From Draconibacterium orientale (GTDB taxonomy: Bacteria; Bacteroidota; Bacteroidia; Bacteroidales; Prolixibacteraceae): a DNA stretch of 64,000 bases. Of this stretch, positions 1 through 64,000 are shown one piece after another. The position numbers and the translations under genes were made by a program. The notes below the pieces were generated by a model that saw only the letters and a list, made by a program, of their open reading frames with translations, was not told the DNA's origin and did not search any database. How positions within the stretch are numbered: position 1 is the first letter of the stretch; every line of letters starts with the position of its first letter. The stretch is taken from NCBI RefSeq assembly GCF_000626635.1, contig NZ_CP007451.1:186001-250000 (forward strand), in the 5' to 3' direction.

Positions 1-3000
1 CACTTAAGCAAGTTTCTTGCTATTGCAGCTTTGATTATGTTTCAAACAGTTCTTTCTTTTACCGCCTGGTCGCAAACCATTGCAGTAAAAGGGAATGTAA
101 CCGACCAGGATTCCGGAGAAGGGCTTCCCGGAGTTAATGTTGTTGTAAAAGGAACTACCAACGGTACAATTACCCAGCCAGATGGTTCCTATGAACTTAA
201 CGTAAGCCCAACCGCCACATTACAGTTTTCTTTTATCGGATATACAATCCAGGAGGTTCCTGTAAATAACCAAACCGAAATAAATGTTGCGCTTGAAATG
301 GAGGCAACAGAACTGGAAGAAGTGGTGGCAATTGGTTACGGTACCGTAAAGAAAAGAGACATTACCGGATCGGTATCATCGGTAAGTGGTGAAGCGCTGG
401 AAGCCATTCCGGTTACTTCGGCTGCCGAAGCAATGGCCGGACAAATGGCCGGTGTGCAGGTAATGGCCACTGAAGGATCGCCTGACGCCGAAATTAAAAT
501 CCGTGTTCGAGGTGGCGGTTCTATCACTCAGGACAACTCGCCAATGTATATTGTTGATGGATTTCCGGTGAGTACAATATCGGATATTCCTGCCTCCGAA
601 ATTCAATCGATCGACGTGTTGAAAGATGCATCGTCAACCGCAATTTACGGAGCACGTGGTGCAAACGGTGTAATTATTATTACCACTAAAAGCGGAAAAA
701 CAGGAAAAGTATCAGTGAGCTACAACATGTACAGTGGTTTTAAAAATATTGCCAATACACTTAACACGTTAAGTGTTGAAGACTTTGTACACTGGCAGTA
801 CGAACTTGCCAATTTACGCAACGAAGAAAACAACCTGCAATCGTACGAACGGTATTTTGGTAAATACCAGGATATCGATTTATATGCAGGACAAGTGGGT
901 AACGACTGGATGGAACAGGTTTATGGCCGTACCGGACGCGTTTTTAACCACGATTTAAGTGTTCGCGGAGGATCGGAAAAATTTGCCTACAATTTCAGTT
1001 ACGCCGGTGTTAAAAATCGCGAAATCATGTTAGGATCGGATTATAAACGTGATAATGTGAACTTTAAATTAGATCACAACCCGGCTGACAATGTGAAGCT
1101 ATCTTACTCGATGCGTTACGCGCAGACAAAAATTGGAGGTGGTGGTGCCATCGAGCAAACCACAGCTACTCCAACCGATTCGCGTGTAAAACACTCCATG
1201 ATCTACTCTCCTATTCCATTGAACGGACTGGAAGATTATGCCGATGAAGAAGTTTCAAGTTATATGATCAACCCATTGACTGCTGTTGCTGATAACGATC
1301 AGGAGCAGAGAAGAACCACTCTGAATTTGGGTGCAAGTTTCCAGTGGGACATTATCGACGGTTTAACTTTTAAAACTGAAGTGGGTTACCAAACCTACGA
1401 CCTCGATCGCGATCGTTTTTACGGACCAAGTACCTACTACGTAAAAAACTACACCGACGCCGATTACCAGGGTTTACCGGCTGCCGAAATGGAAAAACGC
1501 AAACAGGAAACGTTCAGGAATACAAATACACTGAATTTCGACTTTAAAAACATTATTAATAATGAAGACCACAGCGTGAAGTTACTGGCAGGTCAGGAAA
1601 TACTTTACGGAAAATCGAGCACACTTACCGATATCGTTCAGGGATACCCGTCATTCTTTACTTCAAGCGAAGTATTTCGTTTAACAACGCAAGGCGTTCC
1701 GTTAAGTATCGATAATGAAATCAGTGCCGACAATAAACTGCTGTCGTTTTTTGGTCGTGCCAATTACGATTACAAAGGAAAATACCTCGTTTCTGCAACA
1801 TTCAGGGCCGACGGTTCAAGTAAATTTGCCGAAGGTAACCGCTGGGGCTATTTCCCATCGGCAGCTGTTGCATGGCGCATCTCGGAAGAAAGCTTTATGG
1901 AAGGCCTATCTTCAACACTCAGCAACTTAAAACTAAGAGTGAGCTACGGTACCGCCGGTAACAACAATATTGTATCGGGGCAAATGGTACAGGAATTCAG
2001 TTCCAGCAATACCACTTACATTAATGATGTATCGGGGTACTGGGCAGTTTCATCGCGGATGGCGAATCCCGATCTGATTTGGGAAACAACCGTAACCCGA
2101 AACGTTGGTCTCGATTTTGGCTTGTTCAACAACCGTTTGAGCGGAACTGTGGAAACTTATTTGAATACTACTTCCGATTTGTTGATCGACTTCCCGGTAT
2201 CGGGAACAGGTTACAGCTCGCAATTCAGAAACATGGGTGAAACCGAAAACAAAGGTATCGAGGCCTCAATTAACTGGGTAGCCGTTGATAAAAAGGATTT
2301 CGGACTGAACTTCGGCTTTAATTTCGGAATGAACAAGAATAAAATTAAGTCGCTCGGAATTATGGAAGACTTTGGCGTGGCATCAGGCTGGGCCTCTACC
2401 GAAATTGGTACCGATTACTGGATCGAACAGGGAAGTCCGGTTGGCCAGATTCGCGGTTACCTCTCTGACGGCAGGTACGAAGTTTCCGATTTCCAGGGCT
2501 ACGACGCAGATGCCAATGAGTGGATTTTAAAAGATGGCGTTGCCGACAATACCAGCATTATAGGTACCGTTCGTCCGGGATCGATGAAACTGAAAGATAT
2601 TACCGGCGACGGCGAAGTTACCGTTGACGATAATACCATTATCGGCGATGTCAATCCAAAAGCTACAGGTGGTTTTAACTTGTCGGCTCGTGTTTACGAC
2701 TTCGATCTTTCGGCCATTTTTAGCTGGAGTGTTGGAAACGACGTTTACAACGCCAACAAAATCGAGTACACATCAACAAGTAGATATCCTTACCGAAATA
2801 TGATCGATATTATGGCCGACGGAAAACGCTGGACCAACATCGACGAAAGCGGACAGCTGGTAAACGATCCGGCAACATTAGAAGCCATGAATGCCAATAC
2901 CACAATGTGGTCGCCATACATGGATAGATATGTTCTTAGCGACTGGGCTGTTGAAGATGGCTCGTTCCTGCGACTGAATACGTTAACATTGGGATACACA

Positions 3001-3204
3001 GTTCCTAAGGTACTTACTAGAAAAGTACATATTGAAAATTTAAGGTTGTACGCCACAGCCAACAATGTATTTGTTCTTACCAATTATTCTGGATTTGATC
3101 CTGAGGTTTCAACTCGACGAAAAACACCACTTACACCAGGTGTTGATTACTCGCCTTACCCAAAAAGCAGACAATTCATTTTTGGTTTAAACATTAACTT
3201 TTAA
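1..3204 (+). CDS. SusC-like TonB-dependent outer-membrane receptor (5' end outside window)
   Basis: Outer-membrane importer of oligosaccharides that pairs with the SusD-like lipoprotein encoded 11 bp downstream. The reading frame is open to the first base of the window, and the first visible residues are the hydrophobic part of a signal peptide ending near TAWSQ, so only the very start is missing. Visible parts in order are a carboxypeptidase-regulatory-like domain (VKGNVTDQDSGEGLPGVNV), a plug domain beginning near GYGTVKKRDITGS, and a long beta-barrel ending in a terminal Phe (GLNINF), as is usual for outer-membrane proteins. About 1,060 residues are visible, normal for SusC. It heads a pectin locus, so a pectic oligosaccharide is the probable substrate; that is inference from its neighbours. 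The family assignment is certain. Confidence 0.96.
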   Translation, partial: HLSKFLAIAALIMFQTVLSFTAWSQTIAVKGNVTDQDSGEGLPGVNVVVKGTTNGTITQPDGSYELNVSPTATLQFSFIGYTIQEVPVNNQTEINVALEMEATELEEVVAIGYGTVKKRDITGSVSSVSGEALEAIPVTSAAEAMAGQMAGVQVMATEGSPDAEIKIRVRGGGSITQDNSPMYIVDGFPVSTISDIPASEIQSIDVLKDASSTAIYGARGANGVIIITTKSGKTGKVSVSYNMYSGFKNIANTLNTLSVEDFVHWQYELANLRNEENNLQSYERYFGKYQDIDLYAGQVGNDWMEQVYGRTGRVFNHDLSVRGGSEKFAYNFSYAGVKNREIMLGSDYKRDNVNFKLDHNPADNVKLSYSMRYAQTKIGGGGAIEQTTATPTDSRVKHSMIYSPIPLNGLEDYADEEVSSYMINPLTAVADNDQEQRRTTLNLGASFQWDIIDGLTFKTEVGYQTYDLDRDRFYGPSTYYVKNYTDADYQGLPAAEMEKRKQETFRNTNTLNFDFKNIINNEDHSVKLLAGQEILYGKSSTLTDIVQGYPSFFTSSEVFRLTTQGVPLSIDNEISADNKLLSFFGRANYDYKGKYLVSATFRADGSSKFAEGNRWGYFPSAAVAWRISEESFMEGLSSTLSNLKLRVSYGTAGNNNIVSGQMVQEFSSSNTTYINDVSGYWAVSSRMANPDLIWETTVTRNVGLDFGLFNNRLSGTVETYLNTTSDLLIDFPVSGTGYSSQFRNMGETENKGIEASINWVAVDKKDFGLNFGFNFGMNKNKIKSLGIMEDFGVASGWASTEIGTDYWIEQGSPVGQIRGYLSDGRYEVSDFQGYDADANEWILKDGVADNTSIIGTVRPGSMKLKDITGDGEVTVDDNTIIGDVNPKATGGFNLSARVYDFDLSAIFSWSVGNDVYNANKIEYTSTSRYPYRNMIDIMADGKRWTNIDESGQLVNDPATLEAMNANTTMWSPYMDRYVLSDWAVEDGSFLRLNTLTLGYTVPKVLTRKVHIENLRLYATANNVFVLTNYSGFDPEVSTRRKTPLTPGVDYSPYPKSRQFIFGLNINF

Positions 3205-3215
3205 TTGAAACTACG

Positions 3216-4991
3216 ATGAAAATGAATAAAATAGCATATATAACGATATTATTTTTCGCGGTGGTTTTCACCTCATGCGATGAATACCTTGATGCTCCTA
3301 CGCAATCAACAATGGATGAATCGTTGATCTTCTCGAACGTTGAGTTGGCGCAGGGAGCCATCGATGGAATTAAAGAACCGATGGGACAAACCAACTCGTA
3401 TCGTGGTCGATTTCTTACCCACTACGGTTCGAACACCGATATTGAGTGGAACAACTCAACCTCTGAAAATGCCCGTGGCGATTTGTCGCGTTACGTAAAT
3501 TCACCAACCAACTCGGATATGAACCGTGATAACGTATACTGGGCAATGTTGTACCGCGGAATTGAGCGTGCCAACATTTGTATCAGAGGACTGCGCACAT
3601 ACGGAAATCCTGAGCCGGGAACTGCAATGGGTCAACTTTTGGGTGAAGCGATTACTTTGCGGTCGATTTACTACGCTGACCTGTTAAAATCGCATGGCGA
3701 TATTGTAGCCCGTTTCGAGCCTATTTCTTCTGAAACGATTTACTTACCAAAATCGAACAGAGACGAGATTTACAAGCATGTAATTGCCGATTTGGAAGAG
3801 GCTGCAACGTTGGTAGCCTGGCCGGGCGAAACCGAAGCAACTGCCACCACCGAGCAGGTGAACAAAGCATTTGTAAAAGGTTTGCGCGCACGTTTATGCA
3901 TGGCAGCAGCCGGATATTCACAACGCGGAAGTTCTATCAGCAGAAGTTCTGATCCTGAACTATCGGTAAGCACTTTGTATCCAATCGCTTTGCAGGAATG
4001 TAAAGACATTATAAACAGTGGAACGGCATCGCTCGAGCCTTCTTTCGAAACCGTTTGGCGGAAGAACTGCGAAGAGGTAATTACTGCTGGCAGCGAGTCG
4101 CTTTGGGAAGTACCGTTTGCCGAAGGTCGCGGACGCCATTTATTTACTTACGCCGTGCGTCACCAGGCAGCCGACCAATACACCGGTCAGCCACGCGGAG
4201 GTAGCTACGGTCCTACTCCAAATGTATTTTACGATTTCGATGCTAAAGACACCCGCCGCGATGTAACTTGTGTTCCTTACAGCTGGAGTAAATCAAATCC
4301 TGCCGTTCAGGAACTGATGGGAATTGATACCTGGTATTTCGGAAAATGGCGTTACGAGTGGATGACTCGTTACGTAACATCAACCAACGACGATGGTGTA
4401 AACAAAATTTACATGCGTTATGCCGAGGTTATTTTAATGGCCGCCGAAATTGAAAATGAATTGAACGGTCCTTCAGCAGCAGCACCTTATTTAAAAATGA
4501 TTCGCCAAAGAGCGTTTAATGAAGAAGACTGGTCGACAAAAGTTGATGCTTATGTTGATGCTCTGAATTCAAAAGAAGCGATGTTTAACGCCATTGTTGA
4601 TGAACATGGTTTTGAGTTATGTGGCGAAATGGAACGCAAACAGGCACTTATCCGTTGGAATTTGCTGAAATCGAAAATGGACGAAACAAAACAGAAAATG
4701 GACGACCTGCGTAACCGCACCGGTGAATATGCCGATGTTCCGTCAAAAATTTACTACAACTACCTGCCCGATGGCGAAACGCTCGATTTTTACGGACTGG
4801 AAAGAGGCGAAACCGACGATATGCTGACCGAATACGATTACGCAGAAAACTGGGCCGGACCAGATCAGCTTGAAGACGACAAGATCAATTCGCTCTATAC
4901 CAACGATCCTGACCAAAACCAGTACTGGCCAATTTGGCAGGTGTTTATTGATGCAAGTAACGGGATGTTGAACAACGACCCGGTTAACTAA
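3216..4991 (+). CDS. SusD/RagB-like surface glycan-binding lipoprotein
   Basis: Surface lipoprotein that forms the lid of the SusC transporter and captures oligosaccharides. The N-terminus is a lipoprotein signal peptide with lipobox FTSC (Cys near residue 20), followed by the typical D-E-Y-L-D-A-P start of mature SusD proteins. The middle has the helical TPR-like region usual in SusD (AITLRSIYYADLL) and the late part has YMRYAEVILMAAE, a conserved SusD segment. Its 591 residues are normal for the family. The start is the ATG 11 bp after the SusC stop, so the two are almost surely co-transcribed. Ligand specificity cannot be read from sequence; the downstream enzymes suggest pectin fragments. 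Confidence 0.96.
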   Translation: MKMNKIAYITILFFAVVFTSCDEYLDAPTQSTMDESLIFSNVELAQGAIDGIKEPMGQTNSYRGRFLTHYGSNTDIEWNNSTSENARGDLSRYVNSPTNSDMNRDNVYWAMLYRGIERANICIRGLRTYGNPEPGTAMGQLLGEAITLRSIYYADLLKSHGDIVARFEPISSETIYLPKSNRDEIYKHVIADLEEAATLVAWPGETEATATTEQVNKAFVKGLRARLCMAAAGYSQRGSSISRSSDPELSVSTLYPIALQECKDIINSGTASLEPSFETVWRKNCEEVITAGSESLWEVPFAEGRGRHLFTYAVRHQAADQYTGQPRGGSYGPTPNVFYDFDAKDTRRDVTCVPYSWSKSNPAVQELMGIDTWYFGKWRYEWMTRYVTSTNDDGVNKIYMRYAEVILMAAEIENELNGPSAAAPYLKMIRQRAFNEEDWSTKVDAYVDALNSKEAMFNAIVDEHGFELCGEMERKQALIRWNLLKSKMDETKQKMDDLRNRTGEYADVPSKIYYNYLPDGETLDFYGLERGETDDMLTEYDYAENWAGPDQLEDDKINSLYTNDPDQNQYWPIWQVFIDASNGMLNNDPVN

Positions 4992-5023
4992 AATCGTTTT
5001 TGTGAATTAAAGAAAAGAATCAG

Positions 5024-6607
5024 ATGAAAAAAATATTTAGAAATATTGGAATCTTGTTGGGCATTGTTGCTTTATTCGCAATAAACGCCTGCGAAGATGA
5101 TATCACTCCGGTTATTGAAGAACTGGAATTCGACAGGGTATTTACGCCCCTGGAGCTGGAAGCTAAAATCAGCAACCAAACGGTAGTATCCTTAAGCTGG
5201 GGATTCAACAAAAAAGTACAAACGTATGAACTGGAAATCAGCGACGACAGCTTATCGTTTGCCAATATTATTCATACCGCAACGGTTGGCCCCGACGATC
5301 TGCCTTACGTTTACGAATTGCCAGCCGGTAACTCGCAATACTCGGCACGTGTAAAAGGGATGAACGACAGTATTGCCGACTCAAAATGGGCAGAACTGGC
5401 ATTTAAATCATTGCCCGAGAATATTTTTAATAAGTATGACGTAGCCATGACCGGGCTGAACAGCATCGATGTTAGCTGGACTCCCGGAAAAGCAGTTACT
5501 GCGTTAAGCTTTGTTTCAAGCGAAGGTGAAATTACCTATGATATCTCTGCTGATGAGAAAACTGCCGGAATGAAATCGATCACCGATCTGCCAAATGGCG
5601 AATATGTGATCACGATCCTGAATGGCAACAAAGGTCGCGGAGTACAGGATTACATCATGGAAGGCGATGTATTTGTTGATGCCGGCGAAGATCTGGCTGC
5701 AGCAATCAGCGGTGCCGAATCGGGCGATGTGCTTATTCTGGCTGCCGGGGCACAATTTGGTTTCGAAGGCGATATGATGCTGGAAAGAGCCATAAAAATT
5801 AAAGGACTCGATGGTGATCTTCCGGTAATTTATGCCACAAGCGGCGACCGTATGTTTTACATTGGAGCAAGCATTCTCCCAACCGAAGAAATTGTTTTCG
5901 AGAACCTGAATATGAGCGGTTACACGAATATGGACGCTTCGCAAGGGCAAATCCGTGGTGTTTTTGATATGGAAAGCGAAGCCTGTAACATTGGCGCCGT
6001 TAAATTCATTGGTTGTAAAATGTACTACATGGGCCGCCAGATTATGCGTCTGCGTGGTGGTTCAGACCAAACCATTGGCGAATTCCTGGTTGACGACTGT
6101 ATCATTCACAACCTGGGTAAAAGCAGTGGTAGTTATGGCGTTTTCTGCGCTACCGAAACCAATACAAATGCAACTGTTGTAAAAATTACCAACTCAACCA
6201 TCGACAGTTTAAAATGCCATTTCATCCGCTACGACGATCCTGTGGCATGCGAAAGTATTATTGTTGAAAACTGTACATTCAACAAAACACCGTTTAGCTC
6301 GGGCCGTTATTTAATGGATATCCGAAATGCTGTTATCACAAGCGGCGTTCAGGTTACGAACTGTATTTTCGGCACAACTTCTTATGGCGACGAACCATCA
6401 ATCACTGGTATTCGTGCACCCGAAGATGTGGTGGTAACCATTACCAATTCATATGCAACCACCGACTTTGTAAACTCCGACTATTCAATTGTTGATCAGT
6501 TGACTTCGCTGGGTGTTACTTACGACGGTTTGTGGGAAGATCCTGACAATGGCGATTTCTCGTTCGCTTTCGATGCTGTTGACGCAGGCGACCCACGATG
6601 GAAATAA
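5024..6607 (+). CDS. Surface lipoprotein with Fn3-like N-terminus and DUF4957/DUF5123-type beta-helix
   Basis: Probably an accessory surface glycan-binding protein of the pectin SusCD complex. A lipoprotein signal peptide ends at lipobox INAC, followed by an acidic EDD stretch typical of surface-exported Bacteroidota lipoproteins. Residues of about 45-210 look like two fibronectin type III-like modules (VVSLSWGFNKKVQTYELEIS; SIDVSWTPGKAV). The rest has repeated short strands with N-C-T/N-S-T turns (IIVENCTFN, VKITNSTIDS) like a right-handed beta-helix, matching the DUF4957/DUF5123 proteins common in pectin loci. I see no lyase catalytic motif, so binding is more likely than catalysis. It is the third gene of the SusCD operon. 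Domain names are recalled from family resemblance, not searched. Confidence 0.8.
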   Translation: MKKIFRNIGILLGIVALFAINACEDDITPVIEELEFDRVFTPLELEAKISNQTVVSLSWGFNKKVQTYELEISDDSLSFANIIHTATVGPDDLPYVYELPAGNSQYSARVKGMNDSIADSKWAELAFKSLPENIFNKYDVAMTGLNSIDVSWTPGKAVTALSFVSSEGEITYDISADEKTAGMKSITDLPNGEYVITILNGNKGRGVQDYIMEGDVFVDAGEDLAAAISGAESGDVLILAAGAQFGFEGDMMLERAIKIKGLDGDLPVIYATSGDRMFYIGASILPTEEIVFENLNMSGYTNMDASQGQIRGVFDMESEACNIGAVKFIGCKMYYMGRQIMRLRGGSDQTIGEFLVDDCIIHNLGKSSGSYGVFCATETNTNATVVKITNSTIDSLKCHFIRYDDPVACESIIVENCTFNKTPFSSGRYLMDIRNAVITSGVQVTNCIFGTTSYGDEPSITGIRAPEDVVVTITNSYATTDFVNSDYSIVDQLTSLGVTYDGLWEDPDNGDFSFAFDAVDAGDPRWK

Positions 6608-6670
6608 TTTAATAAATAACGAAACGATATATTTAAGTTATCAATTAGTTAGTCTTTTAGTTAGTTAAAA

Positions 6671-6703
6671 AGAATCTCCGGGAGTATGGATCCCGGGGAT
6701 TCT
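6671..6703 (+). terminator. Hairpin between the SusCD/lipoprotein genes and the enzyme genes
   Basis: Two 13-base arms (6671-6683 and 6691-6703) pair with one G-U wobble around a 7-base loop and are followed after a few bases by a T6 run at 6712-6717. It is preceded by a TTAGT-rich stretch (6644-6664). It could be a leaky terminator or RNA-stabilising stem that lowers expression of the enzymes relative to SusCD. The ATG at 6686 lies in the loop, which argues against it being the start of the next gene. Confidence 0.55.
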
Positions 6704-6718
6704 ATCATTAATTTTTTC

Positions 6719-8101
6719 ATGAAAGTACAGGTAAGCATAATTCTGATTCTCCTTTTTCAAACGGTTTTCGGGCAACAGCAAATCGCCTTTCCGGGGGCTG
6801 AAGGAGGTGGAAAATACACAACCGGAGGTCGCGGTGGCAAGATTATTTTTGTTGATAACCTGAATAATAAAGGCAACGGAAGTTTTAGAAAAGCCATTGA
6901 GGCAGAAGGACCGCGTACCATTATTTTCAGAGTATCAGGAACCATTGAACTGGAGAAAACCATTCACATAAAAAACGGCGATCTTACCATTGCCGGGCAA
7001 ACCGCTCCGGGAGATGGAATTTGCCTGAAAAATTACGGAGTACGCGTTGACGCCGACAATGTTATTATACGCTACCTGCGTGTACGCCCCGGCGACAATG
7101 CACACGAGGAAATGGATGCCATTACCGGAATGCGAAATAAAAATATTATAATAGACCATTGCAGTTTTAGCTGGGCCAACGACGAAGTAGCTTCGTTTTA
7201 CGACAACGAAAATTTCACACTGCAATGGTGTATTATCAGCGAAAGTTTTAACCTTTCCGATCATCACAAAGGAGCACACGGTTATGGCGGTATCTGGGGC
7301 GGAAAAAATGCCAGTTTTCATCACAACCTTATTTCCGATCATGTGAGCCGGAATCCGCGGCTACAAGGATCGCGCTACACCAACAATCCGGAATTTGAAA
7401 AAGCCGATTTCAGAAATAACGTAATTTACAACTGGGGAAACAACAGCATTTATGGTGGCGAAGAAGGCCATTACAACCTGGTGAATAATTATTACAAACC
7501 CGGTCCGGCAACAAAAAAAGATGTGCGCGACCGCATCCTAAACCTCACACAAAGTTTTTTCAGCGAAAGCAGAAATACCGACACACTCCGCGCAGGTTGG
7601 TTTTACCTTGCCGGAAATATAATTGAAGGAAATAAAGAAATCTCAAAAAATAACTGGGATGGCGGTGTGCAGGTAAAACACCTCACACAGGAAATGATCG
7701 ATCAATCGCGGCTCACCAGTCCGGTTGAACATACTGCCATAAAAACTGATGACGCAAAAAAAGCGTTCAAAAAAGTACTGCGCGATGCCGGTGCCAGTTT
7801 TCAGCGCGACGCCGTTGACAAACGCATAATTCGCGAAGCCAACACCGGAAAAGAAAGCGTCGGCAAACAATTCAGAGATGGCGGAAAAGGAATCATCGAC
7901 AGCCAGTCCGATGTGGGAGGCTGGCCGCTTTTACGCTCCACTCCTCCTCCACCCGATGCCGACAACGACGGAATGCCCGATGAGTGGGAAAAACAAAACG
8001 GGCTGAATCCGGAACAAGTGGATAACAACGATTACAAGCTCAATAAAGAATATACCAACATTGAAGTTTACCTGAACTCGATTGTAGCCCAAAAGAAATA
8101 A
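6719..8101 (+). CDS. Pectate lyase, polysaccharide lyase family 1
   Basis: Cleaves polygalacturonate by beta-elimination, leaving unsaturated ends for the GH105 enzymes of the locus. I chose the ATG at 6719, not the in-frame ATG at 6686, because it directly begins a clean signal peptide (MKVQVSIILILLFQTVFGQ) and 6686 sits in a hairpin loop; this gives 460 residues. Family marks are the N-terminal AFPGAEGGGKYTTGGRGG, the IDH motif in IIIDHCSFSW, HHNLISDH, and the catalytic-arginine motif SRNPR. The C-terminus has a calcium-binding DADNDGMPDEWE segment often seen after PL1 and related enzymes. A second PL1 lies at 14078. Next gene begins 1 bp after the stop, so it is in an operon. Confidence 0.92.
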   Translation: MKVQVSIILILLFQTVFGQQQIAFPGAEGGGKYTTGGRGGKIIFVDNLNNKGNGSFRKAIEAEGPRTIIFRVSGTIELEKTIHIKNGDLTIAGQTAPGDGICLKNYGVRVDADNVIIRYLRVRPGDNAHEEMDAITGMRNKNIIIDHCSFSWANDEVASFYDNENFTLQWCIISESFNLSDHHKGAHGYGGIWGGKNASFHHNLISDHVSRNPRLQGSRYTNNPEFEKADFRNNVIYNWGNNSIYGGEEGHYNLVNNYYKPGPATKKDVRDRILNLTQSFFSESRNTDTLRAGWFYLAGNIIEGNKEISKNNWDGGVQVKHLTQEMIDQSRLTSPVEHTAIKTDDAKKAFKKVLRDAGASFQRDAVDKRIIREANTGKESVGKQFRDGGKGIIDSQSDVGGWPLLRSTPPPPDADNDGMPDEWEKQNGLNPEQVDNNDYKLNKEYTNIEVYLNSIVAQKK

Positions 8102-8102
8102 C

Positions 8103-9725
8103 ATGAACCTGAAACCAACGATAATAATCCTGATAATCCTTTGCGGTGTGTCGCTTTTCTGCAGTGCACAAACGGAGATTTCAAAGGTTTGGGTAGCCGA
8201 TAACGGCGACGGAACCTATAAAAATCCGATCATCCATGCCGATTATTCCGATCCGGATGTGGTGCGCGTTGGCGACGATTATTACATGATAGCCTCATCA
8301 TTTAATTGTGTTCCAGGTTTGCCAATACTTCATTCAAAAGATTTGGTAAACTGGCAACTTATAACTTATGCTCTGCCGAAACAGGTTCCTGAAGACGTGT
8401 TTAACATTCCGCAACACGGAAACGGTGTTTGGGCGCCTTGCATCCGCTACCACAATAACGAATTTTATATTTATTACCCCGATCCTGATTTTGGAATCTA
8501 TCAGATTAAAGCCAAACAGGCTGAAGGTCCGTGGTCGGAACCAATTCTGGTAAAAGCCGGAAAAGGTTTGATCGATCCGTCGCCACTATGGGACGACGAC
8601 GGGAAAGTGTATTTAACACATGCCTTTGCAGGTAGTCGAGCACGCATAAAATCGGTGCTCCTTGTTCAGGAAATGAACAGCGAAGGAACAGCGGTTATCG
8701 GCGACGAAGTAATGGTTTTCGATGGGCACGACGCTCATCCTACCGTTGAAGGACCGAAATTTTACAAGGCCAATGGATATTACTACATTTTTGCTCCGGC
8801 AGGTGGCGTTTCAACCGGTTGGCAACTTGTGCTCCGCTCGAAAAATGTGTATGGCCCGTACGAAACAAAAACAGTAATGGCTCAGGGCAAAACCGCTATT
8901 AACGGTCCGCATCAGGGAGCCTGGGTCAACACAAAAAGCGGCGAACATTGGTTCATCCATTTTCAGGATAAAGAAGCTTACGGGCGTGTTGTTCACTTAA
9001 ATCCGATGACCTGGCAAAACGACTGGCCGGTAATTGGCATTGATAAAGATGGCGATGGAATTGGCGAACCGGTGCTTACCTACCAAAAACCGGATGTTGG
9101 AGCTACTTACCCGATTTCAACTCCTCCTGAGAGTGATGAGTTTAATCGCTCTCAGCTGGGAATTCAATGGCAATGGCAGGCCAATAAACACATTTCCTAT
9201 GGCTTTCCATCGGGAAACCTTGGTTTTTATCGTTTGAATTGTATTGTGCGACCCGAGGGAGAAGACGGACTTTGGAGCATTCCAAACCTGTTGTTACAAA
9301 AGTTCCCTTCCGAAGAATTTACGGCCACTACTAAAATAACATTCAATGCCCGCACCAACAATGAAGAAACAGGTTTTGTGGTAATGGGCGAAGATTACCA
9401 GTATATTTCGTTAAAACAAATAAACAAGCAACTTCAGCTGCGTGTGGCAAAATGCGAAAATGCACGAACTGGCGGAAAGGTAATTGAACAACATTCGGAA
9501 ACTTTTGACAGCAATGAAATCTACTTCAGAATAAATGTAAAAAAAGATGCGCTATGCACTTTTAGTTATAGCAGCAACGGAAAAACATTTAAAACTGTTG
9601 GCGAAGCATTTACAGCAAAACCGGGCCGATGGATCGGTGCAAAAATAGGCTACTTTGCCCTGCGCGAAGGCATTACAAACGACTCGGGAACAGTTGATAT
9701 TGATTGGTTTAGGGTAGAGAAATAA
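8103..9725 (+). CDS. GH43 family beta-xylosidase/arabinofuranosidase-like enzyme
   Basis: Predicted to remove arabinose or xylose side groups from pectin. A signal peptide (to about FCSAQ) precedes a five-bladed propeller with the three GH43 catalytic carboxylates in context: base Asp in HADYSDPDVV, the pKa-modulating Asp in LIDPSPLWDDDGKVYL, and acid Glu in HPTVEGPKFYK. The last 200 residues form a beta-sandwich typical of the GH43 C-terminal concanavalin-like domain (TGFVVMGEDYQYISL, WIGAKIGYFALRE). The 540-residue length fits a two-domain GH43. It sits 1 bp after the PL1 gene and 3 bp before the CE8 gene, in a tight operon. Exact subfamily and sugar specificity cannot be decided here. Confidence 0.9.
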   Translation: MNLKPTIIILIILCGVSLFCSAQTEISKVWVADNGDGTYKNPIIHADYSDPDVVRVGDDYYMIASSFNCVPGLPILHSKDLVNWQLITYALPKQVPEDVFNIPQHGNGVWAPCIRYHNNEFYIYYPDPDFGIYQIKAKQAEGPWSEPILVKAGKGLIDPSPLWDDDGKVYLTHAFAGSRARIKSVLLVQEMNSEGTAVIGDEVMVFDGHDAHPTVEGPKFYKANGYYYIFAPAGGVSTGWQLVLRSKNVYGPYETKTVMAQGKTAINGPHQGAWVNTKSGEHWFIHFQDKEAYGRVVHLNPMTWQNDWPVIGIDKDGDGIGEPVLTYQKPDVGATYPISTPPESDEFNRSQLGIQWQWQANKHISYGFPSGNLGFYRLNCIVRPEGEDGLWSIPNLLLQKFPSEEFTATTKITFNARTNNEETGFVVMGEDYQYISLKQINKQLQLRVAKCENARTGGKVIEQHSETFDSNEIYFRINVKKDALCTFSYSSNGKTFKTVGEAFTAKPGRWIGAKIGYFALREGITNDSGTVDIDWFRVEK

Positions 9726-9728
9726 GCA

Positions 9729-10712
9729 ATGAAAAATAAACTCTTCATATCATTTGTATTACTGTTGATGGCTGCCTCGGCAAAAGCCTGGGATTTTGTG
9801 GTGGCAAAAGATGGAAGCGGCGATTTCACATCTGTTCAGCAAGCTATTGATGCGGTTCCCGATTTCAGGAAAAACCGCACTACAATCTTCATAAAAAAAG
9901 GTGTTTATAAAGAAAAACTTGTATTACCGGCCAGCAAAACGCTGGTAACTTTTATTGGCGAGGAGCTCGAAAAAACCATCCTTACGTACGATGATTACGC
10001 CAGCAAAAAGAACCGCTTTGGCGAAGAAATGGGCACTACCGGCTCCTCTTCGTTTTTCATTTTTGGAGAAGGTTTTATTGCTAAAAACATAACATTTCAA
10101 AACTCGGCCGGCCCGGTTGGACAAGCGGTTGCCGTGCGTATCGAGAGCGACAAAGTGGCTTACGAGAACTGCCGCTTCCTGGGAAATCAGGACACCCTTT
10201 ATCCGCACGGAAAAAACAGCCGACAGTACTACCGGAATTGCTACATCGAAGGTACAGTTGATTTTATTTTCGGTTGGTCGACAGCCGTTTTTGAAGACTG
10301 CACCATTTTTTGCAAAACAGCTGGTTACATTACTGCCCCATCAACAGAAGAAAATACAGAGTATGGCTTTGTTTTTCTGAATTGTAATATCACCGGTGAT
10401 GCTCCCGAAAACTCGTTTTACCTGGGCCGTCCGTGGCGACCTTATGGCAAATCCGTTTTTATCGGCTGCAAGCTGGGAAAACAAATAAAACCTGAAGGCT
10501 GGCACAACTGGCGCGATCCTGAGAAAGAAAAGACAGCCTACTTTGCTGAATACAAAAATACCGGCGAAGGTGCCGGCACCGGGAACAGAGTTGCATGGTC
10601 GCACCAGCTAAGCGATGTAGAAGCACAAGAATACGCTGTTGAAAAGATTTTTGGAGACTGGACAGAAGAACTGTTCTCCAACCTGGAAGAAATTAAAAAC
10701 GTTGAAAAATGA
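9729..10712 (+). CDS. Pectin methylesterase, carbohydrate esterase family 8
   Basis: Removes methyl esters from homogalacturonan, producing the pectate that PL1 and GH28 attack. A signal peptide ends near SAKA. CE8 marks in order are VAKDGSGDFTSVQQAIDAV, the oxyanion/acid motif GNQDTLY, the catalytic Asp in VDFIFGWSTAVFEDC, and the catalytic Arg in LGRPWRPYGKSVF. The length of 327 residues is normal for a single-domain enzyme. The stop codon overlaps the start of the GH28 gene (ATGA), showing translational coupling. A paralogue with about the same motifs lies at 13146. Confidence 0.95.
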   Translation: MKNKLFISFVLLLMAASAKAWDFVVAKDGSGDFTSVQQAIDAVPDFRKNRTTIFIKKGVYKEKLVLPASKTLVTFIGEELEKTILTYDDYASKKNRFGEEMGTTGSSSFFIFGEGFIAKNITFQNSAGPVGQAVAVRIESDKVAYENCRFLGNQDTLYPHGKNSRQYYRNCYIEGTVDFIFGWSTAVFEDCTIFCKTAGYITAPSTEENTEYGFVFLNCNITGDAPENSFYLGRPWRPYGKSVFIGCKLGKQIKPEGWHNWRDPEKEKTAYFAEYKNTGEGAGTGNRVAWSHQLSDVEAQEYAVEKIFGDWTEELFSNLEEIKNVEK

Positions 10713-12394
10713 TAGTAAAAAAGATCTCTAATCTAATACTTGCCGCTGCGGTTTTCGCGGTGGGATGTACTGAAAAAAGTGCACCTCCCAAAACCGCCAA
10801 TAACTTGTACGAAACAATTGAGTTTGAAATGCCGATAATTCAGGAACCACAAATTCCTGACTACGCTGTATCGATAACCGATTTTGGTGCAATAAGTGGC
10901 GGAATTGAAATAAATACCGAAGCTTTTGCAGCTGCCATAAACGAGGTTACAGATAAAGGAGGCGGGAAAGTAACCATTCCTCCCGGCATCTGGCTAACCG
11001 GCCCCATTGAGTTAAAAAGCAATCTGGAATTGCATGCCGAGCAAGGTGCAGTGATTCTTTTCTCAGCCAACAAAGATCATTATCCGGTTATCGCTACCAA
11101 TTTCGAAGGTTTGGATACTTATCGTTGTCTGTCGCCCATACACGGACGAAACATTGAAAATGTTGCATTTACCGGTAAAGGCGTTTGGGATGGAAACGGC
11201 GACGCCTGGCGTGCAGTAAAAAAATCGAAACTTACGGAGAGTGCTTGGAAAGAGCTGGTAAAATCAGGAGGTATTGTAAGCGATGAAGGCGATGTTTGGT
11301 ATCCGTCAGAGCAATATAAAATTGGTGCCGAAGGAAGTGGCGACCAAAACGTGCGCGACGATCTGCAAACAAAAGAAGAATTTGAAACCATACGTGATTA
11401 TTTACGTCCGGTGTTTGTAAGCATACAAAACAGTAAACGCATCCTGTTCGATGGCCCTGTGTTTCAGAATTCACCCGCCTGGAATATTCATCCGTTAAGG
11501 GTTGAACACCTGACCGTAAAAAACCTAACCGTTCGTAATCCATGGTATTCACAAAATGGCGACGGAATCGATATCGAATCGTGCAAAAATGTACTGGTAC
11601 AAAACTGTAATTTCGATGTGGGTGACGATGCAATTTGTATAAAATCGGGAAAAAACGAAGACGGGCGACGTTACGGAATTCCGTGCGAAAACCTCATCAT
11701 TAAAGACAATATTGTTTACCACGGGCACGGTGGTGTTACCGTTGGCAGCGAAATGTCGGGCGGAGTGCGCAACATGCACGTTTCGAACTGCACCTTTATG
11801 GGCACCGATGTGGGCTTGCGTTTTAAGAGCACCCGCGGCCGTGGCGGCGTTGTCGAGAATATTTTTATCTCCGATGTTTACATGACCAACATACCAACAA
11901 ATGCCATTTCGTTTAACCTGTATTACGGCGGACAATCCATTTCTGAAATGTTGGCTGCAGGCGGAATGAAAACATCAACAGAACTTGTTCCTGTTACCGA
12001 AGAAACACCGCAGTTTAAAAACATCAAAATCTCCAATGTTACGGTTAACGGAGCACAGCAGGCCGTTTTTCTTCAGGGACTTCCGGAAATGCCCCTTGAA
12101 AATATTGAGCTGAATAACCTCTATTTGAAAGCCGATAACGGATTCCAGATTATTGATGCGAAAGGGGTTAAAATCAACGATACAAAACTGATAACCCGTA
12201 ACGATATAGCCCTGCATATTTTTAACAGCGCAGATGTTGATGTTAATGATCTTGCCTATGATTATCAAGCGGCTGATGCCATTACAATCAATGGTTCGCA
12301 GTGTAACAACATAAGCATTTCGAACCCGAAAACCAATGTAAAACAATACACAACAATTGGATCAGAGGTACCTGAAAAAGCAGTTAAATTTTAA
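10709..12394 (+). CDS. GH28 polygalacturonase, lipoprotein
   Basis: Hydrolyses galacturonan or galacturonate-linked oligomers. The N-terminus is a lipoprotein signal with lipobox AVGC (Cys 20), so it is anchored, probably facing the periplasm. The beta-helix shows all GH28 signatures: NGDGIDIES, VGDDAICIKSGK (catalytic GDD), GHGGVTVGSE and RFKSTRGRGG. The 561-residue length is longer than minimal GH28 but usual for Bacteroidota members, with a C-terminal helix extension. The start overlaps the preceding CE8 stop by four bases. Compared with the GH28 at 20949, this copy keeps the canonical GDD and GHGG. Confidence 0.94.
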   Translation: MIVKKISNLILAAAVFAVGCTEKSAPPKTANNLYETIEFEMPIIQEPQIPDYAVSITDFGAISGGIEINTEAFAAAINEVTDKGGGKVTIPPGIWLTGPIELKSNLELHAEQGAVILFSANKDHYPVIATNFEGLDTYRCLSPIHGRNIENVAFTGKGVWDGNGDAWRAVKKSKLTESAWKELVKSGGIVSDEGDVWYPSEQYKIGAEGSGDQNVRDDLQTKEEFETIRDYLRPVFVSIQNSKRILFDGPVFQNSPAWNIHPLRVEHLTVKNLTVRNPWYSQNGDGIDIESCKNVLVQNCNFDVGDDAICIKSGKNEDGRRYGIPCENLIIKDNIVYHGHGGVTVGSEMSGGVRNMHVSNCTFMGTDVGLRFKSTRGRGGVVENIFISDVYMTNIPTNAISFNLYYGGQSISEMLAAGGMKTSTELVPVTEETPQFKNIKISNVTVNGAQQAVFLQGLPEMPLENIELNNLYLKADNGFQIIDAKGVKINDTKLITRNDIALHIFNSADVDVNDLAYDYQAADAITINGSQCNNISISNPKTNVKQYTTIGSEVPEKAVKF

Positions 12395-12405
12395 TAGCGT
12401 GAACC

Positions 12406-13143
12406 ATGAAACGACTGTTCTATTTCTGCGTACTTATTCTGATCTTCTTTAGCGCCTGCCAAAAGCCAAAACAATTCAGCATTTATTGTGTTGGAGATTC
12501 CACGATGGCCAACAAAGAGGCTGATGCTTTTCCGGAAACCGGATGGTGTATGGTGCTAGACGAATATTTGACTCCAAACGTTGCCGTAAAAAATCATGCG
12601 AGAAATGGCAGAAGTTCAAAAAGTTTTATTGACGAAGGCAGGTGGCAAACCGTGCTCGACAGCTTACAGGCCGGCGATTATGTTTTTATTCAGTTTGGAC
12701 ACAACGACCAGAAAGCGTACGACTCTACACGCTACACCACTCCGTTTGGTTCGTACACCGAAAACCTCAGTAAGTTTATAAATGAGTCGCGTGAAAAAGG
12801 TGCAATACCTGTGCTTTTCACTTCCATAGTTCGGCGAAAGTTTGGAGAGAATGGGAAGTTAAACGATACACATGGCGATTATCCGGTGGCTACCCGCAAA
12901 GTGGCTGATTTATTGGATGTACCGCTTATCGATTTGCAAAAAATTACCGAAGAATGGGTAAATTCGCTTGGCGATGAAGCCTCAAAACAAATGTATTTGT
13001 GGACTGACATTACGAATGAACGCCACCCGGAACCACGAAAAGACGACACGCATTTATCGCAGAAAGGGGCGCATAAAGTAGCTCAGTTGGCTACCGAAGC
13101 ACTAAAAGAAAACATACCTGAATTGGCAACGAATTTAAAGTAA
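12406..13143 (+). CDS. Rhamnogalacturonan acetylesterase-like SGNH hydrolase (CE12)
   Basis: Predicted to remove O-acetyl groups from rhamnogalacturonan so that lyases and hydrolases can act. A lipoprotein signal ends in lipobox FSAC. The SGNH blocks are all visible: GDSTMANK (nucleophile Ser), NGRSSKSF (Gly/Ser block), FGHNDQK (Asn block) and DDTHLSQKG (Asp/His block). Its 245 residues match CE12 enzymes. It lies 11 bp after the GH28 gene and 2 bp before the second CE8 gene, a context common to pectin loci. A general acetylesterase role cannot be excluded. Confidence 0.9.
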   Translation: MKRLFYFCVLILIFFSACQKPKQFSIYCVGDSTMANKEADAFPETGWCMVLDEYLTPNVAVKNHARNGRSSKSFIDEGRWQTVLDSLQAGDYVFIQFGHNDQKAYDSTRYTTPFGSYTENLSKFINESREKGAIPVLFTSIVRRKFGENGKLNDTHGDYPVATRKVADLLDVPLIDLQKITEEWVNSLGDEASKQMYLWTDITNERHPEPRKDDTHLSQKGAHKVAQLATEALKENIPELATNLK

Positions 13144-13145
13144 TT

Positions 13146-14102
13146 ATGAGAAAATTGGGCTTTATTCTGTTGTTTGCATGCTCGGTATTTTTCGCTGGGG
13201 CGCAAACCAATATTCAGTTCGAAATGACTGTTGCACAAGATGGAAGCGGCGATTTTGAATCGATACAGGAAGCCATTGATGCCACCAAAGCCTACCCTCC
13301 GCAACGAATCACGATATTTATAAAAAATGGCTTGTACCGCGAAAAAGTGTGCGTACCCGCGTGGAATAATCAGCTCTCGTTTATCGGCGAAAACCGGGAT
13401 AAAACCATTATCATTTGGGATGATTATTTCGACCAAATTAACCGGGGACGAAACAGCACATTTTTCACTTACACCTTTAAAGTGGAAGCCGATGATTTTT
13501 ATGCCGAGAATCTGACTATTTCGAATGCTGCCGGCCCGGTTGGACAAGCCGTGGCCTTGCATGTTGAAGGTAATCGGTGTCGGTTTAAAAACTGTAAAAT
13601 TCTGGGCAATCAGGATACTGTATTTCTCGATGGAGAAAACAGTCATCAGCTGTTCGAGAACTGTATCATAACCGGAAGTACCGATTTTATTTTTGGTTCG
13701 GCAACTGTTGTTTTTCAGAATTGTACCATAATCAGCAAAAAAGATTCCTACATAACGGCGGCAAGTACCCGGAAAAACAATGATTTTGGTTTTGTATTCA
13801 TCGATTGCAGCCTGCAAGCCGACGAAGGAGTTCAGCAAGTTTACCTCGGACGACCGTGGCGGCCTTACGCCAAAACCGTGTTTTTAAACTGCTTTTTGGG
13901 CCAACACATTTGCAGCGAAGGTTGGGCAGCATGGAGCAACAAAGAAGATAAAGGCACCACATTTTATGCCGAGTACAACAGCACAGGCCCCGGTGCCAGT
14001 CAAAACCGGGTAGAATGGGCAAAGCAGTTAAGCCGCAAAGAAGCAGCAAAATACACCCTTAAAAATATTCTGGGAGAATGGACAACACAAATCAACGAGT
14101 AA
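13146..14102 (+). CDS. Pectin methylesterase, CE8 (second copy)
   Basis: Second methylesterase of the operon. A signal peptide ends near FFAGAQ. Motifs match the copy at 9729: VAQDGSGDFESIQEAIDAT, GNQDTVFLDG, TDFIFGSATVVFQNC and LGRPWRPYAKTVF, so both catalytic aspartates and the arginine are present. At 318 residues it is a single-domain enzyme. The two copies differ in sequence enough to suggest old divergence and possibly different preference for the methylation pattern; this is inference. Its last 25 bases overlap the next gene in another frame. Confidence 0.95.
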   Translation: MRKLGFILLFACSVFFAGAQTNIQFEMTVAQDGSGDFESIQEAIDATKAYPPQRITIFIKNGLYREKVCVPAWNNQLSFIGENRDKTIIIWDDYFDQINRGRNSTFFTYTFKVEADDFYAENLTISNAAGPVGQAVALHVEGNRCRFKNCKILGNQDTVFLDGENSHQLFENCIITGSTDFIFGSATVVFQNCTIISKKDSYITAASTRKNNDFGFVFIDCSLQADEGVQQVYLGRPWRPYAKTVFLNCFLGQHICSEGWAAWSNKEDKGTTFYAEYNSTGPGASQNRVEWAKQLSRKEAAKYTLKNILGEWTTQINE

Positions 14103-15796
14103 GCCCCAAAAAATTCTTCAAAACAATTTTCAGTCTGCTCGTGCTGTTACTAATCCTTGTTCCTGTACTGGCACAAGATAAACTACCGGCTTTTCCGGGT
14201 GCCGGAGGTTTTGGAAAATATACCACCGGCGGACGTGGCGGAAAGGTAATTTTTGTTACCTCGCTGGAAGACAATCTTCAGGAAGGCACTTTACGTTATG
14301 CAGTGAATCAGGCTTATCCGCGAATTGTGATCTTCAAAGTTTCGGGAACAATCCAGCTCCGATCGGCATTAAAAATTACCAATAACGATATAACCATTTC
14401 CGGCCAAACTGCACCGGGCGATGGGATTACTCTGCGCGATTACCCGGTAAAAATTCAGGCAGATAATGTCATCATCCGTTACATGCGTTTCCGAATGGGC
14501 GACGAAGCCTTGCAGGAAGACGATGCCCTTAGCGGACGTTATCAAAAAAATATAATAATCGATCATTGTTCCATGAGCTGGTCAACCGACGAATGTGCTT
14601 CGTTTTACAACAACGAGAATTTCACGCTGCAATGGAGCATTCTTTCGGAGAGTTTGCGTATTTCGGTGCACGAAAAGGGAACACATGGTTACGGCGGAAT
14701 CTGGGGCGGCGAAAAGGCCTCGTTTCATCACAACCTGCTGGCTCATCACGACAGTCGTAATCCGCGCTTTTGCGGAAGTCGCTATTCTGATCGCGCGGAA
14801 TACGAATTGGTTGATTTCAGAAACAACGTAATTTACAACTGGGGCGCCAACAGCGCTTACGCGGCTGAAGGTGGGCGCTACAACCTGGTTAATAATTATT
14901 ACCAGGCCGGACCGGCTTCATCCAACAAATCCAGAATTATCCAACCCTATGCCGATAATGGTGAAAATAACCAACCGGCGGGTACTTTCGGAACGTTTTA
15001 CATCGATGGAAATATTACAACTGCCAGTGATCAGGTTACGCAGGATAACTGGTTGGGCGTAAACATGCATTCTACTTTTTCAACTTATGCGCGGGGTGTT
15101 ACCAAAGACGACATTAAAGCGGAAATGGAATACGAAGCCGGAGAAGTAATCACACACACCGCAGAAGAAGCCTTTTTGAAAGTATTGGATTTTGCCGGTG
15201 CCAGCTTGATATACGATGCTGTTGATATCCGAATTCTTAATGAAACAGCTACCGGAACCGTCACTTTTACCGATGGAGGAAATGGCAGCACAAACGGTTT
15301 AATCGATACGCAGGGATCAGTTGGGGGTTGGCCGCTGTTAAAATCAAATGAAGCACCTGATGATTCCGACGAAGATGGTATGCCAGATGACTGGGAAACT
15401 GCAAATGCATTAAATCCGAACGATCCATCGGATGTGCAGCTAACCACTGTTGACGGCCTCTATCCAAACGTTGAAGTTTACCTTAATTCGCTTGTAGCTG
15501 AAATTACTGAACAACAAGATGAAGGTGGAATACACACAGCAATTAACGATATTGCAAGAAACGAGAAAACAATCAGCATTTATTATAACGGAAGTAACCA
15601 AAACTTGATTATCGATCATTCCACTGAGGTAAAAAGCGTTGAGTTGTATTATATTACAGGCAAACTTATCGCAAAACAAACATTTGATTCAGTGGTGGTT
15701 CAAATGCCAATTTCTGTAGGTAGTAAAGGAATTTACCTCGTTCGTGTTCTGGATTCAGATAATAAAATTCATACCAGAAAAATAGCTGTGTTTTAA
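14078..15796 (+). CDS. Pectate lyase PL1 with type IX secretion C-terminal tail
   Basis: Second PL1 of the locus. The start overlaps the CE8 gene by 25 bp; no other in-frame start gives the signal peptide (hydrophobic FSLLVLLLILVPVLAQ). PL1 marks are AFPGAGGFGKYTTGGRGG, IIIDHCSMSW, HHNLLAHH and DSRNPRF. After the calcium-binding DSDEDGMPDDWE segment comes an extra domain of roughly 80 residues ending with VELYYITGKLIAKQ and GIYLVRVLDSDNK...RKIAVF, the pattern of a T9SS type A sorting domain. This predicts export across the outer membrane and cell-surface attachment or release, in contrast with the PL1 at 6719, which lacks the tail. It is the last gene before a 182-bp gap. Confidence 0.93.
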   Translation: MDNTNQRVSPKKFFKTIFSLLVLLLILVPVLAQDKLPAFPGAGGFGKYTTGGRGGKVIFVTSLEDNLQEGTLRYAVNQAYPRIVIFKVSGTIQLRSALKITNNDITISGQTAPGDGITLRDYPVKIQADNVIIRYMRFRMGDEALQEDDALSGRYQKNIIIDHCSMSWSTDECASFYNNENFTLQWSILSESLRISVHEKGTHGYGGIWGGEKASFHHNLLAHHDSRNPRFCGSRYSDRAEYELVDFRNNVIYNWGANSAYAAEGGRYNLVNNYYQAGPASSNKSRIIQPYADNGENNQPAGTFGTFYIDGNITTASDQVTQDNWLGVNMHSTFSTYARGVTKDDIKAEMEYEAGEVITHTAEEAFLKVLDFAGASLIYDAVDIRILNETATGTVTFTDGGNGSTNGLIDTQGSVGGWPLLKSNEAPDDSDEDGMPDDWETANALNPNDPSDVQLTTVDGLYPNVEVYLNSLVAEITEQQDEGGIHTAINDIARNEKTISIYYNGSNQNLIIDHSTEVKSVELYYITGKLIAKQTFDSVVVQMPISVGSKGIYLVRVLDSDNKIHTRKIAVF

Positions 15797-15978
15797 TTCT
15801 TCGAATACCGAATCCTGTTGTACAAGTCACGATTAGAATAAACGTCAAAACAATTTGTACTGAGCCTGAATAATCTCCTACTTTTCGTAATTTTATTGCT
15901 TCCGATTAGACATTTTCGAAAAATTGTACGTCGTAATAATGTGCAATCGATCCACAATTCAAATAAAGACCAAAATTC

Positions 15979-18073
15979 ATGAGCAAACAAAAACTTTTCA
16001 GATTCTTACTTCTTAACTTCCTTTTAGTTACTCTGTTTTCAACAAGCACATTAGCACAAAGTCGAAATTATTTTCCTCCTGAAGATTTAACTTCCGTTGG
16101 CGCGTATTATTACCCCGAACACTGGGACGAAAGCCAGTGGGAACGCGATATTAAAAAAAATGGCAGAAATGGGTTTTGAATTTACCCATTTTGCTGAATT
16201 TGCCTGGGCTCAACTGGAACCGGAAGAAGGCGTTTACGATTTCTCGTGGCTCGACCGTGCTGTGGCATTGGCCGACAAATATAACCTGAAAGTAGTAATG
16301 TGCACTTCAACAGCTACCCCACCTGTTTGGCTGGTGCGCAAACATCCCGATATTCTGAAACAGCATGAAGACGGCACAAAAATGGACCACGGATCGCGCC
16401 AACATGCGTCATTCTCGAATGAGTATTACCGAAGTTATTCGCTGAAAATGATTGAAGAACTGGCCCAACATTATGGCAACGATGACCGGATTTTTGGCTG
16501 GCAACTCGACAACGAACCTGCTGCCAATGTTGATTTTGGCGATGATGCCCAAAAACGTTTCAGAGCGTGGTTGAAAGAAAAATATGGTAACATTGAAGCA
16601 CTGAACGATGCCTGGGGAACCAACTTCTGGAGTGGTACTTATACTACTTTCGACCAGATAAACATCCCAAAACACACGCAATGGGGAATGAATTTGTACC
16701 AGCGTTTGGATCACAGTCGTTTTTGTGATTACGAAACATCAAGCTTTTTGGATGACCAGGCAGTGGTTATTCGTCAGTTTGCCAATCCTAATCAGTGGAT
16801 TACTACCAACTACATCCCCTACTACGATGCGCGCTATGCCGGCGCCAGCAAAGAGCTGGATTTTATTAGCTACACCCGCTACATGATTTACGGCGAGCAC
16901 CATGGAATTGGCCCGAAAGGTTACCGTGTAGGCGAATACTCGCGCATTGCAATGGCCAACGATTTTTACCGTCCACTATCGCCAATTTATGGTGTTATGG
17001 AACTGCAACCCGGACAGGTAAACTGGGGATCGATTAACTCGCAACCCTTGCCCAGAGCCGTTCGCCTGTGGTTGTGGCACGTTTTTGCCGGAGGTAGCAA
17101 ATTCACTTTTACCTATCGTTTTCGTGCACCCATTTATGGCTACGAGCAATATCATTACGGAATTGTGGGTCCCGACGGCGTAACACCGACTCCGGGCGGA
17201 CTGGAATACGAAGCGTTTATAAAAGAAATAAAAATGCTTCGCAACAATCCTTCCAAGGGGCAAATTCCACAGGATTACTTAAATCGGGAAACAGCTATTT
17301 TGTACGATCCCGACAATACCGTTGCCATAAACAACAACAAACAAACCAACGTTTGGGATACCGAAGGCCATGTACTGAAATACTACAAAGCACTGAAAAC
17401 ATTTGGTGCACCGGTTGATTTTATTCGCGACAGCATGGATTTTGCAAAGTACCCGGTGATTGTTGCCCCGGCCTACCAGCAAATGAGTTTACAGCTGATT
17501 GACAAGCTAACGGAATATGTAAAAAATGGCGGCAACCTGGTAATGTCGGTTCGCACCGGGCATCAGGATGAGTTCGGGCATCTATGGCAGGCAAAACATG
17601 CCGAGCCGCTCTACGAACTGATTGGCGGCGAAATTGAATTCTACGATTTGCTCCGCCCATTTGCACCCGACACCGTGGTGATGGACAATAAAAGATACGC
17701 ATGGACAAGCTGGGGCGATATTATGCACACCAACAAAGGCACCGAAAGCTGGGGAACTTTCAGCGGCGATTATTATGCAGGGAAAACTGCAGTAACATTT
17801 AATAAGCTGGGTAACGGAACAGTTACTTACGTTGGCGTCGACAGTCACGATGGCAAACTGGAGCGTGCAGTTCTGGACAAACTTTACGATCGTCTTGCTA
17901 TCGAAGTAAAAGATTATCCTGAAGGTGTAATGGTGGAATACCGCGATGGTTACGGAATTGCAGTGAATTACTCGAACATTGCCTACCCGATGGAATTGCC
18001 TGCCGGTACCGAAATTCTGATAGGTAACACAACTCTTCCAACTGCCGGCGTATTGGTTTGGAAAACAAAATAA
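15979..18073 (+). CDS. GH42 beta-galactosidase, reading frame broken by one extra base in an A8 run
   Basis: Predicted to remove beta-galactose from pectic galactan side chains. The N-terminal part (15979-16179) has a signal peptide ending near STLAQ and the GH42 start VGAYYYPEHWDESQW; it runs into a stop at 16177. The rest is in the next frame and continues exactly where the family should (KKMAEMGFEFTHFAEFAW). Removing one A from the run 16153-16160 joins them into 697 residues. Catalytic acid/base Glu is in GWQLDNEPA and nucleophile Glu in YGVMELQPGQ; a beta-galactosidase trimerisation-like domain follows. It could be a sequencing error, a recent pseudogene, or expressed by slippage on the A run. 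A possible weak promoter (TTTG at 15854, TACTTTTC at 15879) lies upstream. Confidence 0.85.
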
Positions 18074-18098
18074 AGCAACGATAACGCAAATTCTGCCG

Positions 18099-20952
18099 AT
18101 GACACAAGCAATAAACCTAAACCGATCGTTCATCCTAATTTTCGTCATTTTGATATTCTCATCGTGCGAAAAAACAATTGTCCCTCAGTGGCCTGAACAA
18201 ACCAACGAAACCAAACCGTGGACACGCTGGTGGTGGCACGGAAGCGCTGTTGACAAAACCAATCTAACAGCCAACCTGGAAGAACTGGCTGAAGCCGGTT
18301 TTGGAGGAGTAGAAATCACACCCATTTACGATGTAAAAGGCTACGAAGACCAATCCATTTCATTTCAATCGGCGAAGTGGATGGAAATGTTTGAGTTTAC
18401 CTTACAAGAAGCGAAACGACTTGGGTTGGGTGTCGATCTGGCCAATGCATCAGGGTGGCCGTTTGGAGGCCCTTGGATTGATGCTGAACATGCCTGTAAA
18501 AACGTTCAACACAAAAAATACCAATTAAAAACGGGTGAACGACTGAAGGAGAAAGTTGAGTTTATCCAGCCGTCGCTGGTGCGTGCCGTAAATAAAAAAG
18601 TTGATATTTCGGAAGTAAAATTCCCCATTCGCAGCAATACTAATTTACAGGATTTGGCACTCGACCAGGTACGTTTTGAAAAGCCGCTGCCACTGCAAAC
18701 GCTGATGGCTGTTAATAAGCAGGGAGAAACTATTGATTTGACCAATTTCGTTAACGCCAACGGAATTCTCGACTGGACAGCTCCCAAAGGGAACTGGGAT
18801 TTATACGCCGTTTTTCAGGGCTGGCACGGTAAAATGGTAGAGCGCGCAGGAACCGGTGGCGAAGGAAATGTGATTGACCATTTTTCGGAAGAAGCCACTA
18901 AACTGTTTTTAACCGATTTTGATAAAAATGCCAGAAACATCGACTTGTCAGGGCTTCGGGCATTTTTTAACGATTCGTACGAAGTGGACGATGCTTACGG
19001 CGATGCCAACTGGACTCCCCTGTTTTTTGAGGAGTTTGAAAAACGCAGAGGATACGATTTAAAAACAACACTTCCTGCGCTTTTTGGCGATCTGGACGAA
19101 GAAACCAACCGGCGTGTTTTGTGCGATTACCGCGAAACTATTTCCGATTTACTGTTGGAAAAATTCACCACAGTTTGGGCCGATTGGGCCGAATCGTACA
19201 AAACGATCGTTCGTAATCAGGCACACGGTTCGCCGGCTGCCATTCTCGATTTGTACGAAGCCAGCCATATTCCCGAAACCGAAGGAACCAGTCCGATGCG
19301 CATAAAAATGGCCACTTCTGCCGGACATACTTCGGGCAAACCGCTAATTGCCTGCGAAGCTGCCACCTGGCTCAACGAGCACTTTTTAAGCACCCTGGCC
19401 GATGTAAAACAAAATGCCGACAATTACCTGCGCAACGGTGTTAATCACATCGTTTATCATGGTACGCCGTACTCGCCTGTAGAAGAAAAATGGCCCGGGT
19501 GGATGTTTTACGCCGCCGTACATTTTGCGCCAACAAACACCTGGTGGAACGATTTAAAAGTAGTGAATGAATACATTACCAATTGCCAGTCGTTTATGCA
19601 GAATTCAACACCCGATAACGACATCCTGTTGTATTTCCCAATATACGACGCATGGACGGAAAGAGACCGAAATATCCTTCCACATTTTGGCGGAAGCAAC
19701 GAAGAACTAACAGCTGAAATCAGCAACGAACTCCTTGCCCGGGGACTTTCGTTCGATTACATTTCCGACAGGCAAATCAGAAAGTTAAACACTTCCAATG
19801 GGAAAATTCAAGCTGCCGGAGCTGACTATAAAACCATTGTAGTTCCCTCTTGTACAGCCATTCCATTGGAAACCTTGAAACACCTTTTTTCACTGGCGCA
19901 AAACGGAGCTACCATCATTTTTAAGAATGAAATCCCCGTAAAAGTTCCCGGGTTAAACAACTTTGAAAGCCAACAAGCGGAGGTAAAGAAACTGATTGGT
20001 GAACTAGAATTTCAACCCGAAGAAAATTACCAATCGGCCACAATTGGTAATGGAAAAATCATGGTTGGCAATGATGTAAAAATCCTGTTAAATGCAAGCG
20101 GAGTTTATGGTGAAGAACTGGCTCAGCAAGAACTTTGGTACAACAGAGTTGAACGACAGGAAGGAACCTGTTATTTCATTTCGAACTGGACCGGAAACGA
20201 AATGGATAAATGGATCACTCTTCAGAAATCAGGCAAAACAGCGGTTTGGTTCAATCCAATGAATAACACTTTTGGGAAAGCTTGTACGCAAAAAAAATAG
20301 TGAGGGACAAACACAAGTTTACCTTCAACTAAAACCCGGCGAAACACAGATCCTGCAGTGGTATTCGAACCAAGTTGAAGCTGAAGATTATCCACTTTGG
20401 GAACAAGCAGACACAAAAAAAGAACTGACCGTTGAGTGGGAAATTACATTTGAGAAAGGAGGCCCGACTTTACCAGCTTCTTTAAAAACCAATGAATTAA
20501 AATCGTGGTCTGTACAATCCGAAGAGTTGCAAAAATTCTCCGGAACAGCCAGTTACAAAACCAATTTTGAAAATGCTGAAAGCGGCGATAATAATTACCT
20601 GCTTGATTTGGGCGAAGTACACGAATCGGCCGAAGTGTGGCTAAACGAACATAAAATTGGAACACTGATTGGGCCGGTATATCAAATCATTCTGCCAAAA
20701 GAATTACTGCAGGCGCACAATACGCTCGAACTAAAAGTTACCAACCTGATGGCCAACCGAATAATCGACATGGACAAAAACCAGGTGAACTACAAAAAAT
20801 TCTACAACATCAACTTTGCTGCTCACCATAGGGAAAACGTTGGGACCAACGGTACTTTTACAGCAGCCAACTGGGAGCCACTCCCCTCCGGTTTGTTGGG
20901 GCCGGTGCGCTTAATTCAACTAACTGAAAAAGATCAAAAACAACTAAAATGA
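18099..20952 (+). CDS. GH106 alpha-L-rhamnosidase, reading frame broken by one extra base in an A8 run
   Basis: Predicted to remove alpha-L-rhamnose from rhamnogalacturonan oligomers. The first frame (18099-20300) starts with a lipoprotein signal (lipobox FSSC) and the GH106 opening TRWWWHGSAVDKTNL, EELAEAGFGGVEI and NASGWPFGGPW. It stops right after the A8 run at 20290-20297. The second frame (to 20952) continues with the expected end of the catalytic region (VYLQLKPGETQILQWY) and a C-terminal beta-sandwich (LDLGEVHESAEVWLNE, GLLGPVRL). Deleting one A gives 950 residues. As with the GH42 gene just upstream, sequencing error, pseudogene or slippage are all possible. It overlaps the next GH28 by four bases (ATGA). 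Confidence 0.85.
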
Positions 20953-22853
20953 AACGATTATCGATAGCCATCCTACTTTTTTCGCTGCTTTTATCCTGTT
21001 CGCAAAAGCAGGCGCAGAAAGCCCACAAAAGTGAGTTGGTGAAACATTTGGAAAGCATTTTTTACAACGATGACTTTGCTGTAATACCAGATAAATCTTT
21101 TAATGTAGCCGATTTTGGTGCCATAGCAGACGGAAAGACCCTGGCCACCGAAGCGATTCAGCAAACCATTGATGCAGCGGCAGAAGCCGGAGGCGGAAAA
21201 GTAATTTTCCCGGCAGGAACCTATTTGTCGGGAGCTCTTTTTGTAAAGTCGAATGTGGAACTTCATATCGGAGAAGGCGTTATAATTCAGGCCATTCAAA
21301 ACAACGATTATTACCCGCGAAAGTGGACCCGCATAGCAGGAATTGAAATGGAGTGGCCGGCAGCATTGATCAATGTTTACGATGAGAAAAATGTGCGCAT
21401 TACCGGAAAAGGAGTGATTGATGGAAACGGCAAATACTGGTGGGATAAATTTTGGGGCGACCCCAAATACAGTGGCGGCATGTGGGGCGAGTACAAAGAC
21501 AAAGGAATTCGCTGGTCAGTTGATTACGATTGCGAGCGTGTGCGCCCGGTCGTTATCTGGAAATCGGAAGATGTGCTGCTCAAAGACTTTACCGTAAAAC
21601 GCGCCGGGTTCTGGACCATCTCGCTAACCTACAGTACCCGCGTGCATGTGGATGGACTGGTGGTTCGTAACAACATTGGCGGCCACGGACCAAGCTCTGA
21701 TGGTATTGATACCGACTCGTCAAAAGATGTGTTGGTGGAAAATTGCGACATCGACTGTAACGACGACAACCTTTGTATAAAAGCCGGTAAAGATGCCGAT
21801 GGATTGCGCGTAAACCGCCCCGCCGAAAATATCGTTTACCGAAATTGCATCACACGCGCCGGGCATGGTTTAATAACCCTGGGAAGCGAAACCTCGGGTG
21901 GCATGCGCAACATCGAAGTGTATGGATTAAAAGCCATGGGCACCAATATTGGCATACGTTTTAAATCGGCAAAAGTACGCGGTGGAATTATCGAAAACAT
22001 CCACTTTCACGACATAAAAATGGAGAATGTGGCCAACCCTTTTCATTTTGAGCTGAACTGGTATCCCGAATACAGCTACTGCACCATTCCCGACGATATT
22101 CCCGAGGAAGAAATAAAAGACCGTTGGCGGGTGCTGAGCCAGCGCGTTGTTCCTGAAGAAAAGGGAATTCCCGAGTTCAGGAATATCAAACTCAGCGATA
22201 TAAAGGTAACAAAAGCTAAACGTGCATTTTATGCCAACGCTTATCCCGAGCGTCCTATTCACCACATTAACTGGGAAAATGTTTCGGTTGAAGCCGAAGA
22301 AAGCGGCCAGCTGAGTTATGCCAGCAACTGGACCATGAATGATGTTGTGCTAAAAACGGCAACCGGGCAGCCCATCACGCTAATTGATTGCAATAATATT
22401 CAGCAACCCGAATTAATAAAAACCAATTCACAACCCATTCAGGAAGAAACAAATCGCACGCTGGAAGAACAGTTTCAAACCATAAACCGAAATGGCGATG
22501 TGGTTATCATTCCGGTAAATCCAACAGAAACAAAGGCTTTAACGAATGGTGACAGCACTTTGTATTCGAAGGAATTCAGCCTGTATATTCTTAGACAAGA
22601 AGATGCCACACTGCATTTCTACGAACCGCTTGGCGATGGATTTTACTACTCGGAAGTGGAGGTCATTACCAGCCAAAACGGGAATCTTATTCAGGTAAAA
22701 GGGCAAAAAGACCATGATTACACCCTGTTTGTTAACCGGGCAACCAAACCCAAAAGTATTTATGGCGCCGATAACTGGAATTACCAGGAAAATACACGCC
22801 AGGCCATTATTCAAGTTAAAGGGAAAAACTTTTCCATCCAAATAGATGATTAA
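20949..22853 (+). CDS. GH28 polygalacturonase-like lipoprotein with C-terminal extension
   Basis: Second GH28 of the locus. Lipobox LLSC follows a short hydrophobic signal. The beta-helix carries SSDGIDTDSSKDV, CNDDNLCIKAGKDADG, RAGHGLITLGSETSGG and RFKSAKVRGG. The usual GDD is NDD and GHGG is GHGL here; the two aspartates are kept, and such variants are, as I recall, found in Bacteroidota GH28s that act on rhamnogalacturonan. After about residue 490 comes a stretch of some 140 residues (VVIIPVNPTETKALTNG ... KSIYGADNW) that is not part of a normal GH28 and that I do not recognise. Start is fixed by a four-base overlap with the GH106 stop. Confidence 0.9.
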   Translation: MKRLSIAILLFSLLLSCSQKQAQKAHKSELVKHLESIFYNDDFAVIPDKSFNVADFGAIADGKTLATEAIQQTIDAAAEAGGGKVIFPAGTYLSGALFVKSNVELHIGEGVIIQAIQNNDYYPRKWTRIAGIEMEWPAALINVYDEKNVRITGKGVIDGNGKYWWDKFWGDPKYSGGMWGEYKDKGIRWSVDYDCERVRPVVIWKSEDVLLKDFTVKRAGFWTISLTYSTRVHVDGLVVRNNIGGHGPSSDGIDTDSSKDVLVENCDIDCNDDNLCIKAGKDADGLRVNRPAENIVYRNCITRAGHGLITLGSETSGGMRNIEVYGLKAMGTNIGIRFKSAKVRGGIIENIHFHDIKMENVANPFHFELNWYPEYSYCTIPDDIPEEEIKDRWRVLSQRVVPEEKGIPEFRNIKLSDIKVTKAKRAFYANAYPERPIHHINWENVSVEAEESGQLSYASNWTMNDVVLKTATGQPITLIDCNNIQQPELIKTNSQPIQEETNRTLEEQFQTINRNGDVVIIPVNPTETKALTNGDSTLYSKEFSLYILRQEDATLHFYEPLGDGFYYSEVEVITSQNGNLIQVKGQKDHDYTLFVNRATKPKSIYGADNWNYQENTRQAIIQVKGKNFSIQIDD

Positions 22854-22906
22854 AACCGAAACAATGATCGGGCAGCTAAAAACCAACATAACATTTCTCC
22901 CTGCCA

Positions 22907-22929
22907 CCCGCCGGTATTTTTCGGCTGGG
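22907..22929 (+). other. GC-rich hairpin in the GH28-GH105 gap
   Basis: CCC-GCCG pairs with CGGC-T-GGG (one bulged T) around an eight-base T-rich loop, inside the 154-bp gap between two co-directional genes. No T run follows, so it is more likely an RNA processing or stability stem than a terminator. Nothing else was seen in this gap. Confidence 0.3.
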
Positions 22930-23007
22930 CAAATCCCGTGCAAAGAACTCTGTATTTCTGATTCTATAAATAACACCATGTAGCTTATCATCAAAAACAT
23001 ATTCATC

Positions 23008-24132
23008 ATGAAAATTAAATCCTTGTTTTTTCTACTGAGTTTACTCATTCTGTCAGTTACAATATCAACAGCACAGCTGCTTCCTGCCAAACAGGAAGTG
23101 ATTGATAAAATGACACTTACCAATGCGCATTTGATGAAAAAGTGGCCCGATCCGGGAGTGAATGTCATCACGAATAAAGAACGCACCAGCAACCTGTGGA
23201 CCCGCGCTGTGTATTACGAAGGATTAATGGCTTTTTATTCGATAAAGCCCGATCCGGCCTACCTGCAATATGCCATCGAATGGGGAGAAGCGCACCAATG
23301 GGGATTGCGCGACGGGTTAGAAACACGAAACGCGGATAACCAGTGCGCCGGACAAACTTATATCGATTTATATAACATCGATCAAAAACCGGAGCGCATA
23401 AAAGACATAAAAACGTCGGTGGATTTAATGCTGAAAACGGAAAAAACAGACGACTGGAATTGGATTGATGCGCTGCAAATGGCCATGCCGGTATTCGCTA
23501 AACTATCGGTGCTTACCGAAGATGATAAATACAGCGAGCGCATGTACAAAATGTATATGGACACGAAAGTAACGCAGGGCCTGTACAATAAAAAAGATGG
23601 TTTGTGGTGGCGCGATGCCGATTTTAAACCGCCCTACACCGAGCCCAATGGTGAAGATTGTTACTGGAGCCGCGGCAACGGTTGGGTGGTGGCCGCACTG
23701 GTTCGGGTAATGGATATTTTACCGGAAGCTGATCCGCACTACAAAGAGTACCTGAAAACTTACAAAGCGATGATGAAAGCCCTACTTCCCCTTCAGCGCG
23801 AAGACGGTTTTTGGAACGCCAGTTTGCACGATCCGAACAATTACGGAGGGAAAGAAGCAACCGGCACTTCTCTTTTTGTGTACGGAATAGCCTGGGGAGT
23901 GAACAATGGTATTTTGAGTGGAAAAAAATACATGCAAACCATTACAAAAGGTTGGAATGCACTGGCCTCCGAATCGGTTCACGAAAATGGTTTTTTGGGC
24001 TATGTACAAGGCACCGGGAAAGAACCCAAGGACGGGCAACCGGTAAGCTACACCAGTAAACCCGATTTTGAAGATTACGGTTTGGGCTGTTTCCTTTTGG
24101 CAGGCAGCGAAGTGTACAAATTGTGTAAATAA
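23008..24132 (+). CDS. GH105 unsaturated rhamnogalacturonyl hydrolase (YteR-like)
   Basis: Cleaves the unsaturated uronic acid left on oligosaccharides by pectin lyases. The signal peptide ends near ISTAQ. GH105 marks on the alpha6/alpha6 barrel are RNADNQCAGQTYIDLY, DWNWIDALQMAMPVF (with the catalytic Asp), and YWSRGNGWVVAALV. Its 374 residues match YteR/YesR enzymes. A different GH105 lies at 27062 on the other strand. Position at the end of the plus-strand operon fits the last step of lyase product breakdown. Confidence 0.93.
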   Translation: MKIKSLFFLLSLLILSVTISTAQLLPAKQEVIDKMTLTNAHLMKKWPDPGVNVITNKERTSNLWTRAVYYEGLMAFYSIKPDPAYLQYAIEWGEAHQWGLRDGLETRNADNQCAGQTYIDLYNIDQKPERIKDIKTSVDLMLKTEKTDDWNWIDALQMAMPVFAKLSVLTEDDKYSERMYKMYMDTKVTQGLYNKKDGLWWRDADFKPPYTEPNGEDCYWSRGNGWVVAALVRVMDILPEADPHYKEYLKTYKAMMKALLPLQREDGFWNASLHDPNNYGGKEATGTSLFVYGIAWGVNNGILSGKKYMQTITKGWNALASESVHENGFLGYVQGTGKEPKDGQPVSYTSKPDFEDYGLGCFLLAGSEVYKLCK

Positions 24133-24162
24133 CACATCCCTCGGAATTGATAACAGGATAAA

Positions 24163-25167
24163 ATGAGACCAATGAAAAAACTTTTAACGCTATTACTTTT
24201 AATCGCCGTATTTGCTCCCCTTTTTGCGCAAAATTGGAAACCCGTAGTTAAAGAAAATATTCCACTGGATTCCATTCGTTTAAGCGATCCGTGTATTATG
24301 GCCGATACAAACACCGCCACTTATTACATGACCGGAACGGGCGGACTGCTATGGAAAAGTAAAGATCTGAAATGGTGGACAGGCCCTTTTGTGGTAGCAC
24401 AAACCGATCCTGATTCGTGGATGGGACCGCACCCCATGATTTGGGCGGCCGAATTACACCAATACAAAGACAGGTACTACTACTTTGCCACTTTCACAAA
24501 TCGAAAAGTGATTATCGACACGGTAAAAGGGAATGAAATTGAACGGCGAGCCAGTCATGTTTTGGTGAGCCACAAACCCGACGGGCCTTATGTTCCGATG
24601 AAAGACTCCTTGTACCTGCCGGCAGACAAACCCACTTTAGACGGAACTTTCTGGGTGGATAAAGACAAAAAACCTTACATGGTTTATTGCTACGAATGGC
24701 TCCAAAACTGGAACGGCACCATTGAAAAGATAGAATTGAAACCGGATCTTTCGGGATCAATTGGAGAAGGAAAAGTTCTTTTCACCGCGTTTGACTCGCC
24801 ATGGAGCCGCGAGAAAGATGAGCACGGAAATAGTATCCCGAATAAAGTTACCGACGGACCATGGTTATTCGAAACGCAAACCGGCAAGCTGGGCATGTTA
24901 TGGACCAGCTGGGTTTTTAGCGATTATGTTCAGGGCGTGGCCTACTCCGAAAGCGGCACTTTGGATGGCCCGTGGATACAGGAGAAAGAACCGATTACTC
25001 CTCCAAACTTTGGCCATGGTATGCTGTTCCGCACATTCGAGGGGAAATTACTCTTGTCGGCACACAGTCATAAAGATGTAAACGGCCGTTACGTTCGGAT
25101 TCCTCATTTGTTTGAGGTGGATGATTCGGGCGATAAACTGCTTATTATTGGACCATTTCAGCCATAA
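24163..25167 (+). CDS. GH43-like five-bladed propeller protein
   Basis: Secreted protein related to GH43 enzymes. Start may be ATG 24163 or ATG 24172; both give the same signal peptide (MKKLLTLLLLIAVFAPLFAQ after the second). Propeller-type motifs are IRLSDPCIMAD (base Asp), DGTFWVDKDKKPYMVYC (second Asp) and KVTDGPWLFET, where the usual EGP glutamate of GH43 is an Asp. This DGP form is, in my recollection, common in one Bacteroidota GH43 group, so it may still be active, possibly on arabinan or galactan side chains. It is 334 residues, single-domain. Last gene of the plus-strand run, convergent with the alpha/beta hydrolase gene only 19 bp away; no clear terminator was seen between them. Confidence 0.82.
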   Translation: MRPMKKLLTLLLLIAVFAPLFAQNWKPVVKENIPLDSIRLSDPCIMADTNTATYYMTGTGGLLWKSKDLKWWTGPFVVAQTDPDSWMGPHPMIWAAELHQYKDRYYYFATFTNRKVIIDTVKGNEIERRASHVLVSHKPDGPYVPMKDSLYLPADKPTLDGTFWVDKDKKPYMVYCYEWLQNWNGTIEKIELKPDLSGSIGEGKVLFTAFDSPWSREKDEHGNSIPNKVTDGPWLFETQTGKLGMLWTSWVFSDYVQGVAYSESGTLDGPWIQEKEPITPPNFGHGMLFRTFEGKLLLSAHSHKDVNGRYVRIPHLFEVDDSGDKLLIIGPFQP

Positions 25168-25186
25168 AAAGGGATAACAAAAGATC

Positions 25187-26179
25187 CTATTTCAATACCC
25201 TATCCAAAAAAGAAATAACAAGTGGCACGGCTTTATCAAACCAAGGATGGAAGAGCCAAAAAGGATGCGGTGTTTCGTCAATGGTATGCACTTCGTTGTA
25301 AATTCCGTTTTTATTCAACACAGCCACATATTGATCGCGGCCGGCATGAAAGCGGGGTAATGCGCTGTTTACAAATAGTGTTGGTGGCGTTTTTCCGCTC
25401 GCGTAAGTTAATGGCGATGCTTCTACCCACAGTTCCGGATTTTGTTTGTAGGTGGCACCAAACCAACGTGCTGCGGCCGATGGTTTGGCGGGGTCGTGAT
25501 CTTTGCCGCTTTCGTTGGGATCGGTAAAATCCAGCACGCCGTCGATATTAACAATGGCCTGCACTTTATCACTTACTGCCTGGCTTTTCGGATGAGACAA
25601 ATACAAGGGATTTCCAGCGGTAGTTCCCACGAGGGTAGCCAATGTTGCTCCGGCCGAAGTTCCCAAAGTTGCTATCCGGCTGGTGTCGAGGCCAAAATCA
25701 CTGGCATGAATCCGCAGCCATTTTAAGGCCGTTTTCAAATCGATAACACCTGCCGGGTATCTGGCTTCAGGCGACAAACGATATTCAACAACTGCAGCCA
25801 CATAACCGGCTTCGGCTAATTTCTGCGCCATGGGAACCAGGTGCGATTTTGTTCCCGATGCCCAGCCTCCGCCATGAATTAGCAGTACACCGGGAACCGG
25901 TTTGACTTTACTGATTTTTGGATAAAAGATATCGATGTGTAAATCGCGCTCACCCAACGAATGATAAACCATGTTGCGTTTTTCGTTGATTGCCCGAATA
26001 GGAAACGCTTTAACGATGGTTGCCTGCGTAAAATCTTTCGCAATCTTCCGGTAGGCACTTTGTACGTTAAACGAGGTATCGCGCGAAAAACGAATAGTGT
26101 CGTGCTGCGAGAAACCAACAAAATGAAGTGTCAGAAAAAAAAGGAAAAGACACTTTATTTTAAGTTGCTTTGCATCCAT
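25187..26179 (-). CDS. Secreted alpha/beta hydrolase, BD-FAE/acetylesterase-like
   Basis: Probable carbohydrate esterase acting on acetylated or feruloylated sugars. The signal peptide ends near VGFSQ. The fold is shown by the oxyanion motif LLIHGGGWASG, the nucleophile elbow TLGTSAGAT, a conserved EYRLSPEARYPAGV loop, and a late His in ETPHPFWLF that would complete the triad. 330 residues is normal. It is 3 bp after the DUF4861 gene, so it is the last gene of a three-gene minus-strand operon (GH105, DUF4861, hydrolase). Substrate is not determined by sequence. Confidence 0.85.
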   Translation of the reverse strand: MDAKQLKIKCLFLFFLTLHFVGFSQHDTIRFSRDTSFNVQSAYRKIAKDFTQATIVKAFPIRAINEKRNMVYHSLGERDLHIDIFYPKISKVKPVPGVLLIHGGGWASGTKSHLVPMAQKLAEAGYVAAVVEYRLSPEARYPAGVIDLKTALKWLRIHASDFGLDTSRIATLGTSAGATLATLVGTTAGNPLYLSHPKSQAVSDKVQAIVNIDGVLDFTDPNESGKDHDPAKPSAAARWFGATYKQNPELWVEASPLTYASGKTPPTLFVNSALPRFHAGRDQYVAVLNKNGIYNEVHTIDETPHPFWLFHPWFDKAVPLVISFLDRVLK

Positions 26180-26182
26180 TTA

Positions 26183-27037
26183 TCATTTTTCAAGAAAGTC
26201 AATAAACTTTTTCATGGTATTGATCTCCGCCTCGCGACCGCAAGCCGACGATACCCATGTTGTTAACTGTTTGCCCGGTTTACTGATGAGAAGAAACTGT
26301 GTGCCATCATCTTCTGTTTGTACATAATCAGCCGGATTGTAAATTATAGCGGCGCCAATTTCAACCAATTCAGCAGCAACATCTTCCGGATGTAAACCCC
26401 AGGTAGCTATCAATCCATCCTTTTTGTATATCTCCTGTCCTTTGTGGTAATTTACTCCGGTGACAAATTGTACGGGTTCGTCGGTTAACGCAAACGCTTC
26501 AACCTTGGCATTTCTTTCTCCTGAATAAACAGTTACGCGCACCAGCACATCAACATTTCTCCCTTTATAAGGCACATCTTCCGATAACATTTCCATGTAC
26601 GAGCAGGTAGGTTCTTTTACAACACGCGCTGTTCGGTTTGAAACAGGATTCAGTTTTACAACTTTTTCTCCATCCCAAAGTCGCACTCCGCCTAAACCAA
26701 CTGTTTGGCCCACTTTGTAATAATCGGCTCCCCAACCCGTTTTTTGATCTTCAGCGGTTGGATACCACGTTTTTTCCTTCAGCTCAAGCTGCGCTTTCGC
26801 TTTTGAATAAACATCGATAGCTGCTTTATCACTAAAATAAATACGCAGTGCCATCCACTCGTTTTCTACAGCCGGTCCATGATGCCCGATTGTTTTGTAT
26901 AAATCGCCTGATTCGGCACTAATTTCATTCTGCTGCAAACTATCCGAACGCATAAATAAACTCACGTCGGTTGTATTTTGTGCATGGGCCTGTGTTATTA
27001 GAATAACGGCAAATAATAGTAGGACAAATCTTCTCAT
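26183..27037 (-). CDS. DUF4861-type secreted protein
   Basis: Secreted protein of unknown biochemical role. The signal peptide ends near AHAQ. The remaining 265 residues look like DUF4861: WMALRIYFSDKAAIDVYSK, a VGLGGVRLWDGEKVVKL core, and a beta-rich C-terminal half with FVTGVNYHKGQEIY. Such proteins are often next to GH88/GH105 genes in uronide-degrading loci, as here (GH105 is 24 bp upstream). I see no clear catalytic triad. A role in handling unsaturated uronides is inference from context only. The family name is recalled, not searched. Confidence 0.7.
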   Translation of the reverse strand: MRRFVLLLFAVILITQAHAQNTTDVSLFMRSDSLQQNEISAESGDLYKTIGHHGPAVENEWMALRIYFSDKAAIDVYSKAKAQLELKEKTWYPTAEDQKTGWGADYYKVGQTVGLGGVRLWDGEKVVKLNPVSNRTARVVKEPTCSYMEMLSEDVPYKGRNVDVLVRVTVYSGERNAKVEAFALTDEPVQFVTGVNYHKGQEIYKKDGLIATWGLHPEDVAAELVEIGAAIIYNPADYVQTEDDGTQFLLISKPGKQLTTWVSSACGREAEINTMKKFIDFLEK

Positions 27038-27061
27038 TTTCGTATTCGTTTTTGTTTGAAA

Positions 27062-28243
27062 TTATTTATTTAATTCAATGGCAGCCATAATCATCGGGGC
27101 AACGCCTTTCGGGTCGTTATCCACCTTTTTCTCCGACACGTAATAATTGTAATCGGCCTCGCGGTACGGATTTCCTCCCAAACCACAGGCACCACATGTA
27201 TTGGTTAAAGTTAACCTACCGTTTTCATCTTCCGAAACCAGGTTTTCAATCATACTATCGAAAGCCGAGTTGGCAGCCTCCAGGTAGCTTTGCGGCAACC
27301 AGCCGTTTTTGGCGCCTTTGGCAAAAGTGTAAATAATCATTGCCGATCCCGATGCCTCCAGGTAGTTGCGTTCTTCGCCCCCCCTATCCATTACCTGGTA
27401 CCACAATTGGGTTTTGGCATCCTGAACCTTAAGAACGGCCTCGCTTAAATCATTTAATATGGTTATCAGCGTTTCCCTGTCTTTATGCTCTTCGGGCAAA
27501 TTCTCCAGCACATCAACCAAAGCCATCATATACCAGCCAGTGGCACGGCTCCAGAAGTGTTTCGACTGCCCGGTTTCTTTGTTGCACCAGCGCTGCTCGC
27601 GGCTCTCGTCCCAGGCATGGTAAACCAGCCCCGTTTTTTCATCAAGCGTATGTTTGTAAACCTCCTGCAACTGAAAAGTAACCTCATCGAACCACTGCGG
27701 CTGACCGAATTCGTTGGCATAGCGCGACAAAAATGGTGAGGCCATGTACAACCCATCCAACCACATTTGGTAGGGATACATTTTTTTGTGCCAAAAACCA
27801 CCCGAATTGGTGCGTGGCTGCCCTTTCATTTGATCCACCAACGTTTCAATTCCTAATTTATATTTTTCATCGCCGTAGTCCTGGTACAAGGTAATCATAC
27901 TATTTCCGGGGCGCACCCGGTCGATGTTGTAATCCGATGTTTTCTGCCCGTCGATTTTTCCATCGTCGTGCAGGAAATAGTCGATATAATCTTTCAGATA
28001 AGCGCCGTACTTCGGATCAACATCCTTTAGTTTGTAAATGGCATCGCCCAGAAAAGCATAATCGTATTCGTATTTGGGTTTTTCGCGCTGATAATAGATC
28101 AGACTGTCGGCTTCATGCAATACGGTTTCGGCAAATTTTACCGACCACAAAGGTTCGGCAGTTTGTGCTGAATTTTGTTTGGTATTTTTTGAATTGCATC
28201 CGATAAGGGCAACAAATAGAAAGAAAATAGAAAATGTTCTCAT
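27062..28243 (-). CDS. GH105/GH88-type unsaturated glycuronyl hydrolase, lipoprotein
   Basis: Removes unsaturated uronic acid from lyase products. Lipobox LIGC follows a short signal, so it is anchored, unlike the GH105 at 23008. Family marks: KMYPYQMWLDGLYMASPFL (catalytic Asp region), GLVYHAWDESREQRW, HFWSRATGWYMMALVD, and YLEASGSAMIIYTFAKG. 393 residues is normal for the family. First gene of a minus-strand operon with DUF4861 and an alpha/beta hydrolase; the 422-bp region upstream (28244-28665) would carry its promoter, but I could not pick one with confidence. Confidence 0.92.
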   Translation of the reverse strand: MRTFSIFFLFVALIGCNSKNTKQNSAQTAEPLWSVKFAETVLHEADSLIYYQREKPKYEYDYAFLGDAIYKLKDVDPKYGAYLKDYIDYFLHDDGKIDGQKTSDYNIDRVRPGNSMITLYQDYGDEKYKLGIETLVDQMKGQPRTNSGGFWHKKMYPYQMWLDGLYMASPFLSRYANEFGQPQWFDEVTFQLQEVYKHTLDEKTGLVYHAWDESREQRWCNKETGQSKHFWSRATGWYMMALVDVLENLPEEHKDRETLITILNDLSEAVLKVQDAKTQLWYQVMDRGGEERNYLEASGSAMIIYTFAKGAKNGWLPQSYLEAANSAFDSMIENLVSEDENGRLTLTNTCGACGLGGNPYREADYNYYVSEKKVDNDPKGVAPMIMAAIELNK

Positions 28244-28456
28244 TGGTTTAATCTTGTTTGATTACAAAACTAATCTACCTGCGAGATTTTCAAGAATTAA
28301 AACGTATCAGATAGAGGGTAGATTTTCCCAAAGAACGTAAAAGCCGAGTTGTCGGGCTGTTTCGAAAGGAAAATTCCAACTAAAGCACTATGCACTGGAA
28401 GTACATAGGTTTAAGATTGAATGAAATTCAGAGAAGAATAATTGACAGAGGAGACA

Positions 28457-28506
28457 TGAGTATTGAGTAATGAGTAGAGAGAAAGGGAAATGAGTCTCAA
28501 TACTCA
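28457..28506. repeat. TGAGTA repeats and inverted repeat in a 422-bp gene-free region
   Basis: The region 28244-28665 has no gene. It holds three TGAGTA copies at 28457, 28464 and 28471, and an 11-base perfect inverted repeat: TGAGTATTGAG at 28457-28467 against its complement at 28496-28506. A second, imperfect pairing follows (GAGTAGAGAG near 28472 with CTCTGTACTC near 28510). Together they could form an extended stem. Nothing else was seen here apart from the terminator at 28614. Confidence 0.5.
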
Positions 28507-28613
28507 AATCTCTGTACTCAAATCTACTTCCTTTTAAAAAGTTAGGATCCGATCCGTTATGGCTAAAACTCTTTCAAAAATATTCGTAAAATTTGGGAAT
28601 TCGGGTTAAGAAA

Positions 28614-28654
28614 TTTTTCGTGAACCTCCGAAGATTCCGAAGGTCCACGAAAAA
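28614..28654 (-). terminator. Terminator hairpin after the GH3 gene
   Basis: Two 18-base arms (28614-28631, 28637-28654) pair with only G-U or A-C exceptions around a five-base loop. On the minus strand the stem is followed by a TTTCTT stretch. It lies 11 bp beyond the stop of the GH3 gene at 28666, the position of an intrinsic terminator. Confidence 0.7.
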
Positions 28655-28665
28655 CCACATTTGTT

Positions 28666-30984
28666 TTATTTGTATGTATTTACTCTTTCGTCATCAATAA
28701 CTCCGCTCCAGTTCATTCCGTAGGCAAAGTCGTAAACATGGCCCATTTCATCGGTGTAACAGTCCATATCGCGCGGCACATCCTCAAACTGCTCTTCCAC
28801 TGTTTTCATGTTGGCAGGAAGCTGGAAAGGCAACAAACCAGATGGTTCGGCGTTACCTGTAACCAAATCCATAATTGCCTGATCCTGCACACCACAGTGA
28901 ACGAGAATAGCATCGGCGCTCTTTTCAAACTCGGCAGGAATAAACGGATTGGCCACATTTACCACAACAATTACAGGTTTGTTACCCATTTTCGCTTTTG
29001 TTTCGTTCACCATTTTCATATCGTAAACATTGGCTGCTTCGATTGATTTTCCTTTATAACGCCTGTTGGTAAAATCCTCAAACGGACTTCCGCCGGCAAT
29101 ACTTTCCTCGCGGGCATACGCGGCAGTGTATGGTCCGTACTGAAGCGAAATAGGAACATATCCGTTACCGCCTTTTTCCTTGTCATCAAGCGAATATCCT
29201 GTTCCGCCCTGCGGACTTGAGATCAGACAAATGGCAACATCGGCTTTTTCAGGAGCATCAACAACTTCAAAATAGTTGACCACGATATCCATATTTGCAG
29301 CGTCGCTCCAGCTTGGTTTGGTAACCATTCCAAACCAGTTTGTGCCACCCGGATTGTATTTTTGAGGAATATAAACTTTCACTTTCTTCTCAACCGGCAA
29401 AACACCATCCTTGTTTTTTAGCATCACCACCGATTTCAGTTGTGCTTCGTAACCGGCTTTCATAAACTCCGGATTACCAACAATTTCTTCCGATTCGGCA
29501 ACTGCCAGGTACGGATTTTCAAACAATCCCGGGCGGAAAATATTTTTCAGTAAACGCACTGCCGATTGCTCAAAACGATTGCGCATGTATTCTTCTCCAT
29601 GTTCTTTCACACCCATTTCGTACGCTTCCAGAACCGGCCCTTTTTCGTTGTTTCCGCCAAACTGGTCTCCTCCGGCTTCAATAACTTTGTAGTGACGTTC
29701 GGCAACTGAAAGATTTTCTACTCCCCAGCATTTCCCCATAAATTCGTGCACACTGCGCGTATCGGCAGTAATCATCCAGTCGGTACAAACCACGCCATCG
29801 TATCCGTATTCGCCTCTCAACAAATCGGTGATAATGTATTTATTGTAGGCGTTTCCTACGTTTTCGCCATTCTTCTGATCGATGTTGTACGAAATGGTAT
29901 AATAAGGCATTACGGCTGCTGCTTTGCCCGTTGGGCCATCCAGTTTAAAGGCACCTTCAGTGAAAGGTTTTAACTGATCCGACAGATTATTTCCCGGATA
30001 AACGGCGTAAGCTCCGTAACCAAAATGGCCATCGCGGCCACCTTCTTCGGGGCCACCGCCCGGCCAGTGTTTTACCATGGCATTTACACTTTCAAATCCC
30101 CAGCCGCCGGTAATTTCTTTATCCGCCGATGAAGTTTGAAATCCATCGACATAAGCACGCGTGAGGTCGGCTGCCAACCCGGGATCTTCGCCCATTGTTC
30201 CGCTAAACCGACTCCAACGTGGCTCGGTCGATAAATCAATTTGTGGAGAAAGCGCCGTTGCAATTCCCAAAGCGCGGTATTCTATCGAAGCAATTTCGCC
30301 AAATTTTTTCATTACAGCAGGATCGAAAGTGGCTGCCAAACCCAATGTGGTGGGCCACATGGAGATATCGCCACCGGCACCGGCATTGTATTCGGTTTCC
30401 GCCCTGGTTCCGTGGCGCGGATCGGTACTTGTGTTTCCGGGAATTCCCAAACCAAGTCCTTCAACCAACGCCTGCATGTTGTTGTTCCATTGCGCAGCCA
30501 CGCCCGGACTTTCAACGGTAGTAATCAACACATGACGCAAATTATCCTCAGTAAGAAACTTAATTTGCTGGTCGGTAAGATCGCTTGATTTTGCACCACT
30601 TTCCAACAACGATTTGCCGTTGTAGGTTCCGGCACCAAAACCACCACTTCCCGCAGGAATCGACTGGTGTCCGCTGTATAACATTAATCCGGCAATTTGT
30701 TCCACCGACATTTTTGAGGCCAGATCTTTGGCGCGTTCATCAACCGGTTTGCGCCAGTCTTCGTACACATCCAGCTCTCCGTTCCGGTTGAGGTCTTTAA
30801 AAGCATAACCTCCATCGGTAAGAAGTGTTACTCCTGACTTTGGAGAATAACCTAAAGTTGCTCCTCCTTCGTTGTAAACGAGATGAAAGTCTCCCTTTTC
30901 TTCTTCTGTCCACTTGGGGCCACAGCCATTAAGTAGAGTAATTGCAACGATCGCAATCAGTACTCCTGAAATTTGTTTTTTCAT
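28666..30984 (-). CDS. GH3 beta-glycosidase, lipoprotein
   Basis: Periplasmic-facing glycosidase, most likely an exo-beta-glucosidase or beta-xylosidase. Lipobox NGC puts the lipid on Cys 21. An unusual N-terminal segment contains DLNRNGELDVYEDW, a calcium-loop-like stretch also seen in related GH3 proteins. The catalytic barrel shows GIPGNTSTDPRHGTR, TMGEDPGL, AMVKHWPGGGPEEGG and the nucleophile motif VVCTDW (Asp 402). The second GH3 domain (VVVNVANPFIPAEFE) is present, but there is no long fibronectin tail as in the GH3 at 32676. 772 residues. 12 bp downstream of the carboxylesterase gene, so in one operon with it. Confidence 0.92.
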   Translation of the reverse strand: MKKQISGVLIAIVAITLLNGCGPKWTEEEKGDFHLVYNEGGATLGYSPKSGVTLLTDGGYAFKDLNRNGELDVYEDWRKPVDERAKDLASKMSVEQIAGLMLYSGHQSIPAGSGGFGAGTYNGKSLLESGAKSSDLTDQQIKFLTEDNLRHVLITTVESPGVAAQWNNNMQALVEGLGLGIPGNTSTDPRHGTRAETEYNAGAGGDISMWPTTLGLAATFDPAVMKKFGEIASIEYRALGIATALSPQIDLSTEPRWSRFSGTMGEDPGLAADLTRAYVDGFQTSSADKEITGGWGFESVNAMVKHWPGGGPEEGGRDGHFGYGAYAVYPGNNLSDQLKPFTEGAFKLDGPTGKAAAVMPYYTISYNIDQKNGENVGNAYNKYIITDLLRGEYGYDGVVCTDWMITADTRSVHEFMGKCWGVENLSVAERHYKVIEAGGDQFGGNNEKGPVLEAYEMGVKEHGEEYMRNRFEQSAVRLLKNIFRPGLFENPYLAVAESEEIVGNPEFMKAGYEAQLKSVVMLKNKDGVLPVEKKVKVYIPQKYNPGGTNWFGMVTKPSWSDAANMDIVVNYFEVVDAPEKADVAICLISSPQGGTGYSLDDKEKGGNGYVPISLQYGPYTAAYAREESIAGGSPFEDFTNRRYKGKSIEAANVYDMKMVNETKAKMGNKPVIVVVNVANPFIPAEFEKSADAILVHCGVQDQAIMDLVTGNAEPSGLLPFQLPANMKTVEEQFEDVPRDMDCYTDEMGHVYDFAYGMNWSGVIDDERVNTYK

Positions 30985-30996
30985 ATAGATCTTGTT

Positions 30997-32562
30997 TTAG
31001 TTGGTTTCGGAATAATATTTATCAAGAAATTTGAGCAGTTCAACACTTGGCAAATCGCCACATGCTGATGTGGTGTCAAAATGCATCGCTTTAAGGTTAT
31101 CGGGCGAGGTCGCTTCCCACTCGGGCAAACCTTCAGCATTTGGATTGCCTGATGTAGCAAAATTCACCCAGTAATCCGACATCAGGTCGGCTAGTTTATA
31201 ATCAGCTTCTGTCCACGGGCGCGGGCTCATTTTCAGGTTATTGTAAGCGTACGGAACTTCTCCGGTATGGAAAGCTCCAAAATCCTGCATTTCATCGGCA
31301 AAAGGCACATCGCGCTCAAAACGGTACATAAACACCTTCGATGTTGCCTTTTCATTTTGCAGCTGCATCCATTTGTACGACTGGATACCAAAAGTTTGCA
31401 GCGCTCCCAGATCATTTTGAATGGCCTTGGCTTCTTCTTCGGTATTTATCGGAAATTTAGCCAGAAATTCATCAGCCATATCGCCAAATTGTTGCTTTAC
31501 ACGTTGTTTAAACTGATCGGCAGAAACAGGTGCTCCTCCAAAACCTTCATCTTCATTCCATCCAATAATTACAGGAATATCGTTTTGTTCGCCGTTGGCA
31601 AAGATCTCGCCAACCGGTTTGGGCAAAAAATAACCATCAACAATGGGTGCACCACCACCTTTGCCACTTAAAATCTCTTCGGCACTTTTGGCACGCAGTT
31701 CTTCAATAGTTGATGCGCCCAGTGACTCGGCAAATTTTACACCGGCTTCTTCTCCCGATTTCAGGCTGCCACCACGTGCCAACGCATTGGTTGAAAGCAC
31801 GGCGCCACCACTCTCGGCAATGGCCCGGTGAATAAGGCCTTTTGTTAACGGACTAGCCACCAAATAATTTACACTAAACGCACCTGCCGACTGTCCGGCA
31901 ATGGTAACATTTTCAGGATCGCCGCCAAAAGCAGCAATATTTTTGTTTACCCATTTCAGGGCTTCAACCTGGTCGAGCAAACCGTAATTTCCTGAAGCGT
32001 TGTTTGGCGATTCAGCCGTAAGTTCCGGATGCGCCAAAAATCCTAAGGTTCCAACACGATAGTTTATAGTGATAAAAACCAGGCCTTTCTTCGCCATTTC
32101 TGCGCCATCGTAAATAGGCACAGCACTTCCGCCACTTGAAAAACCACCACCGTAAATGTAAACCAGCACCGGCCGTTTTTCAGAGGCATCTTTGGCCGGA
32201 GTCCACACATTCAGGTACAAACAATCTTCGCTTAACCGCTCTTTGGGGGCAATAAACTCTTGTGTCCACATACTAAACGGCATTGGCGTTGCCTGCATCG
32301 GGCTGGCTGAAAATTCAGTGCATTGTTTCACGCCTTCCCAGGGTTCAACGGGCTGAGGCGCTTTCCAGCGCAAATTGCCCACCGGAGGAGCAGCGAACGG
32401 AATTCCCTTGAAAGTGGTAATTCCGGTACTCTCGTCAAACGAACCACTTACCGTTCCGTCGGCAAGGGTTACACTATCTTTTATTTGTTGGGGTGTTTTA
32501 GTTGAACATGCCCCAAAACCAACGGCAATACAAAAAAACAAAATCACGCGAACGTTTTTCAT
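30997..32562 (-). CDS. Type B carboxylesterase family lipoprotein
   Basis: Serine esterase of the carboxylesterase/lipase B family. Lipobox FGAC follows the signal. Family marks: GSFDESTGITTFKGIPFA, oxyanion motif VYIYGGGFSSGG, nucleophile elbow IAGQSAGAFS, the triad acid in GWNEDEGFGG, and triad His in AFHTGEVPYAYNN. 521 residues is normal. The natural substrate is unknown; among glycosidases it may remove acyl or feruloyl groups. It is followed by a GH3 gene 12 bp away and preceded by a likely terminator (32629-32659), so these two genes probably form their own transcript. Confidence 0.9.
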   Translation of the reverse strand: MKNVRVILFFCIAVGFGACSTKTPQQIKDSVTLADGTVSGSFDESTGITTFKGIPFAAPPVGNLRWKAPQPVEPWEGVKQCTEFSASPMQATPMPFSMWTQEFIAPKERLSEDCLYLNVWTPAKDASEKRPVLVYIYGGGFSSGGSAVPIYDGAEMAKKGLVFITINYRVGTLGFLAHPELTAESPNNASGNYGLLDQVEALKWVNKNIAAFGGDPENVTIAGQSAGAFSVNYLVASPLTKGLIHRAIAESGGAVLSTNALARGGSLKSGEEAGVKFAESLGASTIEELRAKSAEEILSGKGGGAPIVDGYFLPKPVGEIFANGEQNDIPVIIGWNEDEGFGGAPVSADQFKQRVKQQFGDMADEFLAKFPINTEEEAKAIQNDLGALQTFGIQSYKWMQLQNEKATSKVFMYRFERDVPFADEMQDFGAFHTGEVPYAYNNLKMSPRPWTEADYKLADLMSDYWVNFATSGNPNAEGLPEWEATSPDNLKAMHFDTTSACGDLPSVELLKFLDKYYSETN

Positions 32563-32628
32563 AAGTAGCAGGTTTTAAATTTGTTTCGTCTTAAAAGGGT
32601 TGTTTATTCACAGGTTAAAGGAAAGGAA

Positions 32629-32659
32629 ACTCTCCCCCGGACAATTCCAGGGTGAGAGT
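32629..32659 (-). terminator. Probable terminator after the upstream GH3 gene
   Basis: ACTCTC (32629-32634) pairs with GAGAGT (32654-32659), with an inner CCC/GGG pair and one mismatch. On the minus strand it is followed by TTTCC TTTCC. It lies 16 bp past the stop of the GH3 gene at 32676. Confidence 0.5.
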
Positions 32660-32675
32660 ATTTAACCAAGTCCCA

Positions 32676-35108
32676 CTACCTATGCATTTTTTCAAAGTCT
32701 TTTTGAGGCACCATTGCTTTTGATACCTGCTGAACAGTAATATCGTTGGCAACAGAAAATGTTGCTTTTGCTTTAATGTCTTTTGATGAAGCTCCAACTT
32801 TTACGGTATAATCACCGGCCTCTGTAATCCAGCTTGTGCTTGCTTCATCGAAAGAAGCCAAAAGTGAAGCATCAATATCAAACGAAAGCGTTGCCGATTT
32901 ACCCGGTTTTAACAAAGCAGTTTTTCCAAAGGCCACCAACTCCTCTTCCGGTTTTTCCAAATGTTTACCCGGCGCGCTGGCATACACCTGAACCACTTCT
33001 TTTCCGGCAACATCACCGGTATTTTTTACATCGATGGAGACAGTAACTTTTCCATCAAATTTTTTGTCGCTCAGCTTCAGGTGGCTGTATTCGAATGTGG
33101 TGTATGATTTTCCGTATCCGAATTCGTAAGCCACCGGCACATCGAAGGTGTTGAAATAGCGATACCCCACGTAAATATCTTCTTCGTAAACCACTTCCCA
33201 CGGTACGCGGCGCATCATCGAGAAACCCGATTGATCGGCCGTATTATCTTCTGCCCCCTCTGTTTTTACAGCCACACCGGGAAAATTATCCGACGACGAA
33301 CCATCTTCGTATTTCACCGGGAAGGTTTGTGCCAGTTTACCCGATGGATTTACTTTTCCTGAAAGCACATCAACTACCGAGTTTCCGCCTTCCTGCCCCG
33401 GTTGCCACGCACAAAGAACGGCATCAGGAATAGTGCTCCAGCTGGCGGTTTCAACAACGCCGCCAATATTCAGAATAACCACTGCTTTTTTGCCTTTCGC
33501 ATGAAAAGCGTCAGTTACGGTTTTTATCAGGTCTTTTTCATTTTTATTCAGGTAGAAGTCGCCTTCAACAGCTTCGCGGTCGCCACCTTCACCGGCATTA
33601 CGTCCGATAGTGATTAGGGCAATATCAGCTTTTGCAGCCATCTCTTCAGCAACAGTTGCATCCAGTGCCATTTCGTCAACAGGAATTTTTCCGCCCATTA
33701 AAGCGGCCAGAAAGTTTCTGGATTTATCCTGTGTTTTCCGCGCTTCTTCCATATAGGCTTCGTAGGTATTTTTAAGTTCGTCGTACGTTTTGTACCCGGC
33801 ATTTTCCAAGCCTTGCAACAACGAAACCGTGTAAGCTTCATTAACATCGCCACTACCTGTTCCTCCTGAAATAAAATCATACGAAGAATTTCCGAATGCG
33901 GCAACATTTTTAATGTTTTTTGCAAAAGGAAGTGCGCCGTTGTTTTCCAGCAATACCATACCGTCAGCAGCTGTCTGGCGGGTAACCTCGGCATGCGCTT
34001 TCAAATCAGGCTTATTCGAGATTTTAGTTCCTTTGTAACGAGGTGTTTCCACCATTATATTCAGAATACGCTCAACATTTGTATCCAAAACTGCTTCATC
34101 GAGTTTTCCTGACTCAACAGCTTCGATAAGCGTTTTTATGGTCGCAGTAGAACCCGGCTGGATCATATCGTTTCCGGCATTCATTTGAGCAACAACATCG
34201 CTACCGCCGCCCCAGTCGGTCATTACATAACCTTTAAATCCCCAGTCGTTGCGCAGAATTTTAGTCAACAAGTCGTGACTCTCAGAAGCATAAACACCAT
34301 TTACTTTATTGTAAGACGACATCACTGTCCAGGGTTCACTTTCCTGAACCGCGATTTTAAAACCTTTCAAATAAATTTCGCGCAACGCACGTTCGCTCAC
34401 AATCACATCAACCGACATACGATTGGTTTCCTGGTTGTTAACCGCAAAGTGTTTGATTGAAGTTCCAACGCCATTCGACTGAATACCTTTTACCATCGCG
34501 GCTGCCATTTTTCCGGCTACCAGCGGATCTTCTGAATAGTACTCGAAGTTACGGCCGCACAGGGGATCGCGCTGAATATTCAGTGCAGGTGCCAAAAGCA
34601 CGTCGGCACCATATTCCAGCACTTCTTTTCCCATGGCTTTTCCTACCGATTCAACCAACTCAGTATCCCACGATGAAGCCATTACGGTTGCAATGGGGAA
34701 AGCTGTACAATAGTACGTGTCGGTTTCTCCCGGGCGGCTTGGACTAATGCGCAATCCGGCAGGGCCGTCAGCTAATGTCTGGCTGGTAATTCCCAGTTCA
34801 GGATATTCCGCAGTTACTCCGGCAGTTCCGGGCAAATATCCCCTGATTTTGTCAACCATTTTTCCGTAAGGAGTGCTGGTGTCGAGGCCTCCACCAAACG
34901 ATGGCGGCATTTTTTCACGAATCGAGTCGGGTAACGGAAAATACATTCCGGTACCGATTACCAATTGGGCTTTCTGCTCCAGGCTCATCGACTTAACGAT
35001 TTCTTTTACGCTTTTTTGTTGTGAGACGCTTGCAGACACATATCCGGAAGCAAGAAATAGAATACTTAAAATTAATAGACTGATACGTCTGGATTCGTTC
35101 ATAATCAT
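32676..35108 (-). CDS. GH3 beta-glucosidase with fibronectin III-like C-terminus
   Basis: Secreted beta-glucosidase/beta-xylosidase type enzyme. Start may be ATG 35108 (MIMNES) or ATG 35102; both lead to a signal peptide ending near SGYVSAS. Barrel motifs: LADGPAGLRISPSRPG, GRNFEYYSEDP, SIKHFAVNNQETNR, and nucleophile VMTDWGGGSD (Asp 298). The C-terminal GH3 domain (VVILNIGGVVETASW) is followed by FGYGKSYTTFEYSHL and a fibronectin III-like domain ending about residue 780. 810 residues. It is divergent from the NUDIX regulator at 35293 across 184 bp, so regulation by that protein is plausible but unproven. Confidence 0.94.
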   Translation of the reverse strand: MIMNESRRISLLILSILFLASGYVSASVSQQKSVKEIVKSMSLEQKAQLVIGTGMYFPLPDSIREKMPPSFGGGLDTSTPYGKMVDKIRGYLPGTAGVTAEYPELGITSQTLADGPAGLRISPSRPGETDTYYCTAFPIATVMASSWDTELVESVGKAMGKEVLEYGADVLLAPALNIQRDPLCGRNFEYYSEDPLVAGKMAAAMVKGIQSNGVGTSIKHFAVNNQETNRMSVDVIVSERALREIYLKGFKIAVQESEPWTVMSSYNKVNGVYASESHDLLTKILRNDWGFKGYVMTDWGGGSDVVAQMNAGNDMIQPGSTATIKTLIEAVESGKLDEAVLDTNVERILNIMVETPRYKGTKISNKPDLKAHAEVTRQTAADGMVLLENNGALPFAKNIKNVAAFGNSSYDFISGGTGSGDVNEAYTVSLLQGLENAGYKTYDELKNTYEAYMEEARKTQDKSRNFLAALMGGKIPVDEMALDATVAEEMAAKADIALITIGRNAGEGGDREAVEGDFYLNKNEKDLIKTVTDAFHAKGKKAVVILNIGGVVETASWSTIPDAVLCAWQPGQEGGNSVVDVLSGKVNPSGKLAQTFPVKYEDGSSSDNFPGVAVKTEGAEDNTADQSGFSMMRRVPWEVVYEEDIYVGYRYFNTFDVPVAYEFGYGKSYTTFEYSHLKLSDKKFDGKVTVSIDVKNTGDVAGKEVVQVYASAPGKHLEKPEEELVAFGKTALLKPGKSATLSFDIDASLLASFDEASTSWITEAGDYTVKVGASSKDIKAKATFSVANDITVQQVSKAMVPQKDFEKMHR

Positions 35109-35292
35109 GGTGAAGAATTTAGTTCTAATTTAGTTTTACCGTTTTAGCCGACTAACAAAGTTATATCGACCGGGTTGAAGATAGGAATAAATTCCATTGC
35201 CAGTGTCATTTCGACACATTATTATATTTTTAAACATACTCAAATAATACTTCGAGATTTTTTTTAATTTGTGAGCTTAAAAATTAAGGACT

Positions 35293-36045
35293 TTGACAGC
35301 GACTAAACCTTTCAATTCAGCAGAGTTTATGAATCATATATCACTCGATTGTGTGATATTTGGTTTTAACAACAACGAGCTTAAAGTTTTGCTTTTGCAT
35401 TTAAAATATTCGAAAGAATATACACTTCCCGGAGGATTTTTGAAACACGATGAAACGTTGGAGCAGGCTGCACAACGCATAGTTAAAGAGCGCACCGGAC
35501 TAAACAATCTTTTTCTGAAGCAATTTAAGGCATTTAGCGATCCCGACAGATCAAAATCGAATAAAGCGATATTCGATGCCGACATGGCCGGTACAAAACC
35601 CGACATGACTTTTTTCGGTAAACGTTTTATCTCTGTAGGTTTTTATGCTTTGGTTGACTTTCGGAAAGTAAAACCCACACCTGATCTTTTTTCCGACCGC
35701 TGTGACTGGGTTTCTTTAACTGCCGATGTTACGATGCTGCTCGACCATAAACAAATTATTCAGGAAGCCATCAGTACCTTGCGTTTACAGCTTAACCAGC
35801 AGCCCATTGGCTTAAAATTGCTGCCTCATAAATTTACCATGCCCGAACTTCAGACTCTCTATGAAACCATTCTTGGTCGCGACCTTGACCGCCGTAACTT
35901 TCAGCGAAAAATATTGAACTACAATATTCTGGATAAGCTAAGAGAGCGAAAAACCGGCGGTGCGCACAAGTCGCCCTACTTTTATTCGTTTAATGTTGAA
36001 CGCTACAAAAAAGCACTTGAAGAAGGTTTAAGTGGAATCTGGTAA
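35293..36045 (+). CDS. NUDIX-domain transcriptional regulator, NrtR/AraR-like
   Basis: Probable repressor or activator of sugar genes. The N-terminal NUDIX fold (ISLDCVIFGFNNNELKVLLL) is followed by a winged helix (FTMPELQTLYETILGRDLDRRNFQRK would be split as recognition part DRRNFQRKIL). The NUDIX box G-x5-E-x7-R-x-x-x-E-x-x-G keeps the frame, but the second Glu is Ile and the third is Arg (RIVKERTGL), so hydrolase activity is probably lost. Start TTG 35293 has AAGGA close upstream and gives the usual N-terminal length; ATG 35329 is the alternative. In Bacteroides a protein of this type is the arabinose regulator AraR. The effector here is unknown. Confidence 0.85.
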   Translation: MTATKPFNSAEFMNHISLDCVIFGFNNNELKVLLLHLKYSKEYTLPGGFLKHDETLEQAAQRIVKERTGLNNLFLKQFKAFSDPDRSKSNKAIFDADMAGTKPDMTFFGKRFISVGFYALVDFRKVKPTPDLFSDRCDWVSLTADVTMLLDHKQIIQEAISTLRLQLNQQPIGLKLLPHKFTMPELQTLYETILGRDLDRRNFQRKILNYNILDKLRERKTGGAHKSPYFYSFNVERYKKALEEGLSGIW

Positions 36046-36079
36046 CAATAAAAAACAACTAATCCACTAATTAACAGCA

Positions 36080-36297
36080 CCCTGCTAAGCATTTACCCAT
36101 CCTGCAGCCCTTTGAGGCGTCCTGCACACTGAAATACCTCCCTGCCATATGTTGATGCTTTCCTGCTAAGCAGAATCACAAAAATGCCTGCAGGATTTGA
36201 AAAAAATGATGCAGGACGGAGCAAACCCCTGCAGGATTGCAAAAAAACCAGCAGGAGGATGTAGAACTATTGCAGGACGGGAAATTAATGCGCAGGA
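36080..36297. repeat. Phased array of TCCTGC motifs, 20-21 bp apart, orientation reversed at the centre
   Basis: Convergent gap 36046-36315. CCTGC occurs at 36081, 36101, 36121, 36141 and 36162 (steps 20, 20, 20, 21). After a centre with the palindrome CCTGCAGG (36187-36194), GCAGGA occurs at 36190, 36211, 36231, 36251, 36272 and 36292 (steps 21, 20, 20, 21, 20). The 14-15 bases between motifs are unrelated from unit to unit, so this is not a simple tandem duplication, and the two halves pair only through the motifs. Both flanking genes end here. It is too short in repeat and too variable to be a CRISPR. I do not recognise it as a known element. Confidence 0.85.
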
Positions 36298-36315
36298 TGA
36301 GCGTAACTACAACTG

Positions 36316-37518
36316 TTAGGATTTAATCCGCAAGGCCCAATTATACAGAATATTTCCGGAAAGGGTACAGAAAAAAAGTACCAGTCCGAAGGGAATAAGA
36401 TCGCCGGTATGAAACAGGGCCATTATACTTCCGATTAAGGCACTAATGGCAAAACGGGCAATTCCGATGGTAGCATTTGCCGATCCTGCCACTTCAGGAT
36501 TGTGGTTCAAAATGGTGGCTGTTCCGTTCCCGAAAACCAAACCCAAACTTCCAACATACAATACAATTGATGCAAATACCGACCACAATTGCGGCTCCGG
36601 CATCAACACCGAAATGGCCAGTGTTATGCCCGAAATCAGCTGCAACAATAATCCGTAGCGTAAAATCTTTTCTGCATCGTGTTTCTTTAAAAGAATGGTA
36701 TTTAAAAACGACAACATGATGTTCAGAACAATATTTGCACTAAAAAACAACGGAAAGCGCATTTGGGATACACCAAAATACTTGATGTAGATAAACGAAG
36801 CTGCTGTAATAAAAACATATAATCCCGACATGGGCAAACTAATGGCAAACAGCAAAATTGTACTTTGTTTATTCGAGAAAAATACCCGGTATTTTTCCAA
36901 CAGCTGCCGGCCTGTAATTTTACGGGTAATCAGTTCCGGCGCCCGTGATTCGGGAATAAGCAACCACATGGACAAAAACAACAGAATAGCAAATGCCAGT
37001 AAAAACCAGAAGATACTCACCCAACCAAACCAGTGAATTAATGCGGCGCCCATAACCGGAGCAAACAACGGAGCCAGCATAATAATCATACTAATAATGG
37101 TAACAAAGCGAGCTACCTGTTTTCCGCTGTACCAATCGCGAATGAACACATTACCCGTAACCGTTGCAAAACCTCCGCCAAAAGCCTGAAGCACACGCAA
37201 CAACAGCACGTATTCAATTTTAGTGCAGGTAGTTATAAGTAACGAGGCCAAGCCGTAAAGCGCAATTCCGGTGAGTGCAATTGTTTTTCGCCCAAAGGCA
37301 TCAGACAAGGGACCGCCGAAAAAATTACCAAAAGCAAATCCCAGAAAGTACAACGTAATGGTCAACTCGGCTACGTTTAGCTTTACGCCAAAAAACTCAG
37401 CAATATCGGGTAAGGCAGCTATATAGGTATCAATTGCAAATGGCGACATAGCCACCATGGCAGCCATAACCATTGTGAATACGGGAATAAAGAATTTGCC
37501 TGAACGGTTTAAACTCAT
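36316..37518 (-). CDS. MFS transporter, Bcr/CflA drug-exporter family
   Basis: Inner-membrane transporter with 12 predicted helices. The start region FAIDTYIAALPDIAEFFGV is typical of Bcr/CflA, as is the loop after helix 2-3 GGPLSDAFGRKTIAL (MFS motif A) and LLRVLQAFGGGFATVTGNVFIRDWY (motif of this family around helices 4). 400 residues is normal. The family exports drugs such as bicyclomycin or sulfonamides in proteobacteria; a role in sugar efflux is possible but not supported. It ends in the phased repeat gap and is not clearly part of the fuc operon, from which it is separated by 376 bp. Confidence 0.9.
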   Translation of the reverse strand: MSLNRSGKFFIPVFTMVMAAMVAMSPFAIDTYIAALPDIAEFFGVKLNVAELTITLYFLGFAFGNFFGGPLSDAFGRKTIALTGIALYGLASLLITTCTKIEYVLLLRVLQAFGGGFATVTGNVFIRDWYSGKQVARFVTIISMIIMLAPLFAPVMGAALIHWFGWVSIFWFLLAFAILLFLSMWLLIPESRAPELITRKITGRQLLEKYRVFFSNKQSTILLFAISLPMSGLYVFITAASFIYIKYFGVSQMRFPLFFSANIVLNIMLSFLNTILLKKHDAEKILRYGLLLQLISGITLAISVLMPEPQLWSVFASIVLYVGSLGLVFGNGTATILNHNPEVAGSANATIGIARFAISALIGSIMALFHTGDLIPFGLVLFFCTLSGNILYNWALRIKS

Positions 37519-37726
37519 ACTTCTTTTGTTTCAATTTGGCGCGAAGGTATAAGTTTAAAACGAAGACCTGAATTATTAAGGCTATAGCACTGCAGAATTT
37601 AACAGTATCAGGTTTTAATAAAAGAAAATTCTTGAAGTCGACCATTACCATCCTTTAGAAACATCCTTTCCCTAGATATTACACTTTTTGTTTATCACCA
37701 TTTACAATGTAAAATATCCAATTTAG

Positions 37727-37798
37727 AATAATCAATATCCAAATCAACTTCTTCAAATAAATGTGATTAACGTTGTTGTACATTGGATATTGATTATT
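37727..37798. repeat. 16-bp perfect inverted repeat in a 376-bp gene-free region
   Basis: AATAATCAATATCCAA at 37727-37742 is matched by its exact complement at 37783-37798 across a 40-base AT-rich spacer. The region 37519-37894 holds no gene; it lies between the start of the MFS gene and the end of the rhaD-like gene, both on the minus strand. It could act as a long-loop terminator for the fuc/rha operon or be a remnant of an intergenic repeat (ATATCCAAT also occurs at 37714). Nothing else was seen. Confidence 0.6.
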
Positions 37799-37894
37799 GA
37801 TAATTTTTTTGTTTTTCAGATTTTCAATTATATAAAAAAGGTAGCTCAGCAGCGGAGGGAATACGTATCCAGAGGCAAAACCACAGGGAATTAT

Positions 37895-38683
37895 TCAGCT
37901 CAGCTCATCCAGTTGTTCGGGCGAAAGTCCTTCGGGATCAAATCCGGCACTCCAGGCCAACAACAGTAGTTTTGCACCTTTATTGGCTACATCCAGAAAG
38001 TCGAAGGCCTCTTCCATATCAACTCCGGTGGCTAAAGCACCATGTTTTTCCCACAAAACCACATCGTGGTTGGTTAATCCTTCCAGCGTTAGATTTGCCA
38101 GTTCTTCGGTTCCATATCGGGCATATTCAACGCAAGCTATTCCACGCGGAACATACAGTTTTATTTCAGGGCACATCTTCCAAAGCGAGTGATTAAACAA
38201 GGCCTCATCTTTAAACAATTTATGGTGACTTAAAACCACCAACTCGCTCGGATGTGCATGAACAACAGCTTTTTTGCCGGTATGGTTAACCGCATTAAAA
38301 AGATGAATTTTTATGTGCGCCCTCAGTTCTGAAGTGGGTTTAAAACCGGCACTTTTACCTCCCCACAAAACCGAATAGGCCGTAGCTGCTGAATTGACAG
38401 CTATAATTGCAGCAACTTCATCTACCCGATCCACCAGATGCCGCAACCGACAACCGGAACCGGTAACAAAAAGCACCATTCCGGCGGCCTCTTTTGGAAA
38501 ATCGCAGGGAACTTCGTCATGAATGCGGTTGATTGCTGACTCCCGGAAAAGTCCGCTTAAATCAATGGAAATATTTCCCGAGCTTTTTTCAGCCCATTCT
38601 TTTGCCCATAAATAACCGGCAACTTCGCTAACCTGAATAATATGATTTATGACCTTTGCCGGAAGATTTTTTATTGCCTCCAC
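37895..38683 (-). CDS. rhaD: Rhamnulose-1-phosphate aldolase-like class II aldolase
   Basis: Zinc-dependent class II aldolase that would split a ketose 1-phosphate into dihydroxyacetone phosphate and L-lactaldehyde. It resembles Bacteroides/E. coli RhaD, not the shorter FucA: 262 residues, N-terminal VAGYLWAKEWAEKSSGNISI, FVTGSGCRLR, zinc ligands in VVHAHPSELVVLSHH, LWKMCPEIKLYVPRGIACVEY, and VVLWEKHGALATGVD. It is the third gene after fucI and fucK (gaps 5 and 35 bp). So it may serve L-fuculose 1-phosphate as well as, or in place of, L-rhamnulose 1-phosphate; sequence cannot decide this. Confidence 0.88.
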   Translation of the reverse strand: MEAIKNLPAKVINHIIQVSEVAGYLWAKEWAEKSSGNISIDLSGLFRESAINRIHDEVPCDFPKEAAGMVLFVTGSGCRLRHLVDRVDEVAAIIAVNSAATAYSVLWGGKSAGFKPTSELRAHIKIHLFNAVNHTGKKAVVHAHPSELVVLSHHKLFKDEALFNHSLWKMCPEIKLYVPRGIACVEYARYGTEELANLTLEGLTNHDVVLWEKHGALATGVDMEEAFDFLDVANKGAKLLLLAWSAGFDPEGLSPEQLDELS

Positions 38684-38718
38684 AATTAATAATTAAGTTT
38701 TGTTATTCAACTCTTCAA

Positions 38719-40194
38719 TTAAACGTACTGCATGCGTTCTTTAAATTTCTGATACAATTTGCCGTACAGTTTTTGATTTTCGGATGGCACAATAATTTTT
38801 GGATTATAATCCACCAGCTGCCGCGCTGCTTCGGGCGATTTTGCCAAACCACTTCCTGCAAACACAAACAGGGCTGCACCTAAAACGGTTGTTTCTTTCT
38901 GATCGACCAATTGTATGGGCAAATTGCAAACATCAGCACGCAATTGATTCCAAAGATAGTTTTTTGATCCACCACCCACACAAATTATTTTTTCAGCTTT
39001 AAAACCGCCTGCATTTTCCAGCGCTTCTATGCCATATCGTAACCTACAGGCCAGACTTTCCAGAAATGCCCGGTATATTTCACCTCGTTTGGTGTGTATG
39101 GTTAAACCGTTTATCGCCCCAAAATTATTGGCTCCGCCTTCGCCGTAAAACGAAGGATTCACCCAAACTGATGATTCTCCGGGCTGAACAGTACTCGCAT
39201 CATCGATCATTTTGCGGTACAATGCATCGTCACGAAGTTCCGGGTAAAAGTTTTTGGCAAACCATTCCAAAATTCCCGAAGCCAGGTAATTCTGTCCAAT
39301 ATTGAACAGTCCTTTCTCGGCATCCATTTCGGTGGTTAACTGTGCTGCCAGTTCCTTTTTGCCCGACTTAAAACCGGCACTTCGGGCCATGATTATTTCC
39401 CAGGTTCCGCTACTCAGCACCAGTTCGTTTTCATTGGCTCCCGAGCCAAATACAGCAAACTGTGTATCGTGACCACCAAAAAACACCGGCACATCTTTGG
39501 GTATGCCTGTCTCACTTTCCGCTTTTTGATGAACGGTTCCGGCCCGTTCTCCGGATTCTGCAATAGCTCCCAAAATATCATTCCGAATGTCCAGCGCTGC
39601 AAATATCTTCTCCGATGGTTGCTGCTTTTGCATGTCCATCAACATGGAAGTGCCTGCCATGGTCGCATCGTTTTTCAACGCGCCTGTCAGTTTAAAAATA
39701 AACAGTGAGGTGATAAACAAAAAACGATGGGCCTTTTCAATTACCTCCGGTCGGTTTTCCTTCATCCAAACCATTTTATTAATGGTATTAAATGCGTATG
39801 GGAAAGTAGCAGCTTCGGCATACAAATCTTCAAGCGGAATATATTTTCCAATCTCGTTCATAACAGGCGTTGTGCGCTGACATTGCCACGAAATTACCGG
39901 GTAAAGCAATTTGCCTTGCGCATCAACAAAAGCACCGTCAACACCAAAAGTAGTAACAGTTACGCCCGCAATGCGTTTTGTATCGATTGCTGTCATCACA
40001 TTCTGCGAGGCAGAACAAAGTTTTCCCCACATTTCTTCCACATCCCAAATTACGCCACCCGGAAATTCAGGATCGGGACTTGTATTGTTTGCAGTCGATT
40101 CCGAAGCCACAATTTTGCCATGCACATCCATGGCAATTACCCGCAGGTTTGTGGCTCCGCAATCGAATACTATTGCCAGATCTTTTTCAGGCAT
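38719..40194 (-). CDS. fucK: L-fuculokinase, FGGY family
   Basis: Phosphorylates L-fuculose at O-1 in the cytoplasm. It resembles E. coli FucK across its length: IVFDCGATNLRVIAMDVHGK, VTTFGVDGAFVDAQG, LYPVISWQCQRT, MAGTSMLMDMQ, FGGHDTQFAVFGSGA, LSSGTWEIIMARSA and IICVGGGSKNYLWNQLRADV (ATP-binding). 491 residues, slightly longer than E. coli FucK. Lies 5 bp after fucI and 35 bp before the rhaD-like gene. Rhamnulokinase is the nearest alternative, but the match to FucK-specific stretches is strong. Confidence 0.93.
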   Translation of the reverse strand: MPEKDLAIVFDCGATNLRVIAMDVHGKIVASESTANNTSPDPEFPGGVIWDVEEMWGKLCSASQNVMTAIDTKRIAGVTVTTFGVDGAFVDAQGKLLYPVISWQCQRTTPVMNEIGKYIPLEDLYAEAATFPYAFNTINKMVWMKENRPEVIEKAHRFLFITSLFIFKLTGALKNDATMAGTSMLMDMQKQQPSEKIFAALDIRNDILGAIAESGERAGTVHQKAESETGIPKDVPVFFGGHDTQFAVFGSGANENELVLSSGTWEIIMARSAGFKSGKKELAAQLTTEMDAEKGLFNIGQNYLASGILEWFAKNFYPELRDDALYRKMIDDASTVQPGESSVWVNPSFYGEGGANNFGAINGLTIHTKRGEIYRAFLESLACRLRYGIEALENAGGFKAEKIICVGGGSKNYLWNQLRADVCNLPIQLVDQKETTVLGAALFVFAGSGLAKSPEAARQLVDYNPKIIVPSENQKLYGKLYQKFKERMQYV

Positions 40195-40199
40195 ACGAA

Positions 40200-41987
40200 T
40201 TATTTTTTACCGTAAAGTGGCCCGTACGATTCACAGGCACGAAAATCGGAACCTTCTTTCGCTTCGCCAAACGACGCCCAGGCACTTGGCCGGAAAACCT
40301 TATCGCCATCAATATTATGCATGTTAACAGGAATGCGTAACATCGAGGCCAGTGTGATAAGATCGGCACCAATATGACCGTAACTAATTGCACCGTGATT
40401 AGCACCCCAGTTGGCCATTACCGAATATACATCTTTAAAAGCTCCTTCGCCATTTACGCGTGGCACAAACCAGGTGGTTGGCCAGGTTGGATTGGTCCGT
40501 TCATCGAGAATTTCGTGCACATCATCGGGCAATTCAACCGTCCAGCCTTCAGCAATTTGTAACACCGGCCCCAAACCATCCACCAGGTTTAAACGACTCA
40601 TGGTAACCGGCATTTGTCCGGCAGTTTTAAACAACGACGAATAACCGCCACCACGGAAATACTCCCTGTCGGCCTGTGGCCACGAAGTGTTCTCCAGGCA
40701 TTTTTGTACCTCTTCTTCGCTAATTTCCCAGAAAGGTTTCATAACGGGATTTCCTTCGGCATCGCGTTGCTGCGCAGTAGCGTCGAGCGTTGTTGAGCCG
40801 GAGTTGATCAAGTGAATAATTCCACCTTCGGCCAAACCGGTCAGTTCTTTACCGCAAACGCGTTTTACAGCTTCCGGACTCCAGTAGGTGCGCACATCAG
40901 AAAATATCTGGCTGGTATTACTTAGCAAATGCCCGAACAACATTGAAACACCATTCAAACTATCGTTTTCGGTAGCCAAAACAAAAGCCTGACGAATACC
41001 ATTCCAATCGAACGACGAATTTAAAATGGCTTCGGTGAAATCGCCATTTGGCTGATAGTCGGTCCACTGGCGCTGCCCCTGGAAACCGCCCAGAATGGCA
41101 TTTCGTCCTACCCCTTCTTCGTGGAAGCCTTTTTCAATCACTTTTTTGTTACCAATCATCATGTCGCGGCAAATCAGTGTCATTTTCACCACCATCTCCC
41201 ATTCGTATTCTTTTCGGGCCGCGTCTGCCTGATTTTGAGGCTTATTTATATCTTTTCCTTCTTTACAGTTTGCCTTTGTCCAGGCCAATGCTTTCTGAAA
41301 CTCTTCTTCATCATAAATACCTTCCTCGATTCGTCTCAGAATTTCTACCGACTCCACAAATACGGTTCGTATTCCCAGATATTTCTGAAAGAAACCTGAA
41401 TCGACCATCGAACCGGCAATACCCATTGAGCTGTAGCCAATCGACAAATACGATTTCCCTTTCATTTGGGCCACTGCCAGCCCCGATTTTACAAAGCGCA
41501 GTATTTTTTCTTTTACATCTTCAGGAATTGTTGTGTCGCCGGCATCCTGCACATCGCGACCATAAATTCCGAAAGTTGGCAATCCTTTTTGCGTATATCC
41601 GGCCAAAGCTGCAGCCAGATAAACAGCCCCCGGACGTTCGGTTCCGTTAAAGCCCCAAACTGCTTTCGGAATCAGCGGATCGGTGTCCATCACCTCGGTT
41701 CCGTAACACCAGCAAGGCGAAACACTGAGAGAAACCCCTACGCCTTCTTTTCTGAATTTTTCGGCGCATAGGGCTGCTTCAGCCACACCGCCAATACAGG
41801 TATCGGCGATAACACATTCTACCGTTTCGCCACTGGGGAATTTTAATTCGCTGGAAATAAAAGCTGCGGCAGCTTTTGCCAAGTCCATCACCTGCTGTTC
41901 TAGCGATTCGCGAACGCCTCGCTCACGTCCGTCGATAATCGGGCGGATGCCCACTTTTGGCAAGTCGCCAATTAATCTGTTAGCCAT
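40200..41987 (-). CDS. fucI: L-fucose isomerase
   Basis: Converts L-fucose to L-fuculose (also D-arabinose to D-ribulose) in the cytoplasm with Mn2+. It closely follows E. coli Fuc[54 protein letters not shown], metal ligand Glu in [13 protein letters not shown], Asp in [13 protein letters not shown], and His in [17 protein letters not shown]. 595 residues against about 591. First gene of the operon fucI-fucK-rhaD-like, divergent from an AraC-type regulator across 122 bp. No fucose permease is encoded in the window. Confidence 0.97.
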
Positions 41988-42077
41988 AATTACCTATTTA
42001 GATTTTTAAAATTTATTGTATTACTTAGTGCTCACAAAGTACGATTAAGCCTTACCGAAACCAATGGCTGATTTTAC

Positions 42078-42085
42078 TATATTTG
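42078..42085 (+). promoter_or_regulatory. Possible -7 promoter element of the AraC regulator gene
   Basis: TATATTTG matches the Bacteroidota -7 consensus TAnnTTTG exactly and lies 24 bp before the chosen ATG at 42110. No convincing -33 TTTG was seen at the proper distance, so this is a weak call. The in-frame TTG at 42083 overlaps this element and is therefore an unlikely start. Confidence 0.35.
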
Positions 42086-42109
42086 TATCTGTTTCTAACA
42101 TCACCAGAT

Positions 42110-43021
42110 ATGAATACCTATAAAACAAAGCCGGAAAAAGGCGATCCTTCTGATGTTATTCAGTTTTTCCCGAACTATAATACTCAGCTGCTTTGCTGCC
42201 GGCACTGGTGGCTTGAGAACTGGGAATACAACGAACTTTCATTCCCTTACTGGCGCATTTACCACAACAGCGCCGAAGGGGCTAAAATCATTTATAACGA
42301 TACTGAATACGACTTATCTCCCAATAAAATTATACTGATTCCGCCGAATACTTCGTATGCCACTCGTTTGTATGATTATGAAATACCCAAAGAAGGATTT
42401 TCGTTGGTAGGAGGACGTGTTGATGTAAATTCTGACCGACAGGAAGCGTCGTCAAAACCCAGCCTTTTACATCTGTTTATTCACTTTAATATTGGAATTC
42501 CTTACGATAATATCTCACCCGGAGTTTTCAGTTTTGAACTCACCGATCATCTCCAGTCGAAACTGCAACTGATAAAAAACCACCTGAACAAAGAACACAA
42601 ATTCTTTAGCTTCCACATCAGCTTGGTGATAAAAGCTTTAATTTCTGATTTACTTACGGATTTACCTGAATCGAACTGGGATCTGATTTCAAACGATCAC
42701 CGGATTATTCGTTGTTTACGCTACATCGAAGAAAATATAGCTGGTAATTTAAGCAATTCGAACTTAGCCGAAAAAGCGCAAATGGCAACCAATGCTTTTA
42801 TCCGGCTGTTTTCGAACGAAGTGGGAATTTCGGTTCAAAAGTATATCCGCAATAAACGCATCGACCGGGCCTGTATCATGCTTCACCACTCCAACCTGAG
42901 TATCGACGAAATTGCACTAAACACAGGATTTGCCGATCGCTACCATTTTTCCCGCATCTTTAAACAAAGTACCGGCATTTCTCCAGCGCGCTACAGGAAG
43001 GAGTTTGGAATGAGCTCCTGA
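42110..43021 (+). CDS. AraC-family transcriptional regulator
   Basis: Probable regulator of the divergent fucI-fucK operon. The N-terminal half is a cupin-like sugar-sensing domain (YWRIYHNSAEGAKIIYNDTEY, shown in part as ILIPPNTSYATRLY). The C-terminal 100 residues hold two helix-turn-helix motifs: NSNLAEKAQMATNAFIRLF and SIDEIALNTGFADRYHFSRI, ending in TGISPARYRKEF, the AraC signature. I use ATG 42110 (303 residues) since an earlier TTG at 42083 lies in a possible promoter. The ligand would be L-fucose or L-rhamnose by context; this is inference. Confidence 0.92.
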   Translation: MNTYKTKPEKGDPSDVIQFFPNYNTQLLCCRHWWLENWEYNELSFPYWRIYHNSAEGAKIIYNDTEYDLSPNKIILIPPNTSYATRLYDYEIPKEGFSLVGGRVDVNSDRQEASSKPSLLHLFIHFNIGIPYDNISPGVFSFELTDHLQSKLQLIKNHLNKEHKFFSFHISLVIKALISDLLTDLPESNWDLISNDHRIIRCLRYIEENIAGNLSNSNLAEKAQMATNAFIRLFSNEVGISVQKYIRNKRIDRACIMLHHSNLSIDEIALNTGFADRYHFSRIFKQSTGISPARYRKEFGMSS

Positions 43022-43084
43022 ATAATATTTTTGATTCTTGAATATCTCCAGAAGGATTGATAGTATTTTGCATTCTCTTTGTTC

Positions 43085-43142
43085 TGCCCCCTGTAATCCC
43101 CCAAAGGGGGATAATTCCGCCCCTTTGGGAAGGTAAGGTGGA
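43085..43142. repeat. REP-like palindromic intergenic repeat
   Basis: Contains a perfect stem ATCCCCC-AAA-GGGGGAT (43096-43112) followed by a CCGCCCCTTTGGGAAGG block and AAGGTGGAG. Elements with CCCCCAAAGGGGG cores followed by such a tail are, as I recall, scattered between genes in many Bacteroidota genomes. It lies in the convergent gap between the AraC gene and the GH2 gene. Confidence 0.6.
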
Positions 43143-43181
43143 GTCGATAATTGGAGATAAAGAATAGACTTCATAAAAAAA

Positions 43182-43206
43182 CAGCAGCAAGAAATTCCCG
43201 CTGCTG
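43182..43206 (-). terminator. Intrinsic terminator after the GH2 gene
   Basis: CAGCAGC (43182-43188) pairs with GCTGCTG (43200-43206) over an 11-base loop. On the minus strand the stem is followed by seven T. It lies 36 bp past the stop of the GH2 gene. The stem sequence CAGCAGCAAGA is shared with the terminator at 60317. Confidence 0.8.
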
Positions 43207-43242
43207 CAATCAAACATTCAATACAATCAATATTGAAAAAAA

Positions 43243-45051
43243 TTATTTGTATTCTGCTTCTTTCTTTTTGTAATACTTCTGCAGTTCGAAAAAAGCTTTC
43301 TTTTTATATCCTTTTTCAGAAATCAGGCCTTTTCGGTTCCAGCCATCCTGTACGTTTGGCAACTGCCGAAGCGGCGACATAAAATCAACCAGAATCCAGG
43401 GTGTCATTCCTGCCAACCCATCAATTTTGTCGAACATATTAATACTCTCGTGGTACAAATATTCCTGAAACTCTTCGCTCCAGCGTGTCAGACTGTCGGC
43501 ATGAAATCCCTGCAAGGCACCGCCTCCAAATTCGCTGACAATAATTGGTTTGTCTTCATCCGATGATATTACTTTTTCGCGACACTCGTCGGGCAAACCG
43601 CCGTACCAACCCAAATATTCGTTAAAGCTCACCACGTCGAGATACTTCATCAAAGGATCGTTGATGGTGTAATATTTGGCCGTATTTCCATCGCCGGGCT
43701 GATCCTTTTTACAAGCAGCCGACAATAAGCGGGTATTATCCAGCGAACGAACATGCTCGGCCACAGCACCCAAAAATGCATTTCGCGAATCAGAAGGTGT
43801 TGTTTCGTTGGCAATCGACCAGATAATTGAACTCGCCCGGTTATAATCGCGGTTTATCACTTCTGAATACTGTCTTTTTGCATTTTCAAGAACCTCCGGG
43901 TTGCTCCAGTCGATTCCCCAATACAAAGGCAGCTCTTCCCAAAGCAAAATACCCATTTTATCGGCCTCGCGAAGGATATTTTCCTGGTGCGGATAATGAG
44001 CCAGACGAACGAAATTACAGCCCAGTTCTTTTGCCCAGCCCAATACAAGTTTTGCATCATCAACCGAATTGGCACGATCGGCACGCAGCGGATTTTCATC
44101 GTGCAGCGAAATTCCCCTCAGGAAAATCTGTTCGCCGTTTAATAATATCTTCTTGCCTTCGGTTTCAATTGTTCTGAATCCGATCTGGTCGGTAACTTTA
44201 TCATTTCCTGCAGAGATGGAAACTTCGTACAATTTTGGATTTCCAGGCGACCACAACTCCATATTTTTCACGTCGATAGAGAAATTGCAGCCCCCGTCGG
44301 CTTCCACATTAATTTCTTCGTTAACCTTTAATTCAGGGATTTCAATTCGTGCTTTCTGCGGAAATGATGCTCCGTTAAGCTGAAGTTTCCCGTTAATCTT
44401 TTTACTTTTTGCGTTAAGCGAGTTTTTGTCTAACGACAGGAAATAATTGCTCACAAAAGTTTTAGGCACTTCAACCAACAGCACGTCGCGGGTAATTCCT
44501 CCATGATTAAACCAATCGGTAACTTTCGACGGAATTCCATCATTAAGCCTGCTATTGTTTACTCCGATAATCAGAAAATTGTCTTTCTCCTGAATCAAAT
44601 CGGTGATTTCGAAAGCAAAAGGCGTGAATCCACCTTCGTGTGTACCCACCACTTTTCCGTTAAGCGTAACGGTGCTCTTATAATTTGCCGCGCCAACGTA
44701 TACAAAATAACGCTTGTTGTTCGACAGATCCGATTTATCAAAGGTTTTGCGGTACCATATACTTCCTTCGTAGTAGGCGAGCTCAGGTTTTTGTGCATCC
44801 CACGCACCGGGTACCCAAAGCGATTGCGCATCATCGAAACTGTATTCTATACGATCTGATTTGTCCTTTTGCTTTACATTCTCATAAACGGGCATAAAAC
44901 CGATTTGCCCTTGTTCGTAAGGATCGAGTACATATTTCCACTTCCCGTTCAGGCTGGTGAATTCCCGTCCGTTTGCATGCTGAATAAAAACATCCTGCGC
45001 CCAACCCATAAAGGGCAACAAGAGCAATGCAAATACTGCTAATTTCTTCAT
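43243..45051 (-). CDS. GH2 beta-glucuronidase-like enzyme
   Basis: Secreted retaining glycosidase. Signal peptide ends near FMGWAQ. Sugar-binding domain (LWVPGAWDAQKPELAYYEG, FVYVGAANYKSTVTLNG), immunoglobulin-like middle domain and TIM barrel are in the usual order. Acid/base Glu is in IIWSIANETTPSD and nucleophile Glu in IIVSEFGGGAL. The motif GWNRKGLISEKGYKKKAF matches the N-x-K motif of beta-glucuronidases that holds the sugar carboxylate, so glucuronidase is favoured over galactosidase. 602 residues is the length of E. coli UidA. It follows the GH43 gene by 12 bp in one operon. Confidence 0.9.
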   Translation of the reverse strand: MKKLAVFALLLLPFMGWAQDVFIQHANGREFTSLNGKWKYVLDPYEQGQIGFMPVYENVKQKDKSDRIEYSFDDAQSLWVPGAWDAQKPELAYYEGSIWYRKTFDKSDLSNNKRYFVYVGAANYKSTVTLNGKVVGTHEGGFTPFAFEITDLIQEKDNFLIIGVNNSRLNDGIPSKVTDWFNHGGITRDVLLVEVPKTFVSNYFLSLDKNSLNAKSKKINGKLQLNGASFPQKARIEIPELKVNEEINVEADGGCNFSIDVKNMELWSPGNPKLYEVSISAGNDKVTDQIGFRTIETEGKKILLNGEQIFLRGISLHDENPLRADRANSVDDAKLVLGWAKELGCNFVRLAHYPHQENILREADKMGILLWEELPLYWGIDWSNPEVLENAKRQYSEVINRDYNRASSIIWSIANETTPSDSRNAFLGAVAEHVRSLDNTRLLSAACKKDQPGDGNTAKYYTINDPLMKYLDVVSFNEYLGWYGGLPDECREKVISSDEDKPIIVSEFGGGALQGFHADSLTRWSEEFQEYLYHESINMFDKIDGLAGMTPWILVDFMSPLRQLPNVQDGWNRKGLISEKGYKKKAFFELQKYYKKKEAEYK

Positions 45052-45063
45052 TATTTCTACTTA

Positions 45064-46245
45064 TTATAATTCGTTTGATTCGTCAAAAATGCTGAGGTTC
45101 CACTGATCCATCCATTTTAATACCGGCAATCCATTTTCAAACTGAATGGGCAACCAGATGTAGCTTGCTTCGATTGGCTTTTTGGGCGTCCACCGATCGG
45201 CCATAAAAATAAAAGCATCGTCTTTCCCGGCCACTGGCAAAATATAGGTACTTTGCGAGTGGAAGGTCAGATCGGCATCGTCGCCAACACATGGGTTTGG
45301 ATGTTGTTCCCAGGGGCCCCAAATGGATTCGGCCGTAAATAGTCGGGCAGCATTCGGATCCCAACCTGTACAACCGGATGTGATCATAAAATACTTCCCG
45401 TCTTTTTTAAAAATAGCTGGCGCTTCGTTGTGTCCGCCGGGAGCAACACGAATATATTTTCCAGTATAGCTTAAATAGTCATCGCTCAATTCGGCAATGT
45501 GCAGCGTCAGGTTTTCTTCCGATGAATAAATATGGTAGGCTTTTCCGTCATCGTCAACAAAAAGAGTCATGTCGCGCGACATTTGCCCGCCTTCAAAATC
45601 ACGGCGGATAAACAAACCATCATGAACAGCAGCCATCCAATCATCGGTCCACCAATCGGAAAAATCAGCCATTGTAAGGCTGCTGTTTTTCTGGGCTTCA
45701 GTCATGTTCTGCGGCCAAAAGCCGGCATTCGGACGTAATGAACGCAGATAAGTATAAGGCCCGGTAACCTTATCGCTAACGGCAATACCAACTCGCGCAG
45801 CACTGTAGCCTTTACCTTTCAACTCCAAATGAAAGTACAGCACAAATTGCTGGGTTTTGGCGTTGTAAATCACCTTTGGGCGCTCCATAACACAACCGGT
45901 CTCAATGTCGCTGCCAATACTGTCGCTTACAGGAAGTGCAACACCTTCAGGTTTCCAGTTGTACAAATCAGTTGAAGAGTAACAATTCACCCCCACCTGG
46001 GCCGAGCTGGTATGCTCACTTTTGTATTCGCCAAACCAGTAATAGGTATTATCGTGAAACAAAATTCCACCTCCATGAGCATTAATATGCACACTGTCGG
46101 CATCGGGCCAGGATTGCCCCGGATTAAAATTTTGAAATCCTTGCGGCTCTTCTTTTTTCGAATTGCATCCCATTAATACAACCATTAACGAGGCACAAAA
46201 AAAAGTAAAGAGAATGGGATAAAGTTGGTTTGATTGTGGTTTCAT
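45064..46245 (-). CDS. GH43 lipoprotein, exo-beta-1,3-galactanase-like (lacks the usual base Asp)
   Basis: Lipobox LMGC marks a lipoprotein. The propeller starts with INAHGGGILFHDNTYYWFGE, which in ordinary GH43 would have an Asp-Pro catalytic base; here it has AHGGG. This form is that of the GH43 subgroup around exo-beta-1,3-galactanases (subfamilies 24 and 34 as I recall). Further motifs are VMERPKVIYNAKTQ, SRDMTLFVDDDGKAYHIYS and HNEAPAIFKKDGKYFMITSG (catalytic Glu). 393 residues. First gene of the operon with the beta-glucuronidase, which with GH16 and GH78 nearby suggests arabinogalactan side-chain and backbone breakdown. Subfamily is inferred by eye. Confidence 0.85.
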   Translation of the reverse strand: MKPQSNQLYPILFTFFCASLMVVLMGCNSKKEEPQGFQNFNPGQSWPDADSVHINAHGGGILFHDNTYYWFGEYKSEHTSSAQVGVNCYSSTDLYNWKPEGVALPVSDSIGSDIETGCVMERPKVIYNAKTQQFVLYFHLELKGKGYSAARVGIAVSDKVTGPYTYLRSLRPNAGFWPQNMTEAQKNSSLTMADFSDWWTDDWMAAVHDGLFIRRDFEGGQMSRDMTLFVDDDGKAYHIYSSEENLTLHIAELSDDYLSYTGKYIRVAPGGHNEAPAIFKKDGKYFMITSGCTGWDPNAARLFTAESIWGPWEQHPNPCVGDDADLTFHSQSTYILPVAGKDDAFIFMADRWTPKKPIEASYIWLPIQFENGLPVLKWMDQWNLSIFDESNEL

Positions 46246-46366
46246 GATAACGGCAATTTTGCTTTATTGATTTTCTTCTCAGCTTTCATTAGAAAGTGAA
46301 GCAAAAATATCAGTCCGCAATTTCAATCACTGGCATAAATTCAACGTAAAATTGTACATATTCGAT

Positions 46367-46405
46367 AAACCGCCTTTCATGCCGGTTTACCTGCTCAGTC
46401 AGGTA
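46367..46405 (-). terminator. Tandem hairpins at the end of the HTCS gene
   Basis: TACCTG (46388-46393) pairs with CAGGTA (46400-46405), overlapping the HTCS stop. Next to it AAACCG (46367-46372) pairs with CGGTTT (46383-46388). On the minus strand no long T run follows, so termination here is only plausible. Confidence 0.35.
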
Positions 46406-49400
46406 TTTTTTTCAATGTACTCTTTTGGTGTGCAACCGTAAAAATCTTTGAAGCAGCGACTAAAATACGACGGACTGGTAAATCCAACCATGTAAATTAC
46501 TTCGCTAATCGATCTTTTTTTCTGTACCAGCAGCCCCGATGCTACCTTTAATCGTTGAGTACGGATAAACTCGTTGGCCGTTTGCCCGGTAAGTGCTTTT
46601 ATTTTTCGGTAGGCCTGGTTGGCGCTTACTTTCAGTTCGGCACTAAAAGCTTCCACGTCGAAAGCGGTATTGTCCAGATTATCCTGCACCGATTGAACCG
46701 CAGCTTTCAGAAATTCCTCGTCCAAAGAAGACAATTCAATGTGTTCGGGCTCCAGAATTTGCTCTGTGCGTAAGCGTTCCTGCTTTTGTTTTTGCAGGTT
46801 CAATAAATTGTAAATCTTTAGCGATAAAGAAACCATATTAAACGGTTTATAAATATAATCCACCGCCCCGAGCTTTAATCCTCTAACCTGGTCTTCGTGC
46901 ATGGTTTTGGCCGTAAGGAAAATTACCGGGATGTGCGAGAAATTCAGGTCGTTTCGCAATTGGGTGCACAATTCAAAACCATCCATTTCGGGCATCATTA
47001 TATCCGAAAGAATCAGATCGGGCGTGTTTGCCTCTATTTTTTCAAGCGCCTCCATACCATTATCGGCACATGCCACATTAAAGTGTTTCGATAAGCCGGT
47101 GCACAAAAACGCCTTCAAATTCGCATCGTCTTCAACAACCAACACATGCGGTTTTGACTTATCCACTTCGCTAAAAGAAGTGTCGTGTAAAATATTCCCG
47201 AAAGTGGCGTCTTCAGGCTGCACCAAGCTTGTTATCGAATCTTCGGGTTTCCATTTTTCGCTTTTTTCGGCATTTGCTGCAAGCTCGCTGTTCTGTGGCA
47301 ATACCAGCCGGAAGCAACTTCCGTTACCTTCTTCGCTGTCCAGCTCAATCGTTCCGTCGTGCTGCTCAATCATTGCTTTGGCCATAAACAAACCAATTCC
47401 ACCGGTACTTTGTGTGCGCAGTTGCTTTATCTGGAAAAAACGCTCAAAAACTTTCTCCTGGTGCTCTTTTGCAATTCCAACACCACTGTCCTTAACCTCA
47501 ATTATCACCTCCTTTTCCGCATTTGTGTTCTCCCGCTCAAAAGCCGTTATAGAAATTACGCTGTTATCGGGCGAATATTTAAATGCATTCGACAAAAGAT
47601 TAAAGATTATTTTCTCCATCTTATCAGGATCGAAATTCGCCATGATAATTTCAGGAGTAGCATTTAATTTGAACTCGATTTGCCGTGAATCGGCCATTGG
47701 CTTAAAGAAATTATAAACCTCGTGAAGCAGATTTACCAGATTACAATGCTGAATGTAAAGATTATCAGGAATACCTTTTTCAATTTTACGGAACTCAATC
47801 AGTTGATTCACCAAACGCAAAAGTTTATAGGCGCTGGTGTTTATTAATTGCGCCAGTTTGTGCGATTCTTCACTTAGTTTTGTATCGTCGAGCAATTCTT
47901 TCGACGGCCCTAGAATTAGTGTCAGCGGCGTTCTTAATTCGTGTGTTATATCGGTAAAGAACAGCGTTTTTTGTTCATTCAGATTGCGTAACTCTTCGGC
48001 CCTTAAGTGCTCAAAGGCCAGCTCGCTTTTCTTTTGCGCATTTATTATCGAGTATTTCATAAAAAAATACATAACGGCAATAAACAAAAGGCCATAAACG
48101 ATATAGGCGACAATTGATTTCCACCAGGGTGGCGACATGGAAACCTGAAAGGTGCTGGCTTTAGCGTAATCAACCCTGTTGCCGGCGCTCGCCACAACTT
48201 TAAACGTATAATTGCCCGGCGGAAGATTGGTGTAGGTGGCTGTATTTCGCGTTCCGGCACTGTTCCACTGTTCGTCAAAACCTTCCATCCGAAAAAAGTA
48301 TTCGTTTTTTCCCGGATTTTTATAATCCATATCCGAAAAACTAAAGGTCAGCATTTTGTCTTTGTACGACAGCTTCACCTTTTCGGCGTAAGGAATGTCG
48401 GTATCGATTCCATATTCCGTTCTGAGCTCCAGCTCATCGTTCATACTTTTGTCGTAAATCAGCAAGTCGGTAATCACTACATTTGCTGTTTGCTCCATTT
48501 GGCTGATAGTTTCGGGCTCCTGCACGATAAATCCGGAGAGGTTGCCAACAAGAATTTTTCCATTTTCAAGAACGAACTGGGCGTTTCTTTCCACACGATC
48601 ATTTTGGTAATCCTGCGAAAAGTGCCGGCTTACAATTGCCTCATTTTGTACATCGAACTCAACAATACCGCGGTAAGTACGAATCCATAAATCTCCCGAT
48701 TTGTCTTCCATTAATCCCGAAATGAGGTCGTTTTGCAGGTACTCAATTTCTGGAAAACCTTTAAATTTTACTACTTCATTTCCTGATGAATCAACTTCCT
48801 TGATTTTCCGGTTTAAACCGGATGTTGTTCCAATCCACAGCTTGCCAGGTGAGTCTTCAAGAATGGCATTTACCGCATTGTCGTTCAACGATTTTTTATC
48901 GGTGGTTGAGTAAAAATATTTGTCGAATTTCCCGGTTTCGGGATGGTAACAATTTAAACCGTTTTCCGTCCCGATCCATACATCTCCCGAGCTATCTTCG
49001 TGTAAAGCCCGGATGATATTACTGGTTATCTGGTGATTTTCGGGGCCGGACGAAAAGCTTTCAACTGAAACAATTTTATTCCTGTCGGTTTTTAAAATCA
49101 CAAAACCACGCTCAGTTATTCCGGCATAAATTACGCCCGGGTATTTTTTTGATGGAACTAATTCGATGACTTTATTGCCCGGAATCGCTATTTCAGTATT
49201 CTCGTTATAGTACTCCCGGCTTGAAAGATCGAGTTCCATATCGCGGGTAAACTGATAATGAATAAGCCCTGCATCCTCGGTACCAATCCAAAGTCCTGTG
49301 CTATCGGCATACATATCGAAAATAGTATAGGCAATAAATTCGCGGCCGTTGTGTGTGTATTTCTGCTCGCCGTAATCTTTCTTTAAAACATATACCCCAT

Positions 49401-50554
49401 TTTTGTTTTCGTACTGCAAAAGGTTGTACGAAGTGCCAATCCACAGCTGATTGTTAAAAGCAGCAAAACTTTTTATGTAGATTTTGTTTCCGAGATTATC
49501 AACCGTTGACGGCAACACGTAACGATTTAATCCATTATCAGTTATCGAGGCTCTGTCGATTTTTTGACGAGCCTACCCAAAGCAAGCCACTTTTATCAAC
49601 AAAAATAGCCGATACGGCATTTGACGATAAACTTCCAGGATTATTAACCGATGCCTGATAATTCCAAAAACCTGCTTCCGCAGGCGGAAGTTGCTGCTGA
49701 TCGTATTTCAGTAAACTTAAACCTTCATTCCACGATCCGATCCACAGATTATCAAACTGGTCGTAACACAATTTAAACACCACATCATCGCCCAAACTGT
49801 TTGCTTTGGCGGTTTCACGATAAGCGGTAAAGCGGATTATTTCACCATCGTTATTTACCTCTGCTTTGTTTAAACCGCCACCCCATGTTCCAATCCACAG
49901 GTTTCCATCTCTCGATTCAACAATTTGGGTAGTGGTAGAATTTGAAAGCGAATTTTTACCGGCCTCTGTAATATAACGTTTATATTCACCGCTTTCAGGA
50001 TAAAAATGAAGCAGGCCATTGTAAGTGGCTATCCACAATATCCGGCGCGAGTCTTCGTAAATATCGCTCACCACCTCGTTTGCCAGGTAATGATTCATTT
50101 CATCGTTTTCAGGATTCAGCTTATACAATCCATCATTCCAGGTGCCAATCCAAATAAAACCATCGTGATCTTCTGCCAACGATAAAATCCGGCTTCGGAT
50201 TTTGTATCGTTTTAAAGCTCCGGTTTCAAGGTTCATAAAATTTAAACCACTTGCTGTACCAATCCACAAATTACCGGCTTTATCAACCATTAACTTCGTA
50301 ATTTCGCGGTTGGATATTGAAGTGGAATCATGAAAATGAGGATGATAAGTAACATAGTCGTAACCATCAAAACGTGTCAGGCCGTTTAAGGTGCCAATCC
50401 ACATAAAACCATTCTGATCCTGTGTGATGGTGTTTGATTTATCGATGGTAAGTCCGTTTTCTGTTCCCAGATGAGAAAAGTATAGCTCGTTTTGTGCCAA
50501 TGCAGCACATGAACAAAAAAGCAGAACAAAAAGCAGTTTAATAATTCGTGGCAT
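46399..50554 (-). CDS. Hybrid two-component system sensor/regulator, frame broken by one extra base
   Basis: One-protein sensor kinase and regulator that detects oligosaccharides in the periplasm and activates PUL genes. Frame one starts at ATG 50554 (signal peptide to CAALAQ; the longer upstream start lacks one) and carries propeller repeats such as FMWIGTLNGLTRFDG, ending at a stop at 49538. Frame two carries the remaining repeats, a Y_Y_Y domain (FFRMEGFDEQW), a membrane helix, HisKA (DITHELRTPL), the ATPase domain (GGIGLFMAKAM), a receiver (LILSDIMMPEMDGF) and a C-terminal AraC HTH. Dropping one A from the A6 run (plus strand T 49560-49565) joins them into 1384 residues, the normal HTCS length. 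A stop in frame two just upstream confines the indel to about 49538-49576. It could be an assembly error or a regulator knock-out. Confidence 0.88.
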
Positions 50555-50878
50555 GTTAGTTTTTGCTTTGTGCAAATTTATATGAATTTTGAAAAATATG
50601 GCTTGCACCACTCAATATACGTTAAAAACATAACAACACCTACGCCCCGAAATCTCGTCTTTGCAAAACACTGTAAATCTGACCACTACACACAATTGAC
50701 TAATTGCGCAAATCCTGCCCGTCAAATTTGTAACAGTTTTTTTCAATTTTATGCAATCGATTTCAATTAATTGAAAGTGTACATCGATTTTGTTCAAATC
50801 ATTCCATTTTTTTTACCCGAGCTTTGTAATGTTTTCCTGATAAAAGGGAAACAAACCAATGAACTAAAACTTTTACCT
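50555..50878. promoter_or_regulatory. Divergent control region between the HTCS and the GH16-SusCD genes
   Basis: This 324-bp gene-free AT-rich stretch separates the divergent HTCS and GH16 genes and should hold both promoters and the HTCS binding site. On the minus strand, TAAATTTG (50573-50580) fits the -7 consensus TAnnTTTG for the HTCS gene, but without a clear -33. On the plus strand TTTG at 50727 has no good partner. Small palindromes include TTCAATTAATTGAA at 50761-50774. I could not identify the HTCS site. Confidence 0.45.
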
Positions 50879-51781
50879 ATGAATCGTACTAACCATACGA
50901 AGACTATTCTTACAAAGCTGTTTTTGCTTCTGTGCATTTTTGTTACCGCCAATTGTTATGCAAGCAACAAACAAAACAAACAGCAAACAAAACCTAAAGA
51001 TTTTCAACTGGTTTGGGAGGATAATTTCGATAACGACGGTTCTCCAAATCCACAAAACTGGAATTTTGAATATGGGTTTGTGCGCAACCGCGAACTACAA
51101 TGGTATCAACCCCAAAATGCAAGTTGTGCCAATGGCCTTCTAACAATAGAAGCACGCCGCCAAGAAACCGTCAATCCAAATTATAATCCACTCAGCGACA
51201 ACTGGCGGTTTAACCGCGAAAATGCACAATATACATCGGCCTGCATTATAACAAAAGGACTGCAGGAGTGGCCGGCTTACGGTTATTTTGAGATACGCGC
51301 AAAAATTAATGTTTCTCCAGGTTCCTGGCCAGCTATCTGGCTACTGGGAACCGAGCAAAGCTGGCCGCATTGTGGCGAGATAGATATTATGGAGTTCTAT
51401 CGTATAAATACTATTCCGCACCTACTGGCAAACGCTGCCTGGGGCTCGGAAATCAATTACCAGGCCAGGTGGGATGAGGCAAAAATTCCTTTCGCACATT
51501 TTACTCAAAACGATCCCGACTGGGCCAAGAAATTCCACACCTGGTCGATGCACTGGGATAAAAAACAGATCAGCATTTACCTGGATAACGAGTTACTGAA
51601 CCAAATCGATCTGCAACAAACAATTAATCCTGACGGAGGCAATCCGTTTACTTCCGATCAGAAATTCTACCTGTTGCTTAACCTGGCAATTGGGGCAAAC
51701 GGTGGCGATCCTACGCACACGGAATTCCCCATTCGCTTTGAGGTTGACTATGTAAAAGTGTACAAAGAGACAACCAACTAA
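50879..51781 (+). CDS. GH16 endo-glycanase (beta-1,3-glucanase or beta-1,3-galactanase type)
   Basis: Secreted endo-acting beta-glycanase. I use ATG 50879 because it begins a signal peptide (LFLLLCIFVTANCYA); the frame is open further upstream to a TTG at 50771 without one. The jelly-roll fold shows LVWEDNFDNDG, NRELQWYQPQNA, AYGYFEIRAKI and SWPAIWLLG, with the catalytic motif GEIDIMEF (E-x-D-x-x-E). 300 residues, single-domain, GH16_3-like. Laminarinase-like by motif, but GH16 endo-beta-1,3-galactanases share it, and the neighbours (GH43 galactanase-like, beta-glucuronidase, GH78) favour arabinogalactan. First gene of an operon with SusC 51 bp downstream. Confidence 0.9.
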   Translation: MNRTNHTKTILTKLFLLLCIFVTANCYASNKQNKQQTKPKDFQLVWEDNFDNDGSPNPQNWNFEYGFVRNRELQWYQPQNASCANGLLTIEARRQETVNPNYNPLSDNWRFNRENAQYTSACIITKGLQEWPAYGYFEIRAKINVSPGSWPAIWLLGTEQSWPHCGEIDIMEFYRINTIPHLLANAAWGSEINYQARWDEAKIPFAHFTQNDPDWAKKFHTWSMHWDKKQISIYLDNELLNQIDLQQTINPDGGNPFTSDQKFYLLLNLAIGANGGDPTHTEFPIRFEVDYVKVYKETTN

Positions 51782-51832
51782 ATATTCAATTTTATAACTA
51801 TTTCAATTTTAATAATTAAATCACGAATCTTT

Positions 51833-54800
51833 ATGAAAAAGAAGAGTAAATTGAATCAATGCTATTTCAGCAATGGGATTTTAAAAACCATGGCTTTGGC
51901 ATTGATGTTAATCATTGTTCATGGAACTGCAGCATTTGCCGGTTCCGGAACTACTTTACAGGAAAAATCTGTCACTGGTAAGGTGCTTAGCACTAGCGGT
52001 GAGTCATTACCCGGTGTTTCGATTTTAGTAAAAGGAACTACACACGGAACGGTTTCCGACATCGACGGGAACTTCTCGCTTAGCGATGTTCGGGCTGGCG
52101 ACATTCTTGTTTTCTCTTTTATTGGTATGAAAGAAGTAGAGCTTACAGTGGGTGACCAAACCAGCATTCAGGTTACTATGGAAGACGCCGTTATTGGTGT
52201 TGACGAGGTTGTGGTTGTTGGTTACGGTACGCAAAAGAAATCGGACATTACCGGTTCGGTAAGTTCGGTATCGGAAGAGCGACTGGCCAAAATACCGGTT
52301 TCAAACGTTATGCAGGCCGTTCAGGGTGCCGTTTCAGGTGTTAACATTACACAGGTTTCGTCTATTCCCGGTGAAGCGCCTTCAGTTCTTGTTCGCGGTG
52401 GCGGTTCGTTAACAGCATCAACAAGTCCGTATGTGGTTGTTGATGGTATTCCTATTTCTAAAATGGGAGGATCGATTAATGACATCAACCCTAACGACAT
52501 CAAATCAATCGAGATTTTGAAAGATGCTTCGGCAACTGCTATTTATGGTATGAATGGTGCCAACGGTGTTATTCTTATCACTACCAAAAGTGGTAAATCA
52601 TCAACACCTACTATTAAATATTCCGGTTATGTTGGTGTTGAAGAATTTGCCCATATTCCGGAAATGGTATCAACTGATGAATTGCTTGCACGCTATGCCG
52701 AAGGTAACCGCATCAACGGTTCACCACTTTACGAAGCTCCGGTAAAATACCAGTACGAGGTAGAAAACTACAAAAATGGTCATACTATCGACTGGATCGA
52801 TGAAGTATCACAAACCGGGATCCAGCAGAATCACAACATCAGTGTTTCCGGTGGAAGCGAAAAGATGAGCTATTACATCTCCGGAGATTTATTAGACCAA
52901 AAAGGTGTTGTAAAAGGTTATAATTACAAACGTAATTCAATTCGCACCAACATTGATGCACAGGTTACCAGTTACCTGAAAATCGGAACCAACTCATCGA
53001 TTGTTTACCACAACCGCGACGGTGGCCGCGCCAACCTGCTGAATGCGGAAGCAATGAGCCCGTACGGAAGAATGTACGAAGAAGATGGCACCTACACCAT
53101 TTACCCAATGTTTGGTGAAACGCTGTGGGCCAACCCAATGCTTGCTACCACTACCAGTCCTGAGCGTCGTCAGTTCAACGTAAACTTAAATGCTTTTGCC
53201 TATGTTACTTTTGGCGACATATGGAAACCGCTTACCGGATTAACTTACCGTTTGAATGCCGGTCATTCTTCCATTCAAAGCCGCAACAGTAACTACACTG
53301 GTCAATCGGTAAACGACTTACTGGGAACTGCAACTATCGACCGTAGCGAAACGCAGGCATATACCATCGAAAACATTTTGCGTTACGACTATGATTTGAA
53401 CAAACACCACATCGACCTTACCGGAGTTTATTCATCTCAGGAAAGAGAATACAACACTAACTGGGCACAGGCCAGCGATTTTGTTAACGACGAGCTTGGA
53501 TGGAACAGAATGCAGGCAGGTGCCAGCTCAAGTGTTAGCTCCTATGCCGACCGTTACGCAGCAGTTTCGCAAATGGGCCGTTTAAACTATTCGTACGACA
53601 GTCGTTACCTGTTTACAGTTACCGTACGTCGCGATGGATCATCAGTTTTTGCTGATGGTATGAAATACGGTACATTCCCTTCAGTAGCCCTTGGTTGGAA
53701 TATTCGTCATGAGAGTTTTATGGCAAATGCCGAAAAAATTACCAACCTGAAACTGCGTTTATCGTATGGTAAATCAGGAAACGAAGCTGTTAGCGTTTAC
53801 CGTACGTTTACTACAATGGCCGACAGACAAATTCCATTTGGCGGATCAACAAATATTGCCATGGTTACCGATCGCTTAGGAAACAGTGACTTAAGCTGGG
53901 AAACAAAAGAAAGTTTTAACCTTGGTTTGGATTTTGGGCTCTTCAACAACCGCATCAACGGTTCGCTGGATGTGTATTCTGCAAACAACTCTGATTTGTT
54001 ATTATCACGTAAATTGCCATCTGCTTCAGGATTTGGCTCTGTAACAGCAAACATCGGCGAAACAACTACAAAAGGTATCGAGCTTACACTGAATACCGTT
54101 AACGTTGCTACTGCCAACTTCAAATGGAACAGTTCTATCGTTTTCTCTAACAGCAAAAGCGAGATTTCGGAATTGTATGGCGACGGCCTTGATGATATAG
54201 GTAGTGGCTGGTTTCTTGGCGAACCTATCGGTGTTATCCGCGATTACAAAAAAGTGGGCATCTGGCAGGAAAGCGAAATTGCCAATGGCGATCATTTAAA
54301 CTGGGACCCTGTAGCTAAAGCCGGCGATGTAAAACTTGCTGACATTAGTGGCCCTGACGGTGTGCCAGACGGTGTTATTACCGACGACGACCGTACTATC
54401 CTTGGCCAAACAGCTCCAAAATGGACAGGTGGTTTAACCAACACTTTCGCCTACAAAAACTTTACGCTGAACGTATTTATTCAAACCGTTCAGGGAGCTA
54501 TGCGTAACAACTCGCACATAGGTATGGCTTCTGACGAAATTGAGCGCCGTAACAGTTTTGCTGAAATTGGCTACTGGACACCGGAAAATCAAAGCAACGA
54601 GTGGCGTTCATTGAACAAAAACTCCAATCCTCACGGATACGGATTCCCGGTTAAAAACAACTTCACTCGTATTAAAGACGTAACACTTAACTACGATATA
54701 CCTCAACATTTGCTCGACAAAGCCGGTATCAGCGCTTTAAGCGTATACCTGAGCGGACGCAACCTGTACACCTTTACCGACTGGATCGGCTGGGACCCTG

Positions 54801-54892
54801 AAGAACGCGATACGCAACGTGGCTGGAGTAATTGGGAAATCAACTATCCGGCAGTAAGAACAATTGTTTTTGGTATTAATCTTACTCTATAA
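51833..54892 (+). CDS. SusC-like TonB-dependent receptor (second system)
   Basis: Outer-membrane oligosaccharide importer. Complete: signal segment (TMALALMLIIVHGTAAFAG), carboxypeptidase-regulatory-like domain (VTGKVLSTSGESLPGVSILV), plug from GYGTQKKSDITGSVSSV, barrel ending GINLTL. 1019 residues. The SusD partner starts 12 bp downstream. The sequence is clearly different from the SusC at the left edge, so a different glycan is likely. The substrate is inferred from neighbours to be arabinogalactan-like. Confidence 0.96.
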   Translation: MKKKSKLNQCYFSNGILKTMALALMLIIVHGTAAFAGSGTTLQEKSVTGKVLSTSGESLPGVSILVKGTTHGTVSDIDGNFSLSDVRAGDILVFSFIGMKEVELTVGDQTSIQVTMEDAVIGVDEVVVVGYGTQKKSDITGSVSSVSEERLAKIPVSNVMQAVQGAVSGVNITQVSSIPGEAPSVLVRGGGSLTASTSPYVVVDGIPISKMGGSINDINPNDIKSIEILKDASATAIYGMNGANGVILITTKSGKSSTPTIKYSGYVGVEEFAHIPEMVSTDELLARYAEGNRINGSPLYEAPVKYQYEVENYKNGHTIDWIDEVSQTGIQQNHNISVSGGSEKMSYYISGDLLDQKGVVKGYNYKRNSIRTNIDAQVTSYLKIGTNSSIVYHNRDGGRANLLNAEAMSPYGRMYEEDGTYTIYPMFGETLWANPMLATTTSPERRQFNVNLNAFAYVTFGDIWKPLTGLTYRLNAGHSSIQSRNSNYTGQSVNDLLGTATIDRSETQAYTIENILRYDYDLNKHHIDLTGVYSSQEREYNTNWAQASDFVNDELGWNRMQAGASSSVSSYADRYAAVSQMGRLNYSYDSRYLFTVTVRRDGSSVFADGMKYGTFPSVALGWNIRHESFMANAEKITNLKLRLSYGKSGNEAVSVYRTFTTMADRQIPFGGSTNIAMVTDRLGNSDLSWETKESFNLGLDFGLFNNRINGSLDVYSANNSDLLLSRKLPSASGFGSVTANIGETTTKGIELTLNTVNVATANFKWNSSIVFSNSKSEISELYGDGLDDIGSGWFLGEPIGVIRDYKKVGIWQESEIANGDHLNWDPVAKAGDVKLADISGPDGVPDGVITDDDRTILGQTAPKWTGGLTNTFAYKNFTLNVFIQTVQGAMRNNSHIGMASDEIERRNSFAEIGYWTPENQSNEWRSLNKNSNPHGYGFPVKNNFTRIKDVTLNYDIPQHLLDKAGISALSVYLSGRNLYTFTDWIGWDPEERDTQRGWSNWEINYPAVRTIVFGINLTL

Positions 54893-54904
54893 AAGAATAC
54901 AACA

Positions 54905-56617
54905 ATGAAGAAGAATAAATTTCATATATTGATAGTGATGGCTTTAACGTTTTTAGCCATCTCTTGCAGCGAAGACTTTTTGGACGAGACACCGTATTCT
55001 TCGTATGCTCCTGAAACTTTAACCGACGAAGCCGGTATTGAAGCCGCATTGAAAGGTTTGCACTATAATTTTGGTAGAATTCACACCTGGTCTGACCAAC
55101 AAGGATGGGCTGGTGTTTGGCAGGATGGAACTGATGTATGTTCTCCCGGCGGTGTTCAAGGCGTTGAAATTCCGTTTTTCAAATACGAAGACCTGAACTC
55201 GGAGAATGCCGCAGTAAAGTACATGTGGGAAATATGTTACTTAATCATCAACAATGCAAATAATGCACTTGTTGCTATTGGCGAAGATGGTGATCCGGCA
55301 AAAATGGCCGAAGCCAAATTCTTCCGCGGATACTGCTATAATATTCTGGCAACATTGTATGGCGACGTGCCTTTGCTTACCGAGCCAACATCTTCTGCAC
55401 GCACCGATTTGGAGCGTACTCCTGTTTCTCAGGTAAATGCACAAATTGTAGCAGATTTGAAATATGCAGCAGAGAATTTACCTGACATTACTGGTACAGT
55501 GAGCGAAAGCCGCGCCAACAAACACATGGCTATGCAAAGTTTGGGAGAAGTGTATTTGCGTCTGGATCAACCTGCTGAAGCAGAAACGGTATTGACCAAC
55601 ATTATCAACAGCGGACTTTTCTCGCTTGTTGAGGAACGCTACGGTGTTGCTATAGATGTAAACGGCGACTATTTCAGCGACATGTTCAAATTCGGTAATC
55701 AGCGTCGTTCTGAAGGAAATACCGAAGCCATCTGGACGTTCGAACTGGAATACAACAAAGGTGGAATTTCAGGCGGATTTACCAACGCACCTCAGCAACG
55801 TCGTAACTGGGTACCGGCTTATCACAATGTACCAGGAATGACTTATGTTTACGATGGTGTTGATGAAAGTTTTGTACACCCATACGGAGGTCGTGGAAAC
55901 GGTCGTATCCGCCCAAGTAACTGGGTTAAATACGAATTGTACGAAGAGGGCGACATCCGTAATTCGGAAAACAACATTACACGAACATTCTACTACAACT
56001 CTGCGGGTTACAGTGCAACCTGGGGTGTAGATGCAAACGGTTTCAGAGTTGCAGCAGATTCACCGGATGCAGTTATGGTAAAAAATGTGGCGGAAGGTGA
56101 TACCGCATTAATTGCAGCCAGCGATACGCTGGAAGTTGCATTCCCATATACCCGTAAATGGGATTCATTCGACCCTACCGACCAGTGGGGCTGGACAAAC
56201 ATTAAGGATTTCCCGATTATGCGTTTTGGCGAAACTTACCTGCTTCGTGCTGAGGCTCGTTTAAAACAAAATAATACAAGTGGAGCCGCTGATGATATTA
56301 ATGTTTTACGCGACCGTGCCTTTAAAGCTGCCCGCGAAGAAAGCGGTAACAGCGAATTAGGAAAAGTATCGGCAGCTGATATCGACCTTGATTTTATCTT
56401 GGATGAACGTGCACGCGAATTGTTTACTGAAGAAAACCGACGTATGACATTGATGCGTACCGGTACTTTGGTTGAGCGCGCTGCACTTAATACCGAAAGT
56501 ACCATTAAAGGTGCAATCAGCGGAATTAGTTCGAACAACCTGTTGCTCCCTATTCCGTTAAGCGAAATTCAACGTAACAAAGATGTTCAGTGGGAACAAA
56601 ACCCGGGTTACAATTAA
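54905..56617 (+). CDS. SusD-like lipoprotein (second system)
   Basis: Surface lid of the second SusC. Lipobox AISC is followed by SEDFLDETPYSSYAPETLTD, the usual SusD start. Helical regions include AKFFRGYCYNILATLYGDVPL, shown here in part as FFRGYCYNILATLYGDV, a strong SusD mark, and DFPIMRFGETYLLRAEARL at about residue 440. The end has LPIPLSEIQRNKDVQWEQN, the normal SusD C-terminus. 570 residues. A strong terminator follows 96 bp past the stop, so GH88-GH78 may be expressed at a lower level. Confidence 0.96.
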   Translation: MKKNKFHILIVMALTFLAISCSEDFLDETPYSSYAPETLTDEAGIEAALKGLHYNFGRIHTWSDQQGWAGVWQDGTDVCSPGGVQGVEIPFFKYEDLNSENAAVKYMWEICYLIINNANNALVAIGEDGDPAKMAEAKFFRGYCYNILATLYGDVPLLTEPTSSARTDLERTPVSQVNAQIVADLKYAAENLPDITGTVSESRANKHMAMQSLGEVYLRLDQPAEAETVLTNIINSGLFSLVEERYGVAIDVNGDYFSDMFKFGNQRRSEGNTEAIWTFELEYNKGGISGGFTNAPQQRRNWVPAYHNVPGMTYVYDGVDESFVHPYGGRGNGRIRPSNWVKYELYEEGDIRNSENNITRTFYYNSAGYSATWGVDANGFRVAADSPDAVMVKNVAEGDTALIAASDTLEVAFPYTRKWDSFDPTDQWGWTNIKDFPIMRFGETYLLRAEARLKQNNTSGAADDINVLRDRAFKAAREESGNSELGKVSAADIDLDFILDERARELFTEENRRMTLMRTGTLVERAALNTESTIKGAISGISSNNLLLPIPLSEIQRNKDVQWEQNPGYN

Positions 56618-56712
56618 AATTTCGACCAACTAAACAAATAAAACCGCAATGGTTTCAAATAATTAGTATGTTAGTTTGAGTTAGGTAGTTCGTAAAACTA
56701 CGTTAGTATGTA

Positions 56713-56736
56713 AGAAATGCCCTTCGGGGCATTTCT
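56713..56736 (+). terminator. Strong intrinsic terminator after the second SusD gene
   Basis: Ten perfect base pairs (AGAAATGCCC with GGGCATTTCT) close a TTCG tetraloop and are followed by T4G. It lies between SusD and the GH88 gene and is preceded by a TTAGT-rich stretch (56662-56690), as is the hairpin at 6671. A smaller stem GTAGTT/AACTAC (56685-56700) lies just upstream. Confidence 0.85.
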
Positions 56737-56780
56737 TTTTGTTATACTTGTTACTGATTTCATGTATAAAACAATTCATC

Positions 56781-58004
56781 ATGTTAAAAGCCACTTCTAT
56801 TTTTGTCATTCTAATCCTGTTTTTCAGTTGTAAAACACCAGAAAGTAACAGTCAATCATTAATTTCTGTAATCGACCAATCATTGGAGTTTGCCACACAA
56901 CAAAGTTTACGAATGGCTGAATCGTTAAAAAATCAACCCGACAAACTTCCGCAAACGATTGACAAAAACGGCAAGCTGGTTACCTGTAATTCCGATTGGT
57001 GGGTAAGCGGATTTTTTCCAGGCGTATTGTGGTATTTGTATGAAAATTCTCCTTCAGATTCGCTAAAACTATGGGCCGAAAACTTCACCTTGCGTGTTGA
57101 AGACCAACAGTACACCACCGATAATCACGATGTTGGATTTATGATTTTTTGCAGTTTTGGCAACGGCTACCGCCTTACCGGAAATCCGGAGTACAAAGAA
57201 GTGATCCACAATGCATCAAAATCGTTGATCACACGTTTTAATCCAACCATTGGCTGCATTCGTTCGTGGGATTATTCCAGTTGGAGCGCTCAGTGGCAAT
57301 ACCCGGTTATCATCGACAATATGATGAACCTGGAACTGCTGGAATGGAGCGCCAAAACTTTTAACGACACAACATTTAGCCATGTAGCTCGCACACATGC
57401 CAACACCACCCTGAAAAACCATTTCCGCGATGATTACAGCAGTTTCCACGTAATTTCCTACGACACGATTACCGGAGCCGTGGAGAAAAAAAACACCTCG
57501 CAAGGATATGCTGATGATTCGGCATGGGCACGCGGACAGGCCTGGGGCCTTTACGGTTACACCATGATGTACCGCAAAACCGGAAACAAAACTTATTTAG
57601 ATCAGGCAAAACATATTGCCGATTTTATGATCAATCATCCCAATTTTCCTGAAGACAAAATTCCATACTGGGATTTTAATGCACCGGATATTCCCAATGC
57701 CTTGCGCGATGCATCGGCCGGTGCAATTATGTGCTCGGCATTAATTGAATTAAGCACCTACATCTCATCAGAAAAAGGAGAACAGTATCTTCAAATTGCA
57801 GAAAAACAGATTCGCACACTGAGCTCTGACGAATATCTGGCAACACCAGGCACTAACGGAAATTTTATACTAAAACACAGCGTTGGGCATATGCCAAATA
57901 AAAGCGAAGTTAACGTACCTTTAAGCTACGCCGACTATTATTTTACCGAAGCGCTTCTGCGTATGAAAAAAGTGCTGCAAGGACAACAACTTTTTAATGA
58001 CTAA
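56781..58004 (+). CDS. GH88 unsaturated glucuronyl hydrolase, lipoprotein
   Basis: Removes 4,5-unsaturated glucuronate from the ends of oligosaccharides made by lyases. ATG 56781 starts a lipoprotein signal (lipobox FFSC); the frame extends upstream to 56739 without adding a sensible signal. GH88 marks are WWVSGFFPGVLWYLYE, the catalytic Asp in DNHDVGFMIF, and GYADDSAWARGQAWGLYG with the second Asp, then RDASAGAIMCSALIEL. 407 residues is normal. The A8 run at 57486-57493 within this gene is in frame, unlike the A8 runs of GH42 and GH106. It is followed by GH78 14 bp later. Confidence 0.94.
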   Translation: MLKATSIFVILILFFSCKTPESNSQSLISVIDQSLEFATQQSLRMAESLKNQPDKLPQTIDKNGKLVTCNSDWWVSGFFPGVLWYLYENSPSDSLKLWAENFTLRVEDQQYTTDNHDVGFMIFCSFGNGYRLTGNPEYKEVIHNASKSLITRFNPTIGCIRSWDYSSWSAQWQYPVIIDNMMNLELLEWSAKTFNDTTFSHVARTHANTTLKNHFRDDYSSFHVISYDTITGAVEKKNTSQGYADDSAWARGQAWGLYGYTMMYRKTGNKTYLDQAKHIADFMINHPNFPEDKIPYWDFNAPDIPNALRDASAGAIMCSALIELSTYISSEKGEQYLQIAEKQIRTLSSDEYLATPGTNGNFILKHSVGHMPNKSEVNVPLSYADYYFTEALLRMKKVLQGQQLFND

Positions 58005-58017
58005 TAATTTATCGGTT

Positions 58018-60291
58018 ATGAAAATTCGTGGGTATTTCAATCTGATAGTTTTAATCCTACTCGTTACGAAAAGCGGCCTGGCTTTCAACAGTGTCAACCT
58101 CATCAGTTTGCACTACAGTAATGATTTCGCTGTAACAATTGGAGCCGCCGATAACAAGTTAGCAGAATCGGAGAACACCCAACCATTCGGCTTACATGTT
58201 GAAACCATACGCCAGGCTCAGCACACAAAAATCATCAACAAAAAACCACATTTGGGCTGGATTGTTCCTTCCGGTATCGGCTATCAGTCGGCGTACCGGG
58301 TGTTGGTGGCTTCATCAAAAGAAAAACTTGCGGCGAACACAGGCGATGTTTGGGACAGCGGCGAGGTGAAAAACCCGAATTCAAACCGTATTCAAATTGA
58401 AAAAGAACTGCAAGCCAATACCAACTACTACTGGAAAGTAAAAATTACCGGCAGCAACAATCAGGCAGGTAAGTACTCTGATGTTCATGAATTTAAAACC
58501 GGAAATTTCGATTCCGACCTATATACCTCTTCCAACTTTTTTACGATAGAGAATATTCAACCTTCACTAATTCGCCAAAATGATGACGAGAGCTACTTTT
58601 TTGATTTTGGGAAGGATGCTTTTTCAACACTTTCGCTTAAATACAAGCCATTACAGGAAGAGACACTAAAAATCAGGCTGGGAGAAAAACTTAAGGATGG
58701 ACGAATTGATCAGAATCCGGGTGGAACAATACGCTACCAGGAGCTTTCGCTTAATGTTTATCCGGGCAAAGAACAATACGAAATTCAACTGGTACCCGAT
58801 CAACGAAATACCGCTTCACAAGCCGTCTCCCTACCCGATTCATTTCCGGTTCTTATGCCTTTTCGTTTCGCCGAAATTGATGGATTCGGAGCCAATTTCG
58901 ATCCCACACAAATTATTCAAAAAGCCTATTTTAATTATTTCGATGATAATGCCGGAAGTTTCTCCAGTTCCGACACCCTACTTAACCAGGTTTGGGATTT
59001 ATGCAAATATTCCATTAAAGCAACTTCATTTACCGGCTATTACATCGATGGCGACCGCGAAAGAATACCGTATGAAGCAGATGCTTACCTGAACCAACTG
59101 AGCCATTATGCGGTAGATAATGAATATACAATGGCCCGAAAAACCATTGAATACTTTATGCCGCATCCGACCTGGCCTACCGAGTGGCAACTTCATGTTG
59201 CTTTACTGGTTTATCAGGATTACATGTACACCGGAAACACGGCCCTGATAAAAAAATATTACGAATCGTTGAAATACAAAACCCTGATGAACCTTGAGGT
59301 AGAAGACGGTTTTATTTCAACAGCATCGCCTAATCACAACGGTGATTTTATGGCCAAACTTGGTTTTCAGGATACCACGCAACGTTTACGCGAAATTGTT
59401 GACTGGCCTCAAAAAGGCGGTTTCGGCGGTGTAATGGGCGAAGATGACGGTTTTGTTTTTCAGCCGGTTAATACGGTGGTAAACGCCATGTATTACGGAA
59501 ACATGAAGATTATGGCCGAATTTGCCGGCATATTAGGTAAAAATAAAGAGCAACTTGATTTTGAACACAGAGCCGAAAAGGTAAAAGCAGCAATCAATCA
59601 AAAGCTATTCAACAAAACAAAAGGGTGTTATTACGATGGCGTTGGCACCGATCATGCTTCGTTACACGCCAATATGTTTGCACTTGCTTTTGGGGTTGTT
59701 CCTGATGAGTATAAAGAAAATGTGGCAAGCTACATAAAAACGCGTGGAATGGCTTGCAGTGTTTATGGCGCTCAGTATTTAATGGAAGCGTTATATAACG
59801 CCGGTGCTGCTGATTATGCATTAGACCTGCTGACTGCCACACACGACAGAAGCTGGTACAATATGATTAAGGTTGGCTCAACAATTACCATGGAAGCCTG
59901 GGACATGAAATACAAACCAAACTCAGACTGGAACCATGCCTGGGGTGCTGTACCTGCCAATATAATTGCACGAAATATGTGGGGAATACAACCTGCCAAG
60001 CCCGGATTTGAAGAAGTGGCGATTCGTCCTCAGCCGGGGTATTTAAAGCAATCGTCAATAAACGTTCCTACCATCCGTGGGGCAATAAAATGCAGCTACC
60101 AAAAAGAAAATGATCAACTCCGGAAATATACGATAACGATTCCCGGTAACATGCATGCATTTTTTTATTTGGATGATCCGAAATCTTCAACCATCAAAAT
60201 AAACGGGAAGAAGGCAAGCGTAAAAAATGGCGTACTCCTATTAAATCCGGGAGAGAATTTTGTTGAAATTCAAAACCAAGTTCAGGAATAG
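58018..60291 (+). CDS. GH78 alpha-L-rhamnosidase
   Basis: Removes terminal alpha-L-rhamnose. ATG 58018 starts a signal peptide (MKIRGYFNLIVLILLVTKSG); ATG 57997 would overlap the GH88 stop by 8 bp and add seven residues. The N-terminal part has fibronectin-like IVPSGIGYQSAYRVLVAS and an alpha-L-rhamnosidase N domain. The catalytic barrel has TGYYIDGDRERIPYEADAY (general acid Glu region), HPTWPTEWQLH, ITMEAWDMKYKPNSDWNHAWG and a C-terminal sandwich (PGFEEVAIRPQPGYL). 757 residues. With GH88 and the GH2 glucuronidase it could handle the Rha-GlcA caps of arabinogalactan proteins. Confidence 0.94.
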   Translation: MKIRGYFNLIVLILLVTKSGLAFNSVNLISLHYSNDFAVTIGAADNKLAESENTQPFGLHVETIRQAQHTKIINKKPHLGWIVPSGIGYQSAYRVLVASSKEKLAANTGDVWDSGEVKNPNSNRIQIEKELQANTNYYWKVKITGSNNQAGKYSDVHEFKTGNFDSDLYTSSNFFTIENIQPSLIRQNDDESYFFDFGKDAFSTLSLKYKPLQEETLKIRLGEKLKDGRIDQNPGGTIRYQELSLNVYPGKEQYEIQLVPDQRNTASQAVSLPDSFPVLMPFRFAEIDGFGANFDPTQIIQKAYFNYFDDNAGSFSSSDTLLNQVWDLCKYSIKATSFTGYYIDGDRERIPYEADAYLNQLSHYAVDNEYTMARKTIEYFMPHPTWPTEWQLHVALLVYQDYMYTGNTALIKKYYESLKYKTLMNLEVEDGFISTASPNHNGDFMAKLGFQDTTQRLREIVDWPQKGGFGGVMGEDDGFVFQPVNTVVNAMYYGNMKIMAEFAGILGKNKEQLDFEHRAEKVKAAINQKLFNKTKGCYYDGVGTDHASLHANMFALAFGVVPDEYKENVASYIKTRGMACSVYGAQYLMEALYNAGAADYALDLLTATHDRSWYNMIKVGSTITMEAWDMKYKPNSDWNHAWGAVPANIIARNMWGIQPAKPGFEEVAIRPQPGYLKQSSINVPTIRGAIKCSYQKENDQLRKYTITIPGNMHAFFYLDDPKSSTIKINGKKASVKNGVLLLNPGENFVEIQNQVQE

Positions 60292-60316
60292 CTTTCCAGT
60301 TTTTACAAAAAAACAA

Positions 60317-60344
60317 ACAGCAGCAAGAGGTCCTCGCTGCTGTT
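60317..60344 (+). terminator. Intrinsic terminator after the GH78 gene
   Basis: AACAGCAGC (60317-60325) pairs with GCTGCTGTT (60336-60344), followed by GTTTTACGTTTATTTTT. It lies 25 bp past the GH78 stop. The left arm and start of the loop share AACAGCAGCAAGA with the terminator near 43181. Confidence 0.8.
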
Positions 60345-60479
60345 GTTTTACGTTTATTTTTAAGTTTATATCTAACGCCCGATTGATGTCAACACACCAA
60401 TCTTCGATTAAATTCGTGTATCAAATCAAGTATAATCTATCGTCCCAAACCTTGTACTTTTTCGGTTTTGTTTTGTTAT

Positions 60480-60516
60480 AAAAAGACTCACGTAGCTTTG
60501 GCTATGCTTACTTTTT
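60480..60516 (-). terminator. Probable terminator after the zinc dehydrogenase gene
   Basis: AAAAAG (60480-60485) pairs with CTTTTT (60511-60516), with an inner stem GTAGC/GCTAT. On the minus strand it ends in CTTTTTAT. It lies 62 bp past the stop of the gene at 60579 in a convergent gap. Confidence 0.5.
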
Positions 60517-60578
60517 CTAACTTCACAAAACACAAAAAATTACGACGGTTTAAACAACACCTTACACTTGATTTGACA

Positions 60579-61853
60579 CTATAGTTTATCGCCGTTTTCC
60601 AGTAAATAGGCTTCGGCTTCCACATTCCACAATCCCATATACTTTTTGCATAGCTTATCCAGCCCAGCATACACCGGATTTTCTTTTCCTTTCTCTTCAA
60701 ATTCAGCAATTGCTGTAAGCGGAAAATCAAAATGCGTGTAAATCAACTTCTTACCTCCCGGAATATTTGGCAGATTCAAAGTAGCTTCCGGCACGGCATT
60801 TAAACCCCCGATATGGGTGACCAAACCTGCCGGATCCAGTCCTGCGGTCATAATTTCCAGCGCTTCTTTCATATCATCAGTGTTACCTCCCGATGTTCCA
60901 ACAATATGGGTATAGGCGTAATGTACGTTATAAAAATTCATTTTTGCAGTGAATTCGGTGTTCGATGGGCCGGCAAAAAAGTTCAGACAACCATCGAAAC
61001 CAAGAATGGCATCGCCCTGCTCTACCACCGGAGCCACCGGAGCAAAAACAAAAACATCGTCGTAACCTGTATCGCCGGTCAAATCTTTCAATCCTGCAAC
61101 AGGATCAGCCATTTCTGCTGTATTGATGTATTTCAACTCAATACCACGCTCTTTGGCAAACTCAACAGTATAAAGTTCTGCAGCACGGTCCAGTCTTGTC
61201 TGATCGATATCGGTAACCACCAGCAGCGATGGTTTCCGGTCCTCGCGGCGCAAAACGTAATTGATTGCTGCCAACCCCATTGGACCAACACCGGCAAGAA
61301 TGGCCATTTTCCCACCTTCAACAATTTCCATTTTGTGCACATAGCTTCCGGCAGTGGTGTGGTAATTGGCATGCATGGCCCCAATAACACAGCTTAAAGG
61401 CTCGGCCAGCGATGCCGGATAATAACCCGGTCCTTCGTATGCCAGCAAACAATCCTGCACGAGTACATCTTTTGGAATGATCACGTAAGTGGCATCGCCG
61501 CCAATGTATTTGTACGAATAACCAGGAGCGCTTAAAACGCCCACCGGACCTTCTTCGTAATAAATGGCCGGCTGGATCGAGAATTTCTGCCCGGCCGTAA
61601 ATTTACTTTGCCAGTTGGCCCCTACTTCAACAATCTCACCGGCAAACTCATGACCGATTACAATCGGATTCTCAGCAATATCATCCGGAATACGTTTGTG
61701 ATCGCTGGCCTGGTTGGCTGCTTTGTAACTCGACATGCAAAGACTGTCGGTTACCACTTTTGCCAAAATCTCATCATCACTGATTTGTGGTAATTCAAAC
61801 TCCTCCACACGAAGGTCTTTTTTACCGTATAATCGAACTGCTTTTGTCTTCAT
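60579..61853 (-). CDS. Zinc-dependent medium-chain dehydrogenase, SorE-like
   Basis: Cytoplasmic NAD(P)-dependent oxidoreductase. It resembles the L-sorbose-1-phosphate reductase (SorE) group: KAVRLYGKKDLRVEEFELP, TDSLCMSSYKAANQ, NPIVIGHEFAGEIVEVGANW, AYEGPGYYPASLAEPLSCVIGA, the nucleotide-binding ILAGVGPMGLAAI and a VVTDID acidic residue after strand 2 that favours NAD. 424 residues, a little longer than usual MDR proteins. It follows the aldolase/short-chain dehydrogenase gene on the same strand (453-bp gap), so both may act on the same phosphorylated ketose or its product. The substrate is unknown; alternatives are other polyol or deoxysugar dehydrogenases. Confidence 0.82.
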   Translation of the reverse strand: MKTKAVRLYGKKDLRVEEFELPQISDDEILAKVVTDSLCMSSYKAANQASDHKRIPDDIAENPIVIGHEFAGEIVEVGANWQSKFTAGQKFSIQPAIYYEEGPVGVLSAPGYSYKYIGGDATYVIIPKDVLVQDCLLAYEGPGYYPASLAEPLSCVIGAMHANYHTTAGSYVHKMEIVEGGKMAILAGVGPMGLAAINYVLRREDRKPSLLVVTDIDQTRLDRAAELYTVEFAKERGIELKYINTAEMADPVAGLKDLTGDTGYDDVFVFAPVAPVVEQGDAILGFDGCLNFFAGPSNTEFTAKMNFYNVHYAYTHIVGTSGGNTDDMKEALEIMTAGLDPAGLVTHIGGLNAVPEATLNLPNIPGGKKLIYTHFDFPLTAIAEFEEKGKENPVYAGLDKLCKKYMGLWNVEAEAYLLENGDKL

Positions 61854-62035
61854 TTTCCTTTTTATTTTCAGATTGAAAAGATTGAATTAGATTGATGGAA
61901 GATTGAAGCTCCTTGCTCGTAACCCGAAGCTTTCTTAATCACTCATCGTTCATCCTTAATCCTTCCCAACCTTTGTCCCTCTGCTTAATTACTACATTGT
62001 TTTATTAACTGTTATTTTTATGGGCATGCCGGAAA

Positions 62036-62258
62036 TCCTTGTTTTTCCATGGTTTCCTTAACATTCCTCATGCGCTCCTTACAGTTTCTCTTGGATTCCT
62101 TACCGGCCTTATGCCTTCCTTAACGTTGCTCATGAGTTCCTTAATGTTCCCCGTGTATTCCTTGTCGTTCCTCACGCGATCCTTACTGTTCCCCATCTAT
62201 TCCTTAACGTTACTTGTGCATATATTCTGGTTTCCCGCGCATTCCTTAAGGTTTCCCG
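62036..62258. repeat. Phased degenerate repeat array, TCCTT every ~21 bp with half-period echo
   Basis: Region 61854-62306 has no gene. TCCTT occurs at 62036, 62055, 62076, 62097, 62117, 62138, 62159, 62180, 62201 and 62243 (steps 19, 21, 21, 20, 21, 21, 21, 21, 42; the missing slot at 62222 is degenerate). A second pyrimidine motif (TCCTC, TCCCC, TTCTC, TTCCC) falls midway, at 62065, 62086, 62106, 62127, 62148, 62169, 62190, 62211, 62232 and 62253. So a T-C-C-like element recurs about every 10.4 bp. A rough consensus unit is TCCTTAACGTTCCTCATGNAT. Two in-phase relatives lie upstream (61932, 61953). I see no match to a known element; it is not a CRISPR. Confidence 0.85.
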
Positions 62259-62306
62259 GACAATTTCACACGGTCTCACCCTCTCAAATTCTCAATATCT
62301 CTAATC

Positions 62307-64000
62307 CTAGTGCAACATCGACTGTCCGCCCGAAATTGGCAGCGCCTGTCCGGTTTCATTCTCCTGGTCGATCAGGTACAAAATTCCTTTCACCACGTCT
62401 TTTGGCGAACATCCTTTTCCAAGCGGTACCTGGTCTAAATAAAATTGCTTCACATCATCGATTGTTTTTGCACCCGGCACTTTTCCTGCATTCAGGTACT
62501 GAATGAACAAACCGTTTTCAGGATCGCTCCACAGCGGGCCTTCGTAAAAATTACCCGGACAAACCGAATTCACTTTAATTTTCGCGGGTGCCAGTTCCAG
62601 CGCAAACGACTGAGTAAGCCCGATTCCTCCGAATTTACCCCCGGCATAGGCAAAATTCTTCTTGCTTCCTTTTAAGCCCGATTTTGAGTTGATCTGAATG
62701 ATATCAGAATAGTAATCCGGCTTATAAGCATTTTGAAGTTTCAATATTTTGGAGGCTACTTTGGTGCAGTAGAAATAAGCGTTGTAGTTTATTTTGGTCA
62801 CAAACTCGAAATTCTCGGGAGTCATTTCCTCCAAACCACCGGCCCGCAACACGCCAGCGTTACTAACAAATACATCAAGCCCACCAAAAGTAGCAACCGT
62901 TTCCTTCATTAAATTAGCCAGGCTATCCATGTCGGCCACATTGGTTTTTACAAAAATCGCACTGTTATTGCCTTTCATGGCAGCCAGTTCGGCAGCCGTT
63001 TTCTGCCCCACTTCTTCGTTAATATCGGCCACAACAATGTTAGCCCCTTCTTCTTTTAGGTGGCGGGCAATACCTTCGCCAAATCCCATGGCTGCGCCTG
63101 TAACAATAATGGTTTTATTCTGAACGCGGCCAACAGATGTTCCGGCAGCAATTTTGCGGCGGTAATTTTCTACCTCCCAGGTATCGATAAAGGCAATCTG
63201 TTCTAGTGTCATAAAATGCTGACCTCCGAACGATTCTGAATATGCGCTGATTTTCATTGCATCCTCATATACATCCAGAATGGTGTCGCACTGTGCCGCA
63301 TGATCGCCAACAGCCAACAAACCAATTCCTTTCAGCAAAATTACTTTTGGCACAAATCCGTTTACTGAAATAAAAGCTGCAATTTTTTCTTTAGCCTCTT
63401 TCAACAAGTCTTCAACGTTTTCGGTATTTTCAACAAATACGTATTTTGATTTGCAATAAACGATCAGATCCGGAGTAAATGGCTTGGCCACTTTTTCAAA
63501 AGCCGTTGCATCTTTGGCGAATTGTGCGATTACTGCATTGTTCCGAAGCTTCAGCGTTTTAATTTCCTCTTCAGAAACCATCATTCGGATAGCAGGAATA
63601 AACTCCGCAATGTCATCGCGAATTGGAAGTGCTTCTTCCAACAATTCTACTTTTAATCCACTGTTCAGTTTAGCAAATACATCACTGTAAATCGTTCCAA
63701 TTTCATCAACAGAATCGGCTGCTACAAAAATTCCGTGATTTTGTAAAAAGATGATTTGGGCAGCTTTGCCATTATCCGCTTTGAATTTGGTTAGTTGCTT
63801 TTCAACCTCTTTAAACAACACGTACCCCGGATCGATGTACGAAATATAAACCACCTGGTCGCCAAACAATTCTTCGAGGTATTTTTCAACCTCGTTGCCA
63901 CACATCAGTCCGTTTACTTTTGTCGGGTGCAGGTGCACCACGTAAGCATAATCAATGGCATCGTGCATGGATGTTTCCACCGATGGGCGACGATCTTTTG
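62307..64000 (-). CDS. Bifunctional class II aldolase / short-chain dehydrogenase (5' end outside window)
   Basis: Fusion of a class II aldolase-like domain with an SDR. The frame is open to the last base of the window (upstream residues K-D-R-R-P-S-V-E-T), so about 130 N-terminal residues are missing from a usual total near 700. The aldolase part shows RPSVETSMHDAIDYAYVVHLHP and LQNHGIFVAADS (zinc histidines). The SDR part from about 290 has TGAAMGFGEGIA (nucleotide-binding), VSNAGVLRAGGL, INSKSGLKGSKKNFAYAGGK (S-Y-K catalytic; here Tyr in FAYAGGK) and SVCPGNF. Related fusions act on rhamnulose 1-phosphate, with the SDR acting on lactaldehyde; whether that holds here is unknown. Confidence 0.88.
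   Translation of the reverse strand, partial: KDRRPSVETSMHDAIDYAYVVHLHPTKVNGLMCGNEVEKYLEELFGDQVVYISYIDPGYVLFKEVEKQLTKFKADNGKAAQIIFLQNHGIFVAADSVDEIGTIYSDVFAKLNSGLKVELLEEALPIRDDIAEFIPAIRMMVSEEEIKTLKLRNNAVIAQFAKDATAFEKVAKPFTPDLIVYCKSKYVFVENTENVEDLLKEAKEKIAAFISVNGFVPKVILLKGIGLLAVGDHAAQCDTILDVYEDAMKISAYSESFGGQHFMTLEQIAFIDTWEVENYRRKIAAGTSVGRVQNKTIIVTGAAMGFGEGIARHLKEEGANIVVADINEEVGQKTAAELAAMKGNNSAIFVKTNVADMDSLANLMKETVATFGGLDVFVSNAGVLRAGGLEEMTPENFEFVTKINYNAYFYCTKVASKILKLQNAYKPDYYSDIIQINSKSGLKGSKKNFAYAGGKFGGIGLTQSFALELAPAKIKVNSVCPGNFYEGPLWSDPENGLFIQYLNAGKVPGAKTIDDVKQFYLDQVPLGKGCSPKDVVKGILYLIDQENETGQALPISGGQSMLH

Follow-up and report, generated by a model that had tools for sequence, protein, structure and literature searches.

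A helically phased motif array between two convergent genes and a linked family of helical proteins whose C-terminal tails predict the motif

Helically phased sites lying beside the gene for their binding protein are found in iteron/rep arrays and in the parC/ParR, tubC/TubR, and parS/ParB systems, and iteron and partition arrays fall into specificity groups that do not cross-react. In contact-dependent inhibition tips and restriction specificity genes, a conserved core is joined to a variable C-terminal module that is swapped together with its partner. REPINs, for their part, are palindromic in design. The cited parts of two RAYT/REPIN reports describe a gene that has a similar repeat next to it, with further, non-autonomous copies of the repeat spread elsewhere in the genome (PMC3116915, PMC3733652), and TIGR-Tas systems, in the part of their description cited here, combine two alternating 8- to 12-nt repeats and variable 9-nt spacers with a Nop domain and with guide RNAs of 36 nt (PMC12045711). 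Finally, the abstract on the TAACTGA repeats depicts short-motif, intergenic repeats of Beggiatoaceae, Cyanobacteria, and some Bacteroidetes, with the binding protein unknown; they are direct heptamers, located in the main genome mostly just upstream of start codons (PMC4679880).

The arrays described here are iteron-, operator-, or centromere-like in design and REP-like in spread, and by protein domain their class belongs to none of the known systems tested; no description of such a system was found in the open-licence literature. We read the array in the window (the whole 64-kb stretch of DNA analyzed), with a probability of about 0.7, as a solo array for protein binding that belongs to a system of two parts, namely, a helical protein and an array of a motif private to it. 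The locus is organized as follows.

35293..36045, plus strand: flanking gene for a NUDIX/NrtR-type regulator, outside the system
36046..36315, no strand assigned: entire insert separating the convergent stop codons, missing from nine relatives
36046..36080, plus strand: leader, read by eye, 35 nt only
36081..36166, plus strand: forward arm of five CCTGC sites, from the sequence scan
36162..36174, no strand assigned: dyad center CCTGC-TAA-GCAGa, from the center scan
36190..36296, minus strand: reverse arm of six GCAGG sites, from the sequence scan
36316..37518, minus strand: flanking gene for an MFS transporter, outside the system

The preliminary description had counted eleven motifs 20 or 21 bp apart, five pointing one way and six the other, and all positions were found again: CCTGC starts at 36081, 36101, 36121, 36141, and 36162 (steps of 20, 20, 20, and 21), and GCAGG starts at 36190, 36211, 36231, 36251, 36272, and 36292 (steps of 21, 20, 20, 21, and 20). 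The central palindrome that it mentioned stands in part: a dyad exists at 36162 to 36174, but the conspicuous CCTGCAGG at 36187 is out of phase. Since the dyad reads CCTGC-TAA-GCAGa, a decayed 12th site falls at 36170, where it forms the first reverse site with one mismatch; the forward and reverse sites are offset by 8 nt, a distance that the other arrays share.

Both comparisons proposed with that description, one with shuffled sequence and one with the rest of the genome, bore it out. The 20/21-step chains in the gap are five and six units long, and no comparable array arose by shuffling: the longest chain in 2,000 dinucleotide shuffles of the 270-bp gap was 1 (1,317 shuffles), 2 (681), or 3 (2), and shuffling the whole 64 kb 20 times likewise produced none longer than 3. 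A three-copy CCTGC pattern gave 11 + 15 matches in the whole-genome search, and its reversed form, used as a control, gave 0 + 1. Coding repeats were rejected, because steps of 20 and 21 break the reading frame; both flanking genes stop outside the array.

The window array is gene-less, i.e., solo. In the source genome (G000; 5,132,075 bp, one contig), the three-copy pattern locates four CCTGC arrays, at 222, 1983, 4073, and 4793 kb; all matches to this pattern fall within these four, and the two-copy pattern revealed no additional cluster. One of the four lies directly 3' of a gene of 247 aa (C1:1983015-1983752, or positions 7010 to 7753 of locus L017), and its relatives elsewhere are likewise followed by an array. 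In total, G000 has at least 13 arrays in four motif classes, and each of its three main-family genes comes with one linked array plus solo arrays of its own motif (linked + solo: CCTGC, 1 + 3; GCGAGG, 1 + 1; GTGAT, 1 + 4). The solo GCGAGG array (around 2657 to 2881 of L162) is found some 390 bp upstream of a gene that, by eye, resembles one for a type II topoisomerase B subunit.

We sampled 71 non-redundant open frames of this family, 51 of them full length. A 3' array of at least five units, either a chain or an opposed pair of chains, follows 45 of the 51 full-length members, counting L092, which scored on a low-complexity word and whose ACTCG array was read by eye, whereas no member has a 5' array of at least five units (maximum, four). 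The six lacking a 3' chain of five include L130, where the contig stops, and L054, L057, L059, and L040, which have three to four units under strict matching. The base rate was taken from 180 other genes of at least 250 aa in loci that had themselves been chosen for their arrays, and the flanks with at least five units there were, by inspection, known arrays, a low-complexity word (L022), and the second array of the window. The family occurs in 23 of 37 genus genomes, and the three-copy CCTGC pattern was matched in 20 of the 37, some of these matches being single chance or coding hits (e.g., G010, G016, G017, and G023). Beyond the genus, relatives are known from 18 named loci, including ones in Sunxiuqinia, Mariniphaga, and Marivirga; the A3 protein profile matched none of 394 other class genomes at an E value of 0.001, and the strict center pattern matched none of 394 other genomes of the phylum. 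The genes beside the CCTGC loci differ from locus to locus among the loci listed.

The protein itself resembles little that has been described. Pfam returned no family for three members at an E value of 0.01 or for a further two at 0.1, the family matched no PHROG with a known function, and comparison of the sequence with the PDB gave one chance match (E = 0.85). An AlphaFold model is all helical (mean pLDDT, 89.8; pTM, 0.67), being least certain in the tail; no known DNA-binding fold was seen in it, and Foldseek found no match among PDB or viral models at an E value of 0.001 or lower, the best PDB match having an E value of 0.045. Searches of three proteins against the PADLOC defence families gave no hit, as did those of two family proteins for plasmid or phage hits, of viral contigs for a relative of the protein, and of plasmids for the array. 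Three main-family members score 18 to 23 bits against NCBIfam PQLLE (NF052641) and L117 scores 32.8, all under the curated cutoff of 80 bits; judged by these scores, the main family would be at most distantly related to PQLLE.

These results set the family apart from the systems introduced above. Its sites lie whole turns apart beside the gene for a putative binding protein, as iterons do, but no known replication, partition, or HTH/RHH domain, and hence none of a replication initiator, was found by Pfam, the two proteins searched gave no plasmid or phage hit, and the arrays are chromosomal, have two opposed arms, and occur as solo copies. Dispersed gene-less copies of a gene-linked repeat, as in RAYT/REPIN systems, are present in G000, but a search for the Y1 transposase domain found none in the members examined, and the repeat is an array of 5- to 7-bp motifs at two-turn steps whose motif follows a C-terminal tail. 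The swapping of a C-terminal module recalls contact-dependent inhibition and restriction specificity genes, with the difference that the partner here is a DNA array and not a gene. The two-turn phase, the dyad, and the linked gene are absent from what the TAACTGA abstract describes (PMC4679880).

The anatomy of the arrays was compared across 41 arrays of the CCTGC or CCTGT type with 409 units. The 409 steps were of 20 (243), 21 (155), 22 (9), or 19 (2) nt, with a mean of 20.4, which corresponds to 10.2 bp per turn. The order of the steps is conserved from the center outward, the first forward step being 21 in 35 of the 41 arrays and the second being 20 in 35 of them. A center with the 8-nt offset was returned for all 41, a count that is no independent proof because the scan demands a center and keeps the best candidate, and a few of these centers are doubtful (L040 and L046 among them). 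One helical turn past the motif there is a T-tract (58 to 81% T at positions 10 to 14 of 20-nt units), and T is also preferred just before the next motif.

The bases between motifs had initially been taken as not conserved, which holds insofar as motif columns vary less than spacers but misses the T-tract and the preferred T that the spacers carry. Motif columns differed by 7.2% and spacers by 27.5% between gene-linked arrays, and by 7.8% and 36.2%, respectively, between distant solo arrays, a comparison that somewhat favors the motif columns because the motif itself located them; between close solo arrays the difference was 6.7% versus 11.3% (P = 0.02), suggesting weak constraint. Several arrays carry odd outermost units, often TGCGGA or nearly so, with a different motif inside (L083, L084, L087, L094, L129, and L131); examples are TGCGGA-like units outside GTGAT or GGGAGAA arrays and CCTGT outside CCTGC in L023. 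The outer TGCGGA-like units may be what a block exchange left of an older array. Growth from the center outward, with the older motifs outermost, was seen by eye in several arrays and was rejected as a rule, L034 showing the opposite order. The L018 array is bordered at 6451 to 6530 and 6800 to 6878 by similar palindromic repeats (GCTAAGCGC... plus a GATGTCATC hairpin).

That such arrays are ordinary minisatellites grown by slippage is very improbable for the main family. Near-identical 21-nt arrays, one of them in an open frame, do occur upstream of distant relatives (L105, L118, L121, and L125), but adjacent spacers in the main family are only 0.42 to 0.45 identical, the strand flips at a fixed center, only motif and phase are kept, and the motif follows the protein tail. 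We also consider it improbable that the arrays are transcribed and work as RNA, either as phased stems or as guide-like RNAs in the manner of TIGR-Tas. Like TIGR-Tas loci as outlined in the cited part of their description, they have a single gene for a helical protein beside an array with a two-unit period near 40 nt (PMC12045711); the plus strand of the window array folds as RNA better than its shuffles do (z = -3.8), and arrays of the CCTGC/CCTGT group begin 6 to 30 nt past the stop codon and may be transcribed. The strand nevertheless flips at the array center, and complementarity between spacers of opposite units does not exceed that found for other units (0.415 versus 0.410; permutation P = 0.36), which argues against the phased stems that the preliminary description had offered as one option. 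Since the spacers share a T-tract, they are not guide-like, and each array holds to one 5-nt motif throughout, which pairing alone would not need, where TIGR-Tas alternates two repeats. A terminator lies between gene and array in two of the three genes scanned and none was found there in the third; no Rfam covariance model matched within the window at its gathering score, and no Nop domain was found by Pfam in five members, nor any PDB fold match below an E value of 0.04, a search that distant similarity could escape.

The motif covaries with the C-terminal end of the protein. We split the protein at a conserved GY near the end, the tail being the last 13 or so residues, and distinguished 13 motif classes, among them CCTGC, CCTGT, ACTCG, GGAAAG, ATCCG, GTAGGA, GTGATAA, TGCGGA, GGGAGAA, and GCGAG. 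With these classes assigned by eye and not blind, and the split of GCGAG made after the tails had been seen, the motif was called correctly from the nearest neighbor by tail in 42 of 44 cases, compared with 17 to 18 of 44 (owing to ties) for the nearest neighbor by core. The result held when neighbors of at least 0.8 core identity were excluded (tail, 40 of 41; core, 18) and when GCGAG was left unsplit (tail, 43 of 44; core, 23 of 44), and when tails were shuffled over rows, none of 200 shuffles reached the observed score (maximum, 14). Near-sister cores with differing tails have differing motifs (L081/L092, 98%; L095/L084, 96%; L134/L140, 94%; L137/L139, 93%; and L017/L074, 92%), whereas distant cores with like tails share one (L058/L092, core 60%, ACTCG; L053/L059, 59%, GGAAAG). 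Within the GCGAG group, D(Q/K)RK tails go with GCGAG-G in 45 of 51 units of four arrays and N(G/K)RR tails with GCGAG-T/C in 42 of 43 units of four arrays, the two kinds of protein being interleaved on the core tree. A strict tree test of independent C/T pairs found none against the association (P = 0.25 to 0.5), though it cannot be significant because only three pairs on well-supported branches were usable. Pairs of tail and motif such as HRKQ-CCTGC, NRKK-CCTGT, NSRKT-ACTCG, D-RK-GCGAGG, and N-RR-GCGAGY may form a readable peptide-to-DNA code.

Tail and array also change together. L139 and L137 represent one locus and are 93% identical over 4.8 kb, with 92 to 97% identity in the gene, mostly 50 to 70% in the tail and array, and 96 to 97% from 400 bp on; L134/L140 has the same pattern, with 84 to 91% in the flank beyond, whereas the same-motif pair L136/L140 retains 75 to 95% through most of the array. 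More generally, DNA similarity between different-motif pairs often ends 21 to 55 nt before the stop codon (it is lost 39 to 55 nt before it in L084/L085 and L084/L095, with a short regain some 300 bp beyond), and same-motif pairs are similar throughout the array (L094/L131, L129/L084, L126/L087, and L117/L140). Exceptions are L085/L087 and L083/L087, whose motifs differ and whose alignments continue beyond the stop codon. As read from these alignments, a block of tail plus array is replaced between conserved flanks at orthologous loci.

The window locus itself is a place where an array has come or gone. The preliminary description had named as a refutation the absence of any similar array in close relatives with the same gene order, and at this locus the array is indeed missing in 9 of the 10 other genomes in which both flanking genes were placed. 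The two stop codons are 1 to 15 bp apart in these nine (G009, G012, G030, G024, G002, G005, G007, G034, and G013), compared with 268 bp by the same count in G000, and G029 keeps a 100-bp remnant with outer units. Since other loci of these genomes, and of further ones, carry arrays built in the same way, this absence means insertion or loss and not that the array arose by chance. It is quite possible, if short of an even chance, that the arrays are selfish repeats, non-autonomous passengers of a gene that spreads or maintains them, and that the solo arrays have no host function. The insertion against an empty site fits such a history, as do the solo arrays L159 and L160, which are gene-less copies of the linked array of L131 at 82 to 84% similarity, the two near-identical gene-plus-array copies in G031 (the gene being broken in one of them), the scattered broken family genes, and the CCTGC solo arrays of genomes without a CCTGC-type gene: G005 has no family match, G004 has a fragment only, and the family genes of G009 and G034 have other motifs. 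As CCTGC arrays persist in these four genomes, a strict dependence on such a gene is unlikely. On the other hand, no transposase or nuclease domain was found in the family, no terminal repeats or target duplication were seen at the empty site, and motif constraint is evident in distant solo arrays.

Local autoregulation or a decoy function, in which the array would do no more than titrate or anchor the protein close to its gene, with the solo arrays as relics of lost genes, seems to us less likely than not. It would account for the nearly constant position of the array beside the gene and for L160, whose array adjoins a gene for a U32 peptidase, which in G030, G012, and G029 is the neighbor of a family gene, so that this solo array may be a leftover of gene loss. 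The window array, too, has a possible stop-codon trace on its left: TAA-CAGCAC-CCTGC at 36072 to 36085 resembles the TAA-CAGCAT-CCTGT (stop codon, 6 nt, first motif) of the gene-linked arrays L049 and L074, and to judge from this resemblance the leader is a possible trace of origin from a gene-linked copy. Solo arrays nevertheless hold the motif over long distances, one CCTGC array between a permease gene and a TPR gene being kept in nine genomes, and the main-family array sits 3' of the gene and not at its promoter.

We return to the two-part system, in which the window array would be a binding array without its gene. The same-face array for a sequence-specific protein suggested in the preliminary description gains strong support, at the level of sequence, from motif, phase, dyad, and the covariation of the tail; binding, assembly, and action in trans are what we infer beyond this. 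One part would be the helical protein of about 247 aa, from a family without a Pfam domain, and the other a private 5- to 7-bp motif that recurs at two-turn steps, mostly in two opposed arms around a palindromic center. The basic C-terminal tail of about 13 residues would read the motif in the major groove, assisted by the T/A-tract one turn off, and protomers would sit side by side on one face of the DNA, one per two turns, nucleating at the dyad and then assembling outward in both directions. Because tail and array adjoin and are exchanged together, specificity would change as a block; paralogues within one genome have different motifs. Solo arrays would derive from gene-linked ones, either as dispersed copies or as remnants, and could be acted on in trans by the protein whose specificity they match. 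Tentatively, and with the odds against it, we suggest as the likeliest role of the system that it bridges matching arrays into a nucleoprotein structure, from which control of its own locus and of its neighbors would follow; selfish spread and local control are serious rivals of bridging.

More broadly, we consider it an even bet that Bacteroidota harbor undescribed self-matching DNA-address systems, in which a scaffold carries an exchangeable reader, cassettes are swapped, several systems coexist and form networks in trans, and a wider superfamily behaves alike. If this is true, such systems would offer a compact code, found in nature in dozens of variants, that matches a short peptide tail to a 5- to 7-bp DNA word, a new kind of orthogonal DNA-binding module, and a testable case of a protein and its binding sites coevolving and being replaced as a block. 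They would also represent a chromosomal architecture of matching arrays with a function so far unnamed and give a function to a family whose annotation, if it has one, says no more than that the role is unknown.

Between two other genes of the window lies a second array.

60579-61853, minus strand: dehydrogenase gene beside the second array
62036..62247, minus strand: second array, TCCTT sites in one orientation, from the chain scan
62307-63980, minus strand: SDR-type gene beside the second array

Its ten sites (motif TCCTTA) start at 62036, 62055, 62076, 62097, 62117, 62138, 62159, 62180, 62201, and 62243, with steps of 19 to 21 and one of 42. On the minus strand the unit reads TAAGGA-N6-GRGAAC, and the same TAAGGA unit occurs 132 to 237 bp upstream of a PQLLE-family gene of the source genome (C1:4641048-4641677). 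Among 28 loci matching the PQLLE model at an E value of 0.001, all from genomes of the window's phylum and 6 of them over the cutoff, an upstream chain of 19- to 22-nt steps had at least five units in 12 and at least four in 18, whereas a chain of four was found downstream in none. This evidence is weaker than that for the main family because some of the upstream arrays are near-identical tandem repeats, namely, those of L105, L118, L121, and L125 noted above, and one lies in an open frame. The C-terminus of the distant relatives looks as if it were a general exchange site. Where a basic tail would be, L121, L124, L125, L105, and L115 have stretches that look, by eye, fibronectin type. In L101 and L108, the PQLLE-family gene is followed, again by eye, by a hairpin repeat and the frame of a putative REP-associated Y1 transposase.
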